A stretch of DNA of 64,000 nt from Tepidanaerobacter sp. EBM-38 (GTDB lineage: Bacteria; Bacillota; Thermosediminibacteria; Thermosediminibacterales; Tepidanaerobacteraceae), in NCBI GenBank assembly GCA_001896545.1, contig MPOT01000096.1, positions 1 to 64,000 on the forward strand. Direction: 5' to 3'. Below the pieces are notes generated by a model, which saw nothing but the letters and a program-made list of their open reading frames with translations, was not told where the DNA came from and made no database searches. This document shows, in pieces, positions 1 to 64,000 of this stretch (positions are counted from its first letter, which is position 1; each line of letters opens with the position of its first letter). The position numbers and the translations under genes are program-made.

Positions 1-107
1 AATTGCCCATTTTATTGTTTTTTTATGGGGTAAAATTATTTTTTGCATGCCATCAAACCATTATATAGTCTGGGCCTTGGAACAAAGCAATTAACTCATA
101 AAAATAA

Positions 108-152
108 AAACGCCGCCAATTAAGCAGGTTTCCTCCTCAACTGGCGGCAATC
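108..152 (-). terminator. intrinsic terminator after recombinase operon
   Basis: A 7-bp stem (GCCGCCA at 112-118 pairing with TGGCGGC at 142-148) is followed on the minus strand by TTTTTATTTTT. It lies just past the stop of the last recombinase gene at 164. The 23-nt loop is long and carries a GAGGAGG purine run, so termination may be partial. Confidence 0.6.
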
Positions 153-163
153 TTATTACAATC

Positions 164-1732
164 TTATAGATTCACTTCTATTTCTAACCCCGACTTAAAC
201 TCTACCACTAGCCTGTCATCATATACAATTGCTTTTTCAACAAGTTTTCTAACCAGTTTATCATCAAACTCCGTTATATCACCGGTTTGCGTGTTAAGAA
301 AGTCAGTCATTTCAGCTATCCGATCCCGCTTATCTTGACGGAGAGCGTTTCTTGAAAGGGTTTCTTGCTTTAAATCCCGTAGTCGGTAAATCTCATTGAC
401 AATATTATCGTATGCTTCCTTTGAATTTGCCAATTGGATCAACTCGGTTTGAAGTTCTTCCAGCCTTTTATCAATATCTGCTGTACTCTCATCCAAATCC
501 TCGCTTAATACGGTTTCAATATTCTTTTTCAGTATAGCGAGTAAAGAGTTTTTTCCGCTGACCGCTACATTGATGGCATCTACAATTTTCTCTTTAAGCG
601 TATCTTCAAGTATAGTGGAAGCGGTACAAAATAAACCGGTGTTTTCCAATCTGCTGACGCATCTCCATACGATTGATTTCTTTCCTCGGTTATTCCAATG
701 AACCCTTCGAAATATTTCATGACAGTTGCCGCAAAAGACCATCTGTGATAAAGGATGATTGTTGCTATAGTTTCTTTTCTTTCCATTCTTACTTATATGC
801 ACACATCTTCTTTTGACAAGCTGTTCCTGAACCTGCATAAAGATTTCACGCGGGATTATAGGCTCATGGCTGTTTTCTACATAGTATTGCGGAACAATAC
901 CGTTATTGGGTACCCTTTTCTTTGATAAAAAATCTACGGTATAGGTTTTCTGCAGCAGTGCATCACCGATATATTTTTCATTTCTCAAAATCTTGTTGAC
1001 TGTGCTGGTATGCCATCTGGGATTGCCTGCACCTGTCAGAATTCCGTCAGCCTCCAAACCTCTTGCTATCTGCAACATACTGGAACCTTCAAGGTATTCT
1101 CGGTAGATACGCTTAACAATTTCAGCTTCTTCAGGTACGATAACTAAGTTGCCATCCTTATCCTTTGTATAGCCAAGAAACCGGTTGTGATTGATATGGA
1201 TTTTTCCTTGCTGATATCGGTACTGAATACCCAGTTTTACATTCTGGCTTAACGATTGGCTTTCTTGCTGTGCCAAAGATGCCATAATGGTCAACAAGAT
1301 TTCTCCTTTGGTATCCAATGTGTTTATATTTTCCTTTTCAAAGTAAACCGGAATATTTTTTTCTTTAAGCTGCCTTATGTACTTTAGGCAGTCCAGCGTA
1401 TTTCTTGCAAACCGGCTGATAGATTTCGTAATTATCATATCGATTTTGCCCTGCATGCATTCTTCTATCATCCGGTTAAATTCTTCACGCTTTTTCGTGT
1501 TAGTTCCGGTAATACCTTCATCTGCAAATATACCGGCTAACTCCCATTCTGAATTGCTTTTGATGTAGTTTGTGTAGTGCTCAATCTGTGCTTCATAACT
1601 GGTTGCCTGCTCCTCGCTGTCCGTAGAAACACGACAGTAAGCTGCTACCCGAAGCTTAGGTAATTCCTCTGCATTTGCACTATTCCCAATTCGCTTACGG
1701 GCAGGAATTACCGTAACATTCCTGGTTATCAT
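164..1732 (-). CDS. large serine recombinase (third of triad)
   Basis: 522-aa site-specific recombinase, probably one of the prophage integrases. The N-terminal resolvase domain (about residues 28-175) has [10 protein letters not shown] with the nucleophile serine, and SRFARNT. A recombinase domain follows (about 190-300), then a zinc-ribbon region with CGNC and a distant cysteine pair (about 335-370), and a C-terminal coiled coil. Length and architecture match intact clostridial large serine integrases. The ATG at 1732 has GAGGTG seven bases upstream and overlaps the end of the preceding gene by 38 nt, so the three recombinase genes are translationally coupled. Confidence 0.93.
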
Positions 1733-2153
1733 CTAAAATCACCTCGCTCTTAATAAGACTATAAGCATACTCTGCCTGCTGAAATGGATCATCGTATAGA
1801 TTATCTGGCATTGAAGCATGAAACTTATAATTCAGGCATTTCTTTTCATTTCCTTTATGTTCATAAATCCTGCCAAGCGCCTCAGCTCGCCTGCGTCTTT
1901 CCAGTTGTGCTTTTTCGAATGTGTCCTTGCTGATAATTGGCGGATAGAATTTATCCTTAACATACCGTTTATCTGCCAGCATTCTTGCAACAGATGTGTG
2001 GTAACGCTTAATACCTGCTTTTTGTGCCGCTTTGCTTAAAGAAAGCCCGGAAAGATAAGCCTCAAATAGTTTCTCAATCTTAACTGCTTCCTCTTCATTA
2101 ACGACAGCCCTGCCGTTTTGAATGTTATATCCAAAAGGTATATGGCTCATCAT
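1695..2153 (-). CDS. small recombinase-domain protein lacking catalytic domain
   Basis: About 152 aa, starting at tandem ATGs (2153/2150) that overlap the stop of the upstream recombinase (ATGATGA). It keeps only a Recombinase-type DNA-binding segment ([34 protein letters not shown]) and has no resolvase domain with catalytic serine. A short non-catalytic member between two full recombinases is common in clostridial prophages, so this is more likely an accessory DNA-binding subunit than a decayed gene. A functional role is inferred from the conserved arrangement and intact overlaps. Confidence 0.75.
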
Positions 2154-3718
2154 TTCACCAGCCTTTCTCTTAAGTTCAACCCGCATTTCATTTTGAAACT
2201 TATTTCTTCTTGTGAAAACACAATGATTTCTTCAATAAAATCCTCAAATATTTTGCTATCGAATGCATCAATCTGCTTATCAGCTTTCGTTGCAAATTTA
2301 AGAAGCTTCTCAACCTCAACAAGGATAGTCTGACTCCCATCGATTGCGCGTTTTATGGCTTCTTTTTGTTCTTTTAATATGGCTGCTTCTTTGAGCAGCT
2401 CATTTTTCTGTGTATTAAAAAGAGCGGGTTCCAGGTATCCTTTGGCCATAAGTCCCATAATCACCTGAACTCGCTCTGTATTTTCTTTGATTTTTGTTTC
2501 CATCTCCTGAATCTTTGTTATGTTATCTGAGTAATTTGTCTTCTTTAAGCTTTGCAACAATGGCCTTAGAATGAACTTATGACCGAAAATAAGCTTATTA
2601 ATCATAACAACGAAGGCCTGATGGATCGCATCCTCTCTTATAAATTTCATGGAACAGCTTGATGCGTCCTTTATATGCTTTGTGCAGCACCAGGCAATAT
2701 ATTTACGGTCACCGCTGCCATGAATTCGACGCTTAAAACTGCTGCCACATTCTGCGCATTTGATTTTCCCAGAGAAAGGGTAGCGTTTTTGATACTTGCT
2801 GCTTCCCTTGATTATACCTTTTTCTTTTCCTCTTTGCCTTAAAATCTCTTGGGCAGCTTCAAATTCCTCATGGGATATAATGGCTTCATGATGATCTTTT
2901 ATCATGTATTGATCCTTTTCACCACGATTATAATGCCGCTTAAAATTCTCATCTGTATAGGTTTTTTGCAGAAGGACATCCCCGGTATATTTTTCATTGC
3001 TAAGGATACCGCGGATAGTGGTCGCTGTCCAATGTGAACCTCTCTTTGTTGGGATTTTATCCAAATTTAACCCATCTGCAATTTTCTGTGTGCCTTTACC
3101 AGCCAAAGCTTCGGAAAAAATCCGCTTTACGATTTCAGCCTGTTCTTTATTGATAAATAGCTTTCCATCCACATAATCGTAACCATAGGGAGGGTATGAA
3201 ATCTTGTATGTTCCGTTTTGAAACCTGCGCCTGATAGACCACTTACTATTTTCAGCAATGGATAATGATTCGTTTTCTGCAAGGCTGCTCAAAATTGTCA
3301 ACACCAATTCGCCTTCCATGCGCTGGGTGTTTATATTCTCTTTCTCGAAATAGATGAAAACACCGAGATCGGTAAGTTTTCTCACCATCTCAATACAGTC
3401 GGTTGTGTTTCTGGCAAATCTGCTGACTGACTTGGTTATAATAAAGTCAATTTTCTTGTTTTCACAATCTGCAAGCAGCCTTAAAAGTCCAGTCCGATTC
3501 TCCTTTTTTGTACCTGAAATGCCTTCATCATAGTAAATCCCTGCAAATTCCCAATCAGGATTTGCTCTTATATAAGATTCATAATGGTCTTTTTGTGCTT
3601 CCAGGCTTGCCATTTGCTCATCACTATCGGTTGAAACCCTGCAATAAGCTGCCACTCTTACCTTTGGTTTGAAATCTTGGAGAGCATTGTTTCCATCAAT
3701 CCTTGTTACCTTTCTCAC
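2150..3718 (-). CDS. large serine recombinase (first of triad)
   Basis: About 522 aa. Resolvase domain with [13 protein letters not shown] (catalytic serine) and SVSRFARNT, recombinase domain, zinc ribbon (CAECGSSF ... paired later cysteines), and a C-terminal coiled coil. The start chosen is GTG at 3718, with GGAGG eight bases upstream; the GTG at 3727 overlaps that ribosome site. It is paralogous to the recombinase ending at 164. Likely catalyses prophage integration or excision, alone or with its partners. Confidence 0.92.
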   Translation of the reverse strand: MRKVTRIDGNNALQDFKPKVRVAAYCRVSTDSDEQMASLEAQKDHYESYIRANPDWEFAGIYYDEGISGTKKENRTGLLRLLADCENKKIDFIITKSVSRFARNTTDCIEMVRKLTDLGVFIYFEKENINTQRMEGELVLTILSSLAENESLSIAENSKWSIRRRFQNGTYKISYPPYGYDYVDGKLFINKEQAEIVKRIFSEALAGKGTQKIADGLNLDKIPTKRGSHWTATTIRGILSNEKYTGDVLLQKTYTDENFKRHYNRGEKDQYMIKDHHEAIISHEEFEAAQEILRQRGKEKGIIKGSSKYQKRYPFSGKIKCAECGSSFKRRIHGSGDRKYIAWCCTKHIKDASSCSMKFIREDAIHQAFVVMINKLIFGHKFILRPLLQSLKKTNYSDNITKIQEMETKIKENTERVQVIMGLMAKGYLEPALFNTQKNELLKEAAILKEQKEAIKRAIDGSQTILVEVEKLLKFATKADKQIDAFDSKIFEDFIEEIIVFSQEEISFKMKCGLNLRERLVK

Positions 3719-3779
3719 TGTTTTCACCTCCTTTGGGTATGTGACATGTTACCTCTGTGTGCCGCTAATAGCAAGCTAA

Positions 3780-3998
3780 TTAGGCCATAAGCTGTGCATA
3801 CATCGGAGAGAAAGTTTTAAGATTTAACTTGTCGATTTTATGGAATTCTGCCTCTGAAATCAGTCCCGCTTTAAGCATCTTTTGCAGGATTTTATATGCC
3901 CGCCAGTAATCAACCTCTCTTTGAATTTCCTCCTGTGATATCTTTGTATAGTTCGTTTCCTGCGGGTTATATGGTATATGATTAGCCGCCTCTATCAT
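3780..3998 (-). CDS. small SHOCT-like protein
   Basis: 72-aa protein starting at ATG 3998 behind GGAGGTG. The middle reads as a short helical SHOCT-type motif (LKAGLISEAEFHKI), found in many small proteins of clostridial mobile elements next to serine recombinases. Molecular role unknown; position suggests a part in integration or excision. Confidence 0.65.
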   Translation of the reverse strand: MIEAANHIPYNPQETNYTKISQEEIQREVDYWRAYKILQKMLKAGLISEAEFHKIDKLNLKTFSPMYAQLMA

Positions 3999-4051
3999 CA
4001 AAGCACCTCCTATAAAAACTTAGGACAGCATTGTTTGGCTGTCCTTTATCG

Positions 4052-5056
4052 TTATTCCGGCAATTTCAGAACTTGTCCGGGGTAAATAGTATCTGAAATC
4101 AGGCCATTGAGTTTCTTAATCTCCGGAAATCTTGTTCCTCTACCGAGTTCTTTTTCCGCTATTCTCCATAAGGTATCGCCTTTTTGCACTGTATAGGTTC
4201 TATTGCCCTTGTTATCAGGAATGCTGTTTACAATTACAAGGTTTTCTTTTGCTACCCAAGTGTTTATGCCTGCAATTTCTTGACCGCCGGATTTCTTAAC
4301 CTTTTTGCCAAGCAATACACATTCTTTGCCGCCTTTTATGACCGGCTTGCCTTTGTATAAAGTCTGCGTAACCCTGTGGTAATAGTCATTTTTGACCCAC
4401 GATGGAATTGCCACACTGCCGGGGTAGTAGTTCTTTGCGCTGTCCTTAAACTCCACCAGGTCGCCGATTCCAATATCCGTATTGTTATCTGTGTTGTTCT
4501 CCAGCGCTTTTTTCACTGCTTTGCGGAAGGTGTCCATGCTCTCCCCATGCTTGGGGAACCAATGCATCACATCAGCATGGTTGCTGGCAATACCGAGCTT
4601 ATACCCTTCAGAGTGGCATATGATATCATTCTCGTTAAGGCCATACTCCCTGCAGAGCATAACACAGAGTTCGACAGCGTTCTGCCATGCTTTGCGGAAA
4701 TAATCTTCCTGCTTTGCTGCATCATAACCCACCATCACCGACCCGGATTTATATGAAAACCCGGCGGGTTCACAGATTTCAAAGCCAATATGGGTATTGT
4801 TGGCGGATCCTCCTGCATGCCAACCGCGATGATTCCAAGGCAGGTATTGCCAAACCTCTTTATCGTCCACAAAGGCGTGAACACAGACCTGCCTGTTTAT
4901 TTCGCCGGCCTTGTAAGATTTGTTCCAGCGAGAAAACCAGTCGGCCGCCATTACGCCCGGCACAGCCGTCGAATGTACCATGATTCCTTTAGGTGTGATT
5001 TTGCGGCCTGCTGTATAGCAATCGTTTCGCGTCATGTATTTAGTAAAAAGCTTCAT
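4052..5056 (-). CDS. N-acetylmuramoyl-L-alanine amidase endolysin with LysM
   Basis: 334 aa, prophage lysis enzyme cleaving the MurNAc-L-Ala bond of peptidoglycan. The amidase_2/PGRP domain (about 20-185) has the zinc-ligand pattern MVHST near residue 28, NHRGWHAGG and HSEGYKLG. An SH3-like linker follows and a C-terminal LysM (about 288-334, YTVQKGDTLWRIAEKELG). No signal peptide, so export depends on the adjacent holin. ATG with GGAGG; the start overlaps the holin stop (ATGA). Confidence 0.93.
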   Translation of the reverse strand: MKLFTKYMTRNDCYTAGRKITPKGIMVHSTAVPGVMAADWFSRWNKSYKAGEINRQVCVHAFVDDKEVWQYLPWNHRGWHAGGSANNTHIGFEICEPAGFSYKSGSVMVGYDAAKQEDYFRKAWQNAVELCVMLCREYGLNENDIICHSEGYKLGIASNHADVMHWFPKHGESMDTFRKAVKKALENNTDNNTDIGIGDLVEFKDSAKNYYPGSVAIPSWVKNDYYHRVTQTLYKGKPVIKGGKECVLLGKKVKKSGGQEIAGINTWVAKENLVIVNSIPDNKGNRTYTVQKGDTLWRIAEKELGRGTRFPEIKKLNGLISDTIYPGQVLKLPE

Positions 5057-5472
5057 TTCTTCCCATCCTCCTCATTTGAGCGGCCATGCAGTTGTTCCAG
5101 CGCGTTCTTCAGCTTTTCAGGAATGGGCAGTCCTATATGTGCTGCATTTTCAAGAATTGAAATGCCCTCGTTACTCAGGTAAAAGAAAATCACCGCTGTC
5201 CGGATTGCCCCGCCATTGCCTAGCACCTGGCTGTCGATTATGTGTCCCACACCCACAAGTACAAAAATAAGTACCTTCTTAAAGATGCCCTTGGCTCCGA
5301 CTTCACTCGAAAGCTTTTTGTCTACAATGGCACACATCACGCCGGTCACATAGTCAATGGCCACAAAAGCGATGAGTGCATATAAAAATCCATCCAGCCC
5401 TCCAAGAAACCAGCCAAGAAATCCACCAATAGCAGTAAAAACCGCCTGTACCCAGTTCCATACCGTTTTCAT
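5053..5472 (-). CDS. phage holin (toxin-secretion/lysis holin family)
   Basis: 139 aa small membrane protein with hydrophobic segments at about 11-45 and 65-110 and the family motif AIDYVTGVMCAIVDKKLSSEVGAKG, as in Gram-positive phage holins (holin_4 type). Forms the membrane lesions that release the endolysin encoded directly downstream with a 4-nt overlap. Confidence 0.9.
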   Translation of the reverse strand: MKTVWNWVQAVFTAIGGFLGWFLGGLDGFLYALIAFVAIDYVTGVMCAIVDKKLSSEVGAKGIFKKVLIFVLVGVGHIIDSQVLGNGGAIRTAVIFFYLSNEGISILENAAHIGLPIPEKLKNALEQLHGRSNEEDGKK

Positions 5473-5559
5473 TGTCTTAACCCTCCGTTCAACTTGAATT
5501 TTGCATATAAAAAAGCGCCCTGCCTTAAAGCAAAGCGCTGAATATATAAAACTTTTAAC

Positions 5560-8028
5560 CTACATTTGCTTCGGAAGCGCCTCCCACAGCCGCATATCCT
5601 CCTGCCCAAGCGACCAGATGGCTATACCTCGCAGTTTCCATCGATAAGCCGCTTCGTTTGCCCAGTAAACAAGGCTGTCCACATCCTGATAATACAGAAT
5701 AGAAAAACCATCTGCATCTCCGAGGAAGAGACGGGATATCCAGATATTGATGTCTTTCGGTATAATCTTTACTTCATAGTCATTACCGCAAGAAAGAGCC
5801 AAAAGTTGTGAGTGGAAGAAGTCATAGTCCATCGAAATGTCCTCACTGCGAGTTATCGATTCCTCCACATCGCTATTTACTGAAAACACCTGAAATTCAT
5901 CATCCCACGTGACACCAGTGCGAGCAAGCCTGCCAAAGCTGGTTATAGTTCCATCCGGGAGTTCCACATCAAAACGCTCGTATGGTTCATATACCCATGC
6001 ATCGCCCAGTCTCAGTAGCTCGCATACCGTCCGGTTGTCCGAGCAGTACCCTACATAACCACTACCACCGTTTACATTCACTGTGAAACGCAGGGTTGAA
6101 GCTGCACCTGAATATACTCTTACCTTATTGCCGCGTTTTCGCATTTCTATAGTATACATATTCGGATTAGCACGAAGATCGGCATCTGCAGTTTTTGAGA
6201 AACTGGTGGAATAGCTACCAAGCAAGGAATTACCTTGATAAAGCTCGACTCTTTGCGTGTCATAATTTAAGCAGCAGAAAATATCTCCAAGGAACACCCC
6301 AGCCCGTCCACTGCTATTTTGAGGGAAAGCCAGCCTTGCCCGGATATGAATATCGGAAAACCCGTCGTATTTCCATGCAAGTTTGCCATATCCCTCGAGC
6401 TGGGAATATGGGCGACTTTCTGTGCTGTCTGGATCTTGCCAAACATCCCATTCGCCATCCAGCACAGTCCAGTAATTTTCAGGCAGGATGTTCCTGTCCC
6501 GAAAATCCTCATACCAAATAAGCGCCGAGTCGGGTTTTCTTCGCAACATTTCAAATGTCAGTTTAAAACCTCGATCCGGCTCAACCATCACACCATTTAC
6601 ATCCTTGAACCGACGAGGAGAGAGCATAAAGCTGGCTTCACCGGCAAAGGGATACTCCGAAAATCCACTGCAAACCCTAAAACCGTAAAACTGGACTCCC
6701 GGCACACCACCGCTTATGCTGACAGCATGCGTTCCCTCTTGGAGAAATACACCTTTTGCAAGTGTCAACCAGCAAACTCTTCTCCAGTATGGCCACCATA
6801 AACGGTTCTCGCTGAAAGTCTTTGATTCACCATCAAGGGAAACGATAATCGCATTTTTGTCCCAGTAAGGAAAGCAAAGCTGTACTGCAATATCGTAATA
6901 TCCCGCTTCTGTTATCTCAAAACGGTACTCTGCTGACGCCTGGGCATCTCCAAGTGAGGCCATCTCATCAGTAATAATGACATTTCCTTCGTATTCATCC
7001 GGAACTCCGTTCCTGTCAATATAAATGGTTCCGAACTCCGCTTTCTGCTCCTTGCCATAGCTTGTCAAATATCTTCGCCTGTTATAAACCCCTTTTAGCA
7101 GCGGATATTCCCAGGATATAGCATCCCACCCTTCCATATAGTCATATACATGAGGAAGAGCCCAAGGTACTTTGTTATAGTCATCCCAGTAAGCCACAAT
7201 TGGAATAAACGGCTGGGGCGGTGCATCGCCTGTGAAATTGTAAACCCCAGTCATCCAGTATTTTGCCGCATAGTAGGTATTAGACACCCCTCGATAGGTT
7301 ATTCCAAGGTTTTCAGGTGTATCATGAATCCTCCAGTTCCAGCCATAAGCAGGCAACCCCATGAATATCTTATCGGGTGACATAACGGAAACAGCATAAT
7401 CATATATGCCCTCAAGCCAGTCACGAGGAGATACTGGGCCGGGAGCAGAGCCCGCCCATGCCATGCCATAGCTCATGATGGCGGCGGTATCGCAATAGTC
7501 GTTAAGATCGGCATAAACACACCAGTTTTCACCGCCCACCGAGCCTTGAACGCCGGTCATGCCAGGCAGGCAGATATTGACAAGCTTTGTTGCATCATAA
7601 GACTTAGCTGTATTGTATATATCCCTAAATAGTGCATTCGCCGCATCCTTGTTTTCATAACCGCCGCCGCGCTCAAGGTCAATATCTACCCCAGCGCACC
7701 ATGGATACTTGTTCATTATTCGGATGATTTCAGTGAGAAACTTATCCTTTGCACCGTTTTCGTTGTTGCGAAGTGCAGTAAAAATATTGGCTATTCCATG
7801 ATTCATAATTGTGAGTAGCCACTTAATATGAGGCCATTTCTGAATATACGGAAGCATGCTGCTGATGCTGGTACCGGTTTCAGTAATTGTGCCTGTTGCG
7901 TCAACCTCAAAAGTAAAAATGCCTACCGTATCAAAGCGGTCGCCGTAGTCTCTAAGTGCTTCATACATTCGGGCATTACCCATAAAACTCCACACCATGC
8001 ACCGCTTACCTTTTAAGAAATCCCTCAC
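5560..8028 (-). CDS. glycoside hydrolase family 18 tail protein
   Basis: 822 aa. The N-terminal GH18 barrel (about 1-330) has the catalytic signature as GVDIDLE (DxDxE) near residue 114 and the later IMSYGMAW and GLPAYGW strands. The middle (about 345-640) is beta-rich and looks like jelly-roll/carbohydrate-binding modules. The extreme C-terminus (GIAIWSLGQEDMRLWEAL) again resembles the last strand and helix of a GH18 barrel. It lies between tail and lysis genes, so it is probably a virion-associated glycan hydrolase acting at adsorption or DNA entry. GTG start overlaps the upstream stop. Confidence 0.85.
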   Translation of the reverse strand: MRDFLKGKRCMVWSFMGNARMYEALRDYGDRFDTVGIFTFEVDATGTITETGTSISSMLPYIQKWPHIKWLLTIMNHGIANIFTALRNNENGAKDKFLTEIIRIMNKYPWCAGVDIDLERGGGYENKDAANALFRDIYNTAKSYDATKLVNICLPGMTGVQGSVGGENWCVYADLNDYCDTAAIMSYGMAWAGSAPGPVSPRDWLEGIYDYAVSVMSPDKIFMGLPAYGWNWRIHDTPENLGITYRGVSNTYYAAKYWMTGVYNFTGDAPPQPFIPIVAYWDDYNKVPWALPHVYDYMEGWDAISWEYPLLKGVYNRRRYLTSYGKEQKAEFGTIYIDRNGVPDEYEGNVIITDEMASLGDAQASAEYRFEITEAGYYDIAVQLCFPYWDKNAIIVSLDGESKTFSENRLWWPYWRRVCWLTLAKGVFLQEGTHAVSISGGVPGVQFYGFRVCSGFSEYPFAGEASFMLSPRRFKDVNGVMVEPDRGFKLTFEMLRRKPDSALIWYEDFRDRNILPENYWTVLDGEWDVWQDPDSTESRPYSQLEGYGKLAWKYDGFSDIHIRARLAFPQNSSGRAGVFLGDIFCCLNYDTQRVELYQGNSLLGSYSTSFSKTADADLRANPNMYTIEMRKRGNKVRVYSGAASTLRFTVNVNGGSGYVGYCSDNRTVCELLRLGDAWVYEPYERFDVELPDGTITSFGRLARTGVTWDDEFQVFSVNSDVEESITRSEDISMDYDFFHSQLLALSCGNDYEVKIIPKDINIWISRLFLGDADGFSILYYQDVDSLVYWANEAAYRWKLRGIAIWSLGQEDMRLWEALPKQM

Positions 8029-8600
8029 AACCGATCACCGCCTTCTTGCATCTCCTGAAATTCAAAGAGCACCCGCGCCGATTTTCTCTCTTCCAGCTTC
8101 ACCATATGTTTGCTATCCCATGCCGCAGAGTATTGATAAAACCCATCCTTACGAGTGGGGCTTCCGTTTTTAAGGCATTGGCGGGTGGAAGCCTTGAGCG
8201 CCAGCTCATCGCCTGCGTTAACCGGGTCAAGAAACTTTACCTTATGCGCACCTACACCTTGGGATAGTTCAATACTCCCTGCGGCCATATCCTGTATAGG
8301 GTAGATATAACAGTCAAGACCAGCAGAAGTTTTGCCCAGGTTGAATAAAATTACAGTCTCTGCTGTCCGCACCACACCGTTATAATGCCGGGGCGGAACT
8401 GGCTGCCCGTTTTCCTGCATTTTCTTTAGCATTTTGCTTGTGTGGACGGTATAGCCTGTCAATTGATCTCCTTCCTGAAACTGCAAGTCGGTAAAATAGA
8501 TAATTCCGTTACAGTCGGAAATCTTGAGTGTCACAGTTATGCTCACCACATGATTATTGTTTTTTAATTGTATGGTTTCTGCAAACCTTGAAAACTTCAT
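8025..8600 (-). CDS. phage tail-region protein, paralogue of the 64-aa gene at 9611
   Basis: 191 aa from ATG 8600 (GGAGG eight bases upstream). The N-terminal part shares a motif of the form (D/N)C.G..YFTDL..Q.G with the product of 9611-9805. No enzyme motif seen. Probably a minor tail or baseplate component by position. Confidence 0.65.
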   Translation of the reverse strand: MKFSRFAETIQLKNNNHVVSITVTLKISDCNGIIYFTDLQFQEGDQLTGYTVHTSKMLKKMQENGQPVPPRHYNGVVRTAETVILFNLGKTSAGLDCYIYPIQDMAAGSIELSQGVGAHKVKFLDPVNAGDELALKASTRQCLKNGSPTRKDGFYQYSAAWDSKHMVKLEERKSARVLFEFQEMQEGGDRL

Positions 8601-8621
8601 AGTTTTTTCCTCCAAAACCAT

Positions 8622-8650
8622 TTGACAAACATAGGCATTAATGCTAAACT
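8622..8650 (+). promoter_or_regulatory. promoter of the erm cassette
   Basis: TTGACA (8622-8627), a 17-bp spacer and TAAACT (8645-8650). It faces away from the surrounding minus-strand late genes and gives erm its own transcript. Confidence 0.65.
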
Positions 8651-8687
8651 ATAATTTGATTTTATATTTGGAGGCTAGTATACACTT

Positions 8688-8717
8688 ATGTGTGGTATTT
8701 TTCGTATTCGTAAATAA
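8688..8717 (+). CDS. erm leader peptide (9 aa)
   Basis: Nine-codon ORF MCGIFRIRK with GGAGG at 8670-8674, followed by the erm gene 94 nt downstream. Arg-Ile-Arg matches the +X+ motif at which macrolide-bound ribosomes are known to stall, as in the ErmD leader (RLR). Downstream RNA can pair as 8770-8778 (CCTTTTTCG) with 8793-8801 (CGAAAGAGG, one mismatch), which hides the erm ribosome site. An alternative stem uses AAAGGTGC at 8716-8723 with GCACC at 8766-8770. This is the layout of drug-inducible translational attenuation. The spacer from GGAGG to ATG is 13 nt, rather long. Confidence 0.6.
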   Translation: MCGIFRIRK

Positions 8718-8811
8718 AGGTGCCCTGAACAAAAGATAGCTCAATAGCAGCGTCTTTGTTTTAGTGCACCCTTTTTCGATTAAAAAAAAAACCGAAAGAG
8801 GTGTATTTTTT

Positions 8812-9597
8812 ATGCCCCAAAATAGAAAAAAAGGGACAACTCCGCCCATTTGGGTATCTCAAAACTTTTTGACAAGTTACAAAATCATCAACAGAATTAT
8901 TCGCAGAACAACCCTTAACAAGGATGATCATGTGATTGAAATTGGCCCGGGAAAGGGTCATATAACAGGCATCTTGATTCAAAAATGCCGAAAAGTCTCG
9001 GCAATCGAAATTGACGGCCGTTTATATAATAGATTGACAGCAAAATTCAAGGACGTCAAAAATATCCGTATATATCATCAGGATTTTATGAAGTGGAAGC
9101 TTCCTCAATCCGAAGATTATAAGGTTTTTTCAAACATTCCCTTTTGCTTCACTACGGATATTATGCGAAAACTCACGGAGTGCAAAAACGCACCTTCTGA
9201 AGCATGGCTTACCATGGAAAAAGGCGCAGCCAAGCGTTTCATGGGTAAGCCTTCAGAATCATTGCGTTCACTGCTTATAAAGCCCAGATTTGATTTGGAT
9301 ATTGCTTACTATTTCAGCAGGGAAGATTTTCATCCCAAACCGGGCGTTGATGTAGTACTTCTTCATCTTAAGAAAAAGAGCCCGCCGGATATCCCCGCAA
9401 ACCAGTGGTTTGCCTATGAACAATTTGTTTCAAAGGCACTAAAATATGGATTCCGCAGTCTTTTTACAAGCAAGCAGTTATCTAGGGCATTCCGTCAGGC
9501 TGGTGTGCAAAACAATATCACCCCTGCAGAGATTCTTTATGTTCAATGGCTTTGCCTTTTCCGATGCTACTGGGAGCATGTGCTAGGCAGAAAATGA
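8812..9597 (+). CDS. erm: 23S rRNA (adenine-N6)-methyltransferase, Erm family
   Basis: 261 aa from ATG 8812 (AAGAGG ten bases upstream; an upstream in-frame GTG at 8764 lies inside the attenuator). Rossmann methyltransferase: QNFLTS near residue 17, SAM motif I EIGPGKGH (43-50), acidic AIEID, and target-base motif NIPF (108-111). Erm enzymes dimethylate A2058 and give macrolide-lincosamide-streptogramin B resistance. A KsgA-type housekeeping role is less likely given length, leader and prophage location. It is a plus-strand cargo gene inside minus-strand tail genes. Confidence 0.88.
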   Translation: MPQNRKKGTTPPIWVSQNFLTSYKIINRIIRRTTLNKDDHVIEIGPGKGHITGILIQKCRKVSAIEIDGRLYNRLTAKFKDVKNIRIYHQDFMKWKLPQSEDYKVFSNIPFCFTTDIMRKLTECKNAPSEAWLTMEKGAAKRFMGKPSESLRSLLIKPRFDLDIAYYFSREDFHPKPGVDVVLLHLKKKSPPDIPANQWFAYEQFVSKALKYGFRSLFTSKQLSRAFRQAGVQNNITPAEILYVQWLCLFRCYWEHVLGRK

Positions 9598-9610
9598 TTT
9601 GAGTGGCTCA

Positions 9611-9805
9611 TTACCCGTCCAATGTCCACCGGATCTCGCACACATGTCCGACCCATCCGGTGGAAACCGAGCCGCCTTGAAGCAATAAATCCGTAAAGTA
9701 AACGGTGCCGGTGCAGTCAGTGACGCACAGCCTGATGGTGATAGATTTGACTCTGCTGATACTTTTGGGAGAAATACTGTGTGCAATCTGATTGAAATAT
9801 GCCAT
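9611..9805 (-). CDS. small phage tail-region protein
   Basis: 64 aa, ATG 9805 behind GAGGGTG. Contains CVTDCTGTVYFTDLLLQ, clearly related to the N-terminal part of the 191-aa protein at 8025-8600; it lacks the C-terminal two thirds of that paralogue. Its end is 13 nt from the end of erm, so it may be either a naturally short gene or the part left after erm insertion. Confidence 0.55.
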   Translation of the reverse strand: MAYFNQIAHSISPKSISRVKSITIRLCVTDCTGTVYFTDLLLQGGSVSTGWVGHVCEIRWTLDG

Positions 9806-9815
9806 ATCATCACCC

Positions 9816-12338
9816 TCAAATCAGGTCTATAAATCTTGTTTCTGTTGTACCGTCCTCGTATTCAATTACTATCTCAACACCAACTTGGCCGTTTTCGCCC
9901 TTTTCAAGGTTTTCGGAAGCAATCTGCGCTGAAAAAGTATAGCTTTTACGCGTTGCTGGATATACCGTCTGTGACAGACTCTTTGTCATACCAGGTACAC
10001 CGACAGCCTTGAAGGAAGCAGTTCCCGAAACACCATTCTCAGTATCCACTTCAAAACCGGAATTGACCCAGTAGGCAAAACCATCATCCGCCCTGGAATT
10101 GCGCAGATGGTTGAATGGTACCATATCTTTAATTTCCTGACGGTTTACCAACTCTGCTGAGGACAGCGCATCTGCTGCCTTGTCCCACTGTGCTGAAGAA
10201 TCGCCGAGTTCCCGCAGTTTAGTTGAAAGCTCGATCACTGTTTTCCAAGGCTCCTGCAAGTTGTACTGCCTACGCACAACACGTGTCTTTACCAAAAGGC
10301 CTAGTTCTTTATCGTCCACTGTAACAATATCACCCAGTTTCCATGCTTCGTGCTCATAACCGGTTAGCGCAGATAAATCCATTGCAGACAGTACATAAGA
10401 AACGCGAGGCTTCGAATATTCTGCAAGCCGCATTTTTGCATATTCCAGCATCTGATACGGATTTGTAAACGACGAACAATCAAGCGTCGACACCCTCACT
10501 TCACTGGAAAAAGTGTAATCTTCCACGTATTCCTTACCTCCATTAATTGAAGCGAAGGTCAATCCGTCCTTTCCATAAGCATAGAGCCTTGTCACTAATT
10601 CGCGTGTATCGACTACCCGCTGAATACTTTTCAAATTCTTTCTATATGAAAAAAGCGCTCCGCTATCAGTACCACTAAAAGTCAAAAGGTGTACCTGGCG
10701 GTTGGCGCTGTCAAACACCAGATCGCCGCCATAAATATTCTGTACGGTGCGAAGGATGGATAAGGCATTTTTTTCTGTACACTGCCATGTTCTCTTCGTG
10801 CTAACAGTAACATTTCCTACTGTCCAGCCTGTACCCAAAAGTGCATATTGCATCGGAACATCTGCAGTATCTGCATTGAATTCCCTAGGTTCTTTTTCCG
10901 CACTGAAAGACAGATCGTAAAACACCGCTTCAGCATATACTTGCGTGATAACACGCCCATCTTCGCCTTTATTGTCCGTTAAGGTACGGATCCGGTAAAT
11001 GTCATTTACGATTTGCACTTGTTTTTCATTTTCCAATGCGCTTCTTTTTGGATCATGGAATGGAAGTTTGAATTCCAGCGTATCCGCACCGTTCACTTCA
11101 CCAGTGACAATGATATCAAAAGCATTTTCAAGAACAGCTTCCCATGCTCCGTTTTTATCCAAAACCACAGGACGGGCAAAGCCTAATTTCTCATAGGGAG
11201 CTTTCGGTATATCATGAAGCTGTATTTCCAGAAGTTTTGGCGTCTTCAACGGATCGCTACTGGTAAGGGTAACACGGAACCTTATATATTGCCGATTTGG
11301 CGATTGAAGTTCACCGCTGGTTCCCACAGCCTGCCATGCAGACCATTCTTCAAGATCATCGCTTGTACTGGTCTCTAATAAAGTCACTGACGTAACACCT
11401 GCAGTATATTCGCTTGTGACAGCTACACGACCGCTGCCTGATAAAGCACATGGAACCGCCCTTGTATAAAGTACGCCACTTGCAGGATACTCGCCATCTG
11501 TTGCTTTAAGGGTGACTGTGCCAGGCTCTGCCAAAGCATCTACATCCGAAGCCGCATCCCCACCGTTTGCATGTAAAGACGACTTAAAATATAACAGCAA
11601 ATCATCAGCTGTAAGCTGTGAGTCCGTTTCCAGAAACCAGTCGTCGAAGCCTCCGGCATAGTAGTAGGTATTTGCATGCATCCCCATAATAATGTTTGCT
11701 ATACACTCCCGATTCAGCTCTCCCGAAAAGGAACGCACAGGCGACACCCAGGTTACCCCGTCGCTGCGATCGCATATGATGTTCTGCACCTTTTTGTTGC
11801 TTACTTCAATGATGGAGGCGATAAAATACCAGCCGCCGTTTTTCAAGGTAATGGTAGCTGTTTCACTCTGGTCGTAGATTAGTGTGCCGGAGGAGTTATA
11901 CAACATCAGCCTAAGTCTTCCTTGATAAAGTGAAACATAAAAAATTGGCTGACCTGGTCCTTGGCGGGTATTGAATATGGGTATATATGTCTGGCCGACC
12001 GAATAGGTGGTAGGATTAATCCAACCGCCTACAACAATCTTTTCGCCCAGATTGCTAAAGAAACTCCCATCATTTTCTGCTATAAGATGGGTCTTTTCAG
12101 AAGTCGGATTAACAATATTTTGCCTGAAGTATCTTCCGAATCTTCCAGCAATAAGGTTTGCCGATGTCCCTGACCAGCCGGAGATGGTAAAATGTCTGCC
12201 ATGTCCCGATGAGTCTATAAGCTGAAGATTTTCGTCTGGTGTTTTTTCATTAAATCGCCATAAAGCAGACGTCCTTGATGTTACAGGAAACTCACCGGTA
12301 AAATCCTCTTGGCTCGTTAGAATTGATTTTATCGCCAT
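9816..12338 (-). CDS. phage tail protein (LamG-like head, Gp37-like baseplate domain)
   Basis: 840 aa. Residues about 20-260 look like a LamG/concanavalin sandwich. A beta-rich linker follows, and about 370-720 resembles the siphovirus ReqiPepy6 Gp37-like / prophage tail-endopeptidase family (PVVLDKNGAWEAVLENA). The C-terminus adds a carbohydrate-binding-like module. Probably the tail-associated baseplate hub directly downstream of Dit. Confidence 0.75.
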   Translation of the reverse strand: MAIKSILTSQEDFTGEFPVTSRTSALWRFNEKTPDENLQLIDSSGHGRHFTISGWSGTSANLIAGRFGRYFRQNIVNPTSEKTHLIAENDGSFFSNLGEKIVVGGWINPTTYSVGQTYIPIFNTRQGPGQPIFYVSLYQGRLRLMLYNSSGTLIYDQSETATITLKNGGWYFIASIIEVSNKKVQNIICDRSDGVTWVSPVRSFSGELNRECIANIIMGMHANTYYYAGGFDDWFLETDSQLTADDLLLYFKSSLHANGGDAASDVDALAEPGTVTLKATDGEYPASGVLYTRAVPCALSGSGRVAVTSEYTAGVTSVTLLETSTSDDLEEWSAWQAVGTSGELQSPNRQYIRFRVTLTSSDPLKTPKLLEIQLHDIPKAPYEKLGFARPVVLDKNGAWEAVLENAFDIIVTGEVNGADTLEFKLPFHDPKRSALENEKQVQIVNDIYRIRTLTDNKGEDGRVITQVYAEAVFYDLSFSAEKEPREFNADTADVPMQYALLGTGWTVGNVTVSTKRTWQCTEKNALSILRTVQNIYGGDLVFDSANRQVHLLTFSGTDSGALFSYRKNLKSIQRVVDTRELVTRLYAYGKDGLTFASINGGKEYVEDYTFSSEVRVSTLDCSSFTNPYQMLEYAKMRLAEYSKPRVSYVLSAMDLSALTGYEHEAWKLGDIVTVDDKELGLLVKTRVVRRQYNLQEPWKTVIELSTKLRELGDSSAQWDKAADALSSAELVNRQEIKDMVPFNHLRNSRADDGFAYWVNSGFEVDTENGVSGTASFKAVGVPGMTKSLSQTVYPATRKSYTFSAQIASENLEKGENGQVGVEIVIEYEDGTTETRFIDLI

Positions 12339-12342
12339 GTTA

Positions 12343-13116
12343 TCACCTCCATCTGCTTTTTGCCTGTATTTTTAACTCAGTAAAGGTCGCGTTTTCTGCG
12401 GCAATCTCAATATGATTAACACCTTTCCTGAGAATTGGAAAATTCAGATCCTGCAGGCTGGGAAGGCCATTTCTCAAGGTTCCGCCTGTTTCATCAATAA
12501 CCTTAGCTGTTACCATGCCGGAGTCGACAATCAGAGTTTCACCTTCAGATAATGAGCCAACAATTAGCAATTCCTCGCCGTTTGTAATAAGCGAAATATA
12601 GCTTGATGAGGACGTTGATATCAAACCCTTCAAGAGATAAACCGGATTGGAATCCGCATTTCCTTTAACCCTCTCCAGCTCATGAAGACCTGTTTCAGAA
12701 AGAACAAATACCTCATCTTCCAACGCATAAGCATATGGGTCGGGACAAACAAACCGAAGTTCAAAGCTGCCCGCTGTCCGCAGTAATCGCTCACAGTCAA
12801 CCGCTTCTGATAAGCGAGCCATGAAATATCGGTCGGGCAAATCATCTATAACAAGTTGTTTAAGCCCGTTTTCCGGATTTAACCATTCTGCAACATTATC
12901 AAGAACCGATACAAGCTCAGCAAAACTGCGCTGGGGAAGCACACTACAGCTAATTATTATGTTTCGTTCTGATATATCGCAGCCAAAATCTGCAATACCT
13001 GCTTTGCCCGGCACAGTTTCAAAGGAATTGCGCAGGGCAGGGGAGACCTGCCATTTGGTAAGTCTTGCTCGTATTTTCATACTTTGCGACGATATTCCAT
13101 TGTAGATAAATCCCAT
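12343..13116 (-). CDS. distal tail protein (Dit family)
   Basis: 257 aa, position directly after the tape measure and before the hub as in Gram-positive siphophages. N-terminal GFIYNGISSQSMKIRARL and the KPAGIADFG-like PGKAGIADFGCDISER region are typical of phage tail family / Dit proteins. Confidence 0.82.
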   Translation of the reverse strand: MGFIYNGISSQSMKIRARLTKWQVSPALRNSFETVPGKAGIADFGCDISERNIIISCSVLPQRSFAELVSVLDNVAEWLNPENGLKQLVIDDLPDRYFMARLSEAVDCERLLRTAGSFELRFVCPDPYAYALEDEVFVLSETGLHELERVKGNADSNPVYLLKGLISTSSSSYISLITNGEELLIVGSLSEGETLIVDSGMVTAKVIDETGGTLRNGLPSLQDLNFPILRKGVNHIEIAAENATFTELKIQAKSRWR

Positions 13117-13129
13117 ATGCTTCCCTCCA

Positions 13130-15316
13130 TTACGCTGTTATAAAACGTCCCTGCGCCCTTGAACCTGTCTGCATCAGGTTGTATAACTCCTGTGATATCC
13201 TACGTATGTCTTCTTCACCACGAACAATCATCTGCTGCACCACAACAAGCGGCCCAGAAGCTAAACCGCTAAATCCACCTCTTCCACTTACATTAATATC
13301 AGGAGATATATTAAAATCTGTCGGCACTGCATTTTGCATATCGTCTGCCACTCTGGCCATAGCCTTGTCAAATCCCTCACCAATACCCAGTGCCATATTG
13401 CCGCCAATGCCTTCAAAAACAGTGGACGGAGATCTGATTCCAAGAAAATTCTTTACTCCATCAACAATACCGGAAAAGAAACCGGAAACCTTATCCTTAA
13501 TCCAGCTACCAAGGCTTTTAATACCTTCCCAGATGCCTTTTACAATGTTCTTACCAATCTCAACTACTGAAACAACCGCCTTGCCCAAACCTTCTATAAT
13601 AGCCGCAACAATCTGAGGTAAAGACTTTACTAGTTCTGGAATGGCTTTCACAAGCCCGGCAGCAAGCTGTACGATAAGAGTAATTCCTAATTCTATGATC
13701 TTCGGCATATTGTTCGTCACAAAGTCAATGATTGTTGTAATTATCCTCGGCAGTGCTTCAATTAGTTCTGGCAATGCATTTAAAAGTCCCTGCGCCAGTC
13801 CCTGAATCAATGTAAAAGCAGCTTCAAGGATTTTGTCCATATTATCCAGCAGCCCTTGCACAATGGTGATCACTGCTTGAACCGCTGCTGGAATTAGCTC
13901 CGGTAATGCTTCTCCAAGCCCCATTACCAACGCTGTGATTAGCTGCACCGCTGCATCAATGAGTAAAGGCAGGTTATCAATGAGTGCTCCGACAATGGTC
14001 ATGACCGCATCTACTGCTGCTGGAATCAGCTCCGGCAGCAGGCTCAAGAGAGTTTGAAGCACCTGAGAGAACAATTCAGTTACAGTTTGCAACAGCACGG
14101 GAAGCAGATCTTTGACTGCTGAGATAATCGCACCGGTTGCCTCCGGCAGAGCAGCCACTATATTTTCCAAAACCGGCACGATATTTTTAACTACAGCCTG
14201 AAAGGCATCCACAAGATTTTGTGTTAGGTTCGTCATATCAGCGTTCGCATTGCCAAGTCCTGCTATAAACGAACTTAGAGAGGCTTGTAAAAGACCAATG
14301 GAACCGCTGATGGTCTGGGTAGACTCTCTTGCGAAGTTGCCAGCATACTGTTCGGTTTTTTCAAAAAACATCTGCATGGCGATCTCGGCCTTTTCGGCAT
14401 TGGTTGCGCTATTCCAGGCAAAATCCAGCCCTTTTGCAAGAGCATAAGCTTCGATGGTAGTGGCGTTCATGGCGACGCCCAGATTATCCATCATGGTGAA
14501 GTTACCCTTGGCTGCGCCAGCGATGGATTCCATGGCAGTCTGCATGTCAATGCCCATAACCGAAGCCATATCTGCCGCCCGTTGCATGGCCTTCTCAGTA
14601 AGCTCCAGACTTTTTTGCTGATCGACACCAGCACCCTGAAACAGTGCGCCCATTTTGTTGGCGGTGGCAAGGTACTCGGATTGGGACAAGCCCAGATTCT
14701 TGTAGGCTTCTTCTCCCGTTTTTTGGATACGTGCAGCATATTCTCCAAACACAGCTTCAGAACCGCCAAGGTTCTGCTCAAGCTCACCAAACTGCTCCAC
14801 GACCTCTTTTCCCAGCTTGATGGCAGCCGCGCCCGCTGCGGCCGCTGCAGCACCCATAGCCGCGCCAACACCTTTAAGAACGCTGCCCAGTTTCTCAAAT
14901 TTCGAGCTGGATTTTTCGGCATTGTCTCCACTTTCCTTCAATTCGTCCCCAAGTTCATCTGCACTTTCAGCAGACTGTTCGAGTTCGCGCTCCATTTTGT
15001 TCAGCTCTGCTTTGGCGTTGTTAAGCTGTATCTGCCAGGACTGCGTCCGCTTGTCGGTCTCCCCGAAAGAGGAGGCGGCGTTGGCAAGCGCTTTCTCCAA
15101 AGTAGCAATTTTTTCTTTCTGCAATTCGATTTCTTTATTCAGCACCTTGTTTCTTGCAGTAACAGCTTCAACTGATTTATCTTGCTTATCAAACTGAGAT
15201 GCAACCAGGTTCATCTCGCTGCCCAGTACCTTAAAACTTTGGTTGATCTCACGAATGGCGTTCTTAAATTCCTTTTCGCCTTCAATCCCAATCTTCAAGC
15301 CAAAATTGTCTGCCAC
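13130..15316 (-). CDS. phage tail tape measure protein
   Basis: 728 aa. N-terminal coiled coil (about 40-130), an Ala-rich hydrophobic stretch (about 150-168), the TMP core, and a long hydrophobic repeat region (about 390-620) with recurring LPELIPAAVDAV / LPELIEALP units. Sets tail length and probably forms the DNA channel at infection. Lies between chaperones and Dit as expected, separated from the chaperones by the TA cassette. Confidence 0.9.
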   Translation of the reverse strand: MADNFGLKIGIEGEKEFKNAIREINQSFKVLGSEMNLVASQFDKQDKSVEAVTARNKVLNKEIELQKEKIATLEKALANAASSFGETDKRTQSWQIQLNNAKAELNKMERELEQSAESADELGDELKESGDNAEKSSSKFEKLGSVLKGVGAAMGAAAAAAGAAAIKLGKEVVEQFGELEQNLGGSEAVFGEYAARIQKTGEEAYKNLGLSQSEYLATANKMGALFQGAGVDQQKSLELTEKAMQRAADMASVMGIDMQTAMESIAGAAKGNFTMMDNLGVAMNATTIEAYALAKGLDFAWNSATNAEKAEIAMQMFFEKTEQYAGNFARESTQTISGSIGLLQASLSSFIAGLGNANADMTNLTQNLVDAFQAVVKNIVPVLENIVAALPEATGAIISAVKDLLPVLLQTVTELFSQVLQTLLSLLPELIPAAVDAVMTIVGALIDNLPLLIDAAVQLITALVMGLGEALPELIPAAVQAVITIVQGLLDNMDKILEAAFTLIQGLAQGLLNALPELIEALPRIITTIIDFVTNNMPKIIELGITLIVQLAAGLVKAIPELVKSLPQIVAAIIEGLGKAVVSVVEIGKNIVKGIWEGIKSLGSWIKDKVSGFFSGIVDGVKNFLGIRSPSTVFEGIGGNMALGIGEGFDKAMARVADDMQNAVPTDFNISPDINVSGRGGFSGLASGPLVVVQQMIVRGEEDIRRISQELYNLMQTGSRAQGRFITA

Positions 15317-15362
15317 ATAACCGCCTCCTTTCGAGTAAAAATTAAAAAATTATAAAAGGCTA

Positions 15363-15391
15363 TTGTATTTCAATGCGGTTTGGCATATACT
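15363..15391 (+). promoter_or_regulatory. promoter of the TA cassette
   Basis: TTGTAT (15363-15368), 17-bp spacer, TATACT (15386-15391). Directly downstream are a tandem AGTAGGGAA/AAGTAGGGAA repeat and a GGGAATTTCC near-palindrome, possible sites for autoregulation by the AbrB antitoxin. Confidence 0.6.
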
Positions 15392-15449
15392 AATAGTAGG
15401 GAAAGTAGGGAATTTCCTGCTTTTCAAATCCTAAAAAGGAGGACTTAGC

Positions 15450-15722
15450 ATGAACGTTCCCATAGTTGATAATGCAAAGGTAATGGCAAAAGGCCAGATC
15501 ACGCTGCCAAAAGATATCCGCTCCAAACTTCGCCTTTCCACCGGAGACCGCGTCACCCTCATTTGCGAGGAAGACCGGGTTATCCTTATGAACTCCGCTG
15601 TCTACGCCATGAAAATGCTACAGAAAGAAATGGAGGGCGAAGCGGAAAAAGCCGGGATCCGCAATGATGACGATGTTATGGATCTGGTGAAGGACGTCCG
15701 CGCGGAGATTGAAGGTCTATGA
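15450..15722 (+). CDS. AbrB/SpoVT/MazE-type antitoxin
   Basis: 90 aa. N-terminal swapped-hairpin AbrB domain (MAKGQITLPKDIRSKLRLSTGDRV), acidic helical C-terminus that would cover the toxin. The stop overlaps the start of the PIN toxin (ATGA). Likely neutralises the toxin and represses the pair's promoter. A plus-strand insertion between tape measure and tail chaperone. Confidence 0.85.
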   Translation: MNVPIVDNAKVMAKGQITLPKDIRSKLRLSTGDRVTLICEEDRVILMNSAVYAMKMLQKEMEGEAEKAGIRNDDDVMDLVKDVRAEIEGL

Positions 15723-16123
15723 GAGTGTTAATTGACACCAACATCCTGATCTCCGCTTCCTTGAGCTGCGAAGGAACGCCTTATCAGGCGTACATTAAAG
15801 CTGTAACACACCCCAACCATGGTATGGTTTGCGATCAAAACATCGATGAGCTTCGCCGGGTATACAACCGGAAATTCCCCCATAAGATCCAGGCGCTTGA
15901 ACGCTTTTTGGCGATTGCGCTTACTGTTCTTGAAGTTGTTCCAACTCCCGCAGTTGACGTGTCGGATGAGGCGCTTGTCCGGGACGCATCCGACAGGCCA
16001 ATACTCAGGGCGGCCATTGCGGCAAAAGCTGACGTGCTTGTAACCGGAGACAGGGATTTCCTTGAATCCGGCATAACAAACCCAAAGATCGTAACAGCGG
16101 CAGAGTTTTTGCAAATGGAATAA
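15719..16123 (+). CDS. PIN-domain toxin (VapC-like ribonuclease)
   Basis: 134 aa PIN nuclease of the putative-toxin PIN family. Acidic residues in expected places: LIDTNILIS (Asp6), DELRRVY, RDASDRPILRAAI and VTGDRDF. Such toxins cleave RNA in a metal-dependent way. Translationally coupled to the antitoxin. Followed by a plus-strand terminator. Confidence 0.85.
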   Translation: MRVLIDTNILISASLSCEGTPYQAYIKAVTHPNHGMVCDQNIDELRRVYNRKFPHKIQALERFLAIALTVLEVVPTPAVDVSDEALVRDASDRPILRAAIAAKADVLVTGDRDFLESGITNPKIVTAAEFLQME

Positions 16124-16136
16124 AAGCAGCTTTTTA

Positions 16137-16166
16137 AAGCAGGGATTACAGCCACCCTGCTTTTTT
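16137..16166 (+). terminator. intrinsic terminator of the TA cassette
   Basis: GCAGGG (16139-16144) pairs with CCCTGC (16155-16160), followed by TTTTTT. Confidence 0.8.
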
Positions 16167-16171
16167 GCTGC

Positions 16172-16363
16172 TTATATTCCATAAGGTATCACATCATCAA
16201 TGGTCAGCATACGCTTTGGTTTGGCCAGCCCTAAAAACTGCTTATGGCACTCCCATAAATCCAGCAGGTATCCAATAGGCATGAGCCACACTTCTTCCTC
16301 TGTACGGTTTAGCTGAACAGTGCCGTAATATAGAAGCCGAGTGAACAATTCCTCATCGCTCAC
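16172..16363 (-). CDS. tail assembly chaperone, -1 frame extension (gpT-like)
   Basis: Open frame of about 63 codons that overlaps the end of the upstream chaperone gene in the -1 frame. Separate initiation would need the GTG at 16363. It is better explained as the C-terminal part of a frameshift fusion: slippage at A AAA AAC (16375-16381) on the upstream gene leads straight into this frame, giving about 123+67 = 190 residues. This matches the G/GT chaperone arrangement of many siphophages. Confidence 0.75.
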   Translation of the reverse strand: MSDEELFTRLLYYGTVQLNRTEEEVWLMPIGYLLDLWECHKQFLGLAKPKRMLTIDDVIPYGI

Positions 16364-16743
16364 TCGGCCGGTGTGTTTTTTAAGTCATCCTCACTTTCAA
16401 CGTTTCTTTTGGTACCCTTGAACATTGCTTCCATGATAGCGTCTTTATATGTTGCCAGTTCCAAAGGAGATGTGAGAAGTTCCACTGTCTCTTCAGTCAG
16501 GAGTTCACGCTTATCCTGATTTTTAAGGTTGTGTATCAAAATGCTCTGGTTAGCCAGCAGTGTAATCAGCCATACCACTTCGTCAAGAGCCATCTCGAAG
16601 TTCTCGGTTTTCATCAGTTTCGTGCCGAGGTTTTCAAGACCGCCGTATCTTTTTGCAATCTCCTTTGTCGCTTTAGTGGTTAGAATAAGCTGATATTCTT
16701 CATCGCCGATTTTGATAATTGCGCTTCTGTCATTATCCTGCAT
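16360..16743 (-). CDS. tail assembly chaperone (gpG-like)
   Basis: 127 aa, acidic helical protein between the major tail protein and the tape measure, the position of gpG-type chaperones that bind the tape measure during tail assembly. Near its 3' end it carries a slippery heptamer in the correct frame (TTA AAA AAC), so a longer GT-type product is expected. ATG 16743 abuts the end of the major tail gene. Confidence 0.8.
   Translation of the reverse strand: MQDNDRSAIIKIGDEEYQLILTTKATKEIAKRYGGLENLGTKLMKTENFEMALDEVVWLITLLANQSILIHNLKNQDKRELLTEETVELLTSPLELATYKDAIMEAMFKGTKRNVESEDDLKNTPAE
16375..16381 (-). promoter_or_regulatory. programmed -1 ribosomal frameshift site A AAA AAC
   Basis: On the minus strand the zero-frame codons are TTA-AAA-AAC, the canonical X XXY YYZ heptamer with X=A, Y=A, Z=C. 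A GAGG Shine-Dalgarno-like run at 16389-16392 lies 7 nt upstream, a known stimulator spacing. Zero frame stops 13 nt past the site (TGA at 16360-16362), while the -1 frame continues for 67 codons. Confidence 0.75.
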
Positions 16744-17342
16744 TATTCGCTGCCTCCTCCCACAGCAAATACCGGCTCATAAACTTCCGTATACCAGCCG
16801 GTAATAGTTTCAGGCGATACACCGGGATCGTCTTCGCTGACCTCCGCCTTCCAAGGGTGCTTTCCCTGGCCATCTGGTTTGTTACGTCTCATGACTGTCC
16901 CTTCAATGGTGGGTGTCGAAAAGGTAATGCTATCACCTTTCGTTTGGAGATTTGTAGCCGGAATTCCGAATTTAACCCTGTAAAGCCAAAAATACCTGTA
17001 CTTGCCGTTAGCTTTCTTGGCTCTAAAGCCGATTGCCACAGGCGCGCCTCCATCCTCACTGGCAGAAATCAGCACCTTATTGTCATCAAGGGTGGCTCCC
17101 GTCAAAACCTCTGCAGCGGCTACTCCGATGTCTGCAACACCAAGAGTCAGGGTGCCGCTTTGAAATTCCTTGACCACTTCTGCCGCCCCGTCATCGGCAT
17201 AAAGCGTCGCCTCTGCCAGCTCCACAGAAAGCTCTGCCGTAATAGCCTTAGCCAGCGGAACAGGCGTGTCGTATGTCTCTTCTCCGTTTTCATTCTCAGT
17301 TATTTTGGCATAATATAACCTGTCCAGTCCGATTGTGGCCAT
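16743..17342 (-). CDS. phage major tail protein
   Basis: About 199 aa of the phi13-type major tail (tube) family: early GLDRLYYAKI, central FGIPATNLQTKGDSITFSTP, acidic C-terminus. Start at ATG 17342 (GGAGG 11 nt upstream) is preferred over the ATG at 17351, which is only 2 nt from the ribosome site. Confidence 0.85.
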   Translation of the reverse strand: MATIGLDRLYYAKITENENGEETYDTPVPLAKAITAELSVELAEATLYADDGAAEVVKEFQSGTLTLGVADIGVAAAEVLTGATLDDNKVLISASEDGGAPVAIGFRAKKANGKYRYFWLYRVKFGIPATNLQTKGDSITFSTPTIEGTVMRRNKPDGQGKHPWKAEVSEDDPGVSPETITGWYTEVYEPVFAVGGGSE

Positions 17343-17347
17343 GTTTT

Positions 17348-17692
17348 TCATTCCTCCTTTACTTCATACTCTTTTTCCACATCAATGGCATAGTGGTGAT
17401 AGCCGGTATCGTCCTCATGGCCTATATACCGCCTGTCGGTAATGGTAAAGTCCGCTTGAAGCAATGTGTTCACTATTTCGTTTTTACGGGTAGTGTAGTT
17501 TCCCTTTATAAATAAAGACAACCTTACCTCCTGGGTTTCTACCTGAGGCTGGTTGTCTGCAAAAACTTCAAATGTATCTGTCATTGGAGTTATGACAAGG
17601 TACTCATCCGGCGGTACACCGCTAAATACTCCGGTTTCAATGGGAATACCCAAAGCATCCAATAACGAGTTTAATTCTGACAATATGCTCAT
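17348..17692 (-). CDS. tail completion/terminator-like protein
   Basis: 114 aa, in the slot between the HK97-gp10 family protein and the tail tube, where siphophages encode the tail terminator. Alternating strands and helices are visible but no diagnostic motif. Assignment is mostly positional. Confidence 0.6.
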   Translation of the reverse strand: MSILSELNSLLDALGIPIETGVFSGVPPDEYLVITPMTDTFEVFADNQPQVETQEVRLSLFIKGNYTTRKNEIVNTLLQADFTITDRRYIGHEDDTGYHHYAIDVEKEYEVKEE

Positions 17693-18117
17693 ATACGACC
17701 CAGCTCCTGTTCCAGTCTTGACTTCATTGCTTCAATACAGGACTTCCTTGTAGCTGATTTTGCCGGTTTCAAAAAGGGTCTTGGAGGCTGCCCGGACTTG
17801 CCATACTCAATAATATTAGCAATCTTCGCATTGCTTTCCCCATCCTTCCTTGGTTCAGTAAAGCCGATTTTTATGTTGTGGTTTCCTTTCCTGTCCTGTT
17901 TGGCAGGAGAGAGTCCTAAAGCATTTACCAATTCACCGGTTGCCCTGGACGGATATTTAGTGCCGCTCCCGATAACTGACTGAAGGTTGGACTTCACTTT
18001 TGAAAGCACTACTTCACCGCCTGCCTCAAGCACCCTCGGTATGATTTCATCTGTCCTTTCGCCAAGCTTGGAAAGCCGGAGCAAAAACTCCTCCGGCATC
18101 TTAACGTCAACTTTTGC
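17689..18117 (-). CDS. HK97 gp10-family head-tail protein
   Basis: About 142 aa from GTG 18117, overlapping the previous gene. Typical central GELVNALGLS and C-terminal GKSGQPPRPFLKPA motif of the HK97_gp10-like family. Neck component. Confidence 0.85.
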   Translation of the reverse strand, partial: AKVDVKMPEEFLLRLSKLGERTDEIIPRVLEAGGEVVLSKVKSNLQSVIGSGTKYPSRATGELVNALGLSPAKQDRKGNHNIKIGFTEPRKDGESNAKIANIIEYGKSGQPPRPFLKPAKSATRKSCIEAMKSRLEQELGRI

Positions 18118-18448
18118 CACTGGCCTTCGCCTCCTTCTCCGCAAGCACCTCAATGTACATCCCGCGCCCCTTTACGTCCTCTGCGCTGATGATGTTATAT
18201 CTGCCATCGTTACAGACAAGCACAAGATCTGTGGTGATTTCAAGGTTCGGGATCTTGCGAAAACGAAACAGGGCAGACGCCTGTGAAAACGCTGCCCTGT
18301 TTGCCCATATTTCGCTGCCATGCCTGTCTTCCTTGTACGCCCTTACCGAAGCAAGAATAATATCTCCTTTTTCCGCAAAACCCTCGCTGTCCTTAACCGG
18401 CTTGGGGGAGATGATGTCAACAAATGTGTTCATTTTCCCGAAGCTCAT
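18107..18448 (-). CDS. phage head closure (head-tail adaptor) protein
   Basis: 113 aa with the SPP1 gp16-like fold: FVDIISPKPVKDSEGF, WANRAAFSQASALFRFRKIP, YNIISAEDVKGRGMYIEVL. Seals the DNA-filled head and links it to the tail. Confidence 0.85.
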   Translation of the reverse strand: MSFGKMNTFVDIISPKPVKDSEGFAEKGDIILASVRAYKEDRHGSEIWANRAAFSQASALFRFRKIPNLEITTDLVLVCNDGRYNIISAEDVKGRGMYIEVLAEKEAKASGKS

Positions 18449-18451
18449 CCC

Positions 18452-18760
18452 TCAAACCCTCCAGTCCTTGTCCAGCCGCAGCAGCATATTCACCGTATTC
18501 CACACCTGCTGCCCGGCCTGCACGTTGTCAGCAAAAAAGCCGCCTGTGCTGCCGTCCCGGCTTTCATAAAAGTGGGACGACAGCATGATGACAGCCTGTT
18601 CGGTGGTAGGCGGCATGGGGTTTTCGGCATAATACCCCTCCGGCTTTTTCTGGTAGCTTTCCGCGTAGGCTACCGCAGCTTTGATGTATTCCTGCAAAAG
18701 CGCGTCATCTTGGCTGTGCTGCAGTATGAGGTTGGCTTTAACCTTCTCTATAAGTTCCAT
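18452..18760 (-). CDS. head-tail connector protein (gp6-like adaptor)
   Basis: 102 aa, mostly helical: VKANLILQHSQDDALLQEYIKAAVAYAE and AVIMLSSHFYESR. Matches the HK97 gp6-like/DNA-packaging adaptor family located right after the capsid gene. Confidence 0.85.
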   Translation of the reverse strand: MELIEKVKANLILQHSQDDALLQEYIKAAVAYAESYQKKPEGYYAENPMPPTTEQAVIMLSSHFYESRDGSTGGFFADNVQAGQQVWNTVNMLLRLDKDWRV

Positions 18761-18781
18761 GCCGCAGCCCTCCGTTTCTCA

Positions 18782-19984
18782 TCAGGACGCTTTCTGCTGA
18801 AGGATTTTGACTGCCTCGGCCAGCACCAGCTTGCCGTCCACGCGCTGGGTTGCCATGAATCCAACTTGTCCGGTCGCAGCATACAACTCATTAAGCCGCT
18901 TAAAAACCCTGCCCTGACGGTCTGCCACCCAGTAATAAGAAAAATCGCCGAATACAATCGTTTTTGCTCCGGCGGCAATGGCTGGCATAAATGCAGAAGT
19001 TTTAACTGGACGATTGAGGATAGTATCCGGTGTTCCAGCAGTTACAGAAGGCTGCCAGAGATACTGACCGTTGTTGTCTTTGAGCTTCCTTATAGCTTTA
19101 ATTGTCGAATCATTCATAATGAATACAGCGTTCCTGCGGTACGGAGACTTTAGGCTGTAGAACAAGTCCATGATCTCGTCAAGGGTAATGGCTGTTGCAC
19201 TCGCCGCAGTTACTCCTATCTCGCCACCGCCGTTATCTGCCAAGATACCGGTTGGCTTGCCAGATCCGTCACCGATAAAAAATGCTTCCTCCTCTTTTGC
19301 TCCGATTCGGCGGGCGAATTCTTTGGCTATATACTGTTCAAGGTTGAATACACTGTCGTTTAACAATTCCTCTGACACCTTGATCATAGTAGCCAGCTTA
19401 TATGCGCCGATGGATACCTGTGCAAAGGAGTCATCGCTTTCGGGAATCTGGCCTTCCTCATCCACCCAGGATGCAGTACCCTTGCTTGCCACCACAGGAA
19501 TTTTCTTGTCACCGCTGGACGTGGTAATAACATTGGCAATCTGCCTAAAGATATTCTCCTCCTCCAGTGCTTCCACAAGAGTACGCTCAAAGTCGTCGGG
19601 AACAAGATATCCACCTTCGGTGTCCTCTCCGATCTGCAGCGCGTTGTGTACGTCATATTTGCGCCTGCCGCGCATCATGTTCCAGAAAGACTGCCTGTAC
19701 TCATCGCTGGCACGTCCGGTTTTTTCATTGTTGCCAGATATGGAAGTGGGTTTGTCTGTAATAGGAATATTCAACGGTTTTGACAGTTCCAAATCTATGG
19801 CAGCCTGACGCTCAAGACGCTCTATTTCTTTGCCCAGCGCAATAACGTCGGCTTCCATTTTTTCATAAGTCGCGGTGTCCTCCGGTGAAAGCAGTCCGTC
19901 GTTCCCGCGTTTGCTGTCGAGGAAAGCTTTAGCAGCTTCCCATACTTTAGCGCGTTTTTCACGCAGTTCCAGTATTTTGCTCAT
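18782..19984 (-). CDS. HK97-family major capsid protein
   Basis: About 400 aa from ATG 19984. N-terminal delta domain (about 1-100) is coiled coil and removed by the head protease. Mature HK97 fold starts near the EYRQSFWNMMR region, with GGYLVPDDFERTLVEALEE and SWVDEEGQIPESD. Upstream protease and portal fit the pathway. Confidence 0.93.
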   Translation of the reverse strand: MSKILELREKRAKVWEAAKAFLDSKRGNDGLLSPEDTATYEKMEADVIALGKEIERLERQAAIDLELSKPLNIPITDKPTSISGNNEKTGRASDEYRQSFWNMMRGRRKYDVHNALQIGEDTEGGYLVPDDFERTLVEALEEENIFRQIANVITTSSGDKKIPVVASKGTASWVDEEGQIPESDDSFAQVSIGAYKLATMIKVSEELLNDSVFNLEQYIAKEFARRIGAKEEEAFFIGDGSGKPTGILADNGGGEIGVTAASATAITLDEIMDLFYSLKSPYRRNAVFIMNDSTIKAIRKLKDNNGQYLWQPSVTAGTPDTILNRPVKTSAFMPAIAAGAKTIVFGDFSYYWVADRQGRVFKRLNELYAATGQVGFMATQRVDGKLVLAEAVKILQQKAS

Positions 19985-20034
19985 AATCAAATCCTCCTTA
20001 CGGTTTTATTTGGGGTCCCCGCTAAATCGCAGAT

Positions 20035-20763
20035 TTAGTGGGGTAAAAGTAGAAAAAGCCGCTTTTCAAGCGACTCAATTGGCGTTCCTTTTGGTTTTTC
20101 TTTTGGTTTAAGCTTTTGCAGGATGGAATTTGTTACTGCCTGCCTACTGAAGATCATTCCTCCTGATACTTCAAATTCGGATGGGAATGATTCATCCTCC
20201 ATAAACAAGATTCCATCGGCAAAGCCAAGTTCCACCGCTTTTCTTGCGTTAAACCAGCTTTCTGCATCCATTAGGTGCGATATTTTTGCCCTGGAAAGTC
20301 CGGTTTTCAGCTCATAAGCGTTGATGATAGATTCCTTTATTTCTTCCAGCATTGCGATAGCTTTCTCCATTTCTTCTGTATCACCGATGGCTATTGTCAT
20401 AGGGTTGTGAATCATCATCATGCTGACTGGTGACATAAAGACGTCACCTCCGGCCATAGCTATGACCGAAGCGGCGCTGGCTGCAATACCGTCAATCTTT
20501 ACCGTCACTTTGCCTTTGTAATCCATAAGCATGTTGTAAATTTGATTAGCTGCAAATATATCTCCGCCAGGGCTGTTGATCCAGATCGTTATATCACCCT
20601 CTCCGGACAACAGCTCTGATTTGAACTGTTTGGGAGTTACTTCGTCTCCCAGCCAGCTTTCTTCAGCTATTGGGCCGTCAATATATAATGTCCGGCTGCC
20701 ATCATCGTTTTGTATCCAGTTCCAGAAGCGGCGAACCGGTTTTGGTTTTTGTGATTTGTTCAA
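20035..20763 (-). CDS. ClpP-type phage head maturation protease
   Basis: About 242 aa from TTG 20763, supported by GGAGGG eight bases upstream. ClpP/crotonase fold: INSPGGDIFAANQIYN, catalytic-serine region GIAASAASVIAMAGG, and MMIHNPM with the histidine. Cleaves the capsid delta domain. The start lies inside the portal gene. Confidence 0.9.
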   Translation of the reverse strand: MNKSQKPKPVRRFWNWIQNDDGSRTLYIDGPIAEESWLGDEVTPKQFKSELLSGEGDITIWINSPGGDIFAANQIYNMLMDYKGKVTVKIDGIAASAASVIAMAGGDVFMSPVSMMMIHNPMTIAIGDTEEMEKAIAMLEEIKESIINAYELKTGLSRAKISHLMDAESWFNARKAVELGFADGILFMEDESFPSEFEVSGGMIFSRQAVTNSILQKLKPKEKPKGTPIESLEKRLFLLLPH

Positions 20764-22024
20764 CTTTTGATCCCTCCGTTTCAGCATTGTTTTTGCCTGC
20801 AAATGCACCTGCATCGGCAAGCCTGGTCATGTTACCGTTAACAAGATACAGATCTCCGCCCAACTCCGCCGGAATCCGGTTCATGTCCTCAAGCTCACGG
20901 ATATCGTTAGCAGACATCCAGCCGTTCTGGCGAGCTACAGCATAACCATTCATGCGGCTTGCATAATCACCGCGCAGAAGGCCATCTACATTGAATTTGA
21001 CAAAGTATGCCCGCTTCTCTGATGGTAAAAGCAGCGCTTTTTGGAGAGCCTGTTCCCAACGCACCACCCACGGGTCAAGCGTGTATTTAACAAATTCCAG
21101 AGATTGCTGTTCGATGTTTGAAAAGCTTGACTTTTCAAGATCTCCAACCATATGGGGAGGTACTCGGAATATCCGAGCAATTTCATTTATCTGAAACTTT
21201 CTTGTCTCTAAAAACTGTGCCTGTTCGGGTGGAATGCCGATTGGTTGAAACTTCATTCCCTCTTCCAGAACTGCAATGCGATGAGCATTGGCACTTCCTT
21301 GATAAACAGCGTTCCAGCTTTCTCGTACCTTTGCCGGATCCTTTAATACGCCAGGATGTTCCAGAACGCCACCCGGATTTGCTCCGTTGGCAAAAAAGGA
21401 TGCACCATACTCCTCACAGGCAATAGCCATGCCTATGGCGTTCTTAGCCATAGCAATAGGGGAGTATCCGATCAGTCCGTCAAAACCGAGTCCCGGGATG
21501 TGAAGAACCTCATCACTTCGTAGGTATATAAGGCCTGCTTTTGGATTAACCCTACTCTCATCGCTGTCGCGCCGATAAGTGTAAAACAATTCTCCGTTTG
21601 GAGCCCTGTCTACCGTCATTTTGTTTGGCAAAAGTGGATAAAGCGCCAGCACTCGTCCGGAACCGTCCCTAATAATTTGAGCGTAAGCATTTCCCCATAA
21701 AAGAAGATGACTCATCAGTGTTTCTCGGAACACGAATGAAGTCATCTCAGGGTTTGGTTCGTCATGGAGTAAATAATAGAGCGGGTGGGTCAACGCTTTT
21801 TCTTTGCCACCGTCTTCTTTATAGCGGTACACATGAAGCGGAAGCCCGGCGATGGCTTCTGCAAGTATCCTTACACAGGCATACACTGCAGTTGTCTGCA
21901 TAGCAGTCCGCTCATTTACAGTCTTTCCGCTGGATGTGCCGCCGAAGAAAAAACTATATGCATTACCGAACAGGCTGTTTTTCGGCTTATCCCTTGCTTT
22001 GAACAAACGGGAAAATACACTCAT
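20702..22024 (-). CDS. HK97-family phage portal protein
   Basis: 440 aa. Characteristic AVYACVRILAEAIAGLPLHVYR, the stem/crown region with LYPLLPNKM, LHIPGLGFDGLIGYSPIAMAKNAIG and the clip region RIFRVPPHMVGDLEKSSFSNIEQQ. Forms the dodecameric DNA portal. The start overlaps the terminase stop. Confidence 0.94.
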   Translation of the reverse strand: MSVFSRLFKARDKPKNSLFGNAYSFFFGGTSSGKTVNERTAMQTTAVYACVRILAEAIAGLPLHVYRYKEDGGKEKALTHPLYYLLHDEPNPEMTSFVFRETLMSHLLLWGNAYAQIIRDGSGRVLALYPLLPNKMTVDRAPNGELFYTYRRDSDESRVNPKAGLIYLRSDEVLHIPGLGFDGLIGYSPIAMAKNAIGMAIACEEYGASFFANGANPGGVLEHPGVLKDPAKVRESWNAVYQGSANAHRIAVLEEGMKFQPIGIPPEQAQFLETRKFQINEIARIFRVPPHMVGDLEKSSFSNIEQQSLEFVKYTLDPWVVRWEQALQKALLLPSEKRAYFVKFNVDGLLRGDYASRMNGYAVARQNGWMSANDIRELEDMNRIPAELGGDLYLVNGNMTRLADAGAFAGKNNAETEGSKVEQITKTKTGSPLLELDTKR

Positions 22025-23589
22025 ATAATCAACAGCCCCCTTTCATCATAAATTGATCCGTTGCGTTCATCCCCGTCATGCCTTAACGCGCGGTCAAGCG
22101 CCATAATTAACGCTACCGCACCATCTATTCTCTCGGTGGATTTTTCTTTATCCGGCTTAATGTTTCCGGCGGGATCGGTTTTGACATAGATATTGTCCAT
22201 CATCCACCGCAGTACTGGATTACCACCATGGGCGATGCGTTCTTCCAATGTCAGCTTCATCAACTCTTTTGTAGGCGGCGACATATCCTTGAAACCCTGA
22301 CCGAATGGAACAACCGTAAACCCCAAAGCCTCGAGGTTTTGCGTCATCTGAATTGCGCCCCAGCGGTCAAAGGCTATTTCCTTAATGTTATATTTCATAC
22401 CGAGTTCCTCAATAAAGGTTTCGATAAAACCGTAATGCACCACGTTACCCTCGGTGGTATATAAAAAGCCCTGCCTCTCCCAGACATCATACGGTACATG
22501 ATCTCTCCGCACACGCTGGTCGATGTTCTCCTCCGGTATCCAGAAAAAAGGCAGGATCTGATATTTGTCCGATTCATCAAGCGGCAGAAACACGAGAACA
22601 AAGGCTGTGATGTCCGTTGTGCTGGATAAATCAAGTCCGCCATAACAGGTTCTCCCGCGCAAGCTTTCCGTATCGACGGGGAAGGCGCATTTATCCCATT
22701 TATCCATAGGCATCCAGCGCACCGATTGTTTCACCCACTGATTTAAGCGAAGCTGACGGAATAAATTTTCCTCTGCGGGGTTTTGCTTGGCATTTTCACA
22801 AGCCACCCTCAGTTTTTCGATGTCAACTGTAATGCCTAATGACGGATTAACCTTTCTCCATACCTTTTCGCTTGTCCAGTCGTCGGTATCGGCTGCGCTG
22901 TAGATAACAGGGTAGAAAGTCGGATCTATCTTACGTCCCTGCAGAATATCCTCTGCCTTTTGATGCACTTCCCAGCAGATGGAATTGCGGTCGGTGCCAG
23001 CAGTTGTAATCAGGAAAAACAACGGTTGCTTTCTTGCATCGCCAGATCCGTGAAGCATTACATCATAAAGATCCCGGTTTGGCTGGGCATGAAGTTCGTC
23101 AAATACCACACCATGTACGTTTAGCCCATGTTTCGTGTATGCCTCCGCTGAAAGCACCTGATAAAAACTGCCCAACGGTCTATATACAAGCCGCTTCTGC
23201 GACAGCATTGGTTTAATTCGAGACTTTAATGCCGGACACTGTTCCACCATATCTACCGCAACGTCGAAAACGATGGACGCCTGCTGACGGTCAGATGCAC
23301 ACCCGTAAACCTCGCCACCATGCTCGAAATCACCGCAGGTCAGGTATAAAGCGATTGCCGCTGCAAGCTCGCTCTTACCCTGCTTTTTGGGGATTTCTAT
23401 ATAGGCAGTGTTAAACTGCCGGTATCCGTTAGGTTTCAAGATTCCGAATATGTCCCGGACAATCTGCTCCTGCCAGTCAATGAGTTCAAAAGGCATCCCA
23501 TACCATTCGCCCTTGGTATGCTTCAGGCAGTTTATAAAAGTAACAGCGGCATCCGCCGCTTCCTTGTCGTACCGAGAACCTTCGGCCAT
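22021..23589 (-). CDS. terminase large subunit
   Basis: 522 aa from ATG 23589. ATPase part: FNTAYIEIPKKQGKSELAAA (Walker A variant) and HGVVFDELHAQP (Walker B). Nuclease part: GGLDLSSTTDITAF and later acidic residues (FDRWGAIQM). No ribosome site precedes this ATG. Reading extends upstream in frame, and a CTG at 23625 sits 8 nt behind GGAGG and adds LRKLKRYKPTKF, which looks like the usual terminase N-terminus. The true start may therefore be CTG 23625 (534 aa). Confidence 0.92.
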   Translation of the reverse strand: MAEGSRYDKEAADAAVTFINCLKHTKGEWYGMPFELIDWQEQIVRDIFGILKPNGYRQFNTAYIEIPKKQGKSELAAAIALYLTCGDFEHGGEVYGCASDRQQASIVFDVAVDMVEQCPALKSRIKPMLSQKRLVYRPLGSFYQVLSAEAYTKHGLNVHGVVFDELHAQPNRDLYDVMLHGSGDARKQPLFFLITTAGTDRNSICWEVHQKAEDILQGRKIDPTFYPVIYSAADTDDWTSEKVWRKVNPSLGITVDIEKLRVACENAKQNPAEENLFRQLRLNQWVKQSVRWMPMDKWDKCAFPVDTESLRGRTCYGGLDLSSTTDITAFVLVFLPLDESDKYQILPFFWIPEENIDQRVRRDHVPYDVWERQGFLYTTEGNVVHYGFIETFIEELGMKYNIKEIAFDRWGAIQMTQNLEALGFTVVPFGQGFKDMSPPTKELMKLTLEERIAHGGNPVLRWMMDNIYVKTDPAGNIKPDKEKSTERIDGAVALIMALDRALRHDGDERNGSIYDERGLLII

Positions 23590-23654
23590 AAACTTTGTTG
23601 GTTTATACCGTTTTAACTTCCGCAGCTTTGCCGCCTCCTTTCCTAAAATTGAGC

Positions 23655-23690
23655 AAGAAAAAAGGAACCTCAGGGATGAAGTTCCTCTCG
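23655..23690 (-). terminator. intrinsic terminator ahead of terminase large subunit
   Basis: Minus-strand stem AGGAAC/GTTCCT (23663-23668 with 23681-23686) followed by TTTTTT. It separates the accessory-gene transcript from the packaging and head operon. Confidence 0.65.
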
Positions 23691-23727
23691 TTAGTGGATT
23701 TCTATGAAGCCTGTTACGTTATTAACG

Positions 23728-23922
23728 TTATCGTTTGCCTGTCAGGATAAACTCGGCATATTCTTTCTTATGTTCATTAAGAAATACCACCAATTCATAA
23801 AAGCCCTTTTTGTATGCCTCCTCCTGCACCCTTGACAAGTCAAACATATTGCAGGCACCGCTGTCCCGTATGGCAATAATCTGCCGGTAAATCTTATCAG
23901 TTATCAGATTTTCGTTTCCCAT
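23728..23922 (-). CDS. small phage protein of unknown function
   Basis: 64 aa, entirely helical in appearance (AYKKGFYELVVFLNEHKKEYAEF). Not recognised. Three bases downstream of the cyclotransferase gene and followed by a terminator. Confidence 0.5.
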   Translation of the reverse strand: MGNENLITDKIYRQIIAIRDSGACNMFDLSRVQEEAYKKGFYELVVFLNEHKKEYAEFILTGKR

Positions 23923-23925
23923 GTC

Positions 23926-24393
23926 CTACGCCTCAGACTTCTCTGCCGCTGAAACCGAATCGCGTACCGCTTTATTGAGAACAGAAATATCAAAACCCGC
24001 GTCTATATATCCCTGACGAATCACCTCGTAATAGTAACGGCTCGGTGCTCCCAGTGGTCTGCCTTCATTCATGATATACACCATTGCGGACAACCACTGC
24101 CCTTTGAAACGCACCTTAACCGTTTCTTTACGGTATAGATGCGGATAACCTTCATAGCGGTCCAGCGCTTCCTCATCATAAGGTGTAATTCTCCAAAGCA
24201 GTACCGGTACACTTTCACCTTTTTGCTTTTCTATTGTCGCTACTGCGCCGCCATTCCCGCCTCTGAATAACAGCCGGTAGCCTGTGAGTTTTGCACTCCC
24301 CAGCACTTTTGCCGTTGGGCAGCGGTATGCCATCTGCCTTAAATTCAGGTTGCTTCCGTATGCTAAATATATGGTTCCTTTTTCTTTGCTCAT
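23926..24393 (-). CDS. gamma-glutamylcyclotransferase (AIG2-like) family protein
   Basis: About 155 aa from ATG 24393 (AAGGAGG upstream). N-terminal YLAYGSNLN substrate-loop motif, LLFRGGNGGAVATIEK, and ALDRYEGYPHLY with the catalytic-glutamate region. The fold removes gamma-glutamyl groups as pyroglutamate. Sits directly downstream of an amidoligase, a pairing noted for phage amidoligases, suggesting making and undoing of gamma-glutamyl or similar amide links. Confidence 0.85.
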   Translation of the reverse strand: MSKEKGTIYLAYGSNLNLRQMAYRCPTAKVLGSAKLTGYRLLFRGGNGGAVATIEKQKGESVPVLLWRITPYDEEALDRYEGYPHLYRKETVKVRFKGQWLSAMVYIMNEGRPLGAPSRYYYEVIRQGYIDAGFDISVLNKAVRDSVSAAEKSEA

Positions 24394-24455
24394 CGTATCA
24401 TCCTCCTTGTGTTTACCAAGGCAGGGGCGGCTATCCGCCCCCAGCGCTTGTCTAT

Positions 24456-25355
24456 CTATGCTGCCCGAAACCGCCATGCTGCGTTACCATCAAGGTGTTT
24501 GCAAAGATGCTCCCGGCAGTTTTTGAACTCATCACCAATAAGTCCTATGCGGTTGAGATATGTCCGCATGGCAAACTTCTCATTTTCAACCTGTGGTTTC
24601 TTGCTGGAAGCGCATTTTTGCGTTAACGCCTGATGGTTTAACGCAAGGGCAAGCACTATGTAGCTTCTAATTTTTCCCGCATGAAGTTCGCTGTTAAAGC
24701 CTCGAAGCTCAATTGTCCCATTGCCATTAAAAAAGCTGTGCAGGTTCAAAAAGTGGTACCTGCTATTATGGTAATGGGTGCTTCGGCTTTCGCTGTAACC
24801 TTCGTACCAGATGCTCTCAATCGCCGCCATGGTTTTGGGCTTACGCCGATTCATCTTCTCAACCAGTGCCTCATCCATCTTTTTACAAAACCGCATCCTG
24901 TCCGGCTCAATCTGCAATGCTTTATAGAAAAGGTCATTCTTGCTGGCGATAATGTTAATATAATTACGGATGCTTCGCGGTGTGTGGTCTGCACCGTCTA
25001 TATGGATATGAATTCCACAGCTTGTGTTTGCAAAACCTCCAGCCTTGCGAAGCCTCCTTATCAATTCCTGCAGGGTTTCAATGTCCTCGCGGTATGTCAG
25101 TATCGGGCTTACCAACTCGACGCTATATTCCCGGCCAGCCGCCACAATCCTGCCGTTTTCCTTTTTCTGAGTCCGGATGCTCCCGTCGCTCATGAATTTC
25201 CATATCCGTCCATCCGGTGCAATAACCTTTTGGGTATCGTAATAATCTCCGCTGGATTCAACCCTCCCTCCAAGAAAAGCTGCTGCAGTTTTTGCCGCTT
25301 GTTTTCTTGTCATCCCCGTCAATTCTACCTCGATTCCAAATCTCGTTGTAAGCAT
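24456..25355 (-). CDS. amidoligase (COOH-NH2 ligase) family protein
   Basis: About 299 aa from ATG 25355 (GAGGAG upstream). Glutamine-synthetase-like fold: FGIEVELTGM at the N-terminus, GREYSVELVSPIL, the metal-binding CGIHIHIDG near residue 115, and TIELRGFNSELHAGKI. These enzymes form amide bonds using ATP. Substrate unknown; cell-wall peptide modification is a family-level guess. The C-terminal 45 residues recur in the downstream-numbered paralogue at 26052. Confidence 0.85.
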   Translation of the reverse strand: MLTTRFGIEVELTGMTRKQAAKTAAAFLGGRVESSGDYYDTQKVIAPDGRIWKFMSDGSIRTQKKENGRIVAAGREYSVELVSPILTYREDIETLQELIRRLRKAGGFANTSCGIHIHIDGADHTPRSIRNYINIIASKNDLFYKALQIEPDRMRFCKKMDEALVEKMNRRKPKTMAAIESIWYEGYSESRSTHYHNSRYHFLNLHSFFNGNGTIELRGFNSELHAGKIRSYIVLALALNHQALTQKCASSKKPQVENEKFAMRTYLNRIGLIGDEFKNCREHLCKHLDGNAAWRFRAA

Positions 25356-25496
25356 TGCGCTTTCTCCTCGCTTTCTCTGTGTTTTTTGCCCTTTGGCAGT
25401 GTACATTAGGCCATTGAAAACACAGGATAGCAAGGCAATTCTGCGTGAGTTTCCACTGGATTTTGAACAATTTTACACATCTTGAATTGTGTACAT

Positions 25497-25727
25497 TTAC
25501 AGCTTTCTGATCACATCTATACCATAGGCTACACCCAAAGAAGAACCGCAGTCCCAGTTGATATGAACAGTTCCGATATCATCCACGAAAGATACTGTTC
25601 CTTGGTCTCCCGGTTTCAGCTTAGAATACGGATCATTCATGCAGATAAGCTCAACACGTGTTCCCGGCGGATACTGCTCTTTAATGCGAAGGACTGTTTC
25701 TTTTGAAGGGAAGCCTCTTGCACTCAT
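25497..25727 (-). CDS. DUF4314-type small beta-barrel protein
   Basis: 76 aa. Pattern PPGTRVELICMNDP...L.PGDQGTV..VDD.GT.HINWD..SSLGV, typical of DUF4314 proteins in clostridial prophages. Function unknown. Overlaps the preceding gene by 4 nt. Confidence 0.8.
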   Translation of the reverse strand: MSARGFPSKETVLRIKEQYPPGTRVELICMNDPYSKLKPGDQGTVSFVDDIGTVHINWDCGSSLGVAYGIDVIRKL

Positions 25728-26059
25728 AGTTCGTCCTCCTCTCCAGGATAATATGCGGCATACTTTGGGTAATCTCTACCATCCGGCATTACCAACACTC
25801 CATCAGACCGTCCCCGCTGCTTAACCAGCAGGCAACGCCACACTCCATCCTCATTAACGTGACAAAGCCCTTTATTTTCCTCAATGAAAATGCGATCAAC
25901 ACATAGGTCGGCAACGAAGTTATCATAATCAATCTTTGATAGCTCGATAGTTTTTACAACTACAAATCGTTTCCTCGTCTCATACCGATGCGGCACTTTT
26001 AAATCCTCTATTCTAAACGGATGCTTGACAAAGAAGGCGGTGCTATGAAAATCATTCAT
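25724..26059 (-). CDS. hypothetical phage protein (DUF6329-like)
   Basis: About 111 aa from ATG 26059, overlapping the upstream gene by 8 nt. C-terminal WRCLLVKQRGRSDGVLVMP followed by a Tyr/Pro/acid tail is recurrent in phage proteins next to DUF4314. No catalytic motif seen. Confidence 0.6.
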   Translation of the reverse strand: MNDFHSTAFFVKHPFRIEDLKVPHRYETRKRFVVVKTIELSKIDYDNFVADLCVDRIFIEENKGLCHVNEDGVWRCLLVKQRGRSDGVLVMPDGRDYPKYAAYYPGEEDEL

Positions 26060-26744
26060 TTTCGTCCACCGCCTTTGCTCTGCCTTTCCGATACGCCCCG
26101 TTACCGGACAGCCTTGAAAGTAACACCTTGCGTTCAGTTTTGAAGTTATCACCTATAAACCCCAATCTAAGCAGGAAACAGCGAAAAGCATATTTTTCAT
26201 TATCTGTTGGTTTTTCTTTTCGTAGTACTCGCTTCTGTAATTTTGCCTGTTCTGCCATCTGCTTTGCCAGCGTTATATAGGTCTGCACTTCATCAGCATT
26301 TAAAGTCGCGTTCCAGAAAGGGAAGGAAATCTCATCATTTTCAGCTAAGACTACAAGTTCCCCCTCAATCAACATCGCCTTCTTTATCAATGTCTCTTTG
26401 CTGGCCAGCATATTATTTAGGTTTTCAAGGCTAATCGCGCTAAAGCCCTCCAACGAAAGAGTAATTGTCATGGTCCCCTCTGCTGAAAAGCCCTCCACAT
26501 TCAACGTGTCAATAACTGAACGGATGGTTTTTATTTCATTGAGACTGATTTTCGGTGAGTGAACCACACTGTCCCTGTCAATCGTCCAACTGCCAGCAGA
26601 TTTTTCGTCTTTAATCTCATACAAAAATTCCGGTGCTCCGGCATAGCGCACCTGGCCTTCAAGGGCTTCAGCTATGACCGAGGCAATGGCTTTTCTCTCC
26701 TGACCGACAATCTTCTGTGAAAAGCGAAAGCTGTTATTGTTCAT
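26052..26744 (-). CDS. degenerate amidoligase-like protein
   Basis: About 230 aa from ATG 26744 behind GGAGGTG. The C-terminal NEKYAFRCFLLRLGFIGDNF parallels NEKFAMRTYLNRIGLIGDEF of the amidoligase at 24456-25355, with the same GNGAYR/GNAAWR ending. The middle retains an SWTIDRDSV...SPKISLNE segment like the ligase substrate strand. The HIHID metal motif and the IELRGF segment are absent, so it is probably catalytically dead. Confidence 0.6.
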   Translation of the reverse strand: MNNNSFRFSQKIVGQERKAIASVIAEALEGQVRYAGAPEFLYEIKDEKSAGSWTIDRDSVVHSPKISLNEIKTIRSVIDTLNVEGFSAEGTMTITLSLEGFSAISLENLNNMLASKETLIKKAMLIEGELVVLAENDEISFPFWNATLNADEVQTYITLAKQMAEQAKLQKRVLRKEKPTDNEKYAFRCFLLRLGFIGDNFKTERKVLLSRLSGNGAYRKGRAKAVDENE

Positions 26745-26790
26745 GCCATACACCTCCCCTCAAACAAGCTAAAGCATTTCTGATTCCCAT

Positions 26791-26820
26791 AAAAAATCCC
26801 ACCTTTCCTTTTTGGTGGGG
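26791..26820 (-). terminator. intrinsic terminator after the methyltransferase genes
   Basis: Minus-strand stem CCCCACC (26814-26820) with GGTGGG (26798-26803) followed by ATTTTTT. Confidence 0.8.
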
Positions 26821-26860
26821 TACATTAACGCTCTGTTTTGAGGGGAAAGCAAGGACATTT

Positions 26861-28114
26861 TTAATCAATCTGTGTTTCCGCGTAAGGTATTTTTTCACTA
26901 CCTGTTACCAAGAATACTGAATCTGTGCCAAATTGTGAAACATAGCGCTTTACAATCACATCGCAGTATTTCGAGTCAAGCTCCATCATAAAACAAACCC
27001 GCCCGGTCTGCTGTGCCGCAATCATTGTCGTACCAGAACCACCGAACAGGTCAAGAGTTAAATCTCCAATATGGGAACTATTGAGCATTGCCTTTGCTAC
27101 AAGCGATACCGGCTTCATGGTAGGGTGTTCCTCCGATACTTTAGGACGGGGTATCTCCCAAACATCTGACTGTTTACGGTCTTTAAGCGGGCAAAGGCGT
27201 GTTCCTTCAAGCCAACCATACCAGATCGGCTCGTACTGGGTATGATAGTCCTTTCTTGATAGTACCAAGCTGTCTTTTTTCCATATAATTGTGCTCGACC
27301 AGTGATACCCTGCCTCCCGCATGACGTTCATCAAACTGCCCCATTCCTGAGCACTCATTACCACATAGGTCATGCATCCGGCTTCAGAAACCTCTTTCAT
27401 GCATTTAAAAGCGCGCAATAAAAAAGCGCCGAATTCTTCGGTGCTCATATTGTCATTTAGAATTTGTCTTGGCTTCCAGCTTGGATGCCTGGTATCTGAA
27501 CCGTAATCAACATTCCAGGGTGGGTCGGTGAAAACAAATCTCGCCTTTTGTCCGTTCATCAGCTTTTGCACATCTGAAAGCATGGTGCTATCACCGCACA
27601 TCAGACGGTGGCTGCCAAGTACCCATATGTCTCCCTTTTTGGTAACCGGAGTTTTAATCTCTGCAATTGCCTTTTCTGTATCGAAATTATCCTCTTTGAC
27701 ATTAGCGGTTGTTTTATCACGGAACAACTCATCAATTTCCGAAGCATCAAACCCGGTAAGAGAAACGTCAAAACCATCTTCATTTAAATCCATAAGCAGA
27801 TCGGTCAAAAGCGGAATATCAAACTCGCCACTGATTTTATTCAGTGCAACATTGAGCGCCTTTTCCCGCTGTTCATCCAAATCAACTACAACACAGTCGA
27901 TCTCCTTATACCCCAAAGCTGTAAGTACTTTATAACGCTGATGTCCGCCGACAATATTCCCGGTGCGTTTATTCCATATGACCGGCTCTACATATCCAAA
28001 CTCTTCAATGGATCGGCGGAGTTTCTCGTATTCAGGATCGCCCGGTTTTAAGTCCTTCCGCGGGTTATATTTCGAAGGTTTTAATTTTTCTGCTGGTATT
28101 TTCAGTATATCCAT
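26861..28114 (-). CDS. ParB-domain DNA methyltransferase (DPPW type)
   Basis: 417 aa fusion. ParB/sulfiredoxin-like domain (about 1-100) with SKYNPRKDL, IVGGHQR and a conserved LNVALNKI helix. C-terminal beta-class methyltransferase with catalytic motif TDPPW at 196-200 and SAM motif LDLFGGSGTT. DPPW favours N6-adenine methylation. Six bases downstream of a paralogue with a different catalytic motif. Likely protects phage DNA from host restriction. Confidence 0.88.
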   Translation of the reverse strand: MDILKIPAEKLKPSKYNPRKDLKPGDPEYEKLRRSIEEFGYVEPVIWNKRTGNIVGGHQRYKVLTALGYKEIDCVVVDLDEQREKALNVALNKISGEFDIPLLTDLLMDLNEDGFDVSLTGFDASEIDELFRDKTTANVKEDNFDTEKAIAEIKTPVTKKGDIWVLGSHRLMCGDSTMLSDVQKLMNGQKARFVFTDPPWNVDYGSDTRHPSWKPRQILNDNMSTEEFGAFLLRAFKCMKEVSEAGCMTYVVMSAQEWGSLMNVMREAGYHWSSTIIWKKDSLVLSRKDYHTQYEPIWYGWLEGTRLCPLKDRKQSDVWEIPRPKVSEEHPTMKPVSLVAKAMLNSSHIGDLTLDLFGGSGTTMIAAQQTGRVCFMMELDSKYCDVIVKRYVSQFGTDSVFLVTGSEKIPYAETQID

Positions 28115-28119
28115 AAATC

Positions 28120-29418
28120 TTAACCCTCCAGTTTGACGGCTTTTTCGCCGGTGAATTCCTCCCAGCGCTTAACAGCTAAATCACAGTAAACAGGGGATAA
28201 CTCCATTGCGTAGCATTTACGCTCGGTCTGTTCAGCCGCAATTATAGTAGTTCCGCTACCAGAGAACGGCTCAAGCACAATACCGCCTTTGTCGCTGTGC
28301 ATTTTGATGCACCGCCATGGAAGCTCCACAGGGAACATTGCAGGATGCTCCTTGTTTGCCCGTACAGTGGTCATCTCCCATATCCCAGCATAACCCCATT
28401 TCTTGCGTTCTTCCTTTGTAAGCCGTTTCACAAATTTATAACTGTGTCCCGCAAAGGCTGAAAGCCATACATATTCCTGATCGTTGTATTCCTCGGCCTC
28501 TCCTTTATTGCTGAAGGCTGAAATATACTCATACTGCTGCACCGGTTTGTTGGAAACAAGGTGATAGGGTCCGACACCGAAGTTTTGCCCCTGCTTCTTC
28601 CAGATGCGGATCCATATAGGACGGTAGCCGTTGTCCAAAAACATATTCACACTGTAAACACTGGTGGGTTCAATAAACTGAGAGCCGGTAGCATAGAGAT
28701 CACCTAAGTTCCAGCAGACAATATCTGCATACTTGCACAGGTTTCTAATCACTGGGCGTACTGTCTCGAACCATGGTTCAATCCCAGCCTTTTCATATTC
28801 TTTGCCTACCCCATATGGAGGGGAAGTAACCGCCATTTGAGCATGCGCTCCGTCCATGAGCTTTGCGAAGTCAGCCTCGCTCGTGGAGTCGCCGCACATC
28901 AAACGATGATTCCCGAGAAGCCAGATATCGCCCCGCTTCGTTACCGGCTCGCGCTGCACAATTTCCTCATGTGCTTTATCTATGTCAAAGCTGTCCTGCA
29001 CCGCTTCCTTGGCATACCATCGGTTGAGCAGTTCGTCTATTTCAGAAGCGTCAAATCCTGTAAGCGAAACATCAAAGGCACCTGCGTCCAGTTCAGCCAT
29101 CAGTTCTGCCAGTTTATTCTCGTCCCACTCTCCCTGAATCTTGTTGAGGGCAAGATTGAGCGCTTTTTCCCTCTGCGGGTCAAGATCCACTACAACGCAG
29201 TCTATCTCAGTCTGTCCCAAGTCCAGCAAAACCTTTAAGCGTTGATGCCCGCCTACCACATTGCCGGTCTTTTGGTTCCAGATAACAGGCTCCACATAGC
29301 CAAATTCCTCTATCGACCGTTTTAGCTTTTCATATTCCTTATCGCCAGGTTTTAAATCCTTGCGCGGATTATATTTTGCAGGATTAAGTTTATCAACTGA
29401 GATTTTTTGTATGTTCAT
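28120..29418 (-). CDS. ParB-domain DNA methyltransferase (SPPY type)
   Basis: 432 aa, same ParB-plus-methyltransferase layout as its neighbour. Catalytic motif is TSPPYGVG and SAM motif LEPFSGSGTT. SPPY is typical of N4-cytosine enzymes, so the tandem pair probably modifies different bases or sequences. Start ATG 29418 overlaps the upstream small gene. Confidence 0.88.
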   Translation of the reverse strand: MNIQKISVDKLNPAKYNPRKDLKPGDKEYEKLKRSIEEFGYVEPVIWNQKTGNVVGGHQRLKVLLDLGQTEIDCVVVDLDPQREKALNLALNKIQGEWDENKLAELMAELDAGAFDVSLTGFDASEIDELLNRWYAKEAVQDSFDIDKAHEEIVQREPVTKRGDIWLLGNHRLMCGDSTSEADFAKLMDGAHAQMAVTSPPYGVGKEYEKAGIEPWFETVRPVIRNLCKYADIVCWNLGDLYATGSQFIEPTSVYSVNMFLDNGYRPIWIRIWKKQGQNFGVGPYHLVSNKPVQQYEYISAFSNKGEAEEYNDQEYVWLSAFAGHSYKFVKRLTKEERKKWGYAGIWEMTTVRANKEHPAMFPVELPWRCIKMHSDKGGIVLEPFSGSGTTIIAAEQTERKCYAMELSPVYCDLAVKRWEEFTGEKAVKLEG

Positions 29419-29575
29419 CTTGCATTCTCCTGTTCAATATTTTCTCAAGGCCCTTTTTAGCACCTACACAATCTCCGTTTAATACTTGTCCCCGCAGGGT
29501 TTTAAACTGTTGCCTCGTTAAATGGTCTTTGTATTTTCTCAGTTCTCTAAGAAAGCTTGACTTTGATTTTTTCAT
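29393..29575 (-). CDS. small basic phage protein
   Basis: 60 aa from ATG 29575, which overlaps the terminase small-subunit stop (ATGA). Lys/Arg-rich helices (FLRELRKYKDHLTRQQFKTLRGQ). Common next to P27-type terminase genes in clostridial prophages. Function unknown. Confidence 0.7.
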   Translation of the reverse strand: MKKSKSSFLRELRKYKDHLTRQQFKTLRGQVLNGDCVGAKKGLEKILNRRMQDEHTKNLS

Positions 29576-30126
29576 CAGCCACCCCTCCTGGCTGTCAGGA
29601 GTTTTTCCATCACATCGTCGTGGGGAGTGGCCCCCTTGTATTCGGTAGCACAGTTTTCCCGCACGACTTGATAAATTTGATACCACAGGTTATTGGCCTG
29701 TTTCATGAAGCTTTGACTCATAGCCACATAAGGTGACGGGATGGCATTGCCAGTCGTCGGATGCTTAGCAAGAAAGCCAAATTCAGTGATACATTCCTCG
29801 CACTGGATCCACCGCGCCACACTCTGGGCATATTGCTCTATAAGCTGCGCAGGGATAAGGTGAACACACCTGCGTTCCTTAAGCCACTGCCATGTTTTTT
29901 CGTATATTTCCACCGCCAGTGTTGTTTTTCCGTTCTTCTGCTTTGCAGCAAGATAATCCCTCGGCGGCGGCATGCTCTCTCCTTCCAGTTCCGCAGCATC
30001 CGTAAACTCCATTACCATGAGCTTTCGTCTGCCGGGGTTTCCTTCCAAAATCTTATCCGCCAGAGGCTTTTTCTTCTGTCCTGCACCAATACGTGCCCCG
30101 CCGCGGTTGGTACCGTCCTTTGCCAT
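29575..30126 (-). CDS. terminase small subunit (P27 family)
   Basis: About 183 aa. Starts with NRGGARIGAGQKKKP, the basic N-terminal signature of P27-type subunits, then helical DNA-binding body with LIEQYAQSVARW and GNAIPSPYVAMSQSFMKQ. It recognises the packaging site. Separated from the large subunit by about 6 kb of accessory genes. Last phage gene before the IS element. Confidence 0.88.
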   Translation of the reverse strand: MAKDGTNRGGARIGAGQKKKPLADKILEGNPGRRKLMVMEFTDAAELEGESMPPPRDYLAAKQKNGKTTLAVEIYEKTWQWLKERRCVHLIPAQLIEQYAQSVARWIQCEECITEFGFLAKHPTTGNAIPSPYVAMSQSFMKQANNLWYQIYQVVRENCATEYKGATPHDDVMEKLLTARRGG

Positions 30127-30390
30127 ACACATCACCTCGATTCATGTAAAAATAAACAGGGGATATACCCCGTTTGAAACTGCGATTTTTCGCGCGTGAC
30201 CCCCCGCCCGTTTCCGGGGTAAAAAACTGTAGAGATTTAGACCCCCCTACCCTATAAACTGCAGAAAATCTCAAAAGTTAAGCAGTTCTTTGAATTTCGT
30301 GAGATTTTTTGCATCTATTTTAAGCCGTTTTTCGGCATTGTTTTCAAACGAGGTATTTGCCCCTGTTAAAAAAGAAGTGAGTGTTTTTAT
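30127..30390. other. non-coding prophage/IS junction
   Basis: About 260 bp without a convincing gene. A C-rich run (GTGACCCCCCGCCCG near 30197) upstream of the terminase small subunit resembles the region where cos-type phages place their packaging site; this is a positional guess. The left end of the IS element must lie here, but I could not pin its terminal repeat. Confidence 0.4.
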
Positions 30391-31077
30391 TTACTTGTCA
30401 GTCAGACGAACAATTTGACAATTGACCGTCATTCTGTCCAATAAAGTCTGGCAAAGGTGCTTGTCTTCAACTGCATCTATCCATGCTGACAGTTCACGAT
30501 TGGTTATAAAAATAATGCTTCTGGCTTCATTAAGAAAGGTAACTGCCCGGTAGAAAACCTGCAGTTCTGCCCTGGTTGGTTCCACATAAAAGACATCATC
30601 AATAATAATTAAGTCACATTCCTGCATATAAGAAAAGATCGCTTCTGCTTTTGGATTTGTGGCTTTCTTTTCTGCCACTGCGATAAAATTATCAAAAGGC
30701 GCATAATAGGTTTTATATCCATTGCTGATTGCAGTTTCTCCAAGTTGCGCTGCAAGACCGGTCTTACCCGTCCCGCATTTTCCCAGCAGGATTAAGTTTT
30801 GCTCTTTCTTAAGCCATGTCAGGTTGGATAACTGTTTAATCTGCCATTTTAAGCCCTTGTTTGAGTTCGATGCGTCAAATGCTTTGTTTGGAAGCTTACT
30901 TGCCTTCCTCAGCTTGGTGTGTTTTTGTCTGGCCCTAATCTCCAATTCTTTTTCTAACACCATCTTAAGATAGTCAAGGTTTGATAGTTTCTCATCGTTC
31001 AAATCAATGTATCCCCTTGCGATATTCCAAAGGTTGAGCTTTTGGGCCAATTCACGGATTTCTGTTATATCAGCCAT
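30391..31077 (-). CDS. istB: IS21-family helper ATPase IstB
   Basis: 228 aa AAA+ protein. Walker A GKCGTGKT, Walker B LIIIDDVF, sensor region SIIFITNRELSAW. Assists IstA by regulating target use. Overlaps istA by 8 nt. Length is slightly short of the usual 245-260 aa but motifs are intact. Confidence 0.9.
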   Translation of the reverse strand: MADITEIRELAQKLNLWNIARGYIDLNDEKLSNLDYLKMVLEKELEIRARQKHTKLRKASKLPNKAFDASNSNKGLKWQIKQLSNLTWLKKEQNLILLGKCGTGKTGLAAQLGETAISNGYKTYYAPFDNFIAVAEKKATNPKAEAIFSYMQECDLIIIDDVFYVEPTRAELQVFYRAVTFLNEARSIIFITNRELSAWIDAVEDKHLCQTLLDRMTVNCQIVRLTDK

Positions 31078-32542
31078 TGATTTCCCTCCTTATTTCTTTA
31101 CTCCTCGCCAAATGGTTAAAATACTGCTGATTCGGCAAAAACTTCTTAGCTATATGCTCTCCGTACTGATACATGAGATAAGCCAAAAGTTCATAGGCGC
31201 TGCAACGTTCATTATCAATGCAGTATTCTATTCCATCAAGCAATTGTCCAATTGTATAAAACTTTGTCATCCGGTATAATCGAATGCAATGTGTATTAAA
31301 ATATTTCGGCTGTTGCTGCTCCATCCGGCGAATGAATTCCTGAGCTATTTCGTATTCTGCAAAATATTGTTTTATGATGGTTAAAGAAACCCTGTCTCTG
31401 CTGTAATTTTCTTCTGGTTTGAACAACTGCCCGGTATCTTCTGTGACTGGATATTTAGCCAATAAATCATTTGTTTCAGCATCATAGAACAAAAGCATTT
31501 CACCATCATCTTCAATGCGAATGCGTATATGAGCATCCATCATATCTGTATTAATCAGATAACGGTTGCCTTTATAATTTACCACTCCATCCTTATCAAA
31601 GGAGGCAACAGTGCTTGATACTTCGGAATAAGGTTTGACATGGAGCAGGTATTTTTGCTCTTCCATGAACATTTCACGCGGCACTTTTCTGGTCACAGTA
31701 TGTATTCGCCCGTTGCCTTCCCTATCCAACCATGCAAGGGCAGCACTGTTAAGGCAATCAATTCCGGTGTATATCCTGCCCTCAAGAAAACTTTGCTTTA
31801 TGTATCCAATCACCTCTTCAACCTTGCCTTTACTTTGAGGATCTCTTGGTCTACATAGCGAAACACTGTAACCTATACGCTTAACATATTCTTCAAAGGC
31901 GGGTACGAATATGATATTCCCCAGATTTTCGCTGACTACATAGACACGGTCAAGGTCATAAAGAATAGTCTGTGTTCTTCCTCCAAAATATTGGAATGCA
32001 TAGTTATGAGCTTTAATGGCTGTTTTGGTTGTAAAGGGATCCGGTGAAAAATAAACAAATTTCATTCTGCTATAACTCAGAACCATGGAAAAGAAATATA
32101 TTCGTACAATTCGCCCGTACATATCCTTAAGTTTGTATTGACCAAAATCCGCCTGCGCTTCATATCCCGGTGGAGAAATTTCACGGGGTGAGGTTTTACG
32201 TTTACTGGCATGCGGATAACCGTGCTGTTCCCTTAAGGCTTTCATATAGCGGTAGAATGTAGCTCGTTTAACTTGTAGATCAGGGAAGGCCTCCACCAAT
32301 TTGAGATAGATGTTTGTATCCCTCATTTGTGGACAAATTTTCAAATGTTCCAGTATGTACTGACGATAGTTATCCATGTGGTACCTTTCCTTTTCAGCTT
32401 CCCTTACATAATCTTCTTCGCTCATATTCCAGTATTTGCTGACAGAAGAATAGGTTATCCCCAGTGCTTTTGCGGTTTTTGTCTGAGCAAGTCCAAGTGC
32501 TTTGTACTCCTGGATTTTTCGGTATTGTTCAATGCCGATCAT
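31070..32542 (-). CDS. istA: IS21-family transposase IstA
   Basis: 490 aa. N-terminal helix-turn-helix (KTAKALGITYSSVSKYW), DDE core with QADFG, LYDLDRV and RDPQSKGKVEEVIGYIK (Asp, Asp, Glu). C-terminal beta barrel. Appears intact, so the element may be active. Confidence 0.92.
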   Translation of the reverse strand: MIGIEQYRKIQEYKALGLAQTKTAKALGITYSSVSKYWNMSEEDYVREAEKERYHMDNYRQYILEHLKICPQMRDTNIYLKLVEAFPDLQVKRATFYRYMKALREQHGYPHASKRKTSPREISPPGYEAQADFGQYKLKDMYGRIVRIYFFSMVLSYSRMKFVYFSPDPFTTKTAIKAHNYAFQYFGGRTQTILYDLDRVYVVSENLGNIIFVPAFEEYVKRIGYSVSLCRPRDPQSKGKVEEVIGYIKQSFLEGRIYTGIDCLNSAALAWLDREGNGRIHTVTRKVPREMFMEEQKYLLHVKPYSEVSSTVASFDKDGVVNYKGNRYLINTDMMDAHIRIRIEDDGEMLLFYDAETNDLLAKYPVTEDTGQLFKPEENYSRDRVSLTIIKQYFAEYEIAQEFIRRMEQQQPKYFNTHCIRLYRMTKFYTIGQLLDGIEYCIDNERCSAYELLAYLMYQYGEHIAKKFLPNQQYFNHLARSKEIRREING

Positions 32543-32995
32543 TTTTAATTTCCTCCTTTGGTTGTTATTAAAGCCAGAATATTTTTATCAGTACAAGCAT
32601 AGGCATCACCTCCTTGTCTGGGGTTTATAAACCAGACTTAATTATATATAAATAAAAAACACCCGTTTGGGTGTTAATGACTATAGATTTTATTGGATTT
32701 TTATGTTCACGTCATTTCAGGGTCAAACATTTAAACATTACACAAATTACAATTAATAGTGTTATAATCGCATACCTTGTAATGGCAATAATTGAATAAA
32801 AATAAAACTGAATAAACAAAAACATAATGATATTTCTTTTCATTAACTCTTTCTATAATACATTACCAATTTACTTTCTTCAATCTTTCCTTGCAGTTGC
32901 AATCAGCATCATAAATTTGGTGTACCTTTTATATGTGAATCTCCTAATACAACTCCTTCTATACTAGGGAGAGAAGATAATTTCTCCACTGCTAA
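32543..32995. other. AT-rich spacer between IS21 and BREX
   Basis: No gene seen. It holds a near-palindrome at 32616-32637 (GTCTGGGG...ACCAGAC), the BREX terminator (32651-32675) and AT-rich sequence without clear repeats. Confidence 0.5.
32651..32675 (-). terminator. intrinsic terminator of the BREX operon
   Basis: Minus-strand AACACCC-AAAC-GGGTGTT followed by TTTTATTTAT. First good terminator downstream of brxA. Confidence 0.75.
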
Positions 32996-33700
32996 TTAAT
33001 CCACTGTTAACACAATTTTGCCACCAAAGTTACTTAAGGTAAATAAGTCTGAGTCATGTAGCCATTCGAGTGAAACAGTGTATTCAAACGGAAAAGCCTG
33101 GGGTACCGAAGACAGCTCTGCAATTTCATAGTAGGCTCTTTCCCTTAAGTGAAGGATGGCCAACAGCAACACCTGTATGGTTTTTACATCGGTAACCGGG
33201 TACTTTTTTATTCGATATACCCCAACCTTCTCATTTTCGATGGCCCCAATCAGCTTTAAGGTTTGCAATATCTTATCGCTGGAATGAAACAGTGTAGTCC
33301 GTTCTCCCCACATTTCAAACAGCTTTTCTTTAAGCCAGGATGTCGTAAATGTATCCTGGATGTTAGTGAGCTTGCCTATTAAAGCACAGACATCACAGAA
33401 TACAGGGTAAGCAACCAGCATCATGCTCCAATGCAATGCCAGTTTGTTCGACTTCTCATCCTTATAAGCTTCTAAAGCTTGCTGTTTTAAAGTTGAAAGC
33501 TCCTCAGGAGTCCTCACCCATATATTCATGAGGATTTCCCTCGTCTTTCTGAGGTTAGTCGGGCTCTTTATTTCAAAGAGCAAGTATTCGTTTAACTCAT
33601 CTTTAATTTGAGTTTCGTCCTTACCCTCTAGTACGAGTTCTACAGTTTTATTGAGCCATTCCAATTTAATGGAACGGGACAGTCCAACAATCTTTGCCAT
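32996..33700 (-). CDS. brxA: BREX protein BrxA (DUF1819 family)
   Basis: 234 aa, last gene of the BREX operon. All-helical NusB-like protein; N-terminal WLNKTVELVLEGKDETQIKD and TNLRKTREILMNIWVR are typical of BrxA/DUF1819. BrxA binds DNA and is present in type 1 and type 3 BREX. It starts at the base after the pglZ stop. Confidence 0.85.
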   Translation of the reverse strand: MAKIVGLSRSIKLEWLNKTVELVLEGKDETQIKDELNEYLLFEIKSPTNLRKTREILMNIWVRTPEELSTLKQQALEAYKDEKSNKLALHWSMMLVAYPVFCDVCALIGKLTNIQDTFTTSWLKEKLFEMWGERTTLFHSSDKILQTLKLIGAIENEKVGVYRIKKYPVTDVKTIQVLLLAILHLRERAYYEIAELSSVPQAFPFEYTVSLEWLHDSDLFTLSNFGGKIVLTVD

Positions 33701-35146
33701 CTAAATTACCGCCTTTACTTTAATGAATGGGACAATTACCTCGTCAATGGAGATGCCCCCGTGTGTCATTACTTCTTCATTCTTATTATCAAAAGAAACG
33801 CCTGACTCGCAGACGTAGTATTTATAGTCTTTATCCAAGTAATATCCCGGATAAGTCACAACTTTATCTCCAAAGGAGTCTTTATCTTCTGCAAAATCTT
33901 TCAGTACAAACATCCTCTTGGATTTAGTTTCAACCTCAACGCCAACATCACGAATAGCTCCTGCTCCGATGCATGGGGTATTACCGTGGTCGGATGTTAT
34001 ATAAATATTAAAACCCTGTGCATACAAATCTTTAATCAACGTTTGTAACTTACCACTTTTTGCCCATAAGGAAACATCATTATACATCCCTACACGACCT
34101 TGCTTTTGACCGTGAACTAAATCATCTATATCATTGATGATAATAGCCATAAACTTGGTAAAATGGCTGATGGGCGGATTGTAGCCCTTGGCATATAAGC
34201 TTTGCTGTTTGGTATACCCCTTGTTCTTGGCAGCCTCCAAAAAACCTTTTTCTTCCTGGCTTAAAGAGAAAGGGTCTTCCAACTCACGGGGATACTTCCC
34301 ACTGAGCAGGCCTTGCCTTGAAATAGCTGTCGTCGTTGGTATTAGAGCATAAGTACATTGATACTCATAGTCAATGCCTTCCCAATATCGCGAGATAACT
34401 TCAAAATCAAACAAAGACATCCCATCCACGACAATAAGAGCAGTCTTCCCATGTGCTATGAAATCAATCACTTTCGGCAAAATCGCAGGAGCATGTTTGT
34501 TGGTCTCACCGGAAAGCTTTTGATAGCCATCAAATATAAACTTTTCAAATTCCGCGTCAACAAAACTCGTATCGATTATGATATTTGCTTTTGCAGCGTA
34601 ATAATCAATCAAGGCCTTTTTACGGGCAATCTCAATCCAGCCATTTGCAGTAATACCAGATTTATCGCCGGAAGGCAAGAGGTTTTTTATCAATATCTCA
34701 CAATAGTTTTTTATATTTCCCTTTGAAAAGACCGTATCTGAAATAAATTTTTCAGTCTTTTCCCTGGTGTCACAGGACGAATAAAGCTCCTCATAGGCAA
34801 AGCTAATCAAGTCAATGTCTTTAATATACCGGCGCACCGTATCTTCATGAAGTTTCGGAAATATGCTTCTGAGAGAAATTTCAACCTCAAAAAACTGTTT
34901 CCTTATATCGTATGGCACATATATGTCAGAATAAACAATAACCGCATATTTATTATCAGAATTCCTTATTTCTTGCTCATACCTTAGCCGGAATGTTTCA
35001 ATATCCTCATACTGGATGACCTCAAAATTCTGAGAAATAAGCAGCCTGGTATAATCAAAAGCAGCACAAAATCCGCTGGTATCAAATATCAGCAACCGCT
35101 TTTCATATTGAATTGAAAAAAGCTCTGCTATCCGTTTCTCTATCAT
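33701..35146 (-). CDS. pglZ: BREX phosphatase-fold protein PglZ
   Basis: 481 aa. Alkaline-phosphatase-superfamily PglZ domain: metal-site ALIVVDGMSLFDF near residue 250, IYITSDHGNTPCIG, and C-terminal EVMTHGGISIDEVIVPF. PglZ is the hallmark of all BREX types. This version is compact as expected for type 3. Lies 4 nt from brxHII and abuts brxA. Confidence 0.92.
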   Translation of the reverse strand: MIEKRIAELFSIQYEKRLLIFDTSGFCAAFDYTRLLISQNFEVIQYEDIETFRLRYEQEIRNSDNKYAVIVYSDIYVPYDIRKQFFEVEISLRSIFPKLHEDTVRRYIKDIDLISFAYEELYSSCDTREKTEKFISDTVFSKGNIKNYCEILIKNLLPSGDKSGITANGWIEIARKKALIDYYAAKANIIIDTSFVDAEFEKFIFDGYQKLSGETNKHAPAILPKVIDFIAHGKTALIVVDGMSLFDFEVISRYWEGIDYEYQCTYALIPTTTAISRQGLLSGKYPRELEDPFSLSQEEKGFLEAAKNKGYTKQQSLYAKGYNPPISHFTKFMAIIINDIDDLVHGQKQGRVGMYNDVSLWAKSGKLQTLIKDLYAQGFNIYITSDHGNTPCIGAGAIRDVGVEVETKSKRMFVLKDFAEDKDSFGDKVVTYPGYYLDKDYKYYVCESGVSFDNKNEEVMTHGGISIDEVIVPFIKVKAVI

Positions 35147-35150
35147 AATT

Positions 35151-37820
35151 TCACTCCATATGTACTATCAATACTGGCTTAAAGTCAGGACAGAATTTCT
35201 TGCCCGCCTGGTAATTTGCTTCTATCTCTGCCTTTTCCCGGCTTAAAGCCATAAGTTTGTGCTTCCTGATATTTTCGATCCCTATCCGCTGCGCAGCCTC
35301 GATGCGCAGGTTCAAAGCATACAAATACTTTCTGTATGTTTCTTCATTTCTTTTTTCCAGTTCTGCTTTCAGCGTTAAGAAAGTGTCGTAGGCAAATTCC
35401 TGTGACGCTGTACGGAGCTTATTCTGAGTTTCTATATCGATCTTTTCCCCTTCGCAAACAGTAATAACCCTGTCTTTGTCAAGAATAGCCTCCCATATTT
35501 TCTTACCCGCCATAGGACGCAGGATAAAATCCTGGTTAATGAAAATTGGGATAATCTTCTGCCCCTGGCTGTCAGGAGTAAGTGATATCCGCCACAGCAT
35601 AAAGTAGCCCTTTTCATTCGGAAAATCTTTTATTGAAACATTTAAAAGCTGACCTCCCAAGTCTTGCTCGATTTCCTTGTTCAGGTGGCCAACAATCACA
35701 GGGTCATTGATGCTGAAATTCTCGATAGGCAAGTAGGGATTGCCCTTATAGTTTTCATAGTATGTGACCATCTGCCGCAATGCAGCTTCAAAGTCAAAAG
35801 CAGATCCTGTCCCAATCATTGAGGTAAGGTCTTTTTCTTCCTTTATGAGGTCTTTTATACGCATGGTATTTTGAACCTGCTTTTTCAAATCCTCCTCAAC
35901 CGGACGAATGTTTAACTCAATATTTTTAGGATTGCGGATTGATTTCATATAAGCATCCGTAAAGTTAAGCTCAGCGGTTTCACTGTCAAGCACATCAGAA
36001 TACTTGTCGATGCCAATCTCTTTAAGTATAACGGAAAGCTTTTCTTCCAACACAGCTTTTACACGGTTTTCAACAGTATCAGCCAGAATAAAATTATAAA
36101 CTATCACATCTCTTTGCTGCCCGATACGGTCAACACGCCCGATACGCTGCTCTATCTTCATCGGATTCCAGGGCAGGTCATAGTTAATAATGCAGTTGGA
36201 AAACTGCAGGTTTAGGCCCTCACCACCGGCATCGGTCGAAATAAGGATGTCCGTTTCCGTTTTAAACTCCTGCAGCACGGCATTCCGTTCCTCAATACTC
36301 ATGCTGCCGTTGAGAATGGATGTTGAATACCTCCTGTCTTTCAACAGCTTTACAAGGTAGCTTTGTGTCGCCACAAATTCCGTAAAAATGATAACCTTTC
36401 TTTGCCGGTCCTCAGCAAATAAGTCATCGATAATTTCAAGCAACGGCTCAACTTTGACATCAAGATATTGGAACTCTGCCTGCTTGGCAACTGCAATGAT
36501 ATCGTTAAGCTGGGCAATTTCTTCTTTGATGTCCAGAGAAATGGCAGCAATGGCATCCTCCATGTTTTCTTCCAATTCCATCTCTGCAAATTCTTCTTCG
36601 GACATGGATTGATACTTGAATGCTTGCTCTTCCAGGACTTTAACACGCCGTTCCATACTTTCCCGGACGGCGCTTGTGCTGCTGGTGACCAGACGCTGCA
36701 TCATAATGAGCAGGAATACGAACCACATGTTTTTGCCGCGGTTGCGCATTGCCTTGTTATAATTTTTGGAAACGTAATCCGACACCATTTCATACAGCCT
36801 GCGCTGCATGGAATGCCGTTCGTCCCAGTGCAATTCAATAGCCCTGGTAGTTCGATTCTTAAAAAGCTTATTGCCGTTATTGTCTATGGCTTCACGCTTT
36901 TCAGTCCTTATAACATAAGGAGCTACCTGCTCTTTAACAATGGCATTGATATTGGGGAAGGCCTTTTCATCAACCAGGCGTATAAGCCGCAAAAACGGCT
37001 CCGTTTTGCCATTATGGGGTGTAGCAGTCAGCAACAGCAGGTAAGGGCTGGCTGCAGCCAGGAGGTTGCCAAGCTTGTATCTGGCTACTTCCCCTGAACT
37101 CCCGGCAACCCTATGGGCCTCGTCAATCACGACCAAATCCCAGCCGCTGTTGATGATGGAATAAATCCGTTCCTCATTGTATTGGGCGATCTTTTCTTCC
37201 GTCCAGCCAACCCGTCTTTCCAAGGGCTTGATAGAATCCATGGGTGAGATAACCTGATCAAACTGCCCATAAACGTCCTCATTTCCAGTTATCTTACGAA
37301 TGGTGTCATAATCCTCCGGCAGGATAACATGGAACTTCTCGTTAAACTTGTCCTGCATTTCCAAACTCCATTGAGTTACCAGACCGGTAGGACAGACAAT
37401 TAGTATCCGCTTGATAAGCCCCCTGGTCTTCAGCTCTTTGATAATAAGTCCTGCTTCAATAGTTTTTCCGAGACCCACTTCATCCGCCAATATGTATCTC
37501 ACATTATTGTTTGATAAAGCCCTGTTAAGAACATGCAGCTGATGCGGCAAAGGAATGATGCCGCTCGATAGCTTTGACAGGATGCCTTCGGAGGTTTCGT
37601 TCTTGATTTTTGAAAGCATGGCAACATACCGAAGATAGCTCTCATTAAAATTTTCTTCGGGTACTTCGGCGCAAATGTCATCAGCGGATAACTTATAAAC
37701 TGTCCCGGTAGAATTATTAAACACCTTGTAAGACACAAAGCCCCATACTTCGCTGACATCCAATATCTGCACACGCTCATTTTTGGTTTTATCAAAAACG
37801 TAATCTCCTATAAAAGGCAC
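35151..37820 (-). CDS. brxHII: BREX type 3 SNF2-like helicase BrxHII
   Basis: 889 aa superfamily 2 helicase. Walker A ADEVGLGKTIEAG near residue 115, DEAH box VIDEAHR, TATPHNG, and C-terminal motifs STDAGGEGLNLQ and RIGRVDRIGQQ. GTG start at 37820 with AGGAGG inside the end of the 57-aa gene, only 3 nt after its stop, so translation is coupled to the microprotein genes. A helicase of this type is characteristic of type 3 BREX. Confidence 0.9.
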   Translation of the reverse strand: MPFIGDYVFDKTKNERVQILDVSEVWGFVSYKVFNNSTGTVYKLSADDICAEVPEENFNESYLRYVAMLSKIKNETSEGILSKLSSGIIPLPHQLHVLNRALSNNNVRYILADEVGLGKTIEAGLIIKELKTRGLIKRILIVCPTGLVTQWSLEMQDKFNEKFHVILPEDYDTIRKITGNEDVYGQFDQVISPMDSIKPLERRVGWTEEKIAQYNEERIYSIINSGWDLVVIDEAHRVAGSSGEVARYKLGNLLAAASPYLLLLTATPHNGKTEPFLRLIRLVDEKAFPNINAIVKEQVAPYVIRTEKREAIDNNGNKLFKNRTTRAIELHWDERHSMQRRLYEMVSDYVSKNYNKAMRNRGKNMWFVFLLIMMQRLVTSSTSAVRESMERRVKVLEEQAFKYQSMSEEEFAEMELEENMEDAIAAISLDIKEEIAQLNDIIAVAKQAEFQYLDVKVEPLLEIIDDLFAEDRQRKVIIFTEFVATQSYLVKLLKDRRYSTSILNGSMSIEERNAVLQEFKTETDILISTDAGGEGLNLQFSNCIINYDLPWNPMKIEQRIGRVDRIGQQRDVIVYNFILADTVENRVKAVLEEKLSVILKEIGIDKYSDVLDSETAELNFTDAYMKSIRNPKNIELNIRPVEEDLKKQVQNTMRIKDLIKEEKDLTSMIGTGSAFDFEAALRQMVTYYENYKGNPYLPIENFSINDPVIVGHLNKEIEQDLGGQLLNVSIKDFPNEKGYFMLWRISLTPDSQGQKIIPIFINQDFILRPMAGKKIWEAILDKDRVITVCEGEKIDIETQNKLRTASQEFAYDTFLTLKAELEKRNEETYRKYLYALNLRIEAAQRIGIENIRKHKLMALSREKAEIEANYQAGKKFCPDFKPVLIVHME

Positions 37821-37823
37821 GGT

Positions 37824-37997
37824 TCATTTTCCTCCTGAGTTATTATTATTCTTCTTCTGATCCTCTGCAAATTCAAGCTTTGTAGGGATGGATGTAGTTT
37901 GAACTAATTTCATAGGATTAACAATATTCTGAGGAATAGTATTCTGATTGGATTTGCTATCTTCAGGAATAATATCTTGTTTATGGTTACTTTCCAT
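37824..37997 (-). CDS. microprotein 2 embedded in BREX operon
   Basis: 57-aa ORF with AGGAGGG ahead of ATG 37997; overlaps the end of microprotein 1 by 11 nt and stops 3 nt before brxHII. Hydrophilic, no membrane segment, Asn/Lys-rich tail (NNNNSGGK). Residues 27-40 read NPMKLVQTTSIPTK. Microprotein 1 has NPMKQVQTTQIPTK. The 12 identical residues are encoded with six synonymous differences and no replacements, which supports real coding and selection on the peptide. Not recognised. Possible ligand, antitoxin or assembly partner of the adjacent membrane protein. Confidence 0.75.
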   Translation of the reverse strand: MESNHKQDIIPEDSKSNQNTIPQNIVNPMKLVQTTSIPTKLEFAEDQKKNNNNSGGK

Positions 37998-38139
37998 GCT
38001 TTTTCCCTCCTAATATTGGCCGTTTATACCCATCATCACGCTGTTCCTTCGTTGGGATTTGCGTAGTTTGAACTTGCTTCATGGGGTTTGAAGTATCCTT
38101 ACCGGAATTATTATTTGAAGCACTTCTTGATAAACTCAT
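37987..38139 (-). CDS. microprotein 1 embedded in BREX operon
   Basis: 50-aa ORF, ATG 38139 with GAGGTG six bases upstream, 9 nt after the membrane-protein gene. Hydrophilic; N-terminal Ser/Asn-rich stretch, then NPMKQVQTTQIPTK at 18-31, then a basic tail. Paralogue of the following gene. Too short for standard gene finding and likely missed in annotations. Function unknown. Confidence 0.75.
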   Translation of the reverse strand: MSLSRSASNNNSGKDTSNPMKQVQTTQIPTKEQRDDGYKRPILGGKKHGK

Positions 38140-38148
38140 TTTTTCACC

Positions 38149-38721
38149 TCAAATCATTTTACAAATAGCTACAATATACCAAAATGCTATTCCTGCAATT
38201 GAAGCAAAAAAGCTTGCCATTGACAGACGTATCAGAGTAACCCGCTCATCATTCCCATCTGCTTTGCTTTTCTGAACTCTTCCAACTAAATCAACCCACT
38301 GTTTAAGTTGCTGAGATTCCAGCAAAGTTTGCTCCCAATGCTCTGAAACATATTTCTCAATTTCAGCTATATCCATAAATGCATTATATTTTCGCCTTCT
38401 TTGTGCCAAAGATGCAAAAACAAGACTGAGAAGAAGAAAGAAAACGATTGATGAAAATGCAATAAAGAAAAAATTAAGTGACAAACTGCCTCTGTGTTCA
38501 ATCAAAATAGGAGCAGCCATGAATAATGCCGCTGTCATAAAAGAAAAAGCTGTCTGCATTTGGCTTGATTGTTGGATAAGGGAGTCCTCACGTCGAAGCT
38601 CGCTTTCGTATTTCATTTTGCTAATCTCTTTAACATGACGATATAGTGTAACAGCTTGCTGCTCTAGTTCTTCTTTGCTCATAACTTTTTCAACTTCTTT
38701 AGCCTTCTGCACCTCAGACAT
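38149..38721 (-). CDS. three-helix membrane protein embedded in BREX operon
   Basis: 190 aa. Helical charged N-terminus (1-55), predicted membrane segments at about 56-74 and 82-105 forming a hairpin, a coiled-coil-like stretch (112-150), and a third segment at about 164-188 near the C-terminus. The layout recalls SLATT-type and other small membrane effectors of defence systems, but I see no diagnostic motif. It starts 8 nt after pglX (AGGTG upstream), so it is co-transcribed with BREX. Not a standard type 3 BREX component. Function inferred only: possible membrane-damaging effector or sensor. Confidence 0.8.
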   Translation of the reverse strand: MSEVQKAKEVEKVMSKEELEQQAVTLYRHVKEISKMKYESELRREDSLIQQSSQMQTAFSFMTAALFMAAPILIEHRGSLSLNFFFIAFSSIVFFLLLSLVFASLAQRRRKYNAFMDIAEIEKYVSEHWEQTLLESQQLKQWVDLVGRVQKSKADGNDERVTLIRLSMASFFASIAGIAFWYIVAICKMI

Positions 38722-38729
38722 ACAGTCAC

Positions 38730-41270
38730 CTAAATCCTCCCCAAACTTAAATCATAGTACATAAGCAGCTTATCATCCTCTTGGATAACACTTTCCGGCA
38801 AGCGCTCTGCTGTTTCGACAATCAGCTTATAATTCTTATCGACCCAGAGCTTAGCAAAGCCCGCCCTGATTGCTTCGGTACGGAATAGTTTAAGCTTGCC
38901 TTTTGTGGCTAAATAGCCCTCGAATTCTTTAAGCAATTTCTTTTCGCGGAGCTTGGCCACATCGGCAGCTTTTGTAATGTCTGGAATATACCATCTGCCC
39001 CTATCGTCCTGCAGGAAATTTTCTTCAAGTAATACTGCCAACTCAGGTCTTGCTTCAAACTTGTCCCATGCTTTTATTTCCTGCATGAATTTTGGCTGCA
39101 GTTCGGCATATGTCTGCGGTGTTTCAAGCTGCTGGTAAAGCCAGGCAATAGCAGACTTTTCGTTGGTGACAAAAAGCTCAAACTGAACCGGCTCCACATC
39201 GTTTATGATACGGGCGGTGTCATATTCGTTGACCTGATCGGCAAGGAAGTACATTCCGTCACGCTTCAGGAACCTTTCGTCCAAACCTTTATAAAAGTCT
39301 GTTGCGTCTAATGGAACAGCTATTCCGTTCATAATATGATACGCCACCATGCGGTCATAGAGCAGAAATGCCTGGCGTTCTGCTATTAGTTCAATCTTTC
39401 CGTTCTTGACAACAACAACAGGAAGCTTTTCAAGGTGCTGTCGCACAAAACTCCATGCTGTTTCTTCACTTCCAGCATGAGATACGAACTCACGCTTAAA
39501 CCTATCTTTGGGTTTATATGCTGAAATTACAAGGTCTTGCTTAATTGTAACTTGTGAAGTTACTTGCTTAAAGCTACTGTGTTTTTTATCTAAAGTTCTT
39601 ACATCAGCAATAATAAATCCCGCTCTTTGTATACTTTCTTGGATGGAATTCCATACAGCATTTTTTGAATTGTGAAACACAACTGTTATCCATCTATTAG
39701 GTTTTAACACTCTAAAATATTCTTTGAAACATTGTGTCATTAAATCTTGGTATTCCATTAAACCCTTAGATTGAATTTTGTTCACAATAGCTTCTTGTTT
39801 ATTGTTAGTTTTGACATTTAACCATGATTCCCATATAAAATTCAGTTCGGAATACATTAAATTTTCACCAAAAGGTGGATCAGTAAAAATATAATCAACA
39901 CTATTATTCAAAATTTGTGACATATCCGTTGCAGATTGGGTAGATATAAGAACATTTGAAGACTTAAACTGGCGTCGTTCCTGCAATCTAACTGCTTCTT
40001 CAATAAAACTCAGCATATTTAATTCTTTAATTAATGAAGGAATATATAGCGTACCAGACATCGGACCACCGCCAGCTCCCCAGCAACCATTCATATAGGT
40101 AAGTCTATATTGTTTTGTCAAATGACTTGCAACTTTGGTTAGAGCAAACCCAATTTCATCCAACATGTCAATTTGGTGATAAAAATAAGCTAAAGTTATC
40201 AAATTTCTTTTAGTATAAAATAAGTGAATCTTACTTAATCCATGAGACTTTTTTGGCTGTTCTGTATTATAACCTGCAGGCAATTCGTCTGTAGGAATCC
40301 AATAATCAACAGACATATTATTTATCTTATTGATCAGGTCAAAATCATATTGATCAGGTTCTTTTTCATATCTTTTTCCTGCATAAGTATAATTTATTCT
40401 TACTGGTACTTGCTTAGATAAGTTATAAGTACATTGAGTTATTGTGTCAAAATATAATTCCTGAGCACGTTCACAATCATTTTTTCTTACTTTCATTCCA
40501 CAAAAATGACATTTAAACTTATCTTTTACCTTTCCTTTCTCAATATCTACAGCAGTATTCCAAAAAACAAGTTCTTCTCCACAATTTGGACAGATGAACA
40601 CATCTGACCATATTACGTAATTTATTTCGCCTTTAGATTGTTCAGAGGTTAGCTCATTAATATTGTTATCTTCATATGAATGAATAGTTTGATACATCCA
40701 TGCACACTCTTTACGGCATCGATCAAGTATCGTTTCCGCCCTTTTCCAATATTCAGAGATATTTTTTATAGGCAAATTATATTGCATAGAAATATATGTT
40801 GCAGCTGGAGATAAATCACTTATTATAGCAGCACGAGCTCCCCAAGTGATATGTTTTTTCTCTGATTCAACTGCTAATTGAAATTCTGCATCAGGGCATC
40901 CACACATTTGCGCTGCAATTCCTACCATACCTGTTCCACAAAATCCATCAAGTACAATATCTCCAGGATTAGTATAGTGCAGGATATATCTCATTATTGC
41001 TTTATGAGGAACCTTTGTATGATATGGGTGTAGTTTATATATCGCATCATACTTACCTTCACTCACATCCGCAGCAAAAGGTTCCCTATGATAATCGTCA
41101 GTCGCTTCGTCATAAGGTTTGCCATGTTCTTTTATAAAATCCTCAATAAACGGGTTAGGGCATGCTGTATAGTAAGGAGGATTGGATAAAGCAATAATAT
41201 CCTCGTCCTTGCCTATAGGAAAGCCCTCAATATGCCTTACTTTGTCAATATCTTCTTTAGTCAGTTTCAT
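38730..41270 (-). CDS. pglX: BREX type 3 adenine DNA methyltransferase PglXI
   Basis: 846 aa. SAM motif DGFCGTGMVGIAA near residue 110, zinc ribbon CPNCGEEL...CHFCG (about 230-260), catalytic FTDPPFGENLMYSELN near 480, and a long C-terminal specificity region. N-terminal LSNPPYYTACPNPF is typical of this family. Modifies host DNA so BREX spares it. ATG with AAGGAGAG, 12 nt after brxC. Confidence 0.9.
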   Translation of the reverse strand: MKLTKEDIDKVRHIEGFPIGKDEDIIALSNPPYYTACPNPFIEDFIKEHGKPYDEATDDYHREPFAADVSEGKYDAIYKLHPYHTKVPHKAIMRYILHYTNPGDIVLDGFCGTGMVGIAAQMCGCPDAEFQLAVESEKKHITWGARAAIISDLSPAATYISMQYNLPIKNISEYWKRAETILDRCRKECAWMYQTIHSYEDNNINELTSEQSKGEINYVIWSDVFICPNCGEELVFWNTAVDIEKGKVKDKFKCHFCGMKVRKNDCERAQELYFDTITQCTYNLSKQVPVRINYTYAGKRYEKEPDQYDFDLINKINNMSVDYWIPTDELPAGYNTEQPKKSHGLSKIHLFYTKRNLITLAYFYHQIDMLDEIGFALTKVASHLTKQYRLTYMNGCWGAGGGPMSGTLYIPSLIKELNMLSFIEEAVRLQERRQFKSSNVLISTQSATDMSQILNNSVDYIFTDPPFGENLMYSELNFIWESWLNVKTNNKQEAIVNKIQSKGLMEYQDLMTQCFKEYFRVLKPNRWITVVFHNSKNAVWNSIQESIQRAGFIIADVRTLDKKHSSFKQVTSQVTIKQDLVISAYKPKDRFKREFVSHAGSEETAWSFVRQHLEKLPVVVVKNGKIELIAERQAFLLYDRMVAYHIMNGIAVPLDATDFYKGLDERFLKRDGMYFLADQVNEYDTARIINDVEPVQFELFVTNEKSAIAWLYQQLETPQTYAELQPKFMQEIKAWDKFEARPELAVLLEENFLQDDRGRWYIPDITKAADVAKLREKKLLKEFEGYLATKGKLKLFRTEAIRAGFAKLWVDKNYKLIVETAERLPESVIQEDDKLLMYYDLSLGRI

Positions 41271-41282
41271 ACCGGTCTCTCC

Positions 41283-44200
41283 TTATCTTTTTACAATAAT
41301 ACGCAGTTTATCTTTATCCTTGCCCTTGGTATAGCTATCCAACAGATCTTTTAGTTTGTGCTGGAATGTATCAATATCGCACGGCCCGAGCGCACCGAGC
41401 TTGTCAATGAGTTCGTCGGCCGCAATGGCGACAGGCTCAAAACCCTTCAATAAATCCTCAATCGCATTGATAAAGAAATGGTCAATTTTTTCAGGCAATA
41501 CTTTGGTTTTAATAAATGCATCAATAGCAGCCCGCTGTTCCGGACTTAGATACTGTTTCTGTTCTTCAAGGGTTGGGTCCGTAACCGTATTAAACAGGGT
41601 ATTTGTCCATTCGGCAAGCAGACTGTCAATCCGGTCTTCAATCTCGTCAAGCCTGCCTTTTACCGGAATATCGGCTTCACCCATGAGAAAATTGCATTTC
41701 GTGCAGAAATGGTTCGTTTTCAGCATATCAGGAGTCAGCTCATAGCAGACTTTTAACCCGGCCAGATCCTTTTCAATGCTGTCCAGTTTGGATGTCGAAA
41801 AAACATTGCTTATTGCTTTCAAGCGCTTCAGATTAGCCAGTTTTGCCGAGCCGACCAGTTCGCCCTTGCGCTGGCCGTCGGAAACCCCAAGACGTTTTTT
41901 CTGATGCTCTGCAAAGTAAATGTCAATATACTGGTTCTTGACTTTAGCAAGCAGATTGTTTACATCCGCTGCGGAAGCCTCGCCGCTCATATCCTGCGGT
42001 ATGTCGTCCCGAATCTTGCGGAAGCTTTCCTTGGCGGCCTCAATCTCTGCTCTTAAGGCAGCACCAAGCTCCATACGTTCCAAATTCATCATGTAATTGA
42101 CATTGGCAAGGCAGTCGTTCCTGAACTTTTCGTATTCCAGAACAATTTTTGAGGCCGTGATATCTTTGCCAAGCTGCTCAATCTGTTCCATGGTATAATT
42201 AAAGTTATTGAGCTTGGCCACGGTGTTGAACCTGCTCTGGAAGTTGCCAAATATATCCAGCACTCTCTTGGCGGAAGCCTTGTAATCCGAAGCAAGATGA
42301 TCGGCAATCAGCGGTTCGCCCCAAAGTTCAAATTCCCCGTTTAGCTTGCTGTTGGCCCTAACCGCAATATTAGCCATCTCCTGGGCTTTGGCCAGCAACC
42401 GTTCAAGCCCGTCCTCCCGCTGGGCAGGATTGTTGATAAGACCCACAGGGAGCTCCAGCAGCTCATACAGCTTGACCAGCTCTGCCAGCTGCATGTCCTT
42501 CGGCTTGGAAATGTACTTAAACTCATAGATATCAAGGGCTGATATCTTGGGCAACGTTTCCAAATCGGAAGCAGTCAGGGTAGTGCCGTTCCTTAAAGCA
42601 ATGACGGCATGGCCTGTATGAACCAATGCAAGCAAGACAATCGGCAAAAGAGCATAACTGACTCCGAACCGCTTGTCTATATAATATTCATCTTTGTTTT
42701 GAACTTCAGTGTAAATATCACTGAAATTGATAACTGCCTTGGCAGGAATCTTTTCCAGCTCTTTGATAAAATGTTGTGCATACTTGGAGTTTTGCACGGT
42801 AATCTTTTCTCCGTCAAGTAAATCAAAACTTTCCAGCAAGGCGTTTGCCTGTTGGTTCTTTCGACCAGCAAACCTGTCAATGCCCGCCCGGATAATATCT
42901 GCCCGGTTGCGGTGCGTAATCTGAATTTTGAATTTCGGCATCTCAGGATACTTTTTCGTAAAGTATTCATCCAAACAGATGGAAGCAACCAGATCAATGG
43001 TTTCTTTGAATGGGTTTGTGCTCTTATATTGTCCCTTCATTACTTCCAGCAGTTGCTTCTTTTCGCCCTTATAGATTACTTCAAAGCAAGTATTCTTATT
43101 TTCGCTAAGGTATTTCGTCAGCTTTTTCTTGAAAACTTCAGCCTTGTTTTGATAGGCAGGCTTATTTTTTTCTTCGGCCAAATCTTTCAGTATTTGAGCG
43201 GCACCATATAACTTTAGCGTGTTCTTGAAGTCTTCGTTGGGCTTAAACAGGAAAAAGACCTCATCGTCCTTCTTGTCATCCGTATAGCTCTCATTGCCAT
43301 AGGGAGGAATAAAGTATATGTAATAGTCCTCCGGCGGCTGAGCAGTCGGACGCGATTCAGGTGTGCCAAAGAATAGGTAGCCTGAACGGAAAATACCGTG
43401 AGACACCCAGTTCAACCGATGTTCATATATTTTAAAATTATCAACGTATTCTTTCTGATCCCACTCTAAGCAATAATAAACTACATCATAAAAATAGCTA
43501 TTAAGACTGTCATCATCCATGATAGCCGCTCTTTGCGTGATTTTTTCGTCGTAGTCGATGTCTTTTTTCAAGTCCAAATAGTATTGTCCGTTATCTGCAT
43601 TATGTTCAATAAACTGCCCGCTGACAGTAGTCATTATATCCTTCAGGACCGTTTGAATGATAGATTGCAAAGTATCCGAACTTTGGTCTGGCATACCTTT
43701 TAAATACAGGCAAAGATCATCCCTGAGGTTTTCTGCGGTAAGCCCTGCACGGATACTGATGTCACCGGTGGTTAATCTATGTACGCTTAAAGCATATATT
43801 ATCTGCAAGGCCAAAGGCTTATAAAGGCGTTTTGGAAATGAACGGTTGACGATATCCTCAAGCATGCCGCTCTTTTCAACGACTTCTTTAATATTGGCGT
43901 CTGTTCTATATGAAAAATTTTCCTTTATAAAAGACCAGTAGCTGTCAAATGATACAATGCCGGGAGATTCATCAGTGATTTCATCGTCAAGTATCCGCCT
44001 GATGATCTCCGAAATGTTTTTAAGTATATGACGGTTCTCAATAATGTAAATCTTGTTAAAAACTTCAATGTATGAAGGATGAATAGGGAACAGGTCAACG
44101 TATTCCTCCATGCGCTCCGACATATTGGTATACAGACTGCAGAACTTTTGCAAGTGCTCACGGATCAGCGCCTTCTGTTCAGGAGTCTTCTTCAGTATTC

Positions 44201-44972
44201 TTTCAGATACAACATAGGCCGTATCTTCCTTACGAATGATGACTTGCTCAAACCTATCCTTTACACGGTTTAAAGTATTGGATACAAATGAAAAGCTGGG
44301 GTTATCAAAAAGTTTTTCCTGTACTCCGAAAATAGCTCTTAAACGGGAAGTTTTAATAATTTCTCCCAGCTCGCGCATGAAGCCTAGGTCGAGCTTAATC
44401 TCCTGGCTTTTACGGCCGCCAAGATAGTCGAGGAACTCATCCACCACAATCAGGTATCCTTTGTCGGGATATTTGGATGAAAACAAATCCATCATGGTCA
44501 GGAGCACATCTTTATTTGAGATAATATCCTTTTCATCAGGGAAGTCAAAGATGAGCCCACGTTCAGCAAAATCCTGCTTTACTTTTGTCAGGATGATGTT
44601 CCTGAGAGACATTTTTGATGCGCCTATTTCAATACGCAGGACTTCAAACTTCCCCGCAATGATCCTGGCAGCCTCGGCAAACTTTTTGTTTTGTACATAG
44701 TCAAGGTTTTCGGCATCGTATGCTATTGAAGAAATGACCGACATAAGGTGCGATTTACCTGTACCGTAGTTACCTACCAGCAAAACACCTTTATTGTCTA
44801 CCACATCATCTAACCGAAGCTGTGAAAGCATATTATTGGTTAGCTTGTCCGCCATATCATCGGACATGACATAGCTTTTAACCAGATTTATTGCTTCTTT
44901 CTTGTCATTAGCCGCCGTAAGCTGGATAATGCTTTCGATTGGATTGAAGTTTATCAAATCTGCGTATTTCAT
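41283..44972 (-). CDS. brxC: BREX ATPase BrxC
   Basis: About 1229 aa from ATG 44972 (GAGGGGGG upstream). Large P-loop ATPase: Walker A GNYGTGKSH at 67-75, Walker B YLIVVDEFLDYL near 165, then a long helical body. C-terminal zinc-like CTKC region (FCTKCNFL). Size and order identify BrxC; it is present in all BREX types as a signalling or assembly ATPase. Confidence 0.92.
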   Translation of the reverse strand: MKYADLINFNPIESIIQLTAANDKKEAINLVKSYVMSDDMADKLTNNMLSQLRLDDVVDNKGVLLVGNYGTGKSHLMSVISSIAYDAENLDYVQNKKFAEAARIIAGKFEVLRIEIGASKMSLRNIILTKVKQDFAERGLIFDFPDEKDIISNKDVLLTMMDLFSSKYPDKGYLIVVDEFLDYLGGRKSQEIKLDLGFMRELGEIIKTSRLRAIFGVQEKLFDNPSFSFVSNTLNRVKDRFEQVIIRKEDTAYVVSERILKKTPEQKALIREHLQKFCSLYTNMSERMEEYVDLFPIHPSYIEVFNKIYIIENRHILKNISEIIRRILDDEITDESPGIVSFDSYWSFIKENFSYRTDANIKEVVEKSGMLEDIVNRSFPKRLYKPLALQIIYALSVHRLTTGDISIRAGLTAENLRDDLCLYLKGMPDQSSDTLQSIIQTVLKDIMTTVSGQFIEHNADNGQYYLDLKKDIDYDEKITQRAAIMDDDSLNSYFYDVVYYCLEWDQKEYVDNFKIYEHRLNWVSHGIFRSGYLFFGTPESRPTAQPPEDYYIYFIPPYGNESYTDDKKDDEVFFLFKPNEDFKNTLKLYGAAQILKDLAEEKNKPAYQNKAEVFKKKLTKYLSENKNTCFEVIYKGEKKQLLEVMKGQYKSTNPFKETIDLVASICLDEYFTKKYPEMPKFKIQITHRNRADIIRAGIDRFAGRKNQQANALLESFDLLDGEKITVQNSKYAQHFIKELEKIPAKAVINFSDIYTEVQNKDEYYIDKRFGVSYALLPIVLLALVHTGHAVIALRNGTTLTASDLETLPKISALDIYEFKYISKPKDMQLAELVKLYELLELPVGLINNPAQREDGLERLLAKAQEMANIAVRANSKLNGEFELWGEPLIADHLASDYKASAKRVLDIFGNFQSRFNTVAKLNNFNYTMEQIEQLGKDITASKIVLEYEKFRNDCLANVNYMMNLERMELGAALRAEIEAAKESFRKIRDDIPQDMSGEASAADVNNLLAKVKNQYIDIYFAEHQKKRLGVSDGQRKGELVGSAKLANLKRLKAISNVFSTSKLDSIEKDLAGLKVCYELTPDMLKTNHFCTKCNFLMGEADIPVKGRLDEIEDRIDSLLAEWTNTLFNTVTDPTLEEQKQYLSPEQRAAIDAFIKTKVLPEKIDHFFINAIEDLLKGFEPVAIAADELIDKLGALGPCDIDTFQHKLKDLLDSYTKGKDKDKLRIIVKR

Positions 44973-44986
44973 CAAAATAACCCCCC

Positions 44987-45430
44987 TCAGATTACACAAG
45001 TTATATCATAGTCATGAATGTTATATGAATGAAAATCCCTATAAGCCGGTGTTGCATATACCAAGTGGTTATCGTCCAACGTGCCGCACCACTTTATAAC
45101 AATTTTTGCTCTGCGTGACAGCTCATAAAAAAATCTGATAACATCAATGCTGTACCTCGGGTCAAACAGCATTTCGTAGTCTGTCAGAAAAATCGGGCCT
45201 TGTATGGACGATACAATTCTTATCGCTTCATCGCTAACAAACTGCGGCCTGATAGCTGCATCTTTTTTTACAAGGGCTTCAGCCAATAATCCATTAAGTC
45301 TGAGCTCTTGATAACCAGCTTCGGCAATAATCTTTTTCAATCTTGGCGCAGAAGAGCAAAGTATAATCGGTGTATTTGTTTTCTCAAGCATTTTTTTACT
45401 GAATTGAGAACTCTTTATTAACGTACCCAA
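44987..45430 (-). CDS. brxF: BREX type 3 protein BrxF
   Basis: 147 aa from TTG 45430 with only a weak GTGGGG site. First structural gene of the type 3 cluster, directly before brxC, the brxF position. GPIFLTDYEMLF resembles a Walker B strand. The expected Walker A near PIILCSSAPRLKKI lacks a GxxGxGK(S/T) sequence, so nucleotide binding may be lost or atypical. Identity rests on size, order and the rest of the operon. Confidence 0.75.
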   Translation of the reverse strand: MGTLIKSSQFSKKMLEKTNTPIILCSSAPRLKKIIAEAGYQELRLNGLLAEALVKKDAAIRPQFVSDEAIRIVSSIQGPIFLTDYEMLFDPRYSIDVIRFFYELSRRAKIVIKWCGTLDDNHLVYATPAYRDFHSYNIHDYDITCVI

Positions 45431-45467
45431 GCAAACCCCACTCTCTTTCTATTCTAGTCACGCTATC

Positions 45468-45695
45468 TTACCTGCAGTCGCGCTGTTCATCCGGCCCATC
45501 AACAATTTCCATGATATCTCCGATATCACAGTTAAGCGCCTTGCAAATCTTGACCAGTACTCCGGTAGTCACATTCTCATTTTTGCTGAGCTTAACTATA
45601 GACGATGAACTTATGCCTGCTGCTTTACAAAGGTCTTTTTTCTTCATGTCTTTATCGATCAACAGTTTCCACAGCTTTTTGTAGCTTACCGGCAC
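45468..45695 (-). CDS. XRE/Cro-type regulator of the BREX operon
   Basis: 75 aa from GTG 45695, supported by GGAGG seven bases upstream; the ATG at 45710 would leave almost no leader. Single helix-turn-helix domain: MKKKDLCKAAGISSSSIVKLSKNENV. First gene of the operon, 37 nt before brxF. Probably controls the whole operon by binding at the upstream palindrome. Confidence 0.85.
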   Translation of the reverse strand: MPVSYKKLWKLLIDKDMKKKDLCKAAGISSSSIVKLSKNENVTTGVLVKICKALNCDIGDIMEIVDGPDEQRDCR

Positions 45696-45724
45696 GTATT
45701 TCACCTCCATCGTCCTATATTTAT

Positions 45725-45753
45725 AGCATACACTTACTATTATGCAATTTCAA
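45725..45753 (-). promoter_or_regulatory. promoter of the xre-BREX operon
   Basis: Minus-strand TTGAAA (45748-45753), 17-bp spacer, TATGCT (45725-45730). Predicted start about 45718, giving a leader of about 23 nt to the GTG. Confidence 0.7.
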
Positions 45754-45760
45754 TATTTTT

Positions 45761-45776
45761 TATTGTGATCGCAATA
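45761..45776. promoter_or_regulatory. candidate operator palindrome
   Basis: TATTGTGATCGCAATA, a 16-bp inverted repeat with one mismatched pair, located 8 bp upstream of the -35 box. Good candidate for the XRE regulator; it also contains GATC. Confidence 0.5.
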
Positions 45777-46112
45777 TTATTTGCAGGATATACCTATCTA
45801 TTGATAAATTGCGGTATTGATTTTCCATGTAGAGCGATAATCCCATTTCGTAAGAGGTTTTTTATTTTTTTATGGAAAGCCACATATAGAAACTAAAAAT
45901 ACCGATAACACGTATTGGATGATATATCCATCCTGTCTCCTCAACCCTATGAAAAATGCCCGTTATCTAAACTATCAACTCAACCCTATCTAATTTCAGG
46001 CTTATTTTTCGCATAAAAATATACCATCGACATGTTACCATGTACTCATTTTACCTCCTTAGGTCGAGTAGATAACTTAGATGTAATCCCGCAAACCCAG
46101 TAAAATCTAGGC
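45777..46112. other. intergenic boundary between accessory and core DNA
   Basis: No gene seen. It contains two copies of TCAACCCTAT, AT-rich sequence and a GGAGG-preceded four-codon reading frame on the minus strand (near 46040-46055) that looks non-functional. The right end of the accessory region should lie here. Confidence 0.45.
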
Positions 46113-47486
46113 TTACAGTCTTGACATCAATACAACCGTCTCCACATGGCTCGTCTGCGGAAACATATCAACGGGTTGGACTTTTTGGGTTTTGTATCCC
46201 TTATCTTCGAGATAGCGTAAATCTCTTGCAAGGGTGGCAGGATTGCATGAAACGTAGATAATCTTTTTGGGGGATATTTTTGTTATGGTTTTTAGGGTTT
46301 TTTCATCACATCCGCGGCGGGGAGGGTCTACTACTATTATATCGGGTTTAATGCCTTCCTCTGCCATCTTTGGTAGAACTGTCTCAGCCGCTCCCTCTAT
46401 AAACTCCGCATTATTAATACCGTTTATTTTGGCATTTAAGCGGGCATCGGCTACAGCTTGTGAAACCAGCTCTATTCCATAAGCTTTTTTTGCTTTTTGG
46501 GCTAAAAATAGTGTAATGGTTCCTGTGCCGCAGTATAGATCGAGAACAATTTCATTTTGGGTAATACCTGCATATTCCAGCACTTTATTGTATAATACTT
46601 CTGCCTGTATCGGATTGACCTGGAAAAACGATAGAGGTGAAAGCCTAAATTTAATGTCGCCTATATAGTCACATATGTATGGACTGCCATATAATGTAAT
46701 GTTTTTCTCACCCATTATTACATTGGTTTTTTTAGTATTAATATTTAATATAAGGCTCTTGAAACCTGGTATGTCAGACTGAAGCATTTTTATTAAATCA
46801 TCTGTGTGAGGAATTTCTTTTCCGTTTGCAATCAATGCAGCCATCACTTCTCTGCTCTTGTAGCCAATCCTTACCATTACATGGCGAATTAAGCCTTCAT
46901 GTTTTAACTCATCATATATTGAAATATCATACCGCCTTAGCCATTTCTTTATAATTTGCATTACTTTATCACTTACTGGATGTTGTATTAAGCAATTTTC
47001 TAAATCTACGATGTCATGGCTTCGCTTTTTATAAAAACCCATTACCGTGTTGTTGCCTTGCCTGGCAACGGGATATTGGGATTTGTTTCGGTAGTGCCAA
47101 GGCTGTTGCATGCCTATCGTATCTAAAACCTCGGCATCAATATGTCCAATTCGTTTTAAGCTATCTTTTACTTTTGAAGTCTTAAATAAAAGTTGAGCTT
47201 CATAGGTCATATGTTGAAGATTGCAGCCACCGCATTTATCGGCATTTATGCATTGAGGAACTTTTCGATAGGGTGAAGGTGCAAGTATCTTTATAACTTG
47301 TCCAATAGCATAGTCCTTTTTAACTTTAACTATTTCTATCTGACATTTTTCTTTCGGCACTGCACCTTCCACAAAAACGGTAAGGTCATCTATCTTTCCT
47401 ATTCCCTGCCCCTCATGCGCCATCTTTTCTATTTGCACTTCATAACGACCGTTTAGCTGCAATGCTGCTTTTATTTTATTTTTCAA
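46113..47486 (-). CDS. rlmD: 23S rRNA (uracil-C5)-methyltransferase RlmD/RumA family
   Basis: 457 aa. TRAM domain at the N-terminus (about 12-70), iron-sulfur cysteines CINADKCGGC near 85, SAM motif LDLYCGTGTITLFLA, DPPRRGC and the catalytic YVSCNPATLARDL. TTG start with GGAGG seven bases upstream. Core gene that marks the start of the chromosomal side; other paralogous specificities (RlmCD) are possible. Confidence 0.92.
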   Translation of the reverse strand: MKNKIKAALQLNGRYEVQIEKMAHEGQGIGKIDDLTVFVEGAVPKEKCQIEIVKVKKDYAIGQVIKILAPSPYRKVPQCINADKCGGCNLQHMTYEAQLLFKTSKVKDSLKRIGHIDAEVLDTIGMQQPWHYRNKSQYPVARQGNNTVMGFYKKRSHDIVDLENCLIQHPVSDKVMQIIKKWLRRYDISIYDELKHEGLIRHVMVRIGYKSREVMAALIANGKEIPHTDDLIKMLQSDIPGFKSLILNINTKKTNVIMGEKNITLYGSPYICDYIGDIKFRLSPLSFFQVNPIQAEVLYNKVLEYAGITQNEIVLDLYCGTGTITLFLAQKAKKAYGIELVSQAVADARLNAKINGINNAEFIEGAAETVLPKMAEEGIKPDIIVVDPPRRGCDEKTLKTITKISPKKIIYVSCNPATLARDLRYLEDKGYKTQKVQPVDMFPQTSHVETVVLMSRL

Positions 47487-47571
47487 GAAACTTCCTCCAG
47501 TCTAATCAATGCTGCTTTTTAAATTGTAACATTGATAATAAAAAAATCCAATATTTTGTCGACGGTTTTGC

Positions 47572-47600
47572 TTGTATAATATTACAGCATTAGATATAAT
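47572..47600 (+). promoter_or_regulatory. promoter of the riboswitch-chemoreceptor transcript
   Basis: TTGTAT (47572-47577), 17-bp spacer, TATAAT (47595-47600). Confidence 0.75.
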
Positions 47601-47612
47601 TAGTAGAAAGAT

Positions 47613-47735
47613 ATAATTTGGCAAACTCCTCCAAAGAGGTGGGCGCAAAGCCATGGGCCTAAAGTTTTTCTGGCTTTTTCGCGAAAAACTATGGCAGCCA
47701 GGCTGCTGGTAAGCGAAGGCTTTTAAGGGAGCACC
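47613..47735 (+). ncRNA. c-di-GMP-I (GEMM) riboswitch
   Basis: Contains the conserved GEMM-I pieces in order: GGCAAAC, GGGCGCAAAGCC, GGGCCTAAAG, a variable hairpin (TTTTTC...GAAAAA), then ATGGCAGCCAGGCTGC. It begins just after a good promoter and precedes a terminator hairpin, then the chemoreceptor gene. c-di-GMP binding probably changes read-through into the receptor gene; the sign cannot be read by eye. Confidence 0.85.
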
Positions 47736-47765
47736 CTGTAATTGCCTTTGTTTATGTAATTTATT

Positions 47766-47798
47766 AAAATGCCCATTAGGGCTTTTGCTTTTATTTAT
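47766..47798 (+). terminator. riboswitch expression-platform terminator
   Basis: AAAATGCCC-ATTA-GGGCTTTT followed by a U-rich run, between the c-di-GMP aptamer and the chemoreceptor start. Likely the regulated terminator. Confidence 0.65.
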
Positions 47799-47846
47799 TT
47801 TATTTTCTGATTTATAATCACAATAATATTTGAGGGGGTCATATTT

Positions 47847-49895
47847 TTGAAAATTAAGCCACTAAAACTAAAGCGGGACAAAAAGCAGCCAAAAAAATCA
47901 AAAAGCATTACAACTAATGTCAAGAGCAGCTTAAGAACTAAGCTGGCAGCTTTCTTTGTCCTTATGTCAATTATTCCTCTTATATGCATGGGTGCTGTAG
48001 TTACATATATATTTAGGGATGCAATAACAAGTGAAGTCCAGGATAAGGCAAATATAATAGTAAATAACTTAAATGACAACATAGACCTTTTCATTGAACA
48101 AAACAAAAACCTTGTTGCTTTTATCGCAAGTACTAAAACCGTAAGGACTATGGACCAAGACCAAATATCTTCGTTTTTGTATGACGTAGCTCAGCAAAAC
48201 CCTCAGGTTCTCCGCATATATGTGGCAAACATTGAAGATCAAAGTGTTTTTGCCGTGCCTTTTGCAACTTTTCCAGATAACTATAATCTTGCTGATGAGG
48301 CTTGGTACAGCGGTGCTTTAGAAGCTAAGGGAAATTTTATTTCTAATGTCAGGGTAGACTCTATGTCCGGAAACTCTATTGTTTCGATTTCCAATGTTAT
48401 TTTATCCGATACTGGCCAGCCTGTCGGTGTAATCAGTGCCGATGTATCTTTAGTAAGTTTGACGCGAATAGTAATGAATATGAAGGTAGGCGAGGAAGGG
48501 TTTGCTTTTATTACCGATAAGGATGGTACCGTAGTAGCACATAAAGATTACAAATATGTTAAAGCCCGAGAAAATTATTCAAAGTATGACTTCGTAAAAA
48601 AAGCCTTAAATTCCGAAAAAGGCTTTACTACATATATGGATGATGAAGGAAAGGAGCAGTTCGTAGCCTTTGGTAACTACAGACTGCTAGGCTGGGGGAT
48701 ATTTGTACAGCAGCCTACAAATGAAGCTTTTGCCCGTGTATCATCTATAACTAAAACTGTTATAACTATATCTTTGGTAGTTGCACTCATCAGTCTCGGC
48801 TTAAGCATGTTCCTGGGGCGCGTTATAACGAATCCCTTACAAGCTCTGCTTCATGTTACGCAAAGTGTAGCCAATAATGACCTTACAAGTGTTGTAAAAT
48901 TAAAAGACAACACAGAAATCGGTGCACTTGCCGCTTCGTTTGATACGATGACCTTACATCTAAAGAGCTTGGTCCAAGAGGTCATTGTTGCTGCTGAAAA
49001 TCTCTCGGCTTCGGCAGAAGAGCTTGCTTCCGGTGCCGAACAAAGCTCATTATCGGCTCAACAGGTAGCTGAAGCCGTAGAGCAAATAGCTGTAGGAGCC
49101 AATGATCAGGCCAAAAAATTAGAGGAAATATCTGAGGTTGTAAATCAACTGGTTATCTCCAACGGAAATGTAGAAGAAAATGCCCGCTCAACAGCAAGTT
49201 CAGCAGAGAATATGACGCAAAGGGCACAGGAAAGTCAGCAGAAAATTCGCCTGTCTAAAGATAAAATGGATTCAATAAAGACATCGGTTGATGATTCCAA
49301 TCAAATAATGGAAGAGCTGGACGTAAAGCTGCGCGAGATAGGCAATATTACCAGTATTATAAGTGAGATTGTAGACCAGACTAACCTGCTCGCTTTAAAT
49401 GCCTCAATTGAAGCAGCCAGAGCTGGTGAGCACGGTCGGGGCTTTGCGGTTGTAGCAGATGAAGTACGCAAACTTGCCGAGCAGTCTGGTGAAGCGGCAA
49501 AAGAAATATCAAATATAGTTAAGACTATCCAAAGCAGCAGTAAGTTTGCCGTAAACTCCATGGCTGACAGCAAAAAAGAAGTAGAAGAAGGTCAGGAGCT
49601 CATTAAAGACATAAATGATCATATTGATAACTTGATAATAGAAATAAACAAGGTTGCAGACAGAGCTAAAAATATTTCTGCTGAATTAGCAGAGCAATAT
49701 AGTCATATAGATACTGTAGTTCGCATGATTTATGACATATCCAGTATTTCCCAAGAAACCGCCGCCGGAACCGAAGAAGTTTCAGCTTCAACAGAAGAAC
49801 AAACAGCTACTATGGAAAGTATATCCGCATCATCTCAAGATTTGGCAAAGCTTGCGGAAGATCTCCTAATGCTTGTTAACAAGTTTAAAGTATAA
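47847..49895 (+). CDS. methyl-accepting chemotaxis protein (dCache)
   Basis: 682 aa from TTG 47847 (GAGGGGG upstream). Basic N-terminus, membrane helix about 32-55, extracellular dCache_1 sensor (about 60-295), second helix about 298-320, HAMP, then the signalling hairpin with the core [21 protein letters not shown] (only part quoted in other proteins) near residue 520. Detects a small molecule, often an amino acid, and signals to CheA. Controlled by c-di-GMP through the riboswitch. Confidence 0.93.
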
Positions 49896-49914
49896 AAAGA
49901 ACTTTACTCCAATT

Positions 49915-49960
49915 AAAAATACCGGTCGTGATATTCTGTAAATCACAGCCGGTATTTTTT
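49915..49960. terminator. bidirectional terminator between MCP and trmL
   Basis: AAAAATACCGG (49915-49925) pairs with CCGGTATTTTT (49949-49959); an inner GTGAT/ATCAC stem extends it. T-run on both strands. Confidence 0.85.
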
Positions 49961-49963
49961 ACT

Positions 49964-50446
49964 TTAAGCTTTAGAAGGACCCGCTATTTTAAGTCCCTTA
50001 AATCCCATTTGACGCAATGCTTCATAAACTACGATAGCAACAGAATTCGACAAATTTAGAGAGCGGGCTTCATCCGTCATTGGAATTCTGATACATCTTT
50101 CACGGTTAGCCTTAAGAAGCGGGACCGGAAGCCCCGCCGTTTCCTTTCCAAAGACCAGATAGCAGTTAGGTTCATAACTTACATCCGCATAGCACTGCTT
50201 TGCCTTTGTTGTTAAAAAATATTTGCATCCGCCGGGGTTTTTCTCCTCAAATTCCAAATAACTGTCATAATATCTCACATCCAGCAATGACCAGTAATCA
50301 AGCCCAGCCCTTTTTAAATATTTATCGTCCAAACTGAAACCCAAAGGCCCTATAAGATGAAGCACTGAATCAGTCGCAGCACAAGTTCTGGCAATATTGC
50401 CAGTGTTTTGAGGTATTTCAGGTTCCAATAGCACCACATGCAGCAT
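49964..50446 (-). CDS. trmL: tRNA (cytidine/uridine-34 2'-O)-methyltransferase TrmL
   Basis: About 160 aa SPOUT methyltransferase. [28 protein letters not shown] and the C-terminal knot [21 protein letters not shown]. Methylates the wobble ribose of certain leucine tRNAs. Start at ATG 50446 fits the family; an ATG at 50467 has no ribosome site. Confidence 0.9.
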
Positions 50447-50473
50447 TGAAAAATCATCTTCCTTCATATTTTG

Positions 50474-51301
50474 TTAGTCCGTTATACTTACTGATTTCCT
50501 TACTCTCTTATCAAAATAACATAATCTGTCATATCCAAATTCCTTTATAAACTCCAAAGCCTTGTCAAAATCACGACCCACATCTTCCGGGATATGAGCA
50601 TCGGAATTCAGTATTATCGGCACATCATATTTTTTAAAATATTTCATAAGCAGCGGTGAGGGGTATAGTTCTCCAACAGGTTTTCGCAGCCCGGCGGTGC
50701 TGACTTCCGCACATAAGTCCATACTGTCGATGGCTCTTGCCAATTCATCATATCTTTGGCTCATGTCCTTTTGTGCTTTATATCCAAATACCTTAATGAC
50801 ATCAGGATGTGCGATAATGTCAAAAATTCCCGACTTTACAGCCATCAGCAATACATCAAAGTACTCATCATACACTTTATCCACATCAGAGGTTTCCCAT
50901 TCATGAATTAATGCCGGATGATCGAAGCCAAAATCTCCCAGCCAATGTACAGAACCCATTACATAATCGAAGGGATAGGAATTTGCAAATCTTCGTATAT
51001 CATCTTCATATTCCGGCGTATAATCCAGCTCTATACCTAATTTTACCGACAAACCCAAACTCTTGGCTTTTTCCACTACTTCTATGTAGCCTTGGATGCT
51101 TTCCGTAGCTTCCCCGGCAGTCCACTCACCTCTAAAGCCGTCACTTGACAGCAATCCAACTGACTCCTTGAATCTGTGTCCATGTTCTGAAAATCCTATC
51201 TCAATAACACCTCTTGATGTTCCCACATCTATAAATCTTTTAATCCAGTCTATACTAAACGGTCCTTCTTCTAGATGGACATGAAAATCTCTAAACTCCA
51301 T
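50474..51301 (-). CDS. PHP-domain phosphoesterase (histidinol-phosphatase-like)
   Basis: 275 aa. PHP metal motifs: FHVHLEEG at the N-terminus, FSEHGHRF, MGSVHWLG, IIAHPDVIKVFG and NSDAHIPEDVG. Similar to HisK-type histidinol phosphatases, but there is no histidine operon near, so another phosphate ester is possible. Confidence 0.8.
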   Translation of the reverse strand: MEFRDFHVHLEEGPFSIDWIKRFIDVGTSRGVIEIGFSEHGHRFKESVGLLSSDGFRGEWTAGEATESIQGYIEVVEKAKSLGLSVKLGIELDYTPEYEDDIRRFANSYPFDYVMGSVHWLGDFGFDHPALIHEWETSDVDKVYDEYFDVLLMAVKSGIFDIIAHPDVIKVFGYKAQKDMSQRYDELARAIDSMDLCAEVSTAGLRKPVGELYPSPLLMKYFKKYDVPIILNSDAHIPEDVGRDFDKALEFIKEFGYDRLCYFDKRVRKSVSITD

Positions 51302-51420
51302 GAACTTCTCTCCCTACATCAAATTTCAAAATCTAACACCGGCTCACACACCTTGCTCAGATTTTCTATTTTATTATAACACAAGATACTTTTATCGTAA
51401 CACTTTATACGATGTATAAA

Positions 51421-51455
51421 AACGAAAAACCCGGGAGATTTAATCCCGGGTAATT
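51421..51455 (-). terminator. intrinsic terminator after nhaC-family gene
   Basis: Minus-strand ACCCGGGA...TCCCGGGT stem (51429-51436 with 51444-51451) followed by TTTTTC. Confidence 0.85.
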
Positions 51456-51478
51456 ATTATCGCGTTTTTACCTGATTT

Positions 51479-52774
51479 TTATGCCCTAGTTTTAATTTTC
51501 GGGAAACCGAATGCTATTGCCAAAAGTCCCATCACAGCCAAGAGGTAAGGATAATACAGTGTCGGCATTATCTGCAGCGGCGACATCCCCGACAGCTGTC
51601 CTGCAAGCAAAAGTTGTGCTCCATAGGGTATAATACCCTGCCATACGCAGGAGAAAATATCCAGCATACTGGCACTGCGCCTGGGATCGACTTCGTTTTC
51701 ATCTGCTATTTGTTTTGCCATGGGACCAGTTATAACAATGGCTACTGTATTGTTAGCCGTACATATATCAGCAACTGATACCAGTGCTGCGATGCCAAGC
51801 TCAGCACCCTTAGTGCTTTTGATTTTACTGCTGATAGCATTTAACAGATAATCAATCCCGCCTTCCTTAGAAATCAAAGCAGCAAGACCGCCTATCAAAA
51901 GTGAAAGTATGAATACTTCCTGCATTGAAGTAAAACCTTCATAAATTGTCTGAGTAAATGCTATAAGGGTAAAACTGCCATCAATAAGACCAATAACTCC
52001 ACCTAAAGCAATACCTATTATGAGGACTAAAAAAACGTTCATTCCCATTAATGCAAGAACTAAGACAGCAATATACGGAATAATCTTCATAAGGCTGTAT
52101 TCCAGTTCTGCCGGAATCTGTCCGCTGGTGCCGAAGATTATCATTACTATTATTGTTATTATTGCAGCAGGCAGTGCTATCATGAAGTTCATTATAAATT
52201 TATCTCTCATTTCGCATCCCTGGGTACGGGTGGCTGCAATCGTCGTATCGGAAATCATTGAAAGGTTGTCGCCAAACATAGCTCCGCCTACTACTGCTCC
52301 AACGGCTACTGCCAAAGGAAGCTGTGCTTTTATGGCCATGTCCACTGCAATTGGCGCTACGGCACTGATAGTTCCCATGGAAGTCCCCATGGCTGTAGCT
52401 ACAAATGCCGCAATTACAAAAAGTCCCGGCAAAATCAAACTTGGCGGTATAATTGAGAGTCCGAAGTTTACAGTTGAGTCAACGCCGCCCATGGCACTTG
52501 CCACTGCCGAGAAACCTCCGGCCAAAAGGTAAATCATGCACATTATGATAATATTGCTTTCGCCAACACCGCTTACAAAAGTGTCCATCTTTTCATCCAT
52601 ACTGCCTTTACCTATCATAAAAGCCACAATAATACCGACTACAGCCGCAACAGGAGCCGGCAGCTGATAAAATGCAAAGTCGACACCCTTTGCGTTGAAA
52701 TAGATTCCGGAGCCTAAAAACAATGCTAAAAATACTACTAACGGCAGTAGTGCAACTGGATTACCTTTTTTCAT
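51479..52774 (-). CDS. NhaC-family antiporter/transporter
   Basis: 431 aa, 11-12 membrane helices. GTSMGTISAVAPIAVDMA and GGAMFGDNLSMISDTTIAATRTQG are typical NhaC-family motifs. The family exchanges Na+ for H+ or carries organic substrates; MetT-type members are predicted methionine transporters. Location downstream of methionine gamma-lyase makes an amino-acid role plausible here (inference). Confidence 0.85.
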   Translation of the reverse strand: MKKGNPVALLPLVVFLALFLGSGIYFNAKGVDFAFYQLPAPVAAVVGIIVAFMIGKGSMDEKMDTFVSGVGESNIIIMCMIYLLAGGFSAVASAMGGVDSTVNFGLSIIPPSLILPGLFVIAAFVATAMGTSMGTISAVAPIAVDMAIKAQLPLAVAVGAVVGGAMFGDNLSMISDTTIAATRTQGCEMRDKFIMNFMIALPAAIITIIVMIIFGTSGQIPAELEYSLMKIIPYIAVLVLALMGMNVFLVLIIGIALGGVIGLIDGSFTLIAFTQTIYEGFTSMQEVFILSLLIGGLAALISKEGGIDYLLNAISSKIKSTKGAELGIAALVSVADICTANNTVAIVITGPMAKQIADENEVDPRRSASMLDIFSCVWQGIIPYGAQLLLAGQLSGMSPLQIMPTLYYPYLLAVMGLLAIAFGFPKIKTRA

Positions 52775-52806
52775 TCATATCCTCCTTTTTTTATTTAATT
52801 TTTTTA

Positions 52807-52845
52807 TTTAGTTTGCCGGCCAATTAACCAGACCGGCAAACTAAA
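52807..52845. repeat. 13-bp inverted repeat in the nhaC leader
   Basis: TTTAGTTTGCCGG (52807-52819) pairs with CCGGCAAACTAAA (52833-52845). On the minus strand it is followed by A-rich, not T-rich, sequence, so it is not a standard terminator. It may be an RNA stability element or regulatory hairpin between megL and the transporter gene. Confidence 0.55.
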
Positions 52846-52908
52846 ATCTGTATTGAAGATAATTATACCATAATCCTGATATTCCCGTCACAAAAACTTT
52901 AGATTATT

Positions 52909-54108
52909 TTACATTGTTTGTTTTTCAACTTCTTTTAAAGCCTGATCCAAGTCTGCAATAATATCTTCCACATCTTCGATACCGACTGAAAGTCTTACCT
53001 GACCATCGGTAATGCCTGCCTTCAGCCTTTCCTCACGCGGCACCGGTGAATGTGTCATAGAAGCCGGATGCTGGATAAGTGAATCAACACAACCCAGACT
53101 TACGGCAAGTGTTATCATTTTTACGCTATTCATCAATACTTTACCTGCTTCAAGACCGCCTTTCAGCTCGAAGCTCATCATGCCGCCGAAACCGTCCATT
53201 TGTTTCTTAGCCAGTTCATACTGCGGATGTGATGGAAGGCCCGGGTAGTAAACTTTATCAATCAACGGATGCTTTTCCAAGTATTCCGCTACCTTTTGTG
53301 CATTGGCACAGTGGCGATCCATCCTGACACCCAGAGTTTTAAGTCCTCTCAGTAAAAGCCATGCATCAAAAGGCGATAAAATTCCGCCAAAATCCTTTAA
53401 ATAAGGTATGCGCATAGTATCTATCAATTCTTTGGGGCCGATTATCAGGCCTGCAAGCACATCGCCATGCCCGCCTATATATTTTGTAGCACTGTGGACA
53501 ACTATGTCAACACCGTGTTCGATGGGGCGCTGCAGATAAGGTGACATAAATGTGTTATCAACTATTATGAGTGCACCGTGTTTATGAGCTATGTCGGAGG
53601 CACCTTCCAAATCTACAAGCTTCATTGTGGGATTTGCCGGAGTTTCTACATAAATTACTTTAGTGTTAGGCTTCATCGCGTTTTCGATGTTTTCCAAATT
53701 AGATGTATCCACCATGGTTACCTCAATACCGTATTGCGGTAAAATCTCGCTTATAAAACTGTGGGTGCATCCATAGAGGGCGTCACCTGCTACAATATGA
53801 TCGCCTTTCTTTAAAAGCGTTACAAGTGCGGTGGAGATTGCAGCCATGCCGGAAGCTGCGCCGATAGCTGCTTCTCCGCCTTCCAATGCGGCGATTTTTG
53901 CCTCAAGCTCGGTTAAGGTAGGGTTGCCGAGCCTTGTGTAGATATAGCCCTCCTCCTCGCCCGCAAACCTGCGTGCACCTTGGTCCACATCTTTAAACAC
54001 AAAAGTAGAAGTTTGATAAATCGGAGTTACATGTGCTCCTGTAACAGGACAGGGCTTTTGTCCCGCATGAATAGCTTTTGTATTAAAACCTTTCACTTTA
54101 CCGTCCAT
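52909..54108 (-). CDS. megL: methionine gamma-lyase
   Basis: 399 aa PLP enzyme of the Cys/Met metabolism family. [11 protein letters not shown] lysine in [24 protein letters not shown]. The cysteine in [10 protein letters not shown] matches the active-site Cys specific to methionine gamma-lyases (Cys116 in the Pseudomonas enzyme), favouring this over cystathionine synthase or lyase. Splits methionine to methanethiol, ammonia and 2-oxobutyrate. Preceded by a sigma-54 promoter. Confidence 0.88.
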
Positions 54109-54154
54109 AGATATAACCTCCCATTATAGATTTATACTTTCAACTATATTATAA

Positions 54155-54170
54155 TGCAAGATATGTGCCA
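54155..54170 (-). promoter_or_regulatory. sigma-54 (-24/-12) promoter of megL
   Basis: Minus strand reads TGGCACATATCTTGCA: full match to TGGCAC-N5-TTGCA. Predicted start near 54144, 36 nt before the megL start. Confidence 0.85.
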
Positions 54171-54199
54171 ACGGTAGAAATGCCATGTGTATATCCACC

Positions 54200-54217
54200 T
54201 GGTAAGATTTTTAACCA
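54200..54217. promoter_or_regulatory. candidate enhancer site 1 for sigma-54 activator
   Basis: 18-bp palindrome; in minus orientation TGGTTA-N6-TTACCA. About 65 bp upstream of the predicted megL start. Confidence 0.6.
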
Positions 54218-54233
54218 TGAAATGAAAATTTAG

Positions 54234-54251
54234 TGGTTAATTATTTTACCA
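54234..54251. promoter_or_regulatory. candidate enhancer site 2 for sigma-54 activator
   Basis: TGGTTA-N6-TTACCA, the same consensus as site 1, centred 34 bp further upstream of megL. Confidence 0.6.
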
Positions 54252-54252
54252 T

Positions 54253-54270
54253 TGGAAAATAAATTTACCA
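54253..54270. promoter_or_regulatory. candidate enhancer site 3 for sigma-54 activator
   Basis: TGGAAA-N6-TTACCA, a weaker copy 19 bp from site 2. It ends immediately before the activator's stop codon. Confidence 0.5.
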
Positions 54271-55839
54271 CTAAATGTCTTCTTGATTTATTTGATATTG
54301 TTTCATCTTGTTGATTACAGTAGCATGAGATACACCTAAAGCCTTGGCAGCTTTTCTTATACTTGTATGCTGCCTCAGTGTGCTTATTATGGCTTGTTTT
54401 TCGGTCTCTGCCACTATATCCTTCAAAGTTCTTTGACCTGCTGTGCCAATAATGGCTGTTGTTTTAAAATCATCATGCTGAAATAATAAATTATAAGGCT
54501 CTATTTTGCCGTTGCAGAGATTCATTGCCCTTTCTATAACATTGGACAGTTCTCGTATATTGCCCGGCCAGTCATAATCCATCAGGCACTGCATAGCCTC
54601 ATCGCTGATATCCGGTACCTTTTTATTCATTTTATATGACAGTTTTTTGATAAATGCATGTGTCAGAATGGGAATATCCTCTTTTCTTTCTCTCAAAGGC
54701 GGTATTACAAGAGGAATTACATTGAGGCGGTAATACAAATCATCGCGGAACTGGCCGCTCTTCATCAATTCTTCCAGATTTCTGTTGGTAGCCGCGATAA
54801 TCCTTACATCAATAGGTATTTCCTCATTGGCACCCACCCGCCTGATTTTATTTTCCTGCAAAACCCTAAGCAATTTCACTTGCAGATGTGTCGAAAGCTC
54901 ACCTATCTCATCAAGAAACAGCGTGCCTTTGTCGGCATATTTAAACATTCCCTGTTTGCCGCCCTTTTTTGCACCTGTGAATGCTCCTTCCTCATATCCG
55001 AAAAGTTCACTTTCCAAAAGGGTATCAGGCAGTGCCGCACAATTTACCGCAACAAAAGGTTTATTTCTTCGCGGGCTTGCCATGTGGATAGACCTTGCAA
55101 AAAGCTCTTTCCCCGTTCCGCTCTCACCTCTGATAAGTACCGTAGAATCCCCTTTGGCCACAATCCTTGCAAGTTCTTTTACCTTAGTAATTTCTTTGCT
55201 TTCTCCTAAAATTTCATCAAATGTTATCATAGGAGGCTGTGTAAAAGTATGGACAAGTTCTATAACACTTTCAATATCCTTTAGCGAAGCCACCGCGCCG
55301 ATAGGGTTGCCGTCTTCGTCAAGTATGGGCCGGCCTGATGTTATATAATGGCTCTTTAATTTCTCCGTATTTATAATCATCTCTTCATTATCATAGCTTT
55401 CCCCCGTAACTACTGTCTTTAACATGGGAATATCTGCGGAAATAAGGTCTGCAATGTTTTTACCTAAAGCATCTTCTGCCCTGACTTTTAATATCTTCTC
55501 CGCCGCCGGATTAAAAGTAGTGATTATACCCTTGGCGTCAATAGCGATTATACCTTCACCCGTAGCATCCAGCACGGCCTTTATGTGTTTTTCACGTTTT
55601 TCCTGTGGCAAAAGTTCTACGCGGCTTACTTCAATGACATCCTTTTGCGCTCTTAACTGATTCAATAAATCAGGCAAAGGTATCTGAAAATTGCCGTCAA
55701 TTTTGATACATATCAAGCCCGGGCTGACTTCTAAAGCCTTGAGGTTTACCCTGTATTGGTAGAGCACTCTTAAAATATCCAAAACCATACCTACTCTGTC
55801 TTTCGTTGATATTTTCAGCCGAATACTACCGCCATTCAA
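54271..55839 (-). CDS. sigma-54-dependent activator with ACT and PAS domains (TyrR-like)
   Basis: About 522 aa from TTG 55839 (GAGG eight bases upstream; GTG at 55848 overlaps that site). ACT domain (about 1-70, amino-acid sensing), PAS (about 80-190), AAA+ with GESGTGKE, the sigma-54 contact loop GAFTGA, and LFLDEIGEL. C-terminal Fis/TyrR-type helix-turn-helix RKAAKALGVSHATVINKM. Encoded just upstream of megL in the same direction; three palindromes and a -24/-12 promoter lie between, so it very likely activates megL in response to an amino acid. Confidence 0.9.
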   Translation of the reverse strand: MNGGSIRLKISTKDRVGMVLDILRVLYQYRVNLKALEVSPGLICIKIDGNFQIPLPDLLNQLRAQKDVIEVSRVELLPQEKREKHIKAVLDATGEGIIAIDAKGIITTFNPAAEKILKVRAEDALGKNIADLISADIPMLKTVVTGESYDNEEMIINTEKLKSHYITSGRPILDEDGNPIGAVASLKDIESVIELVHTFTQPPMITFDEILGESKEITKVKELARIVAKGDSTVLIRGESGTGKELFARSIHMASPRRNKPFVAVNCAALPDTLLESELFGYEEGAFTGAKKGGKQGMFKYADKGTLFLDEIGELSTHLQVKLLRVLQENKIRRVGANEEIPIDVRIIAATNRNLEELMKSGQFRDDLYYRLNVIPLVIPPLRERKEDIPILTHAFIKKLSYKMNKKVPDISDEAMQCLMDYDWPGNIRELSNVIERAMNLCNGKIEPYNLLFQHDDFKTTAIIGTAGQRTLKDIVAETEKQAIISTLRQHTSIRKAAKALGVSHATVINKMKQYQINQEDI

Positions 55840-55893
55840 GACTTTCACCTCGCCAATTCATTATACAATCTTCAATCATATAGAAACTTATAG

Positions 55894-55921
55894 AAAAAGT
55901 CCGGTATAAAAACCGGACTTT
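55894..55921 (-). terminator. intrinsic terminator after the zinc-ribbon gene
   Basis: AAAGTCCGGT/ACCGGACTTT stem (55896-55905 with 55912-55921), T-run on the minus strand. Confidence 0.85.
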
Positions 55922-55935
55922 ACTTTTCCCTTTTA

Positions 55936-56244
55936 TTAATATCCGTTTTGGGCCGAACGATGGTTCTGATAACAATCGCTGCAGTATACGGGTCTATCAT
56001 TTCTGGGTTTAAAGGGAACTTGTGTGGTTGCTCCACAGTCGGCGCAAACTGCGTCATACATTTGTCTGTTCTGCCTTCTCTGGCCGTTGCCGTTCATTCT
56101 TTTTTTACGCGCATCACGGCAATCCTTGCATCTGATGGGTTCGTTCTCAAAACCCTTCTCAGCATAGAACTCCTGCTCACCTGTAGTGAAGACAAACTCA
56201 TTGCCACACTCTTTACACACTATTGTTTTGTCCTGAAATGCCAT
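55936..56244 (-). CDS. small double zinc-ribbon protein
   Basis: 102 aa from ATG 56244 (GAGGGG upstream). Two zinc-binding units: CKECG...CKDCRDARKKR and CADCG...CSDCYQNH. Matches the probable zinc-ribbon (zf-trcl) family, often basic and RNA- or DNA-associated, function unknown. An open frame continues upstream to 56409 but that part overlaps a structured leader and looks non-coding. Confidence 0.8.
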   Translation of the reverse strand: MAFQDKTIVCKECGNEFVFTTGEQEFYAEKGFENEPIRCKDCRDARKKRMNGNGQRRQNRQMYDAVCADCGATTQVPFKPRNDRPVYCSDCYQNHRSAQNGY

Positions 56245-56405
56245 TAAAAAACCCCTCACTTTGAAAAAGTTGTATTGGCATTTTCTTAGCTGACCTGGTT
56301 TTTCCCAAAAACGCCGTATACCGCCGAGTGAAACAGTCACTCTGGGAGTCGCTTCGCCTCCGGCCCTGGCATCGACTTTCAACCACAGACCTAAGTTATG
56401 CCTTA
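56245..56405 (-). promoter_or_regulatory. structured 5' leader of the zinc-ribbon gene
   Basis: About 160-nt leader with several hairpins visible: GGAG...CTCC, GAGTGA-CTGT-TTCACTC and GTTTTT-GGG-AAAAAC, plus a GC-rich GGCGGTATACGGCG segment. I do not recognise it as a known riboswitch or T-box. Confidence 0.4.
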
Positions 56406-56411
56406 ACACTA

Positions 56412-56440
56412 ATTATAACCGCATTTGTTATAAAATGCAA
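56412..56440 (-). promoter_or_regulatory. promoter of the zinc-ribbon gene
   Basis: Minus-strand TTGCAT (56435-56440), 17-bp spacer, TATAAT (56412-56417). Confidence 0.75.
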
Positions 56441-56476
56441 GAAAAATAAATCACTTCACAAAAAAATTACTAGCGG

Positions 56477-56920
56477 TTACTTTTTCGTATCGATAAAAGC
56501 CCCGTCGCGAGCACTTTTACCGATAATCCCATATCCCTTCAAAGCATTTTCGGCCTGCTTTAAATTACTGATATCATCCTTGAGTTTGGAAAACAGTTTC
56601 TGCATAACTGCGGTGTTTTCAGCATCAAGCTGCTGTATTTTTTTTAAAAAAACTCCAATATTATCATAAACTGCTTTTAATATTTTATTATCATCAGCAA
56701 CATATTCCTTAAATGCATCAATATTTCCTTCAAAAAACGAGAGCAGTTGGCAGTCCAGAGAGTCAACCTCTTCCATCAGCCGCTGCCGTGAATTTAAAAT
56801 TTTTAATAACTCCTCGGTGTCATCTTTTTTAAGAGCATCGGAAATGTTTTGAGTATATTTATATAAAGTTTCAAGCTTCTCCAGTTTGCTTTTCAGCAAA
56901 CCAGCTATGTCTTTATCCAT
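56477..56920 (-). CDS. FliT/FlgN-like flagellar chaperone
   Basis: About 147 aa from ATG 56920 (GGGGAG ten bases upstream). All helical with heptad patterns; follows fliS in a flagellar filament operon, the usual place of FliT/FlgN-type chaperones for FliD or hook-associated proteins. Sequence motif alone is weak. Confidence 0.65.
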   Translation of the reverse strand: MDKDIAGLLKSKLEKLETLYKYTQNISDALKKDDTEELLKILNSRQRLMEEVDSLDCQLLSFFEGNIDAFKEYVADDNKILKAVYDNIGVFLKKIQQLDAENTAVMQKLFSKLKDDISNLKQAENALKGYGIIGKSARDGAFIDTKK

Positions 56921-56946
56921 GATTTCGCTGCTCCCCGGATTATTTT

Positions 56947-57327
56947 TCACGCATTTTTCTTTAATTTTAAACAGGCCTCGCCCCAAGTATCCTTTAGCTC
57001 GGATAGCATTGACTCGACAATATCCAATGTGTTAACATCTTTTTTTACGTTTGCATCAACCAACTGCCCGTATAAAAAACCATAAATCTCCAACAGGTTC
57101 TCCGACAAATCATAACTCATATCCAAGCTGCATTCAAGTTCGGCTATGATATCCTGTGCCCTTGAAATATTGTAGTTGGCACTTGCTATATCATCTTCGG
57201 CAATATTTTTTCGGGCAAGTTTTACGAATTTTATCGCACCTTCAAAGAGCATTATCATCAAACGCTCAGGAGATGCTGACATTATTGAATTGTACTGATA
57301 TTGTTTATAAGCATTGGAATTTATCAA
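56947..57327 (-). CDS. fliS: flagellin export chaperone FliS
   Basis: 126 aa. Typical YKQYQYNSIMSASPERLMIMLFEGA start, then IAEDDIASANYNISRAQDIIAEL and SLDMSYDLSENLLEIYGFLYGQL. Binds the C-terminus of flagellin before export. Confidence 0.93.
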   Translation of the reverse strand: MINSNAYKQYQYNSIMSASPERLMIMLFEGAIKFVKLARKNIAEDDIASANYNISRAQDIIAELECSLDMSYDLSENLLEIYGFLYGQLVDANVKKDVNTLDIVESMLSELKDTWGEACLKLKKNA

Positions 57328-57358
57328 GAAAGAAGCCCCCTTTTCTCTGCAAAGACTG

Positions 57359-59224
57359 CTAACTGCCTGTATACATATTAAACTGCATGCTCAGCCACAT
57401 ACTCTGCTGATTGGCATACTGTATCGCCTGTTCCATTGCTGTAAACTTTTGCCAGTAGCGTTCTTCGGTTTGGACCAGCTTTTCTTCCAAATTCAAAATG
57501 CGATCTTCCATGTCCCGAATCTGCTTACCGAGAATACTGTCATCATATATCTGATATTCTCCGCCGCCGGCTTTTTCGGTAATATCTTGGATTCCACCCT
57601 TGAGTATGTCGTAAAACCTGGTTGCCACACCCTGAGAGCTAAAATCATCTCCGGAGGCATTGAACAGTTTCATAACCCCTTCTAGGTCCATTGTAACGGC
57701 ATCTCGAAGTTTTTCCTCATCGATATACAGCTTGCCTTTTTCTTTCCAATCATTAGTAGTAATACCTATGGCAGACAAGGTATTCATTCCTTTTGCAAGG
57801 CCCGACACCGGAGTTGATACTGCTGAACGAAGTTTTCTCACAATACCGTCAAGCAGCGAATCAGACCTTAAAAGCCCGCTTTTTGCCTTCTCCTCCCAGA
57901 GCTTTATGTCGTTTTCACTCATTGCACTTTTCTGCTCATCGGTAAGGGGAGGAAATTTTCTGTAGCGTTCCTCGGAAAGCTTTCCGTTAATCATGTCGAT
58001 GGTTTCATTATAAAGTTCAACATACTTTTTGATGCTCTCTACCGCCGCATCGGCATCGTTTTCCAGCCTAAAGGTTGCTGCTTTACCTGTTTCCATGGTT
58101 TCCTTCAAACTGAAACTCATGCCGTTTACAGTAAAATCATTGGCAGATTTTTCAACAACGGTATTATTTAAGACTATACGGGCATTTTGGCCCACTGCTT
58201 CAGCTGCATTAAAGCCCAGTGCATTAAACAGACCGCTGTCTTCGGTTATTTCGATCTTTGCTCCAAGGCCTGTTTCCTTTGATGTCAGAACCACCTTATC
58301 CGTAAGTGTATCATAGCGCGCCGTTACCCCTATATCCGCAGTTGTGTTGATTTTATCAAGAATAGTCTGAAGGCTTGCATTAGAATCAAATTCAAATGCT
58401 TTACCGTTTATATTAAAAGATATGGTACCTCCTTCGATGCTGCCGGATATCTGAGATTTTAGAGAGGTATTAAGCTTCAGTGGACTGTAAGCTGCCCCAT
58501 CGGCAAAACCCAGTGTTGAGAGCGTAGTGTCGCCTTCTGCTGCATTTAATGTTATGGGAACTTTGTGAAAGTCTTCGGCAGGCTGAATCGTAAGCCGGTT
58601 GTTTTGGATATTTACTTGCACCCGCTTTATGCCGCTTATGGTATCTCCGTTGCCATCGCCCTGCCAGCCGAAGGCCGTATTTATTGCCTTTTCAAGGTCC
58701 TGTGCCAGAGCTTCCAGATCATCGGCATTTGATGTATCATAATTTCCAGCATCTAATTCAACCGTCTTTTTTACACCGTCTATCGTCACAGAAAACTTGC
58801 TGCCGTCGGTGATTTCTATCTGGCCGGAGAGTTCTGCTCCTGTTAAAGGCTTTGTGACGGCCTTTGAGCTTTCAAGTCTTGCATAGCTTGCTATCTGCTG
58901 TACCTCTACCTTATAATCGCCCGGCACCGCACTTGCTCCCGGCGATACGGAAAAATACTTGCTAAAGCCCGCACCGTCATTCATGGTCCCTACGGCCTTA
59001 TATTTTAGATAAGAATTGGAAAGCTTCATGTCAAAGGAGGTATTGTACAGCGACCGAAGTTTTAAATTGATGTCGCGGTAGTCTGCCTTCTGCCATTCCA
59101 TGATTTGCTTTTGCTGGTAGAGTTTGTCTACCCGCGTCCGTTCAGCTTTCATCAGATCGGATACAATCTGGTCTATATCCATGCCCGAAACCAAACCGCC
59201 TATTCGCATGGGACTGTATGACAT
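57359..59224 (-). CDS. fliD: flagellar filament cap FliD (HAP2)
   Basis: 621 aa. N-terminal RIGGLVSGMDIDQIVSDLMKAER, FliD_N domain, hook-interacting IN repeats, FliD_C region with SAIGITTNDWKEKGKL and C-terminal coiled coil (LGKQIRDMEDRI). Longer than many (about 450-550) because of insert domains. Confidence 0.93.
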   Translation of the reverse strand: MSYSPMRIGGLVSGMDIDQIVSDLMKAERTRVDKLYQQKQIMEWQKADYRDINLKLRSLYNTSFDMKLSNSYLKYKAVGTMNDGAGFSKYFSVSPGASAVPGDYKVEVQQIASYARLESSKAVTKPLTGAELSGQIEITDGSKFSVTIDGVKKTVELDAGNYDTSNADDLEALAQDLEKAINTAFGWQGDGNGDTISGIKRVQVNIQNNRLTIQPAEDFHKVPITLNAAEGDTTLSTLGFADGAAYSPLKLNTSLKSQISGSIEGGTISFNINGKAFEFDSNASLQTILDKINTTADIGVTARYDTLTDKVVLTSKETGLGAKIEITEDSGLFNALGFNAAEAVGQNARIVLNNTVVEKSANDFTVNGMSFSLKETMETGKAATFRLENDADAAVESIKKYVELYNETIDMINGKLSEERYRKFPPLTDEQKSAMSENDIKLWEEKAKSGLLRSDSLLDGIVRKLRSAVSTPVSGLAKGMNTLSAIGITTNDWKEKGKLYIDEEKLRDAVTMDLEGVMKLFNASGDDFSSQGVATRFYDILKGGIQDITEKAGGGEYQIYDDSILGKQIRDMEDRILNLEEKLVQTEERYWQKFTAMEQAIQYANQQSMWLSMQFNMYTGS

Positions 59225-59261
59225 CTTTTTTCACCTCCTATATGATTTTATATAATCAAAC

Positions 59262-59630
59262 CTACACCTTCTCATCAACTATCAACCCTGCCTGCTTCCA
59301 AAGACCTGCAATAAGGTCTAAGAATTTTTCCGGCGGGATTTCGGATATAAGCTCATCACTTACTCTGTCGACTATTCTGACCATAACCCTTTTAGTTTCG
59401 TCGTGTATTTTAAACTCCAGGCGCGTAGGCGTAAGCTCTGTCGGAATAGTCTTTAAGCTGTCAATAATCAGGTCAGAATCCTCTTTACCTGAAGCCATTT
59501 TAAAGGCTTTTACCGTTGGGTTTACCTCTCCTGCAGCAGCAGAACCGACAGTATTTTCTACGGAATTCCCCTGAGATTTGCCTATAGGATTTACATCCAT
59601 ATGACCGGAAAAAGATGAATCTATCCTCAA
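59262..59630 (-). CDS. flaG: FlaG family protein
   Basis: 122 aa. Disordered N-terminus, C-terminal FlaG domain with LEFKIHDETKRVMVRIVD and IPPEKFLDLIAGLW. Affects filament length in other bacteria. Sits between flagellin and fliD. Confidence 0.88.
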   Translation of the reverse strand: MRIDSSFSGHMDVNPIGKSQGNSVENTVGSAAAGEVNPTVKAFKMASGKEDSDLIIDSLKTIPTELTPTRLEFKIHDETKRVMVRIVDRVSDELISEIPPEKFLDLIAGLWKQAGLIVDEKV

Positions 59631-59652
59631 ATCATACCACCCCGCATATCAT

Positions 59653-59680
59653 GCAGCCCGGCGGAAATCCGCCGGGCATG
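59653..59680. repeat. strong GC hairpin between flagellin and flaG
   Basis: GCCCGGCGG-AAAT-CCGCCGGGC (59656-59677), extended by flanking GCATG/CATGC-like bases. No T-run on the minus strand. Likely a 3' stabilising or partial-stop structure that keeps flagellin mRNA above flaG. Confidence 0.6.
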
Positions 59681-59704
59681 CCAAATCTAAATAAGAGCTA
59701 AAGC

Positions 59705-61348
59705 TTAACCTAAAAGCTTAAGCACAGTCTGGGGCGCCATATTGGCCTGAGCCAGCATAGCAGTTGCAGCCTGAGTCAAGATGTTCTGCTTGGTGAATTC
59801 CATCATTTCCTTGGCCATATCTACATCGCGCACACGGGATTCTGCTGCGGAAAGGTTCTCTGCAGATGCGTCCAGATTGTTGATGGTGTGCTCTAAGCGG
59901 TTCTGAACTGCACCCAGCTTAGCACGCTCGGATGAAACCTGCCCTAAAGCTTTATCTAGCACAGTTATAGCACTTGCTGCATCTTTATGTGTTGCAACGC
60001 TTAACGCATATTCGGAAGCTACATTGTTTGTCCCGTCAGTAACCGCCTTTGTTAAGGCAAAACCTTCGGTAGCTTCTTTTGAAGATATGCCCAGCTTGGA
60101 TGCCCTCATATCATTTATATCAAGTACCATAGCCTGATTTTCATTTGCACCTACTTGGAATGCAAGAGATTTATCCTCTACGGCAACTGTCACTTCTTCC
60201 TGCTTCGTATCAAGGGCTTTTGTAAATGCGACTTCAGTAGCATTATTTGCGGTTATTTCAAAGCTGATGCCGTGGTTGTTATATGTGTAGGCTGCTGATC
60301 CGTCATAATCTATCATATCCTTAGCCAATGCATTGCCTTCGGCGTCTTTAATTGTTACTACTAATTCAGTGCCGTTCCAAGCCGCTGTAACCGTTCGTGC
60401 ATCTTTATATGCACCGTCTGCTGCAGAATTTACAGTGAAGTCCTTAACCGTAGCACGGGTATCTGTGCCAGGAGTAGCTACTGTGTTTTTCTCAAAATCA
60501 TTAACCGTAGATTTTGCTTTAGCTGTAATATCGGCTTCAGAAATCGTAAGTTCAACTTTATCATCTACTTCCATTTTCTGGTAATCGGCGCCGGATATTT
60601 CGAAGCTTATGCCGTGGGAATTATACACGAAGTTTCCGTCTTCATTTACCTTGATTTTATCATCGACAGATAACTTCTCGGTTGCACCGGCAGGAGATGT
60701 TATCAATACTTGCAGCTGATCGCCACCAATTTTTTTTATGGTTACTGTCCCGTCACCGGTTAGGGTGCCTGACCATGCAGCATGACTGCTATCTATAGTG
60801 ATCTTATCATCTTTGAAAGCCGGCTGTATACCAGTTCCTGTAAAAGTTATTCCTTCACCGAAATTAAGATCTACAGCATCCATATTTGTAAGAACTGATT
60901 CAAAAGATGTATACTCGCTTGCAGCCGCCCTGTCGCCATTTAACAGTTTCATAGTGTTAAATTCTGTTGTATTGCCTATCCTGTTAATTTCGGAAGTCAG
61001 CTGATTGATTTCTTTTTGTATTTCGTCCCTGTCAGCTTCAACGTTGGTATCATTAGCCGCCTGTGTGGCAAGCTCTCTCATTCTCTGTAAAATTGCATGT
61101 GTTTCGGTTAATGCACCTTCTGCTGTCTGAATGAGTGAAATACCGTCCTGAGCATTCTTTGATGCCATGTTAAGACCGCGAATCTGTGCTCTCATTTTTT
61201 CAGAGATGGCAAGCCCTGCGGCGTCGTCACCGGCACGGTTTATTCTGTAGCCTGATGACAGTTTTTCCAGTGATTTTTGAGTATTTGTGTTGTTGATTGA
61301 AAGCTGGCGGTGAGTGTTCAGCGCCATAATGTTGTTATTAATTCTCAT
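59705..61348 (-). CDS. flagellin
   Basis: 547 aa. Conserved D0/D1 ends: [38 protein letters not shown], and C-terminal [17 protein letters not shown]...[13 protein letters not shown]. The variable D2/D3 centre (about 165-430) contains two related modules each with a YN(S/N)HGISFEI segment, suggesting internal duplication. ATG with GGAGG. Likely target of the neighbouring glycosyltransferase. Confidence 0.95.
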
Positions 61349-61374
61349 TAATTATTCCTCCCTGATTATTTTTA

Positions 61375-61440
61375 TTTTCCCGCATCCCTGCGGGCAATTT
61401 TTTTTCGACCGGCCGGATCGAAAATTGTCTATTCACTCTT
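61375..61440. repeat. two hairpins in the flagellin leader
   Basis: CCCGCA-TCCC-TGCGGG (61379-61394) followed on the plus strand by a T8 run, so it can terminate plus-strand transcription; and TTTTCGA...TCGAAAA around CCGGCCGG (61405-61427). In the flagellin mRNA they would form 5'-UTR stem-loops just ahead of the ribosome site. Confidence 0.6.
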
Positions 61441-61441
61441 A

Positions 61442-61468
61442 TTATCGGTATCCGGATGAAAAAATTAA
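61442..61468 (-). promoter_or_regulatory. sigma-28 (SigD/FliA) promoter of flagellin
   Basis: Minus-strand TTAA (61465-61468), 15-bp spacer, ACCGATAA (61442-61449), close to TAAA-N15-GCCGATAA. Confidence 0.7.
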
Positions 61469-61580
61469 TCTTGAAATTCCGCTGTTATTTCGGTTTTTAT
61501 TCGTTTTTATAGTTCAAGCTCTTTATTAATGGTCAATTTAACATCTTATTGCCCTTTCTCTCTTAATTGCTTTACAGGTA

Positions 61581-64000
61581 TTAAAAGCCTTTATGTGCAA
61601 TTGCAGCAAGTTCTTCCAGATTTATCTCCGGATACATTTCTTTTACAATCTTGTCGATTAATTCTGCTTCATCATTTTTATTCATAATGGTATACAATCG
61701 GTATATCAGCATATAATTGTCAATATCTGTTTTATCTAAATTAAGAGCGTTTGAGGCCATGACTAACGCATCATCATTCATTCCTTTTTCCATTGCCTTT
61801 TGCGCAAGATATCTGTAAACTTCTGCATTCTGGCAATTCCGTTCTGCAGCTATGATGTAAGATTGAACCGCCGGTTCTTCAAAACCATAGTCTTGCATCA
61901 TTTTGCCATATCTTGCATAATCGTCTCTTCCAAAATCAATGTTATAAATGTTTAATACATCATTGAACAACTCAAATTCATTTATTTTTAACAAGAAACT
62001 CAGCAATTGAAAAAATGATTCTCTTATGTCGTCAAGTCTTGCTCTCATATCGCCGATTAAGCTTAAAAATAGTTTTTTATCCGCTGAATCTTCAAGTTCC
62101 CACAATATGTCTTTTGCGCGATCAAGATTTTTTAGTATTATATAACATAAGGATGTGTAATAAACCGACATATTTCTTGATTTGCCGAATTCTGCTTCAA
62201 AGCATTTTAAGGCATCTTCATATTTTTTTAGGCCCATATATGCAATGCCCTTTAAATTATTTAATCCTCCAATGTCAACATTAATTTCTTCAAGATATTG
62301 CAATGCTGTATCAAATTCTCCAATATCCAAGTATAGCTGAGCCAATATAGCAAAATTTGCCGGATTTGCTTTTTCTACATACTTGTCAAAAAATTCTCTT
62401 ACAGTTTCAGGTGTCTCATTTTTTACAAATATCTCAAAAAGTTTCCTGAAGACCTGTCCATATCCGGGTTTTGCTATAAGCAACTTGGTGTATTCTTGTA
62501 CAGCATCATGCAGTTGGCCCAATTTTTCATAGCAAAAAGCAATCATATATCTTGCTTTATAACTTCCTGTGCCTGCTGTGGTATTTGCCATTCCGTTATA
62601 CTCACCTATTGACAGGCACTCTGTGAACATTTCAACAGCTTTTTGATACCGCTTTTGCTCAATGTATATGTTCCCCTCAAGGAATCTGAAATCCGGCACT
62701 TGCGGATATCTTGCTGCAGCATAATTTATAAGGCTTAGCGCTTGTTCATATTCTTTTAACGCAGAATGTGCAGATATTAGATACATCAATGTTCTTATCA
62801 TTAAAGGCGGATTATTGTTTAAAGCTTTTTGGGCAATCATTAAATGTTTTATTGCTTTTCTATACTCACCTGCATTGAAATATTCCACCCCCAGATTGAC
62901 ATGCTGGAACATGTCATTAGGATGTTCTAAAAGATAATCTGAAATCATTTTTATATATCGCTGCGTCTTATTCTTTTCAATTCTTATTTCGCTTAAGTAG
63001 CCATAGTGCAAGATTGTTATATCTGCTTTTTTATATATCGGCTCCCTGTCATCTGCCACATTTTTTAAATTTTCATGAATAGGATATACGTATTTCAGCT
63101 TTCCATTATTTCTAAATAACTTAAAATTATAGTGAATCTGTGCAAAATCGTCTGAAACATTACTTCCCCCATAGTTTACAAATTTGAATGTATAAGCTTC
63201 TATGGTGTCATCATTTAGCAAAGGCAGGATTTTTGCAACATCTTCTTTTTTAACTTCCTCATCCGCATCCATGAACAATATCCAATCAGATTTGGCATGT
63301 TCTATAGCAGTATTTCGCGCTTTGCTAAAATCATCCTGCCACTTTTCATGTATCACTCTTGCGCCAAGGCTTTCAGCTATCTCCGCCGTCCTATCCTTTG
63401 AACCTGTATCCACCACCACAATCTCATCCACTATATCTTTAACACTATTTATACATCGTGAAATATTCTTCTCTTCATCCTTTGTAATGATGCAGAGTGA
63501 GAGGGTGGGGTTTGTCTTATTAGTTACATTTTCTTTCCAATCAATTAAATGTGGATCTTTGTCCAAAATTGTTTCATATTGCTCTTTAATACCATATTGT
63601 GCGTTTTTATCCAGCTCTAAATATCTATTATATTTTTTTAATCTATCTTCTGGTTTTGCCCATCCCATATGTTTTATTCTTATTTCGCTCGTAATAGAAG
63701 GAAGTTCAGTTATATTCATAGGAAACCTCCCACAGTGCTGGGAACTCTCTTTCCATTTGTATTCAAAAAACGGCTGATATCTTATAAGAAATGGCCAATA
63801 TCTTAAATGAGCATTCCAATATTTGTCTTCTCTGTACTGTTTTTCATTCCAAAAATCAAAGAGTTTAAAGCCGACTACGTCATAATGAGGTTGGTTAATT
63901 AAATCATCAATTTCATCTTTTATTTTTTCCTCAAATATTTCGTCTGCATCCAAGCACAATATCCAATCAGGCTTAGTTGTTAGTGTTAAGTTCCATAACT
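61581..64000 (-). CDS. glycosyltransferase family 2 - TPR protein (5' end outside window)
   Basis: At least 805 codons; the frame stays open to 64000, so the gene begins beyond the window. The visible N-terminal part is the end of a first GT2 domain (CLDADEIFEE). A second GT2 domain follows (about 155-260 from the first M-like codon) with LSLCIITKDEEKNI, VVVDTGSKDRTAEIA and FMDADEEV (DxD-type). The rest is at least ten TPR-like repeats. Adjacent to flagellin, so protein glycosylation of flagellin is plausible; other surface glycans are possible. Confidence 0.85.
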   Translation of the reverse strand, partial: LWNLTLTTKPDWILCLDADEIFEEKIKDEIDDLINQPHYDVVGFKLFDFWNEKQYREDKYWNAHLRYWPFLIRYQPFFEYKWKESSQHCGRFPMNITELPSITSEIRIKHMGWAKPEDRLKKYNRYLELDKNAQYGIKEQYETILDKDPHLIDWKENVTNKTNPTLSLCIITKDEEKNISRCINSVKDIVDEIVVVDTGSKDRTAEIAESLGARVIHEKWQDDFSKARNTAIEHAKSDWILFMDADEEVKKEDVAKILPLLNDDTIEAYTFKFVNYGGSNVSDDFAQIHYNFKLFRNNGKLKYVYPIHENLKNVADDREPIYKKADITILHYGYLSEIRIEKNKTQRYIKMISDYLLEHPNDMFQHVNLGVEYFNAGEYRKAIKHLMIAQKALNNNPPLMIRTLMYLISAHSALKEYEQALSLINYAAARYPQVPDFRFLEGNIYIEQKRYQKAVEMFTECLSIGEYNGMANTTAGTGSYKARYMIAFCYEKLGQLHDAVQEYTKLLIAKPGYGQVFRKLFEIFVKNETPETVREFFDKYVEKANPANFAILAQLYLDIGEFDTALQYLEEINVDIGGLNNLKGIAYMGLKKYEDALKCFEAEFGKSRNMSVYYTSLCYIILKNLDRAKDILWELEDSADKKLFLSLIGDMRARLDDIRESFFQLLSFLLKINEFELFNDVLNIYNIDFGRDDYARYGKMMQDYGFEEPAVQSYIIAAERNCQNAEVYRYLAQKAMEKGMNDDALVMASNALNLDKTDIDNYMLIYRLYTIMNKNDEAELIDKIVKEMYPEINLEELAAIAHKGF

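Follow-up and report, generated by a model that had tools for sequence, protein, structure and literature searches.

A membrane protein and two micro-proteins in the pglXI-brxHII slot of a type 3 BREX operon: a candidate exchangeable defence cassette

What could a small membrane protein and two micro-proteins contribute to the BREX operon in whose core they are embedded? The window, that is, the whole stretch of 64,000 nucleotides analysed here, carries a type 3 BREX operon, as the earlier note had recognised; it lies on the minus strand and is complete, with all six core genes detected by PADLOC in the order brxF, brxC, pglXI, brxHII, pglZ, brxA. Three further genes are inserted between pglXI and brxHII, and the coordinates and spacings previously given for them proved exact:

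45468..45710, minus strand: HTH_26 (Cro/C1-type) protein, upstream of brxF (Pfam HTH_26, 9.8e-22; weak PADLOC matches HTH_VI and PDC-M64)
44987..45430, minus strand: brxF, type 3 BREX core (PADLOC BrxF, 6.4e-17)
41283..44999, minus strand: brxC/pglY (DUF6079), type 3 BREX core (PADLOC BrxC, E 0; Pfam DUF6079, E 0)
38730..41270, minus strand: pglXI methyltransferase, type 3 BREX core (PADLOC PglXI, E 0)
38149..38721, minus strand: three-TM membrane protein, 190 aa, proposed effector (open reading frame, hydropathy)
37987..38139, minus strand: pepA, hydrophilic micro-protein, 50 aa, core NPMKQVQTTQIPTK (GRAVY -1.51)
37824..37997, minus strand: pepB, hydrophilic micro-protein, 57 aa, core NPMKLVQTTSIPTK (GRAVY -1.25)
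35151..37820, minus strand: brxHII helicase, GTG start, type 3 BREX core (PADLOC BrxHI/BrxHII, 3.5e-300)
33701..35146, minus strand: pglZ, type 3 BREX core (PADLOC PglZ, 7e-73; Pfam PglZ)
32996..33700, minus strand: brxA, type 3 BREX core (PADLOC BrxA, 2.7e-64)

The membrane gene lies 8 nt from pglX and 9 nt from pepA, pepA and pepB overlap by 11 nt, and 3 nt separate pepB from brxHII. Shine-Dalgarno-like stretches, located by eye, precede the trio genes and brxHII; since the stretch belonging to pepB falls within pepA and the one belonging to brxHII within the 3' end of pepB, the peptides and brxHII are probably translated in a coupled manner. The HTH_26 protein upstream of brxF is a possible regulator of the operon. 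Immediately downstream of brxA are IS21-type istA/istB-like genes (rve integrase core and IstB; window 30391-32542), and two neighbouring ParB_N plus N6_N4 methyltransferase genes lie close to the operon (window 26861-29418). The same genome carries a second type 3 BREX-like operon (L057, G000:C98:81500-100500) with brxF, brxC, pglX, pglZ and brxA, for which no brxHII match was found within the 19 kb fetched.

The trio is not confined to this genome, and the possibility raised earlier, that it is found only here, is thereby refuted. A single scan of 84,980 species with exact peptide patterns, a design by which distant copies can be missed, returned one relative, in Lactimicrobium massiliense (L005), with the same order of pglX, membrane protein, two peptides and brxHII. 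The membrane protein there is 64% identical by tblastn (61% over the full alignment); its gene has a TTG start and lies 4 nt after pglX and 9 nt before a 53-aa open reading frame, which overlaps one of 41 aa, both with the peptide motif. A peptide profile gave two matches each in the window's genome and in Lactimicrobium and none in four other genomes tested, and the back-translated peptide pattern occurs in 1 of 398 genomes of the phylum, the window's own, at the two window peptides only (Lactimicrobium lies outside this set). A third, distant relative of the membrane protein emerged from a profile search of 195 Lactimicrobium-family genomes (G431, locus L093; E 2e-40). No BREX gene was recognised on its 3.6-kb contig, and the 56-codon open reading frame 12 nt after it was rejected as a peptide homologue by its motif score (P = 0.22, 5000 shuffles). 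At the beginning of this small frame, its Shine-Dalgarno and start region is repeated imperfectly (L093:1380-1440), which leaves its true start unsure. The expectations that relatives border type 3 BREX and are accompanied by the peptides hold for L. massiliense, and L093 shows neither a recognised BREX gene on its contig nor a recognisable peptide: the trio is known from two loci (n = 2), both type 3 BREX, while the membrane family also occurs elsewhere.

The genome sets searched for the membrane protein overlap. Matches came from 4 of 149 genomes (the window's own, plus three that we take as chance, at E 6e-4 to 0.007), 5 of 195 (Lactimicrobium, G431 and, again regarded as chance, three at E 0.0016-0.004), 1 of 22 and 1 of 289 (each time the window's own) and 1 of 395 (Lactimicrobium), with 0 of 20, 0 of 3 and 0 of 5 in the remaining sets. 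No relatives were found in plasmids (queries: the window and L093 proteins), phages, where a DNA search with the entire trio was also negative, or viral contigs; nor were the peptides found in viral contigs, where six pattern matches were judged by eye to be chance.

What else occupies this position in other operons? PglXI matches occur at 63 places in 47 of 398 genomes of the phylum; 40 regions were fetched, with cut, short and divergent places omitted, and together with L. massiliense and the window 42 operons were viewed. In 30 of these pglX is followed by a brxHII match, in ten pglZ comes next and no brxHII match intervenes, and two have no anchor (L053, L070). The spacing between pglX and the brxH match exceeds 250 nt in 13 of the 30. 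L069 was dropped from further counts and from the tree because its helicase match is weak (45 bits) and 9.9 kb away, and the window and L. massiliense were set aside because they had been chosen for the trio; an insert is then present in 10 of 27 operons, which are not independent, since several form near-identical pairs on the tree. Nine of the ten inserts match known or candidate defence families, bearing out the statement that BREX loci host extra defence genes:

L037: NsnB-like ATPase
L039: PDC-S19
L040: OLD/GajA-like
L042: SIR2 and HerA
L043: PDC-M34A, with a weak PD-T7-3-like partner beside it
L044: Mrr type IV
L045: RAMP-superfamily proteins, read as type III CRISPR (Pfam only)
L051: PrrC-like AAA_13 (PDC-S06)
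L061: TrlF/Ppl-type ATPase
L074: 234-aa protein without assigned family

The pglX-brxHII junction is a swap site, and in the operons sampled here nearly every other occupant is a known or candidate defence gene. The slot is empty in 17 of 29 operons. That it normally holds no other gene, as had been assumed, is correct for the 17 of 27 unselected operons without an insert, but not for the ten occupied ones, nor in view of BxaP, a published occupant of the pglXI-brxHII slot of type 3 BREX (PMC10799925). According to the accessible text of that source, BxaP resembles the trio in being a rare, non-core accessory gene in this slot, and it protects E. coli on its own, likely via abortive infection; unlike the trio, it is a single protein, with an N-terminal DUF4145 domain by HHpred and a weak HEAT-like match. 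The trio, in contrast, combines a three-TM protein with two micro-proteins and has no DUF4145 match, this domain being absent from the Pfam matches to E 1 of all three membrane relatives, so that BxaP is set apart by its description. The slot is already known, and the kind of occupant is new; of the 22 insert proteins scanned (L069 excluded), all but the membrane proteins of the two trio loci have at most one TM-like segment. What else fills the slot, together with the BxaP precedent, suggests a role of the trio in defence.

At the comparison junction, between brxC and pglX, the spacing exceeds 500 nt in 3 of 37 loci. Three alphaproteobacterial plasmids have a pglX-brxHII gap of 68-86 nt, so their slot is empty. 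Two of these three plasmid type 3 BREX operons (L100, L102) carry an RNA-binding-domain gene at the brxC-pglX junction, which is possibly a second accessory slot. At L053 (2991-4400), a NucS-like nuclease gene follows pglX and is itself followed by a repeat of about 285 bp of the pglX 3' end, a trace such as an insertion into the slot might leave.

An exchange of the slot's content against an almost constant background is seen in L061, an operon from another family of the phylum. Its BrxHII is 99%, its BrxC 97% and its PglZ 94% identical to those of the window, and the brxHII DNA matches at 93-100% per 100-nt bin, beginning 10 nt or less from the start codon; in the trio's place, however, stands a 2.8-kb gene for a 930-aa TrlF/Ppl-type protein. 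The middle of pglX (window 40900-39400) is only 62-73% identical, with unaligned stretches, whereas the ends are mostly at 80-95% and the last part at 84-93%, and it is probable from this pattern that the DNA-recognition part has been exchanged. On the BrxHII tree of 29 rows, presence and absence of an insert change at least 6 times, and slot content changes at least 12 times, where the 12 states alone set a floor of 11. The window and L061 are sisters, with L051 (AAA_13) next, and L. massiliense, which has the trio, is the sister of L067, which has nothing in the slot. Between the window and L. massiliense, the membrane protein and BrxHII are equally diverged (64% identity each by tblastn), which suits an old trio that was later replaced or lost in relatives; two separate arrivals in these lineages are the alternative.

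The genes of the trio themselves offer further clues. PepA and pepB are paralogues, as previously stated, with 43% identity overall and 12 of 14 core residues alike, and they have in common the core NPM-x-x-V-x-T-x-x-[IV]-PT. All four peptides of the two loci have GRAVY values of -1.25 to -1.73 and zero cysteines, and they are probably disordered. In the six pairwise comparisons among them, the 14-codon core differs 15, 14 and 48 times at codon positions 1, 2 and 3, respectively; the core is therefore coding and is selected at the protein level. Within a locus the cores agree at 12/14 and 11/14 residues, across loci at 7 to 10 of 14, and the two peptides of a locus have their own motif variant in common (VQTTxIPTK in the window, VHTPxVPT in L. 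massiliense). As the within-locus cores are alike despite third codon positions that differ at 7/14 and 5/14, we read the shared motif as one candidate binding motif, matched to a partner of the same locus; separate duplications or old gene conversion could also account for this likeness. Neither window peptide has a match at E 0.1 in Pfam, PADLOC, PHROGs or NCBIfam, known antitoxin families in these collections included.

The membrane protein indeed has three helices as far as hydropathy goes, with TM-like segments at 56-74, 84-102 and 169-187. Outside these lie a charged N-terminal stretch, a loop of nine residues and a charged loop of 66 residues, an arrangement that suggests that the N-terminus is inside the cell and is followed by a short hairpin on the outer side, then by a cytoplasmic domain and a final TM helix. 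It reaches the curated cut-off of no family in Pfam or NCBIfam, and PADLOC and PHROGs contain no match to it at E 0.1; a PDB sequence search gave nothing below E 0.08. Its AlphaFold model is all-helical and weak (mean pLDDT 61, from an input alignment of two sequences), Foldseek found no match to it at E <= 0.001, and the Foldseek/VIA-align rows are helical bundles as well as FAT and BAR-like helices, none of which clearly outranks the others. A fold assignment was therefore set aside, and Pfam, NCBIfam and Foldseek provide no family or fold match in support of a pore or toxin function.

Several faint resemblances were rejected. Weak matches to 8xMP (PF24838) occur in two of the three membrane relatives in Pfam, but the window protein scores 17.9 bits against a curated cut-off of 30, and a profile comparison with four 8xMP-type proteins ended out of register, at a probability of 0.8% and E 0.074. 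DUF4212 (19.6 of 30 bits, E 0.0012; Pfam), Na_symport_sm of NCBIfam (E 0.011) and the PHROGs of unassigned function matched weakly by the L. massiliense and L093 proteins (best E 0.0017) were taken as TM look-alikes. SLATT families are absent from the Pfam matches to E 1, a family scan beyond which a remote kinship may exist. One 8xMP-family membrane gene stands directly before a ThsB-like TIR gene (L095:1417-2312); this little-described family may also act in defence, an inference that is not transferable to the trio.

Where would a partner bind? Segment 130-150 of the membrane protein is 71% identical between the window and L. massiliense and 24% identical to L093, where the motif is missing, whereas the segment preceding TM1 stays at 84% and 74%; this contrast comes from three sequences, of which L093 is the more distant overall. 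It makes residues 130-150 our best candidate for a docking site, as a lead from sequence comparison.

How might these parts work together? The trio is a non-core addition, placed between pglXI and brxHII and missing from the closely related L061 operon, and its genes have a toxin-antitoxin-like anatomy, being small, adjacent and co-oriented, with the 9-nt gap, the overlap and the Shine-Dalgarno-like stretches. Toxin-antitoxin modules with a membrane toxin are small co-translated pairs in which a hydrophilic, disordered partner stands beside the membrane protein; the trio differs from them in its two tandem peptides with a shared motif and in being built into BREX, and its toxin and antitoxin roles are putative. 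We give even chances to the trio being an exchangeable accessory defence cassette, in which a membrane effector is controlled by two disordered micro-proteins with a shared docking motif. Beyond the slot and the conservation described above, what we infer concerns toxicity, peptide binding and the trigger. The membrane protein would be the effector, and in infected cells it would damage the inner membrane or shut it down. Both micro-proteins, with one linear motif and made from the same operon, would dock on its cytoplasmic face, where residues 130-150 are the candidate site, and would hold it off much as a toxin is restrained, here by two antitoxin-like peptides; it would be set free by infection or by a phage that interferes with BREX. 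The more specific scheme, of a BREX back-up in which the three-TM effector is locked by the paralogous micro-proteins via their locus-tuned motif and released when phages disable BREX, is tentative and rather doubtful as a whole.

That the peptides restrain the effector is, in our judgement, somewhat more probable than that they activate it. As activators or sensors, they would respond to phage presence or to the state of BREX by switching on the membrane effector via the common motif. Two copies with a common core but different flanks would fit two inputs, and both genes lie immediately downstream of the effector gene with overlapping frames; yet no sensor domain is seen in these hydrophilic peptides of 41-57 aa, and the window pair is without a match at E 0.1 in the four family collections, so that we regard this alternative as unlikely. 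Still less likely is an optional BREX subunit, in which the membrane protein would anchor BREX at the inner membrane, close to phage DNA as it enters, and the peptides would serve as adaptors for BrxHII or PglX. Each of the two trio loci belongs to type 3 BREX, and the equal divergence of membrane protein and BrxHII would be in line with such a tie, as would the NPMK that the peptides have in common with a BrxHII stretch (NPMKIEQ). However, the best motif score of BrxHII, 12.2, is about the shuffled mean of 12.3, and none of the window's BREX proteins outscores its own shuffles, so that mimicry of a BREX protein by the motif was rejected; moreover, the L061 operon, with its 99%-identical BrxHII and 97%-identical BrxC, does without the trio, 17 of 29 slots are vacant, and for one membrane relative the contig shows no recognised BREX gene. 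Least likely is a non-defence passenger that landed in the slot by chance, for instance a small membrane protein for bacteriocin immunity or stress, accompanied by leader-like peptides: the trio has no defence-family match and the L093 protein weakly matches a PHROG annotated "bacteriocin production or immunity" (E 0.097), but the same slot and order recur in a distant genus, nine of the ten other occupied, unselected slots hold defence-family genes, and the peptides have no cysteines and low hydrophobicity.

If the cassette with a peptide-controlled membrane effector is the correct reading, what does it add to BREX? BrxU and PARIS, which we take to be second defence layers tied to type 1 BREX, are presumably nucleases, and differ in this from a membrane protein with peptides in type 3 BREX. 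The BREX auxiliary or backup effectors treated by Rakesh and Krishnan (2026, PMC12839542) are nucleases and OLD ATPases and, like the trio, extra genes embedded among the BREX core as a second layer; no membrane effector is described in the accessible text of that paper, in which "transmembrane" has 0 occurrences and "membrane" one, in a reference title. The trio itself was not seen among the open-licence PMC papers listed. Overall, the earlier reading of the insert is partly supported.

As far as the accessible text of these sources goes, the BREX add-ons described so far are nucleases, OLD ATPases and a soluble abortive-infection protein, and the trio would widen the kinds of second layer. 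If true, it would be the first membrane effector we have come across that is integrated among BREX core genes, and would represent a membrane switch locked by peptides and opened with two keys. The L061 operon, with another cassette in the same place, is a natural control for the slot's effect on a given BREX core. Finally, the trio would exemplify a class of defence parts whose genes, at 40-57 codons, may escape annotation pipelines.
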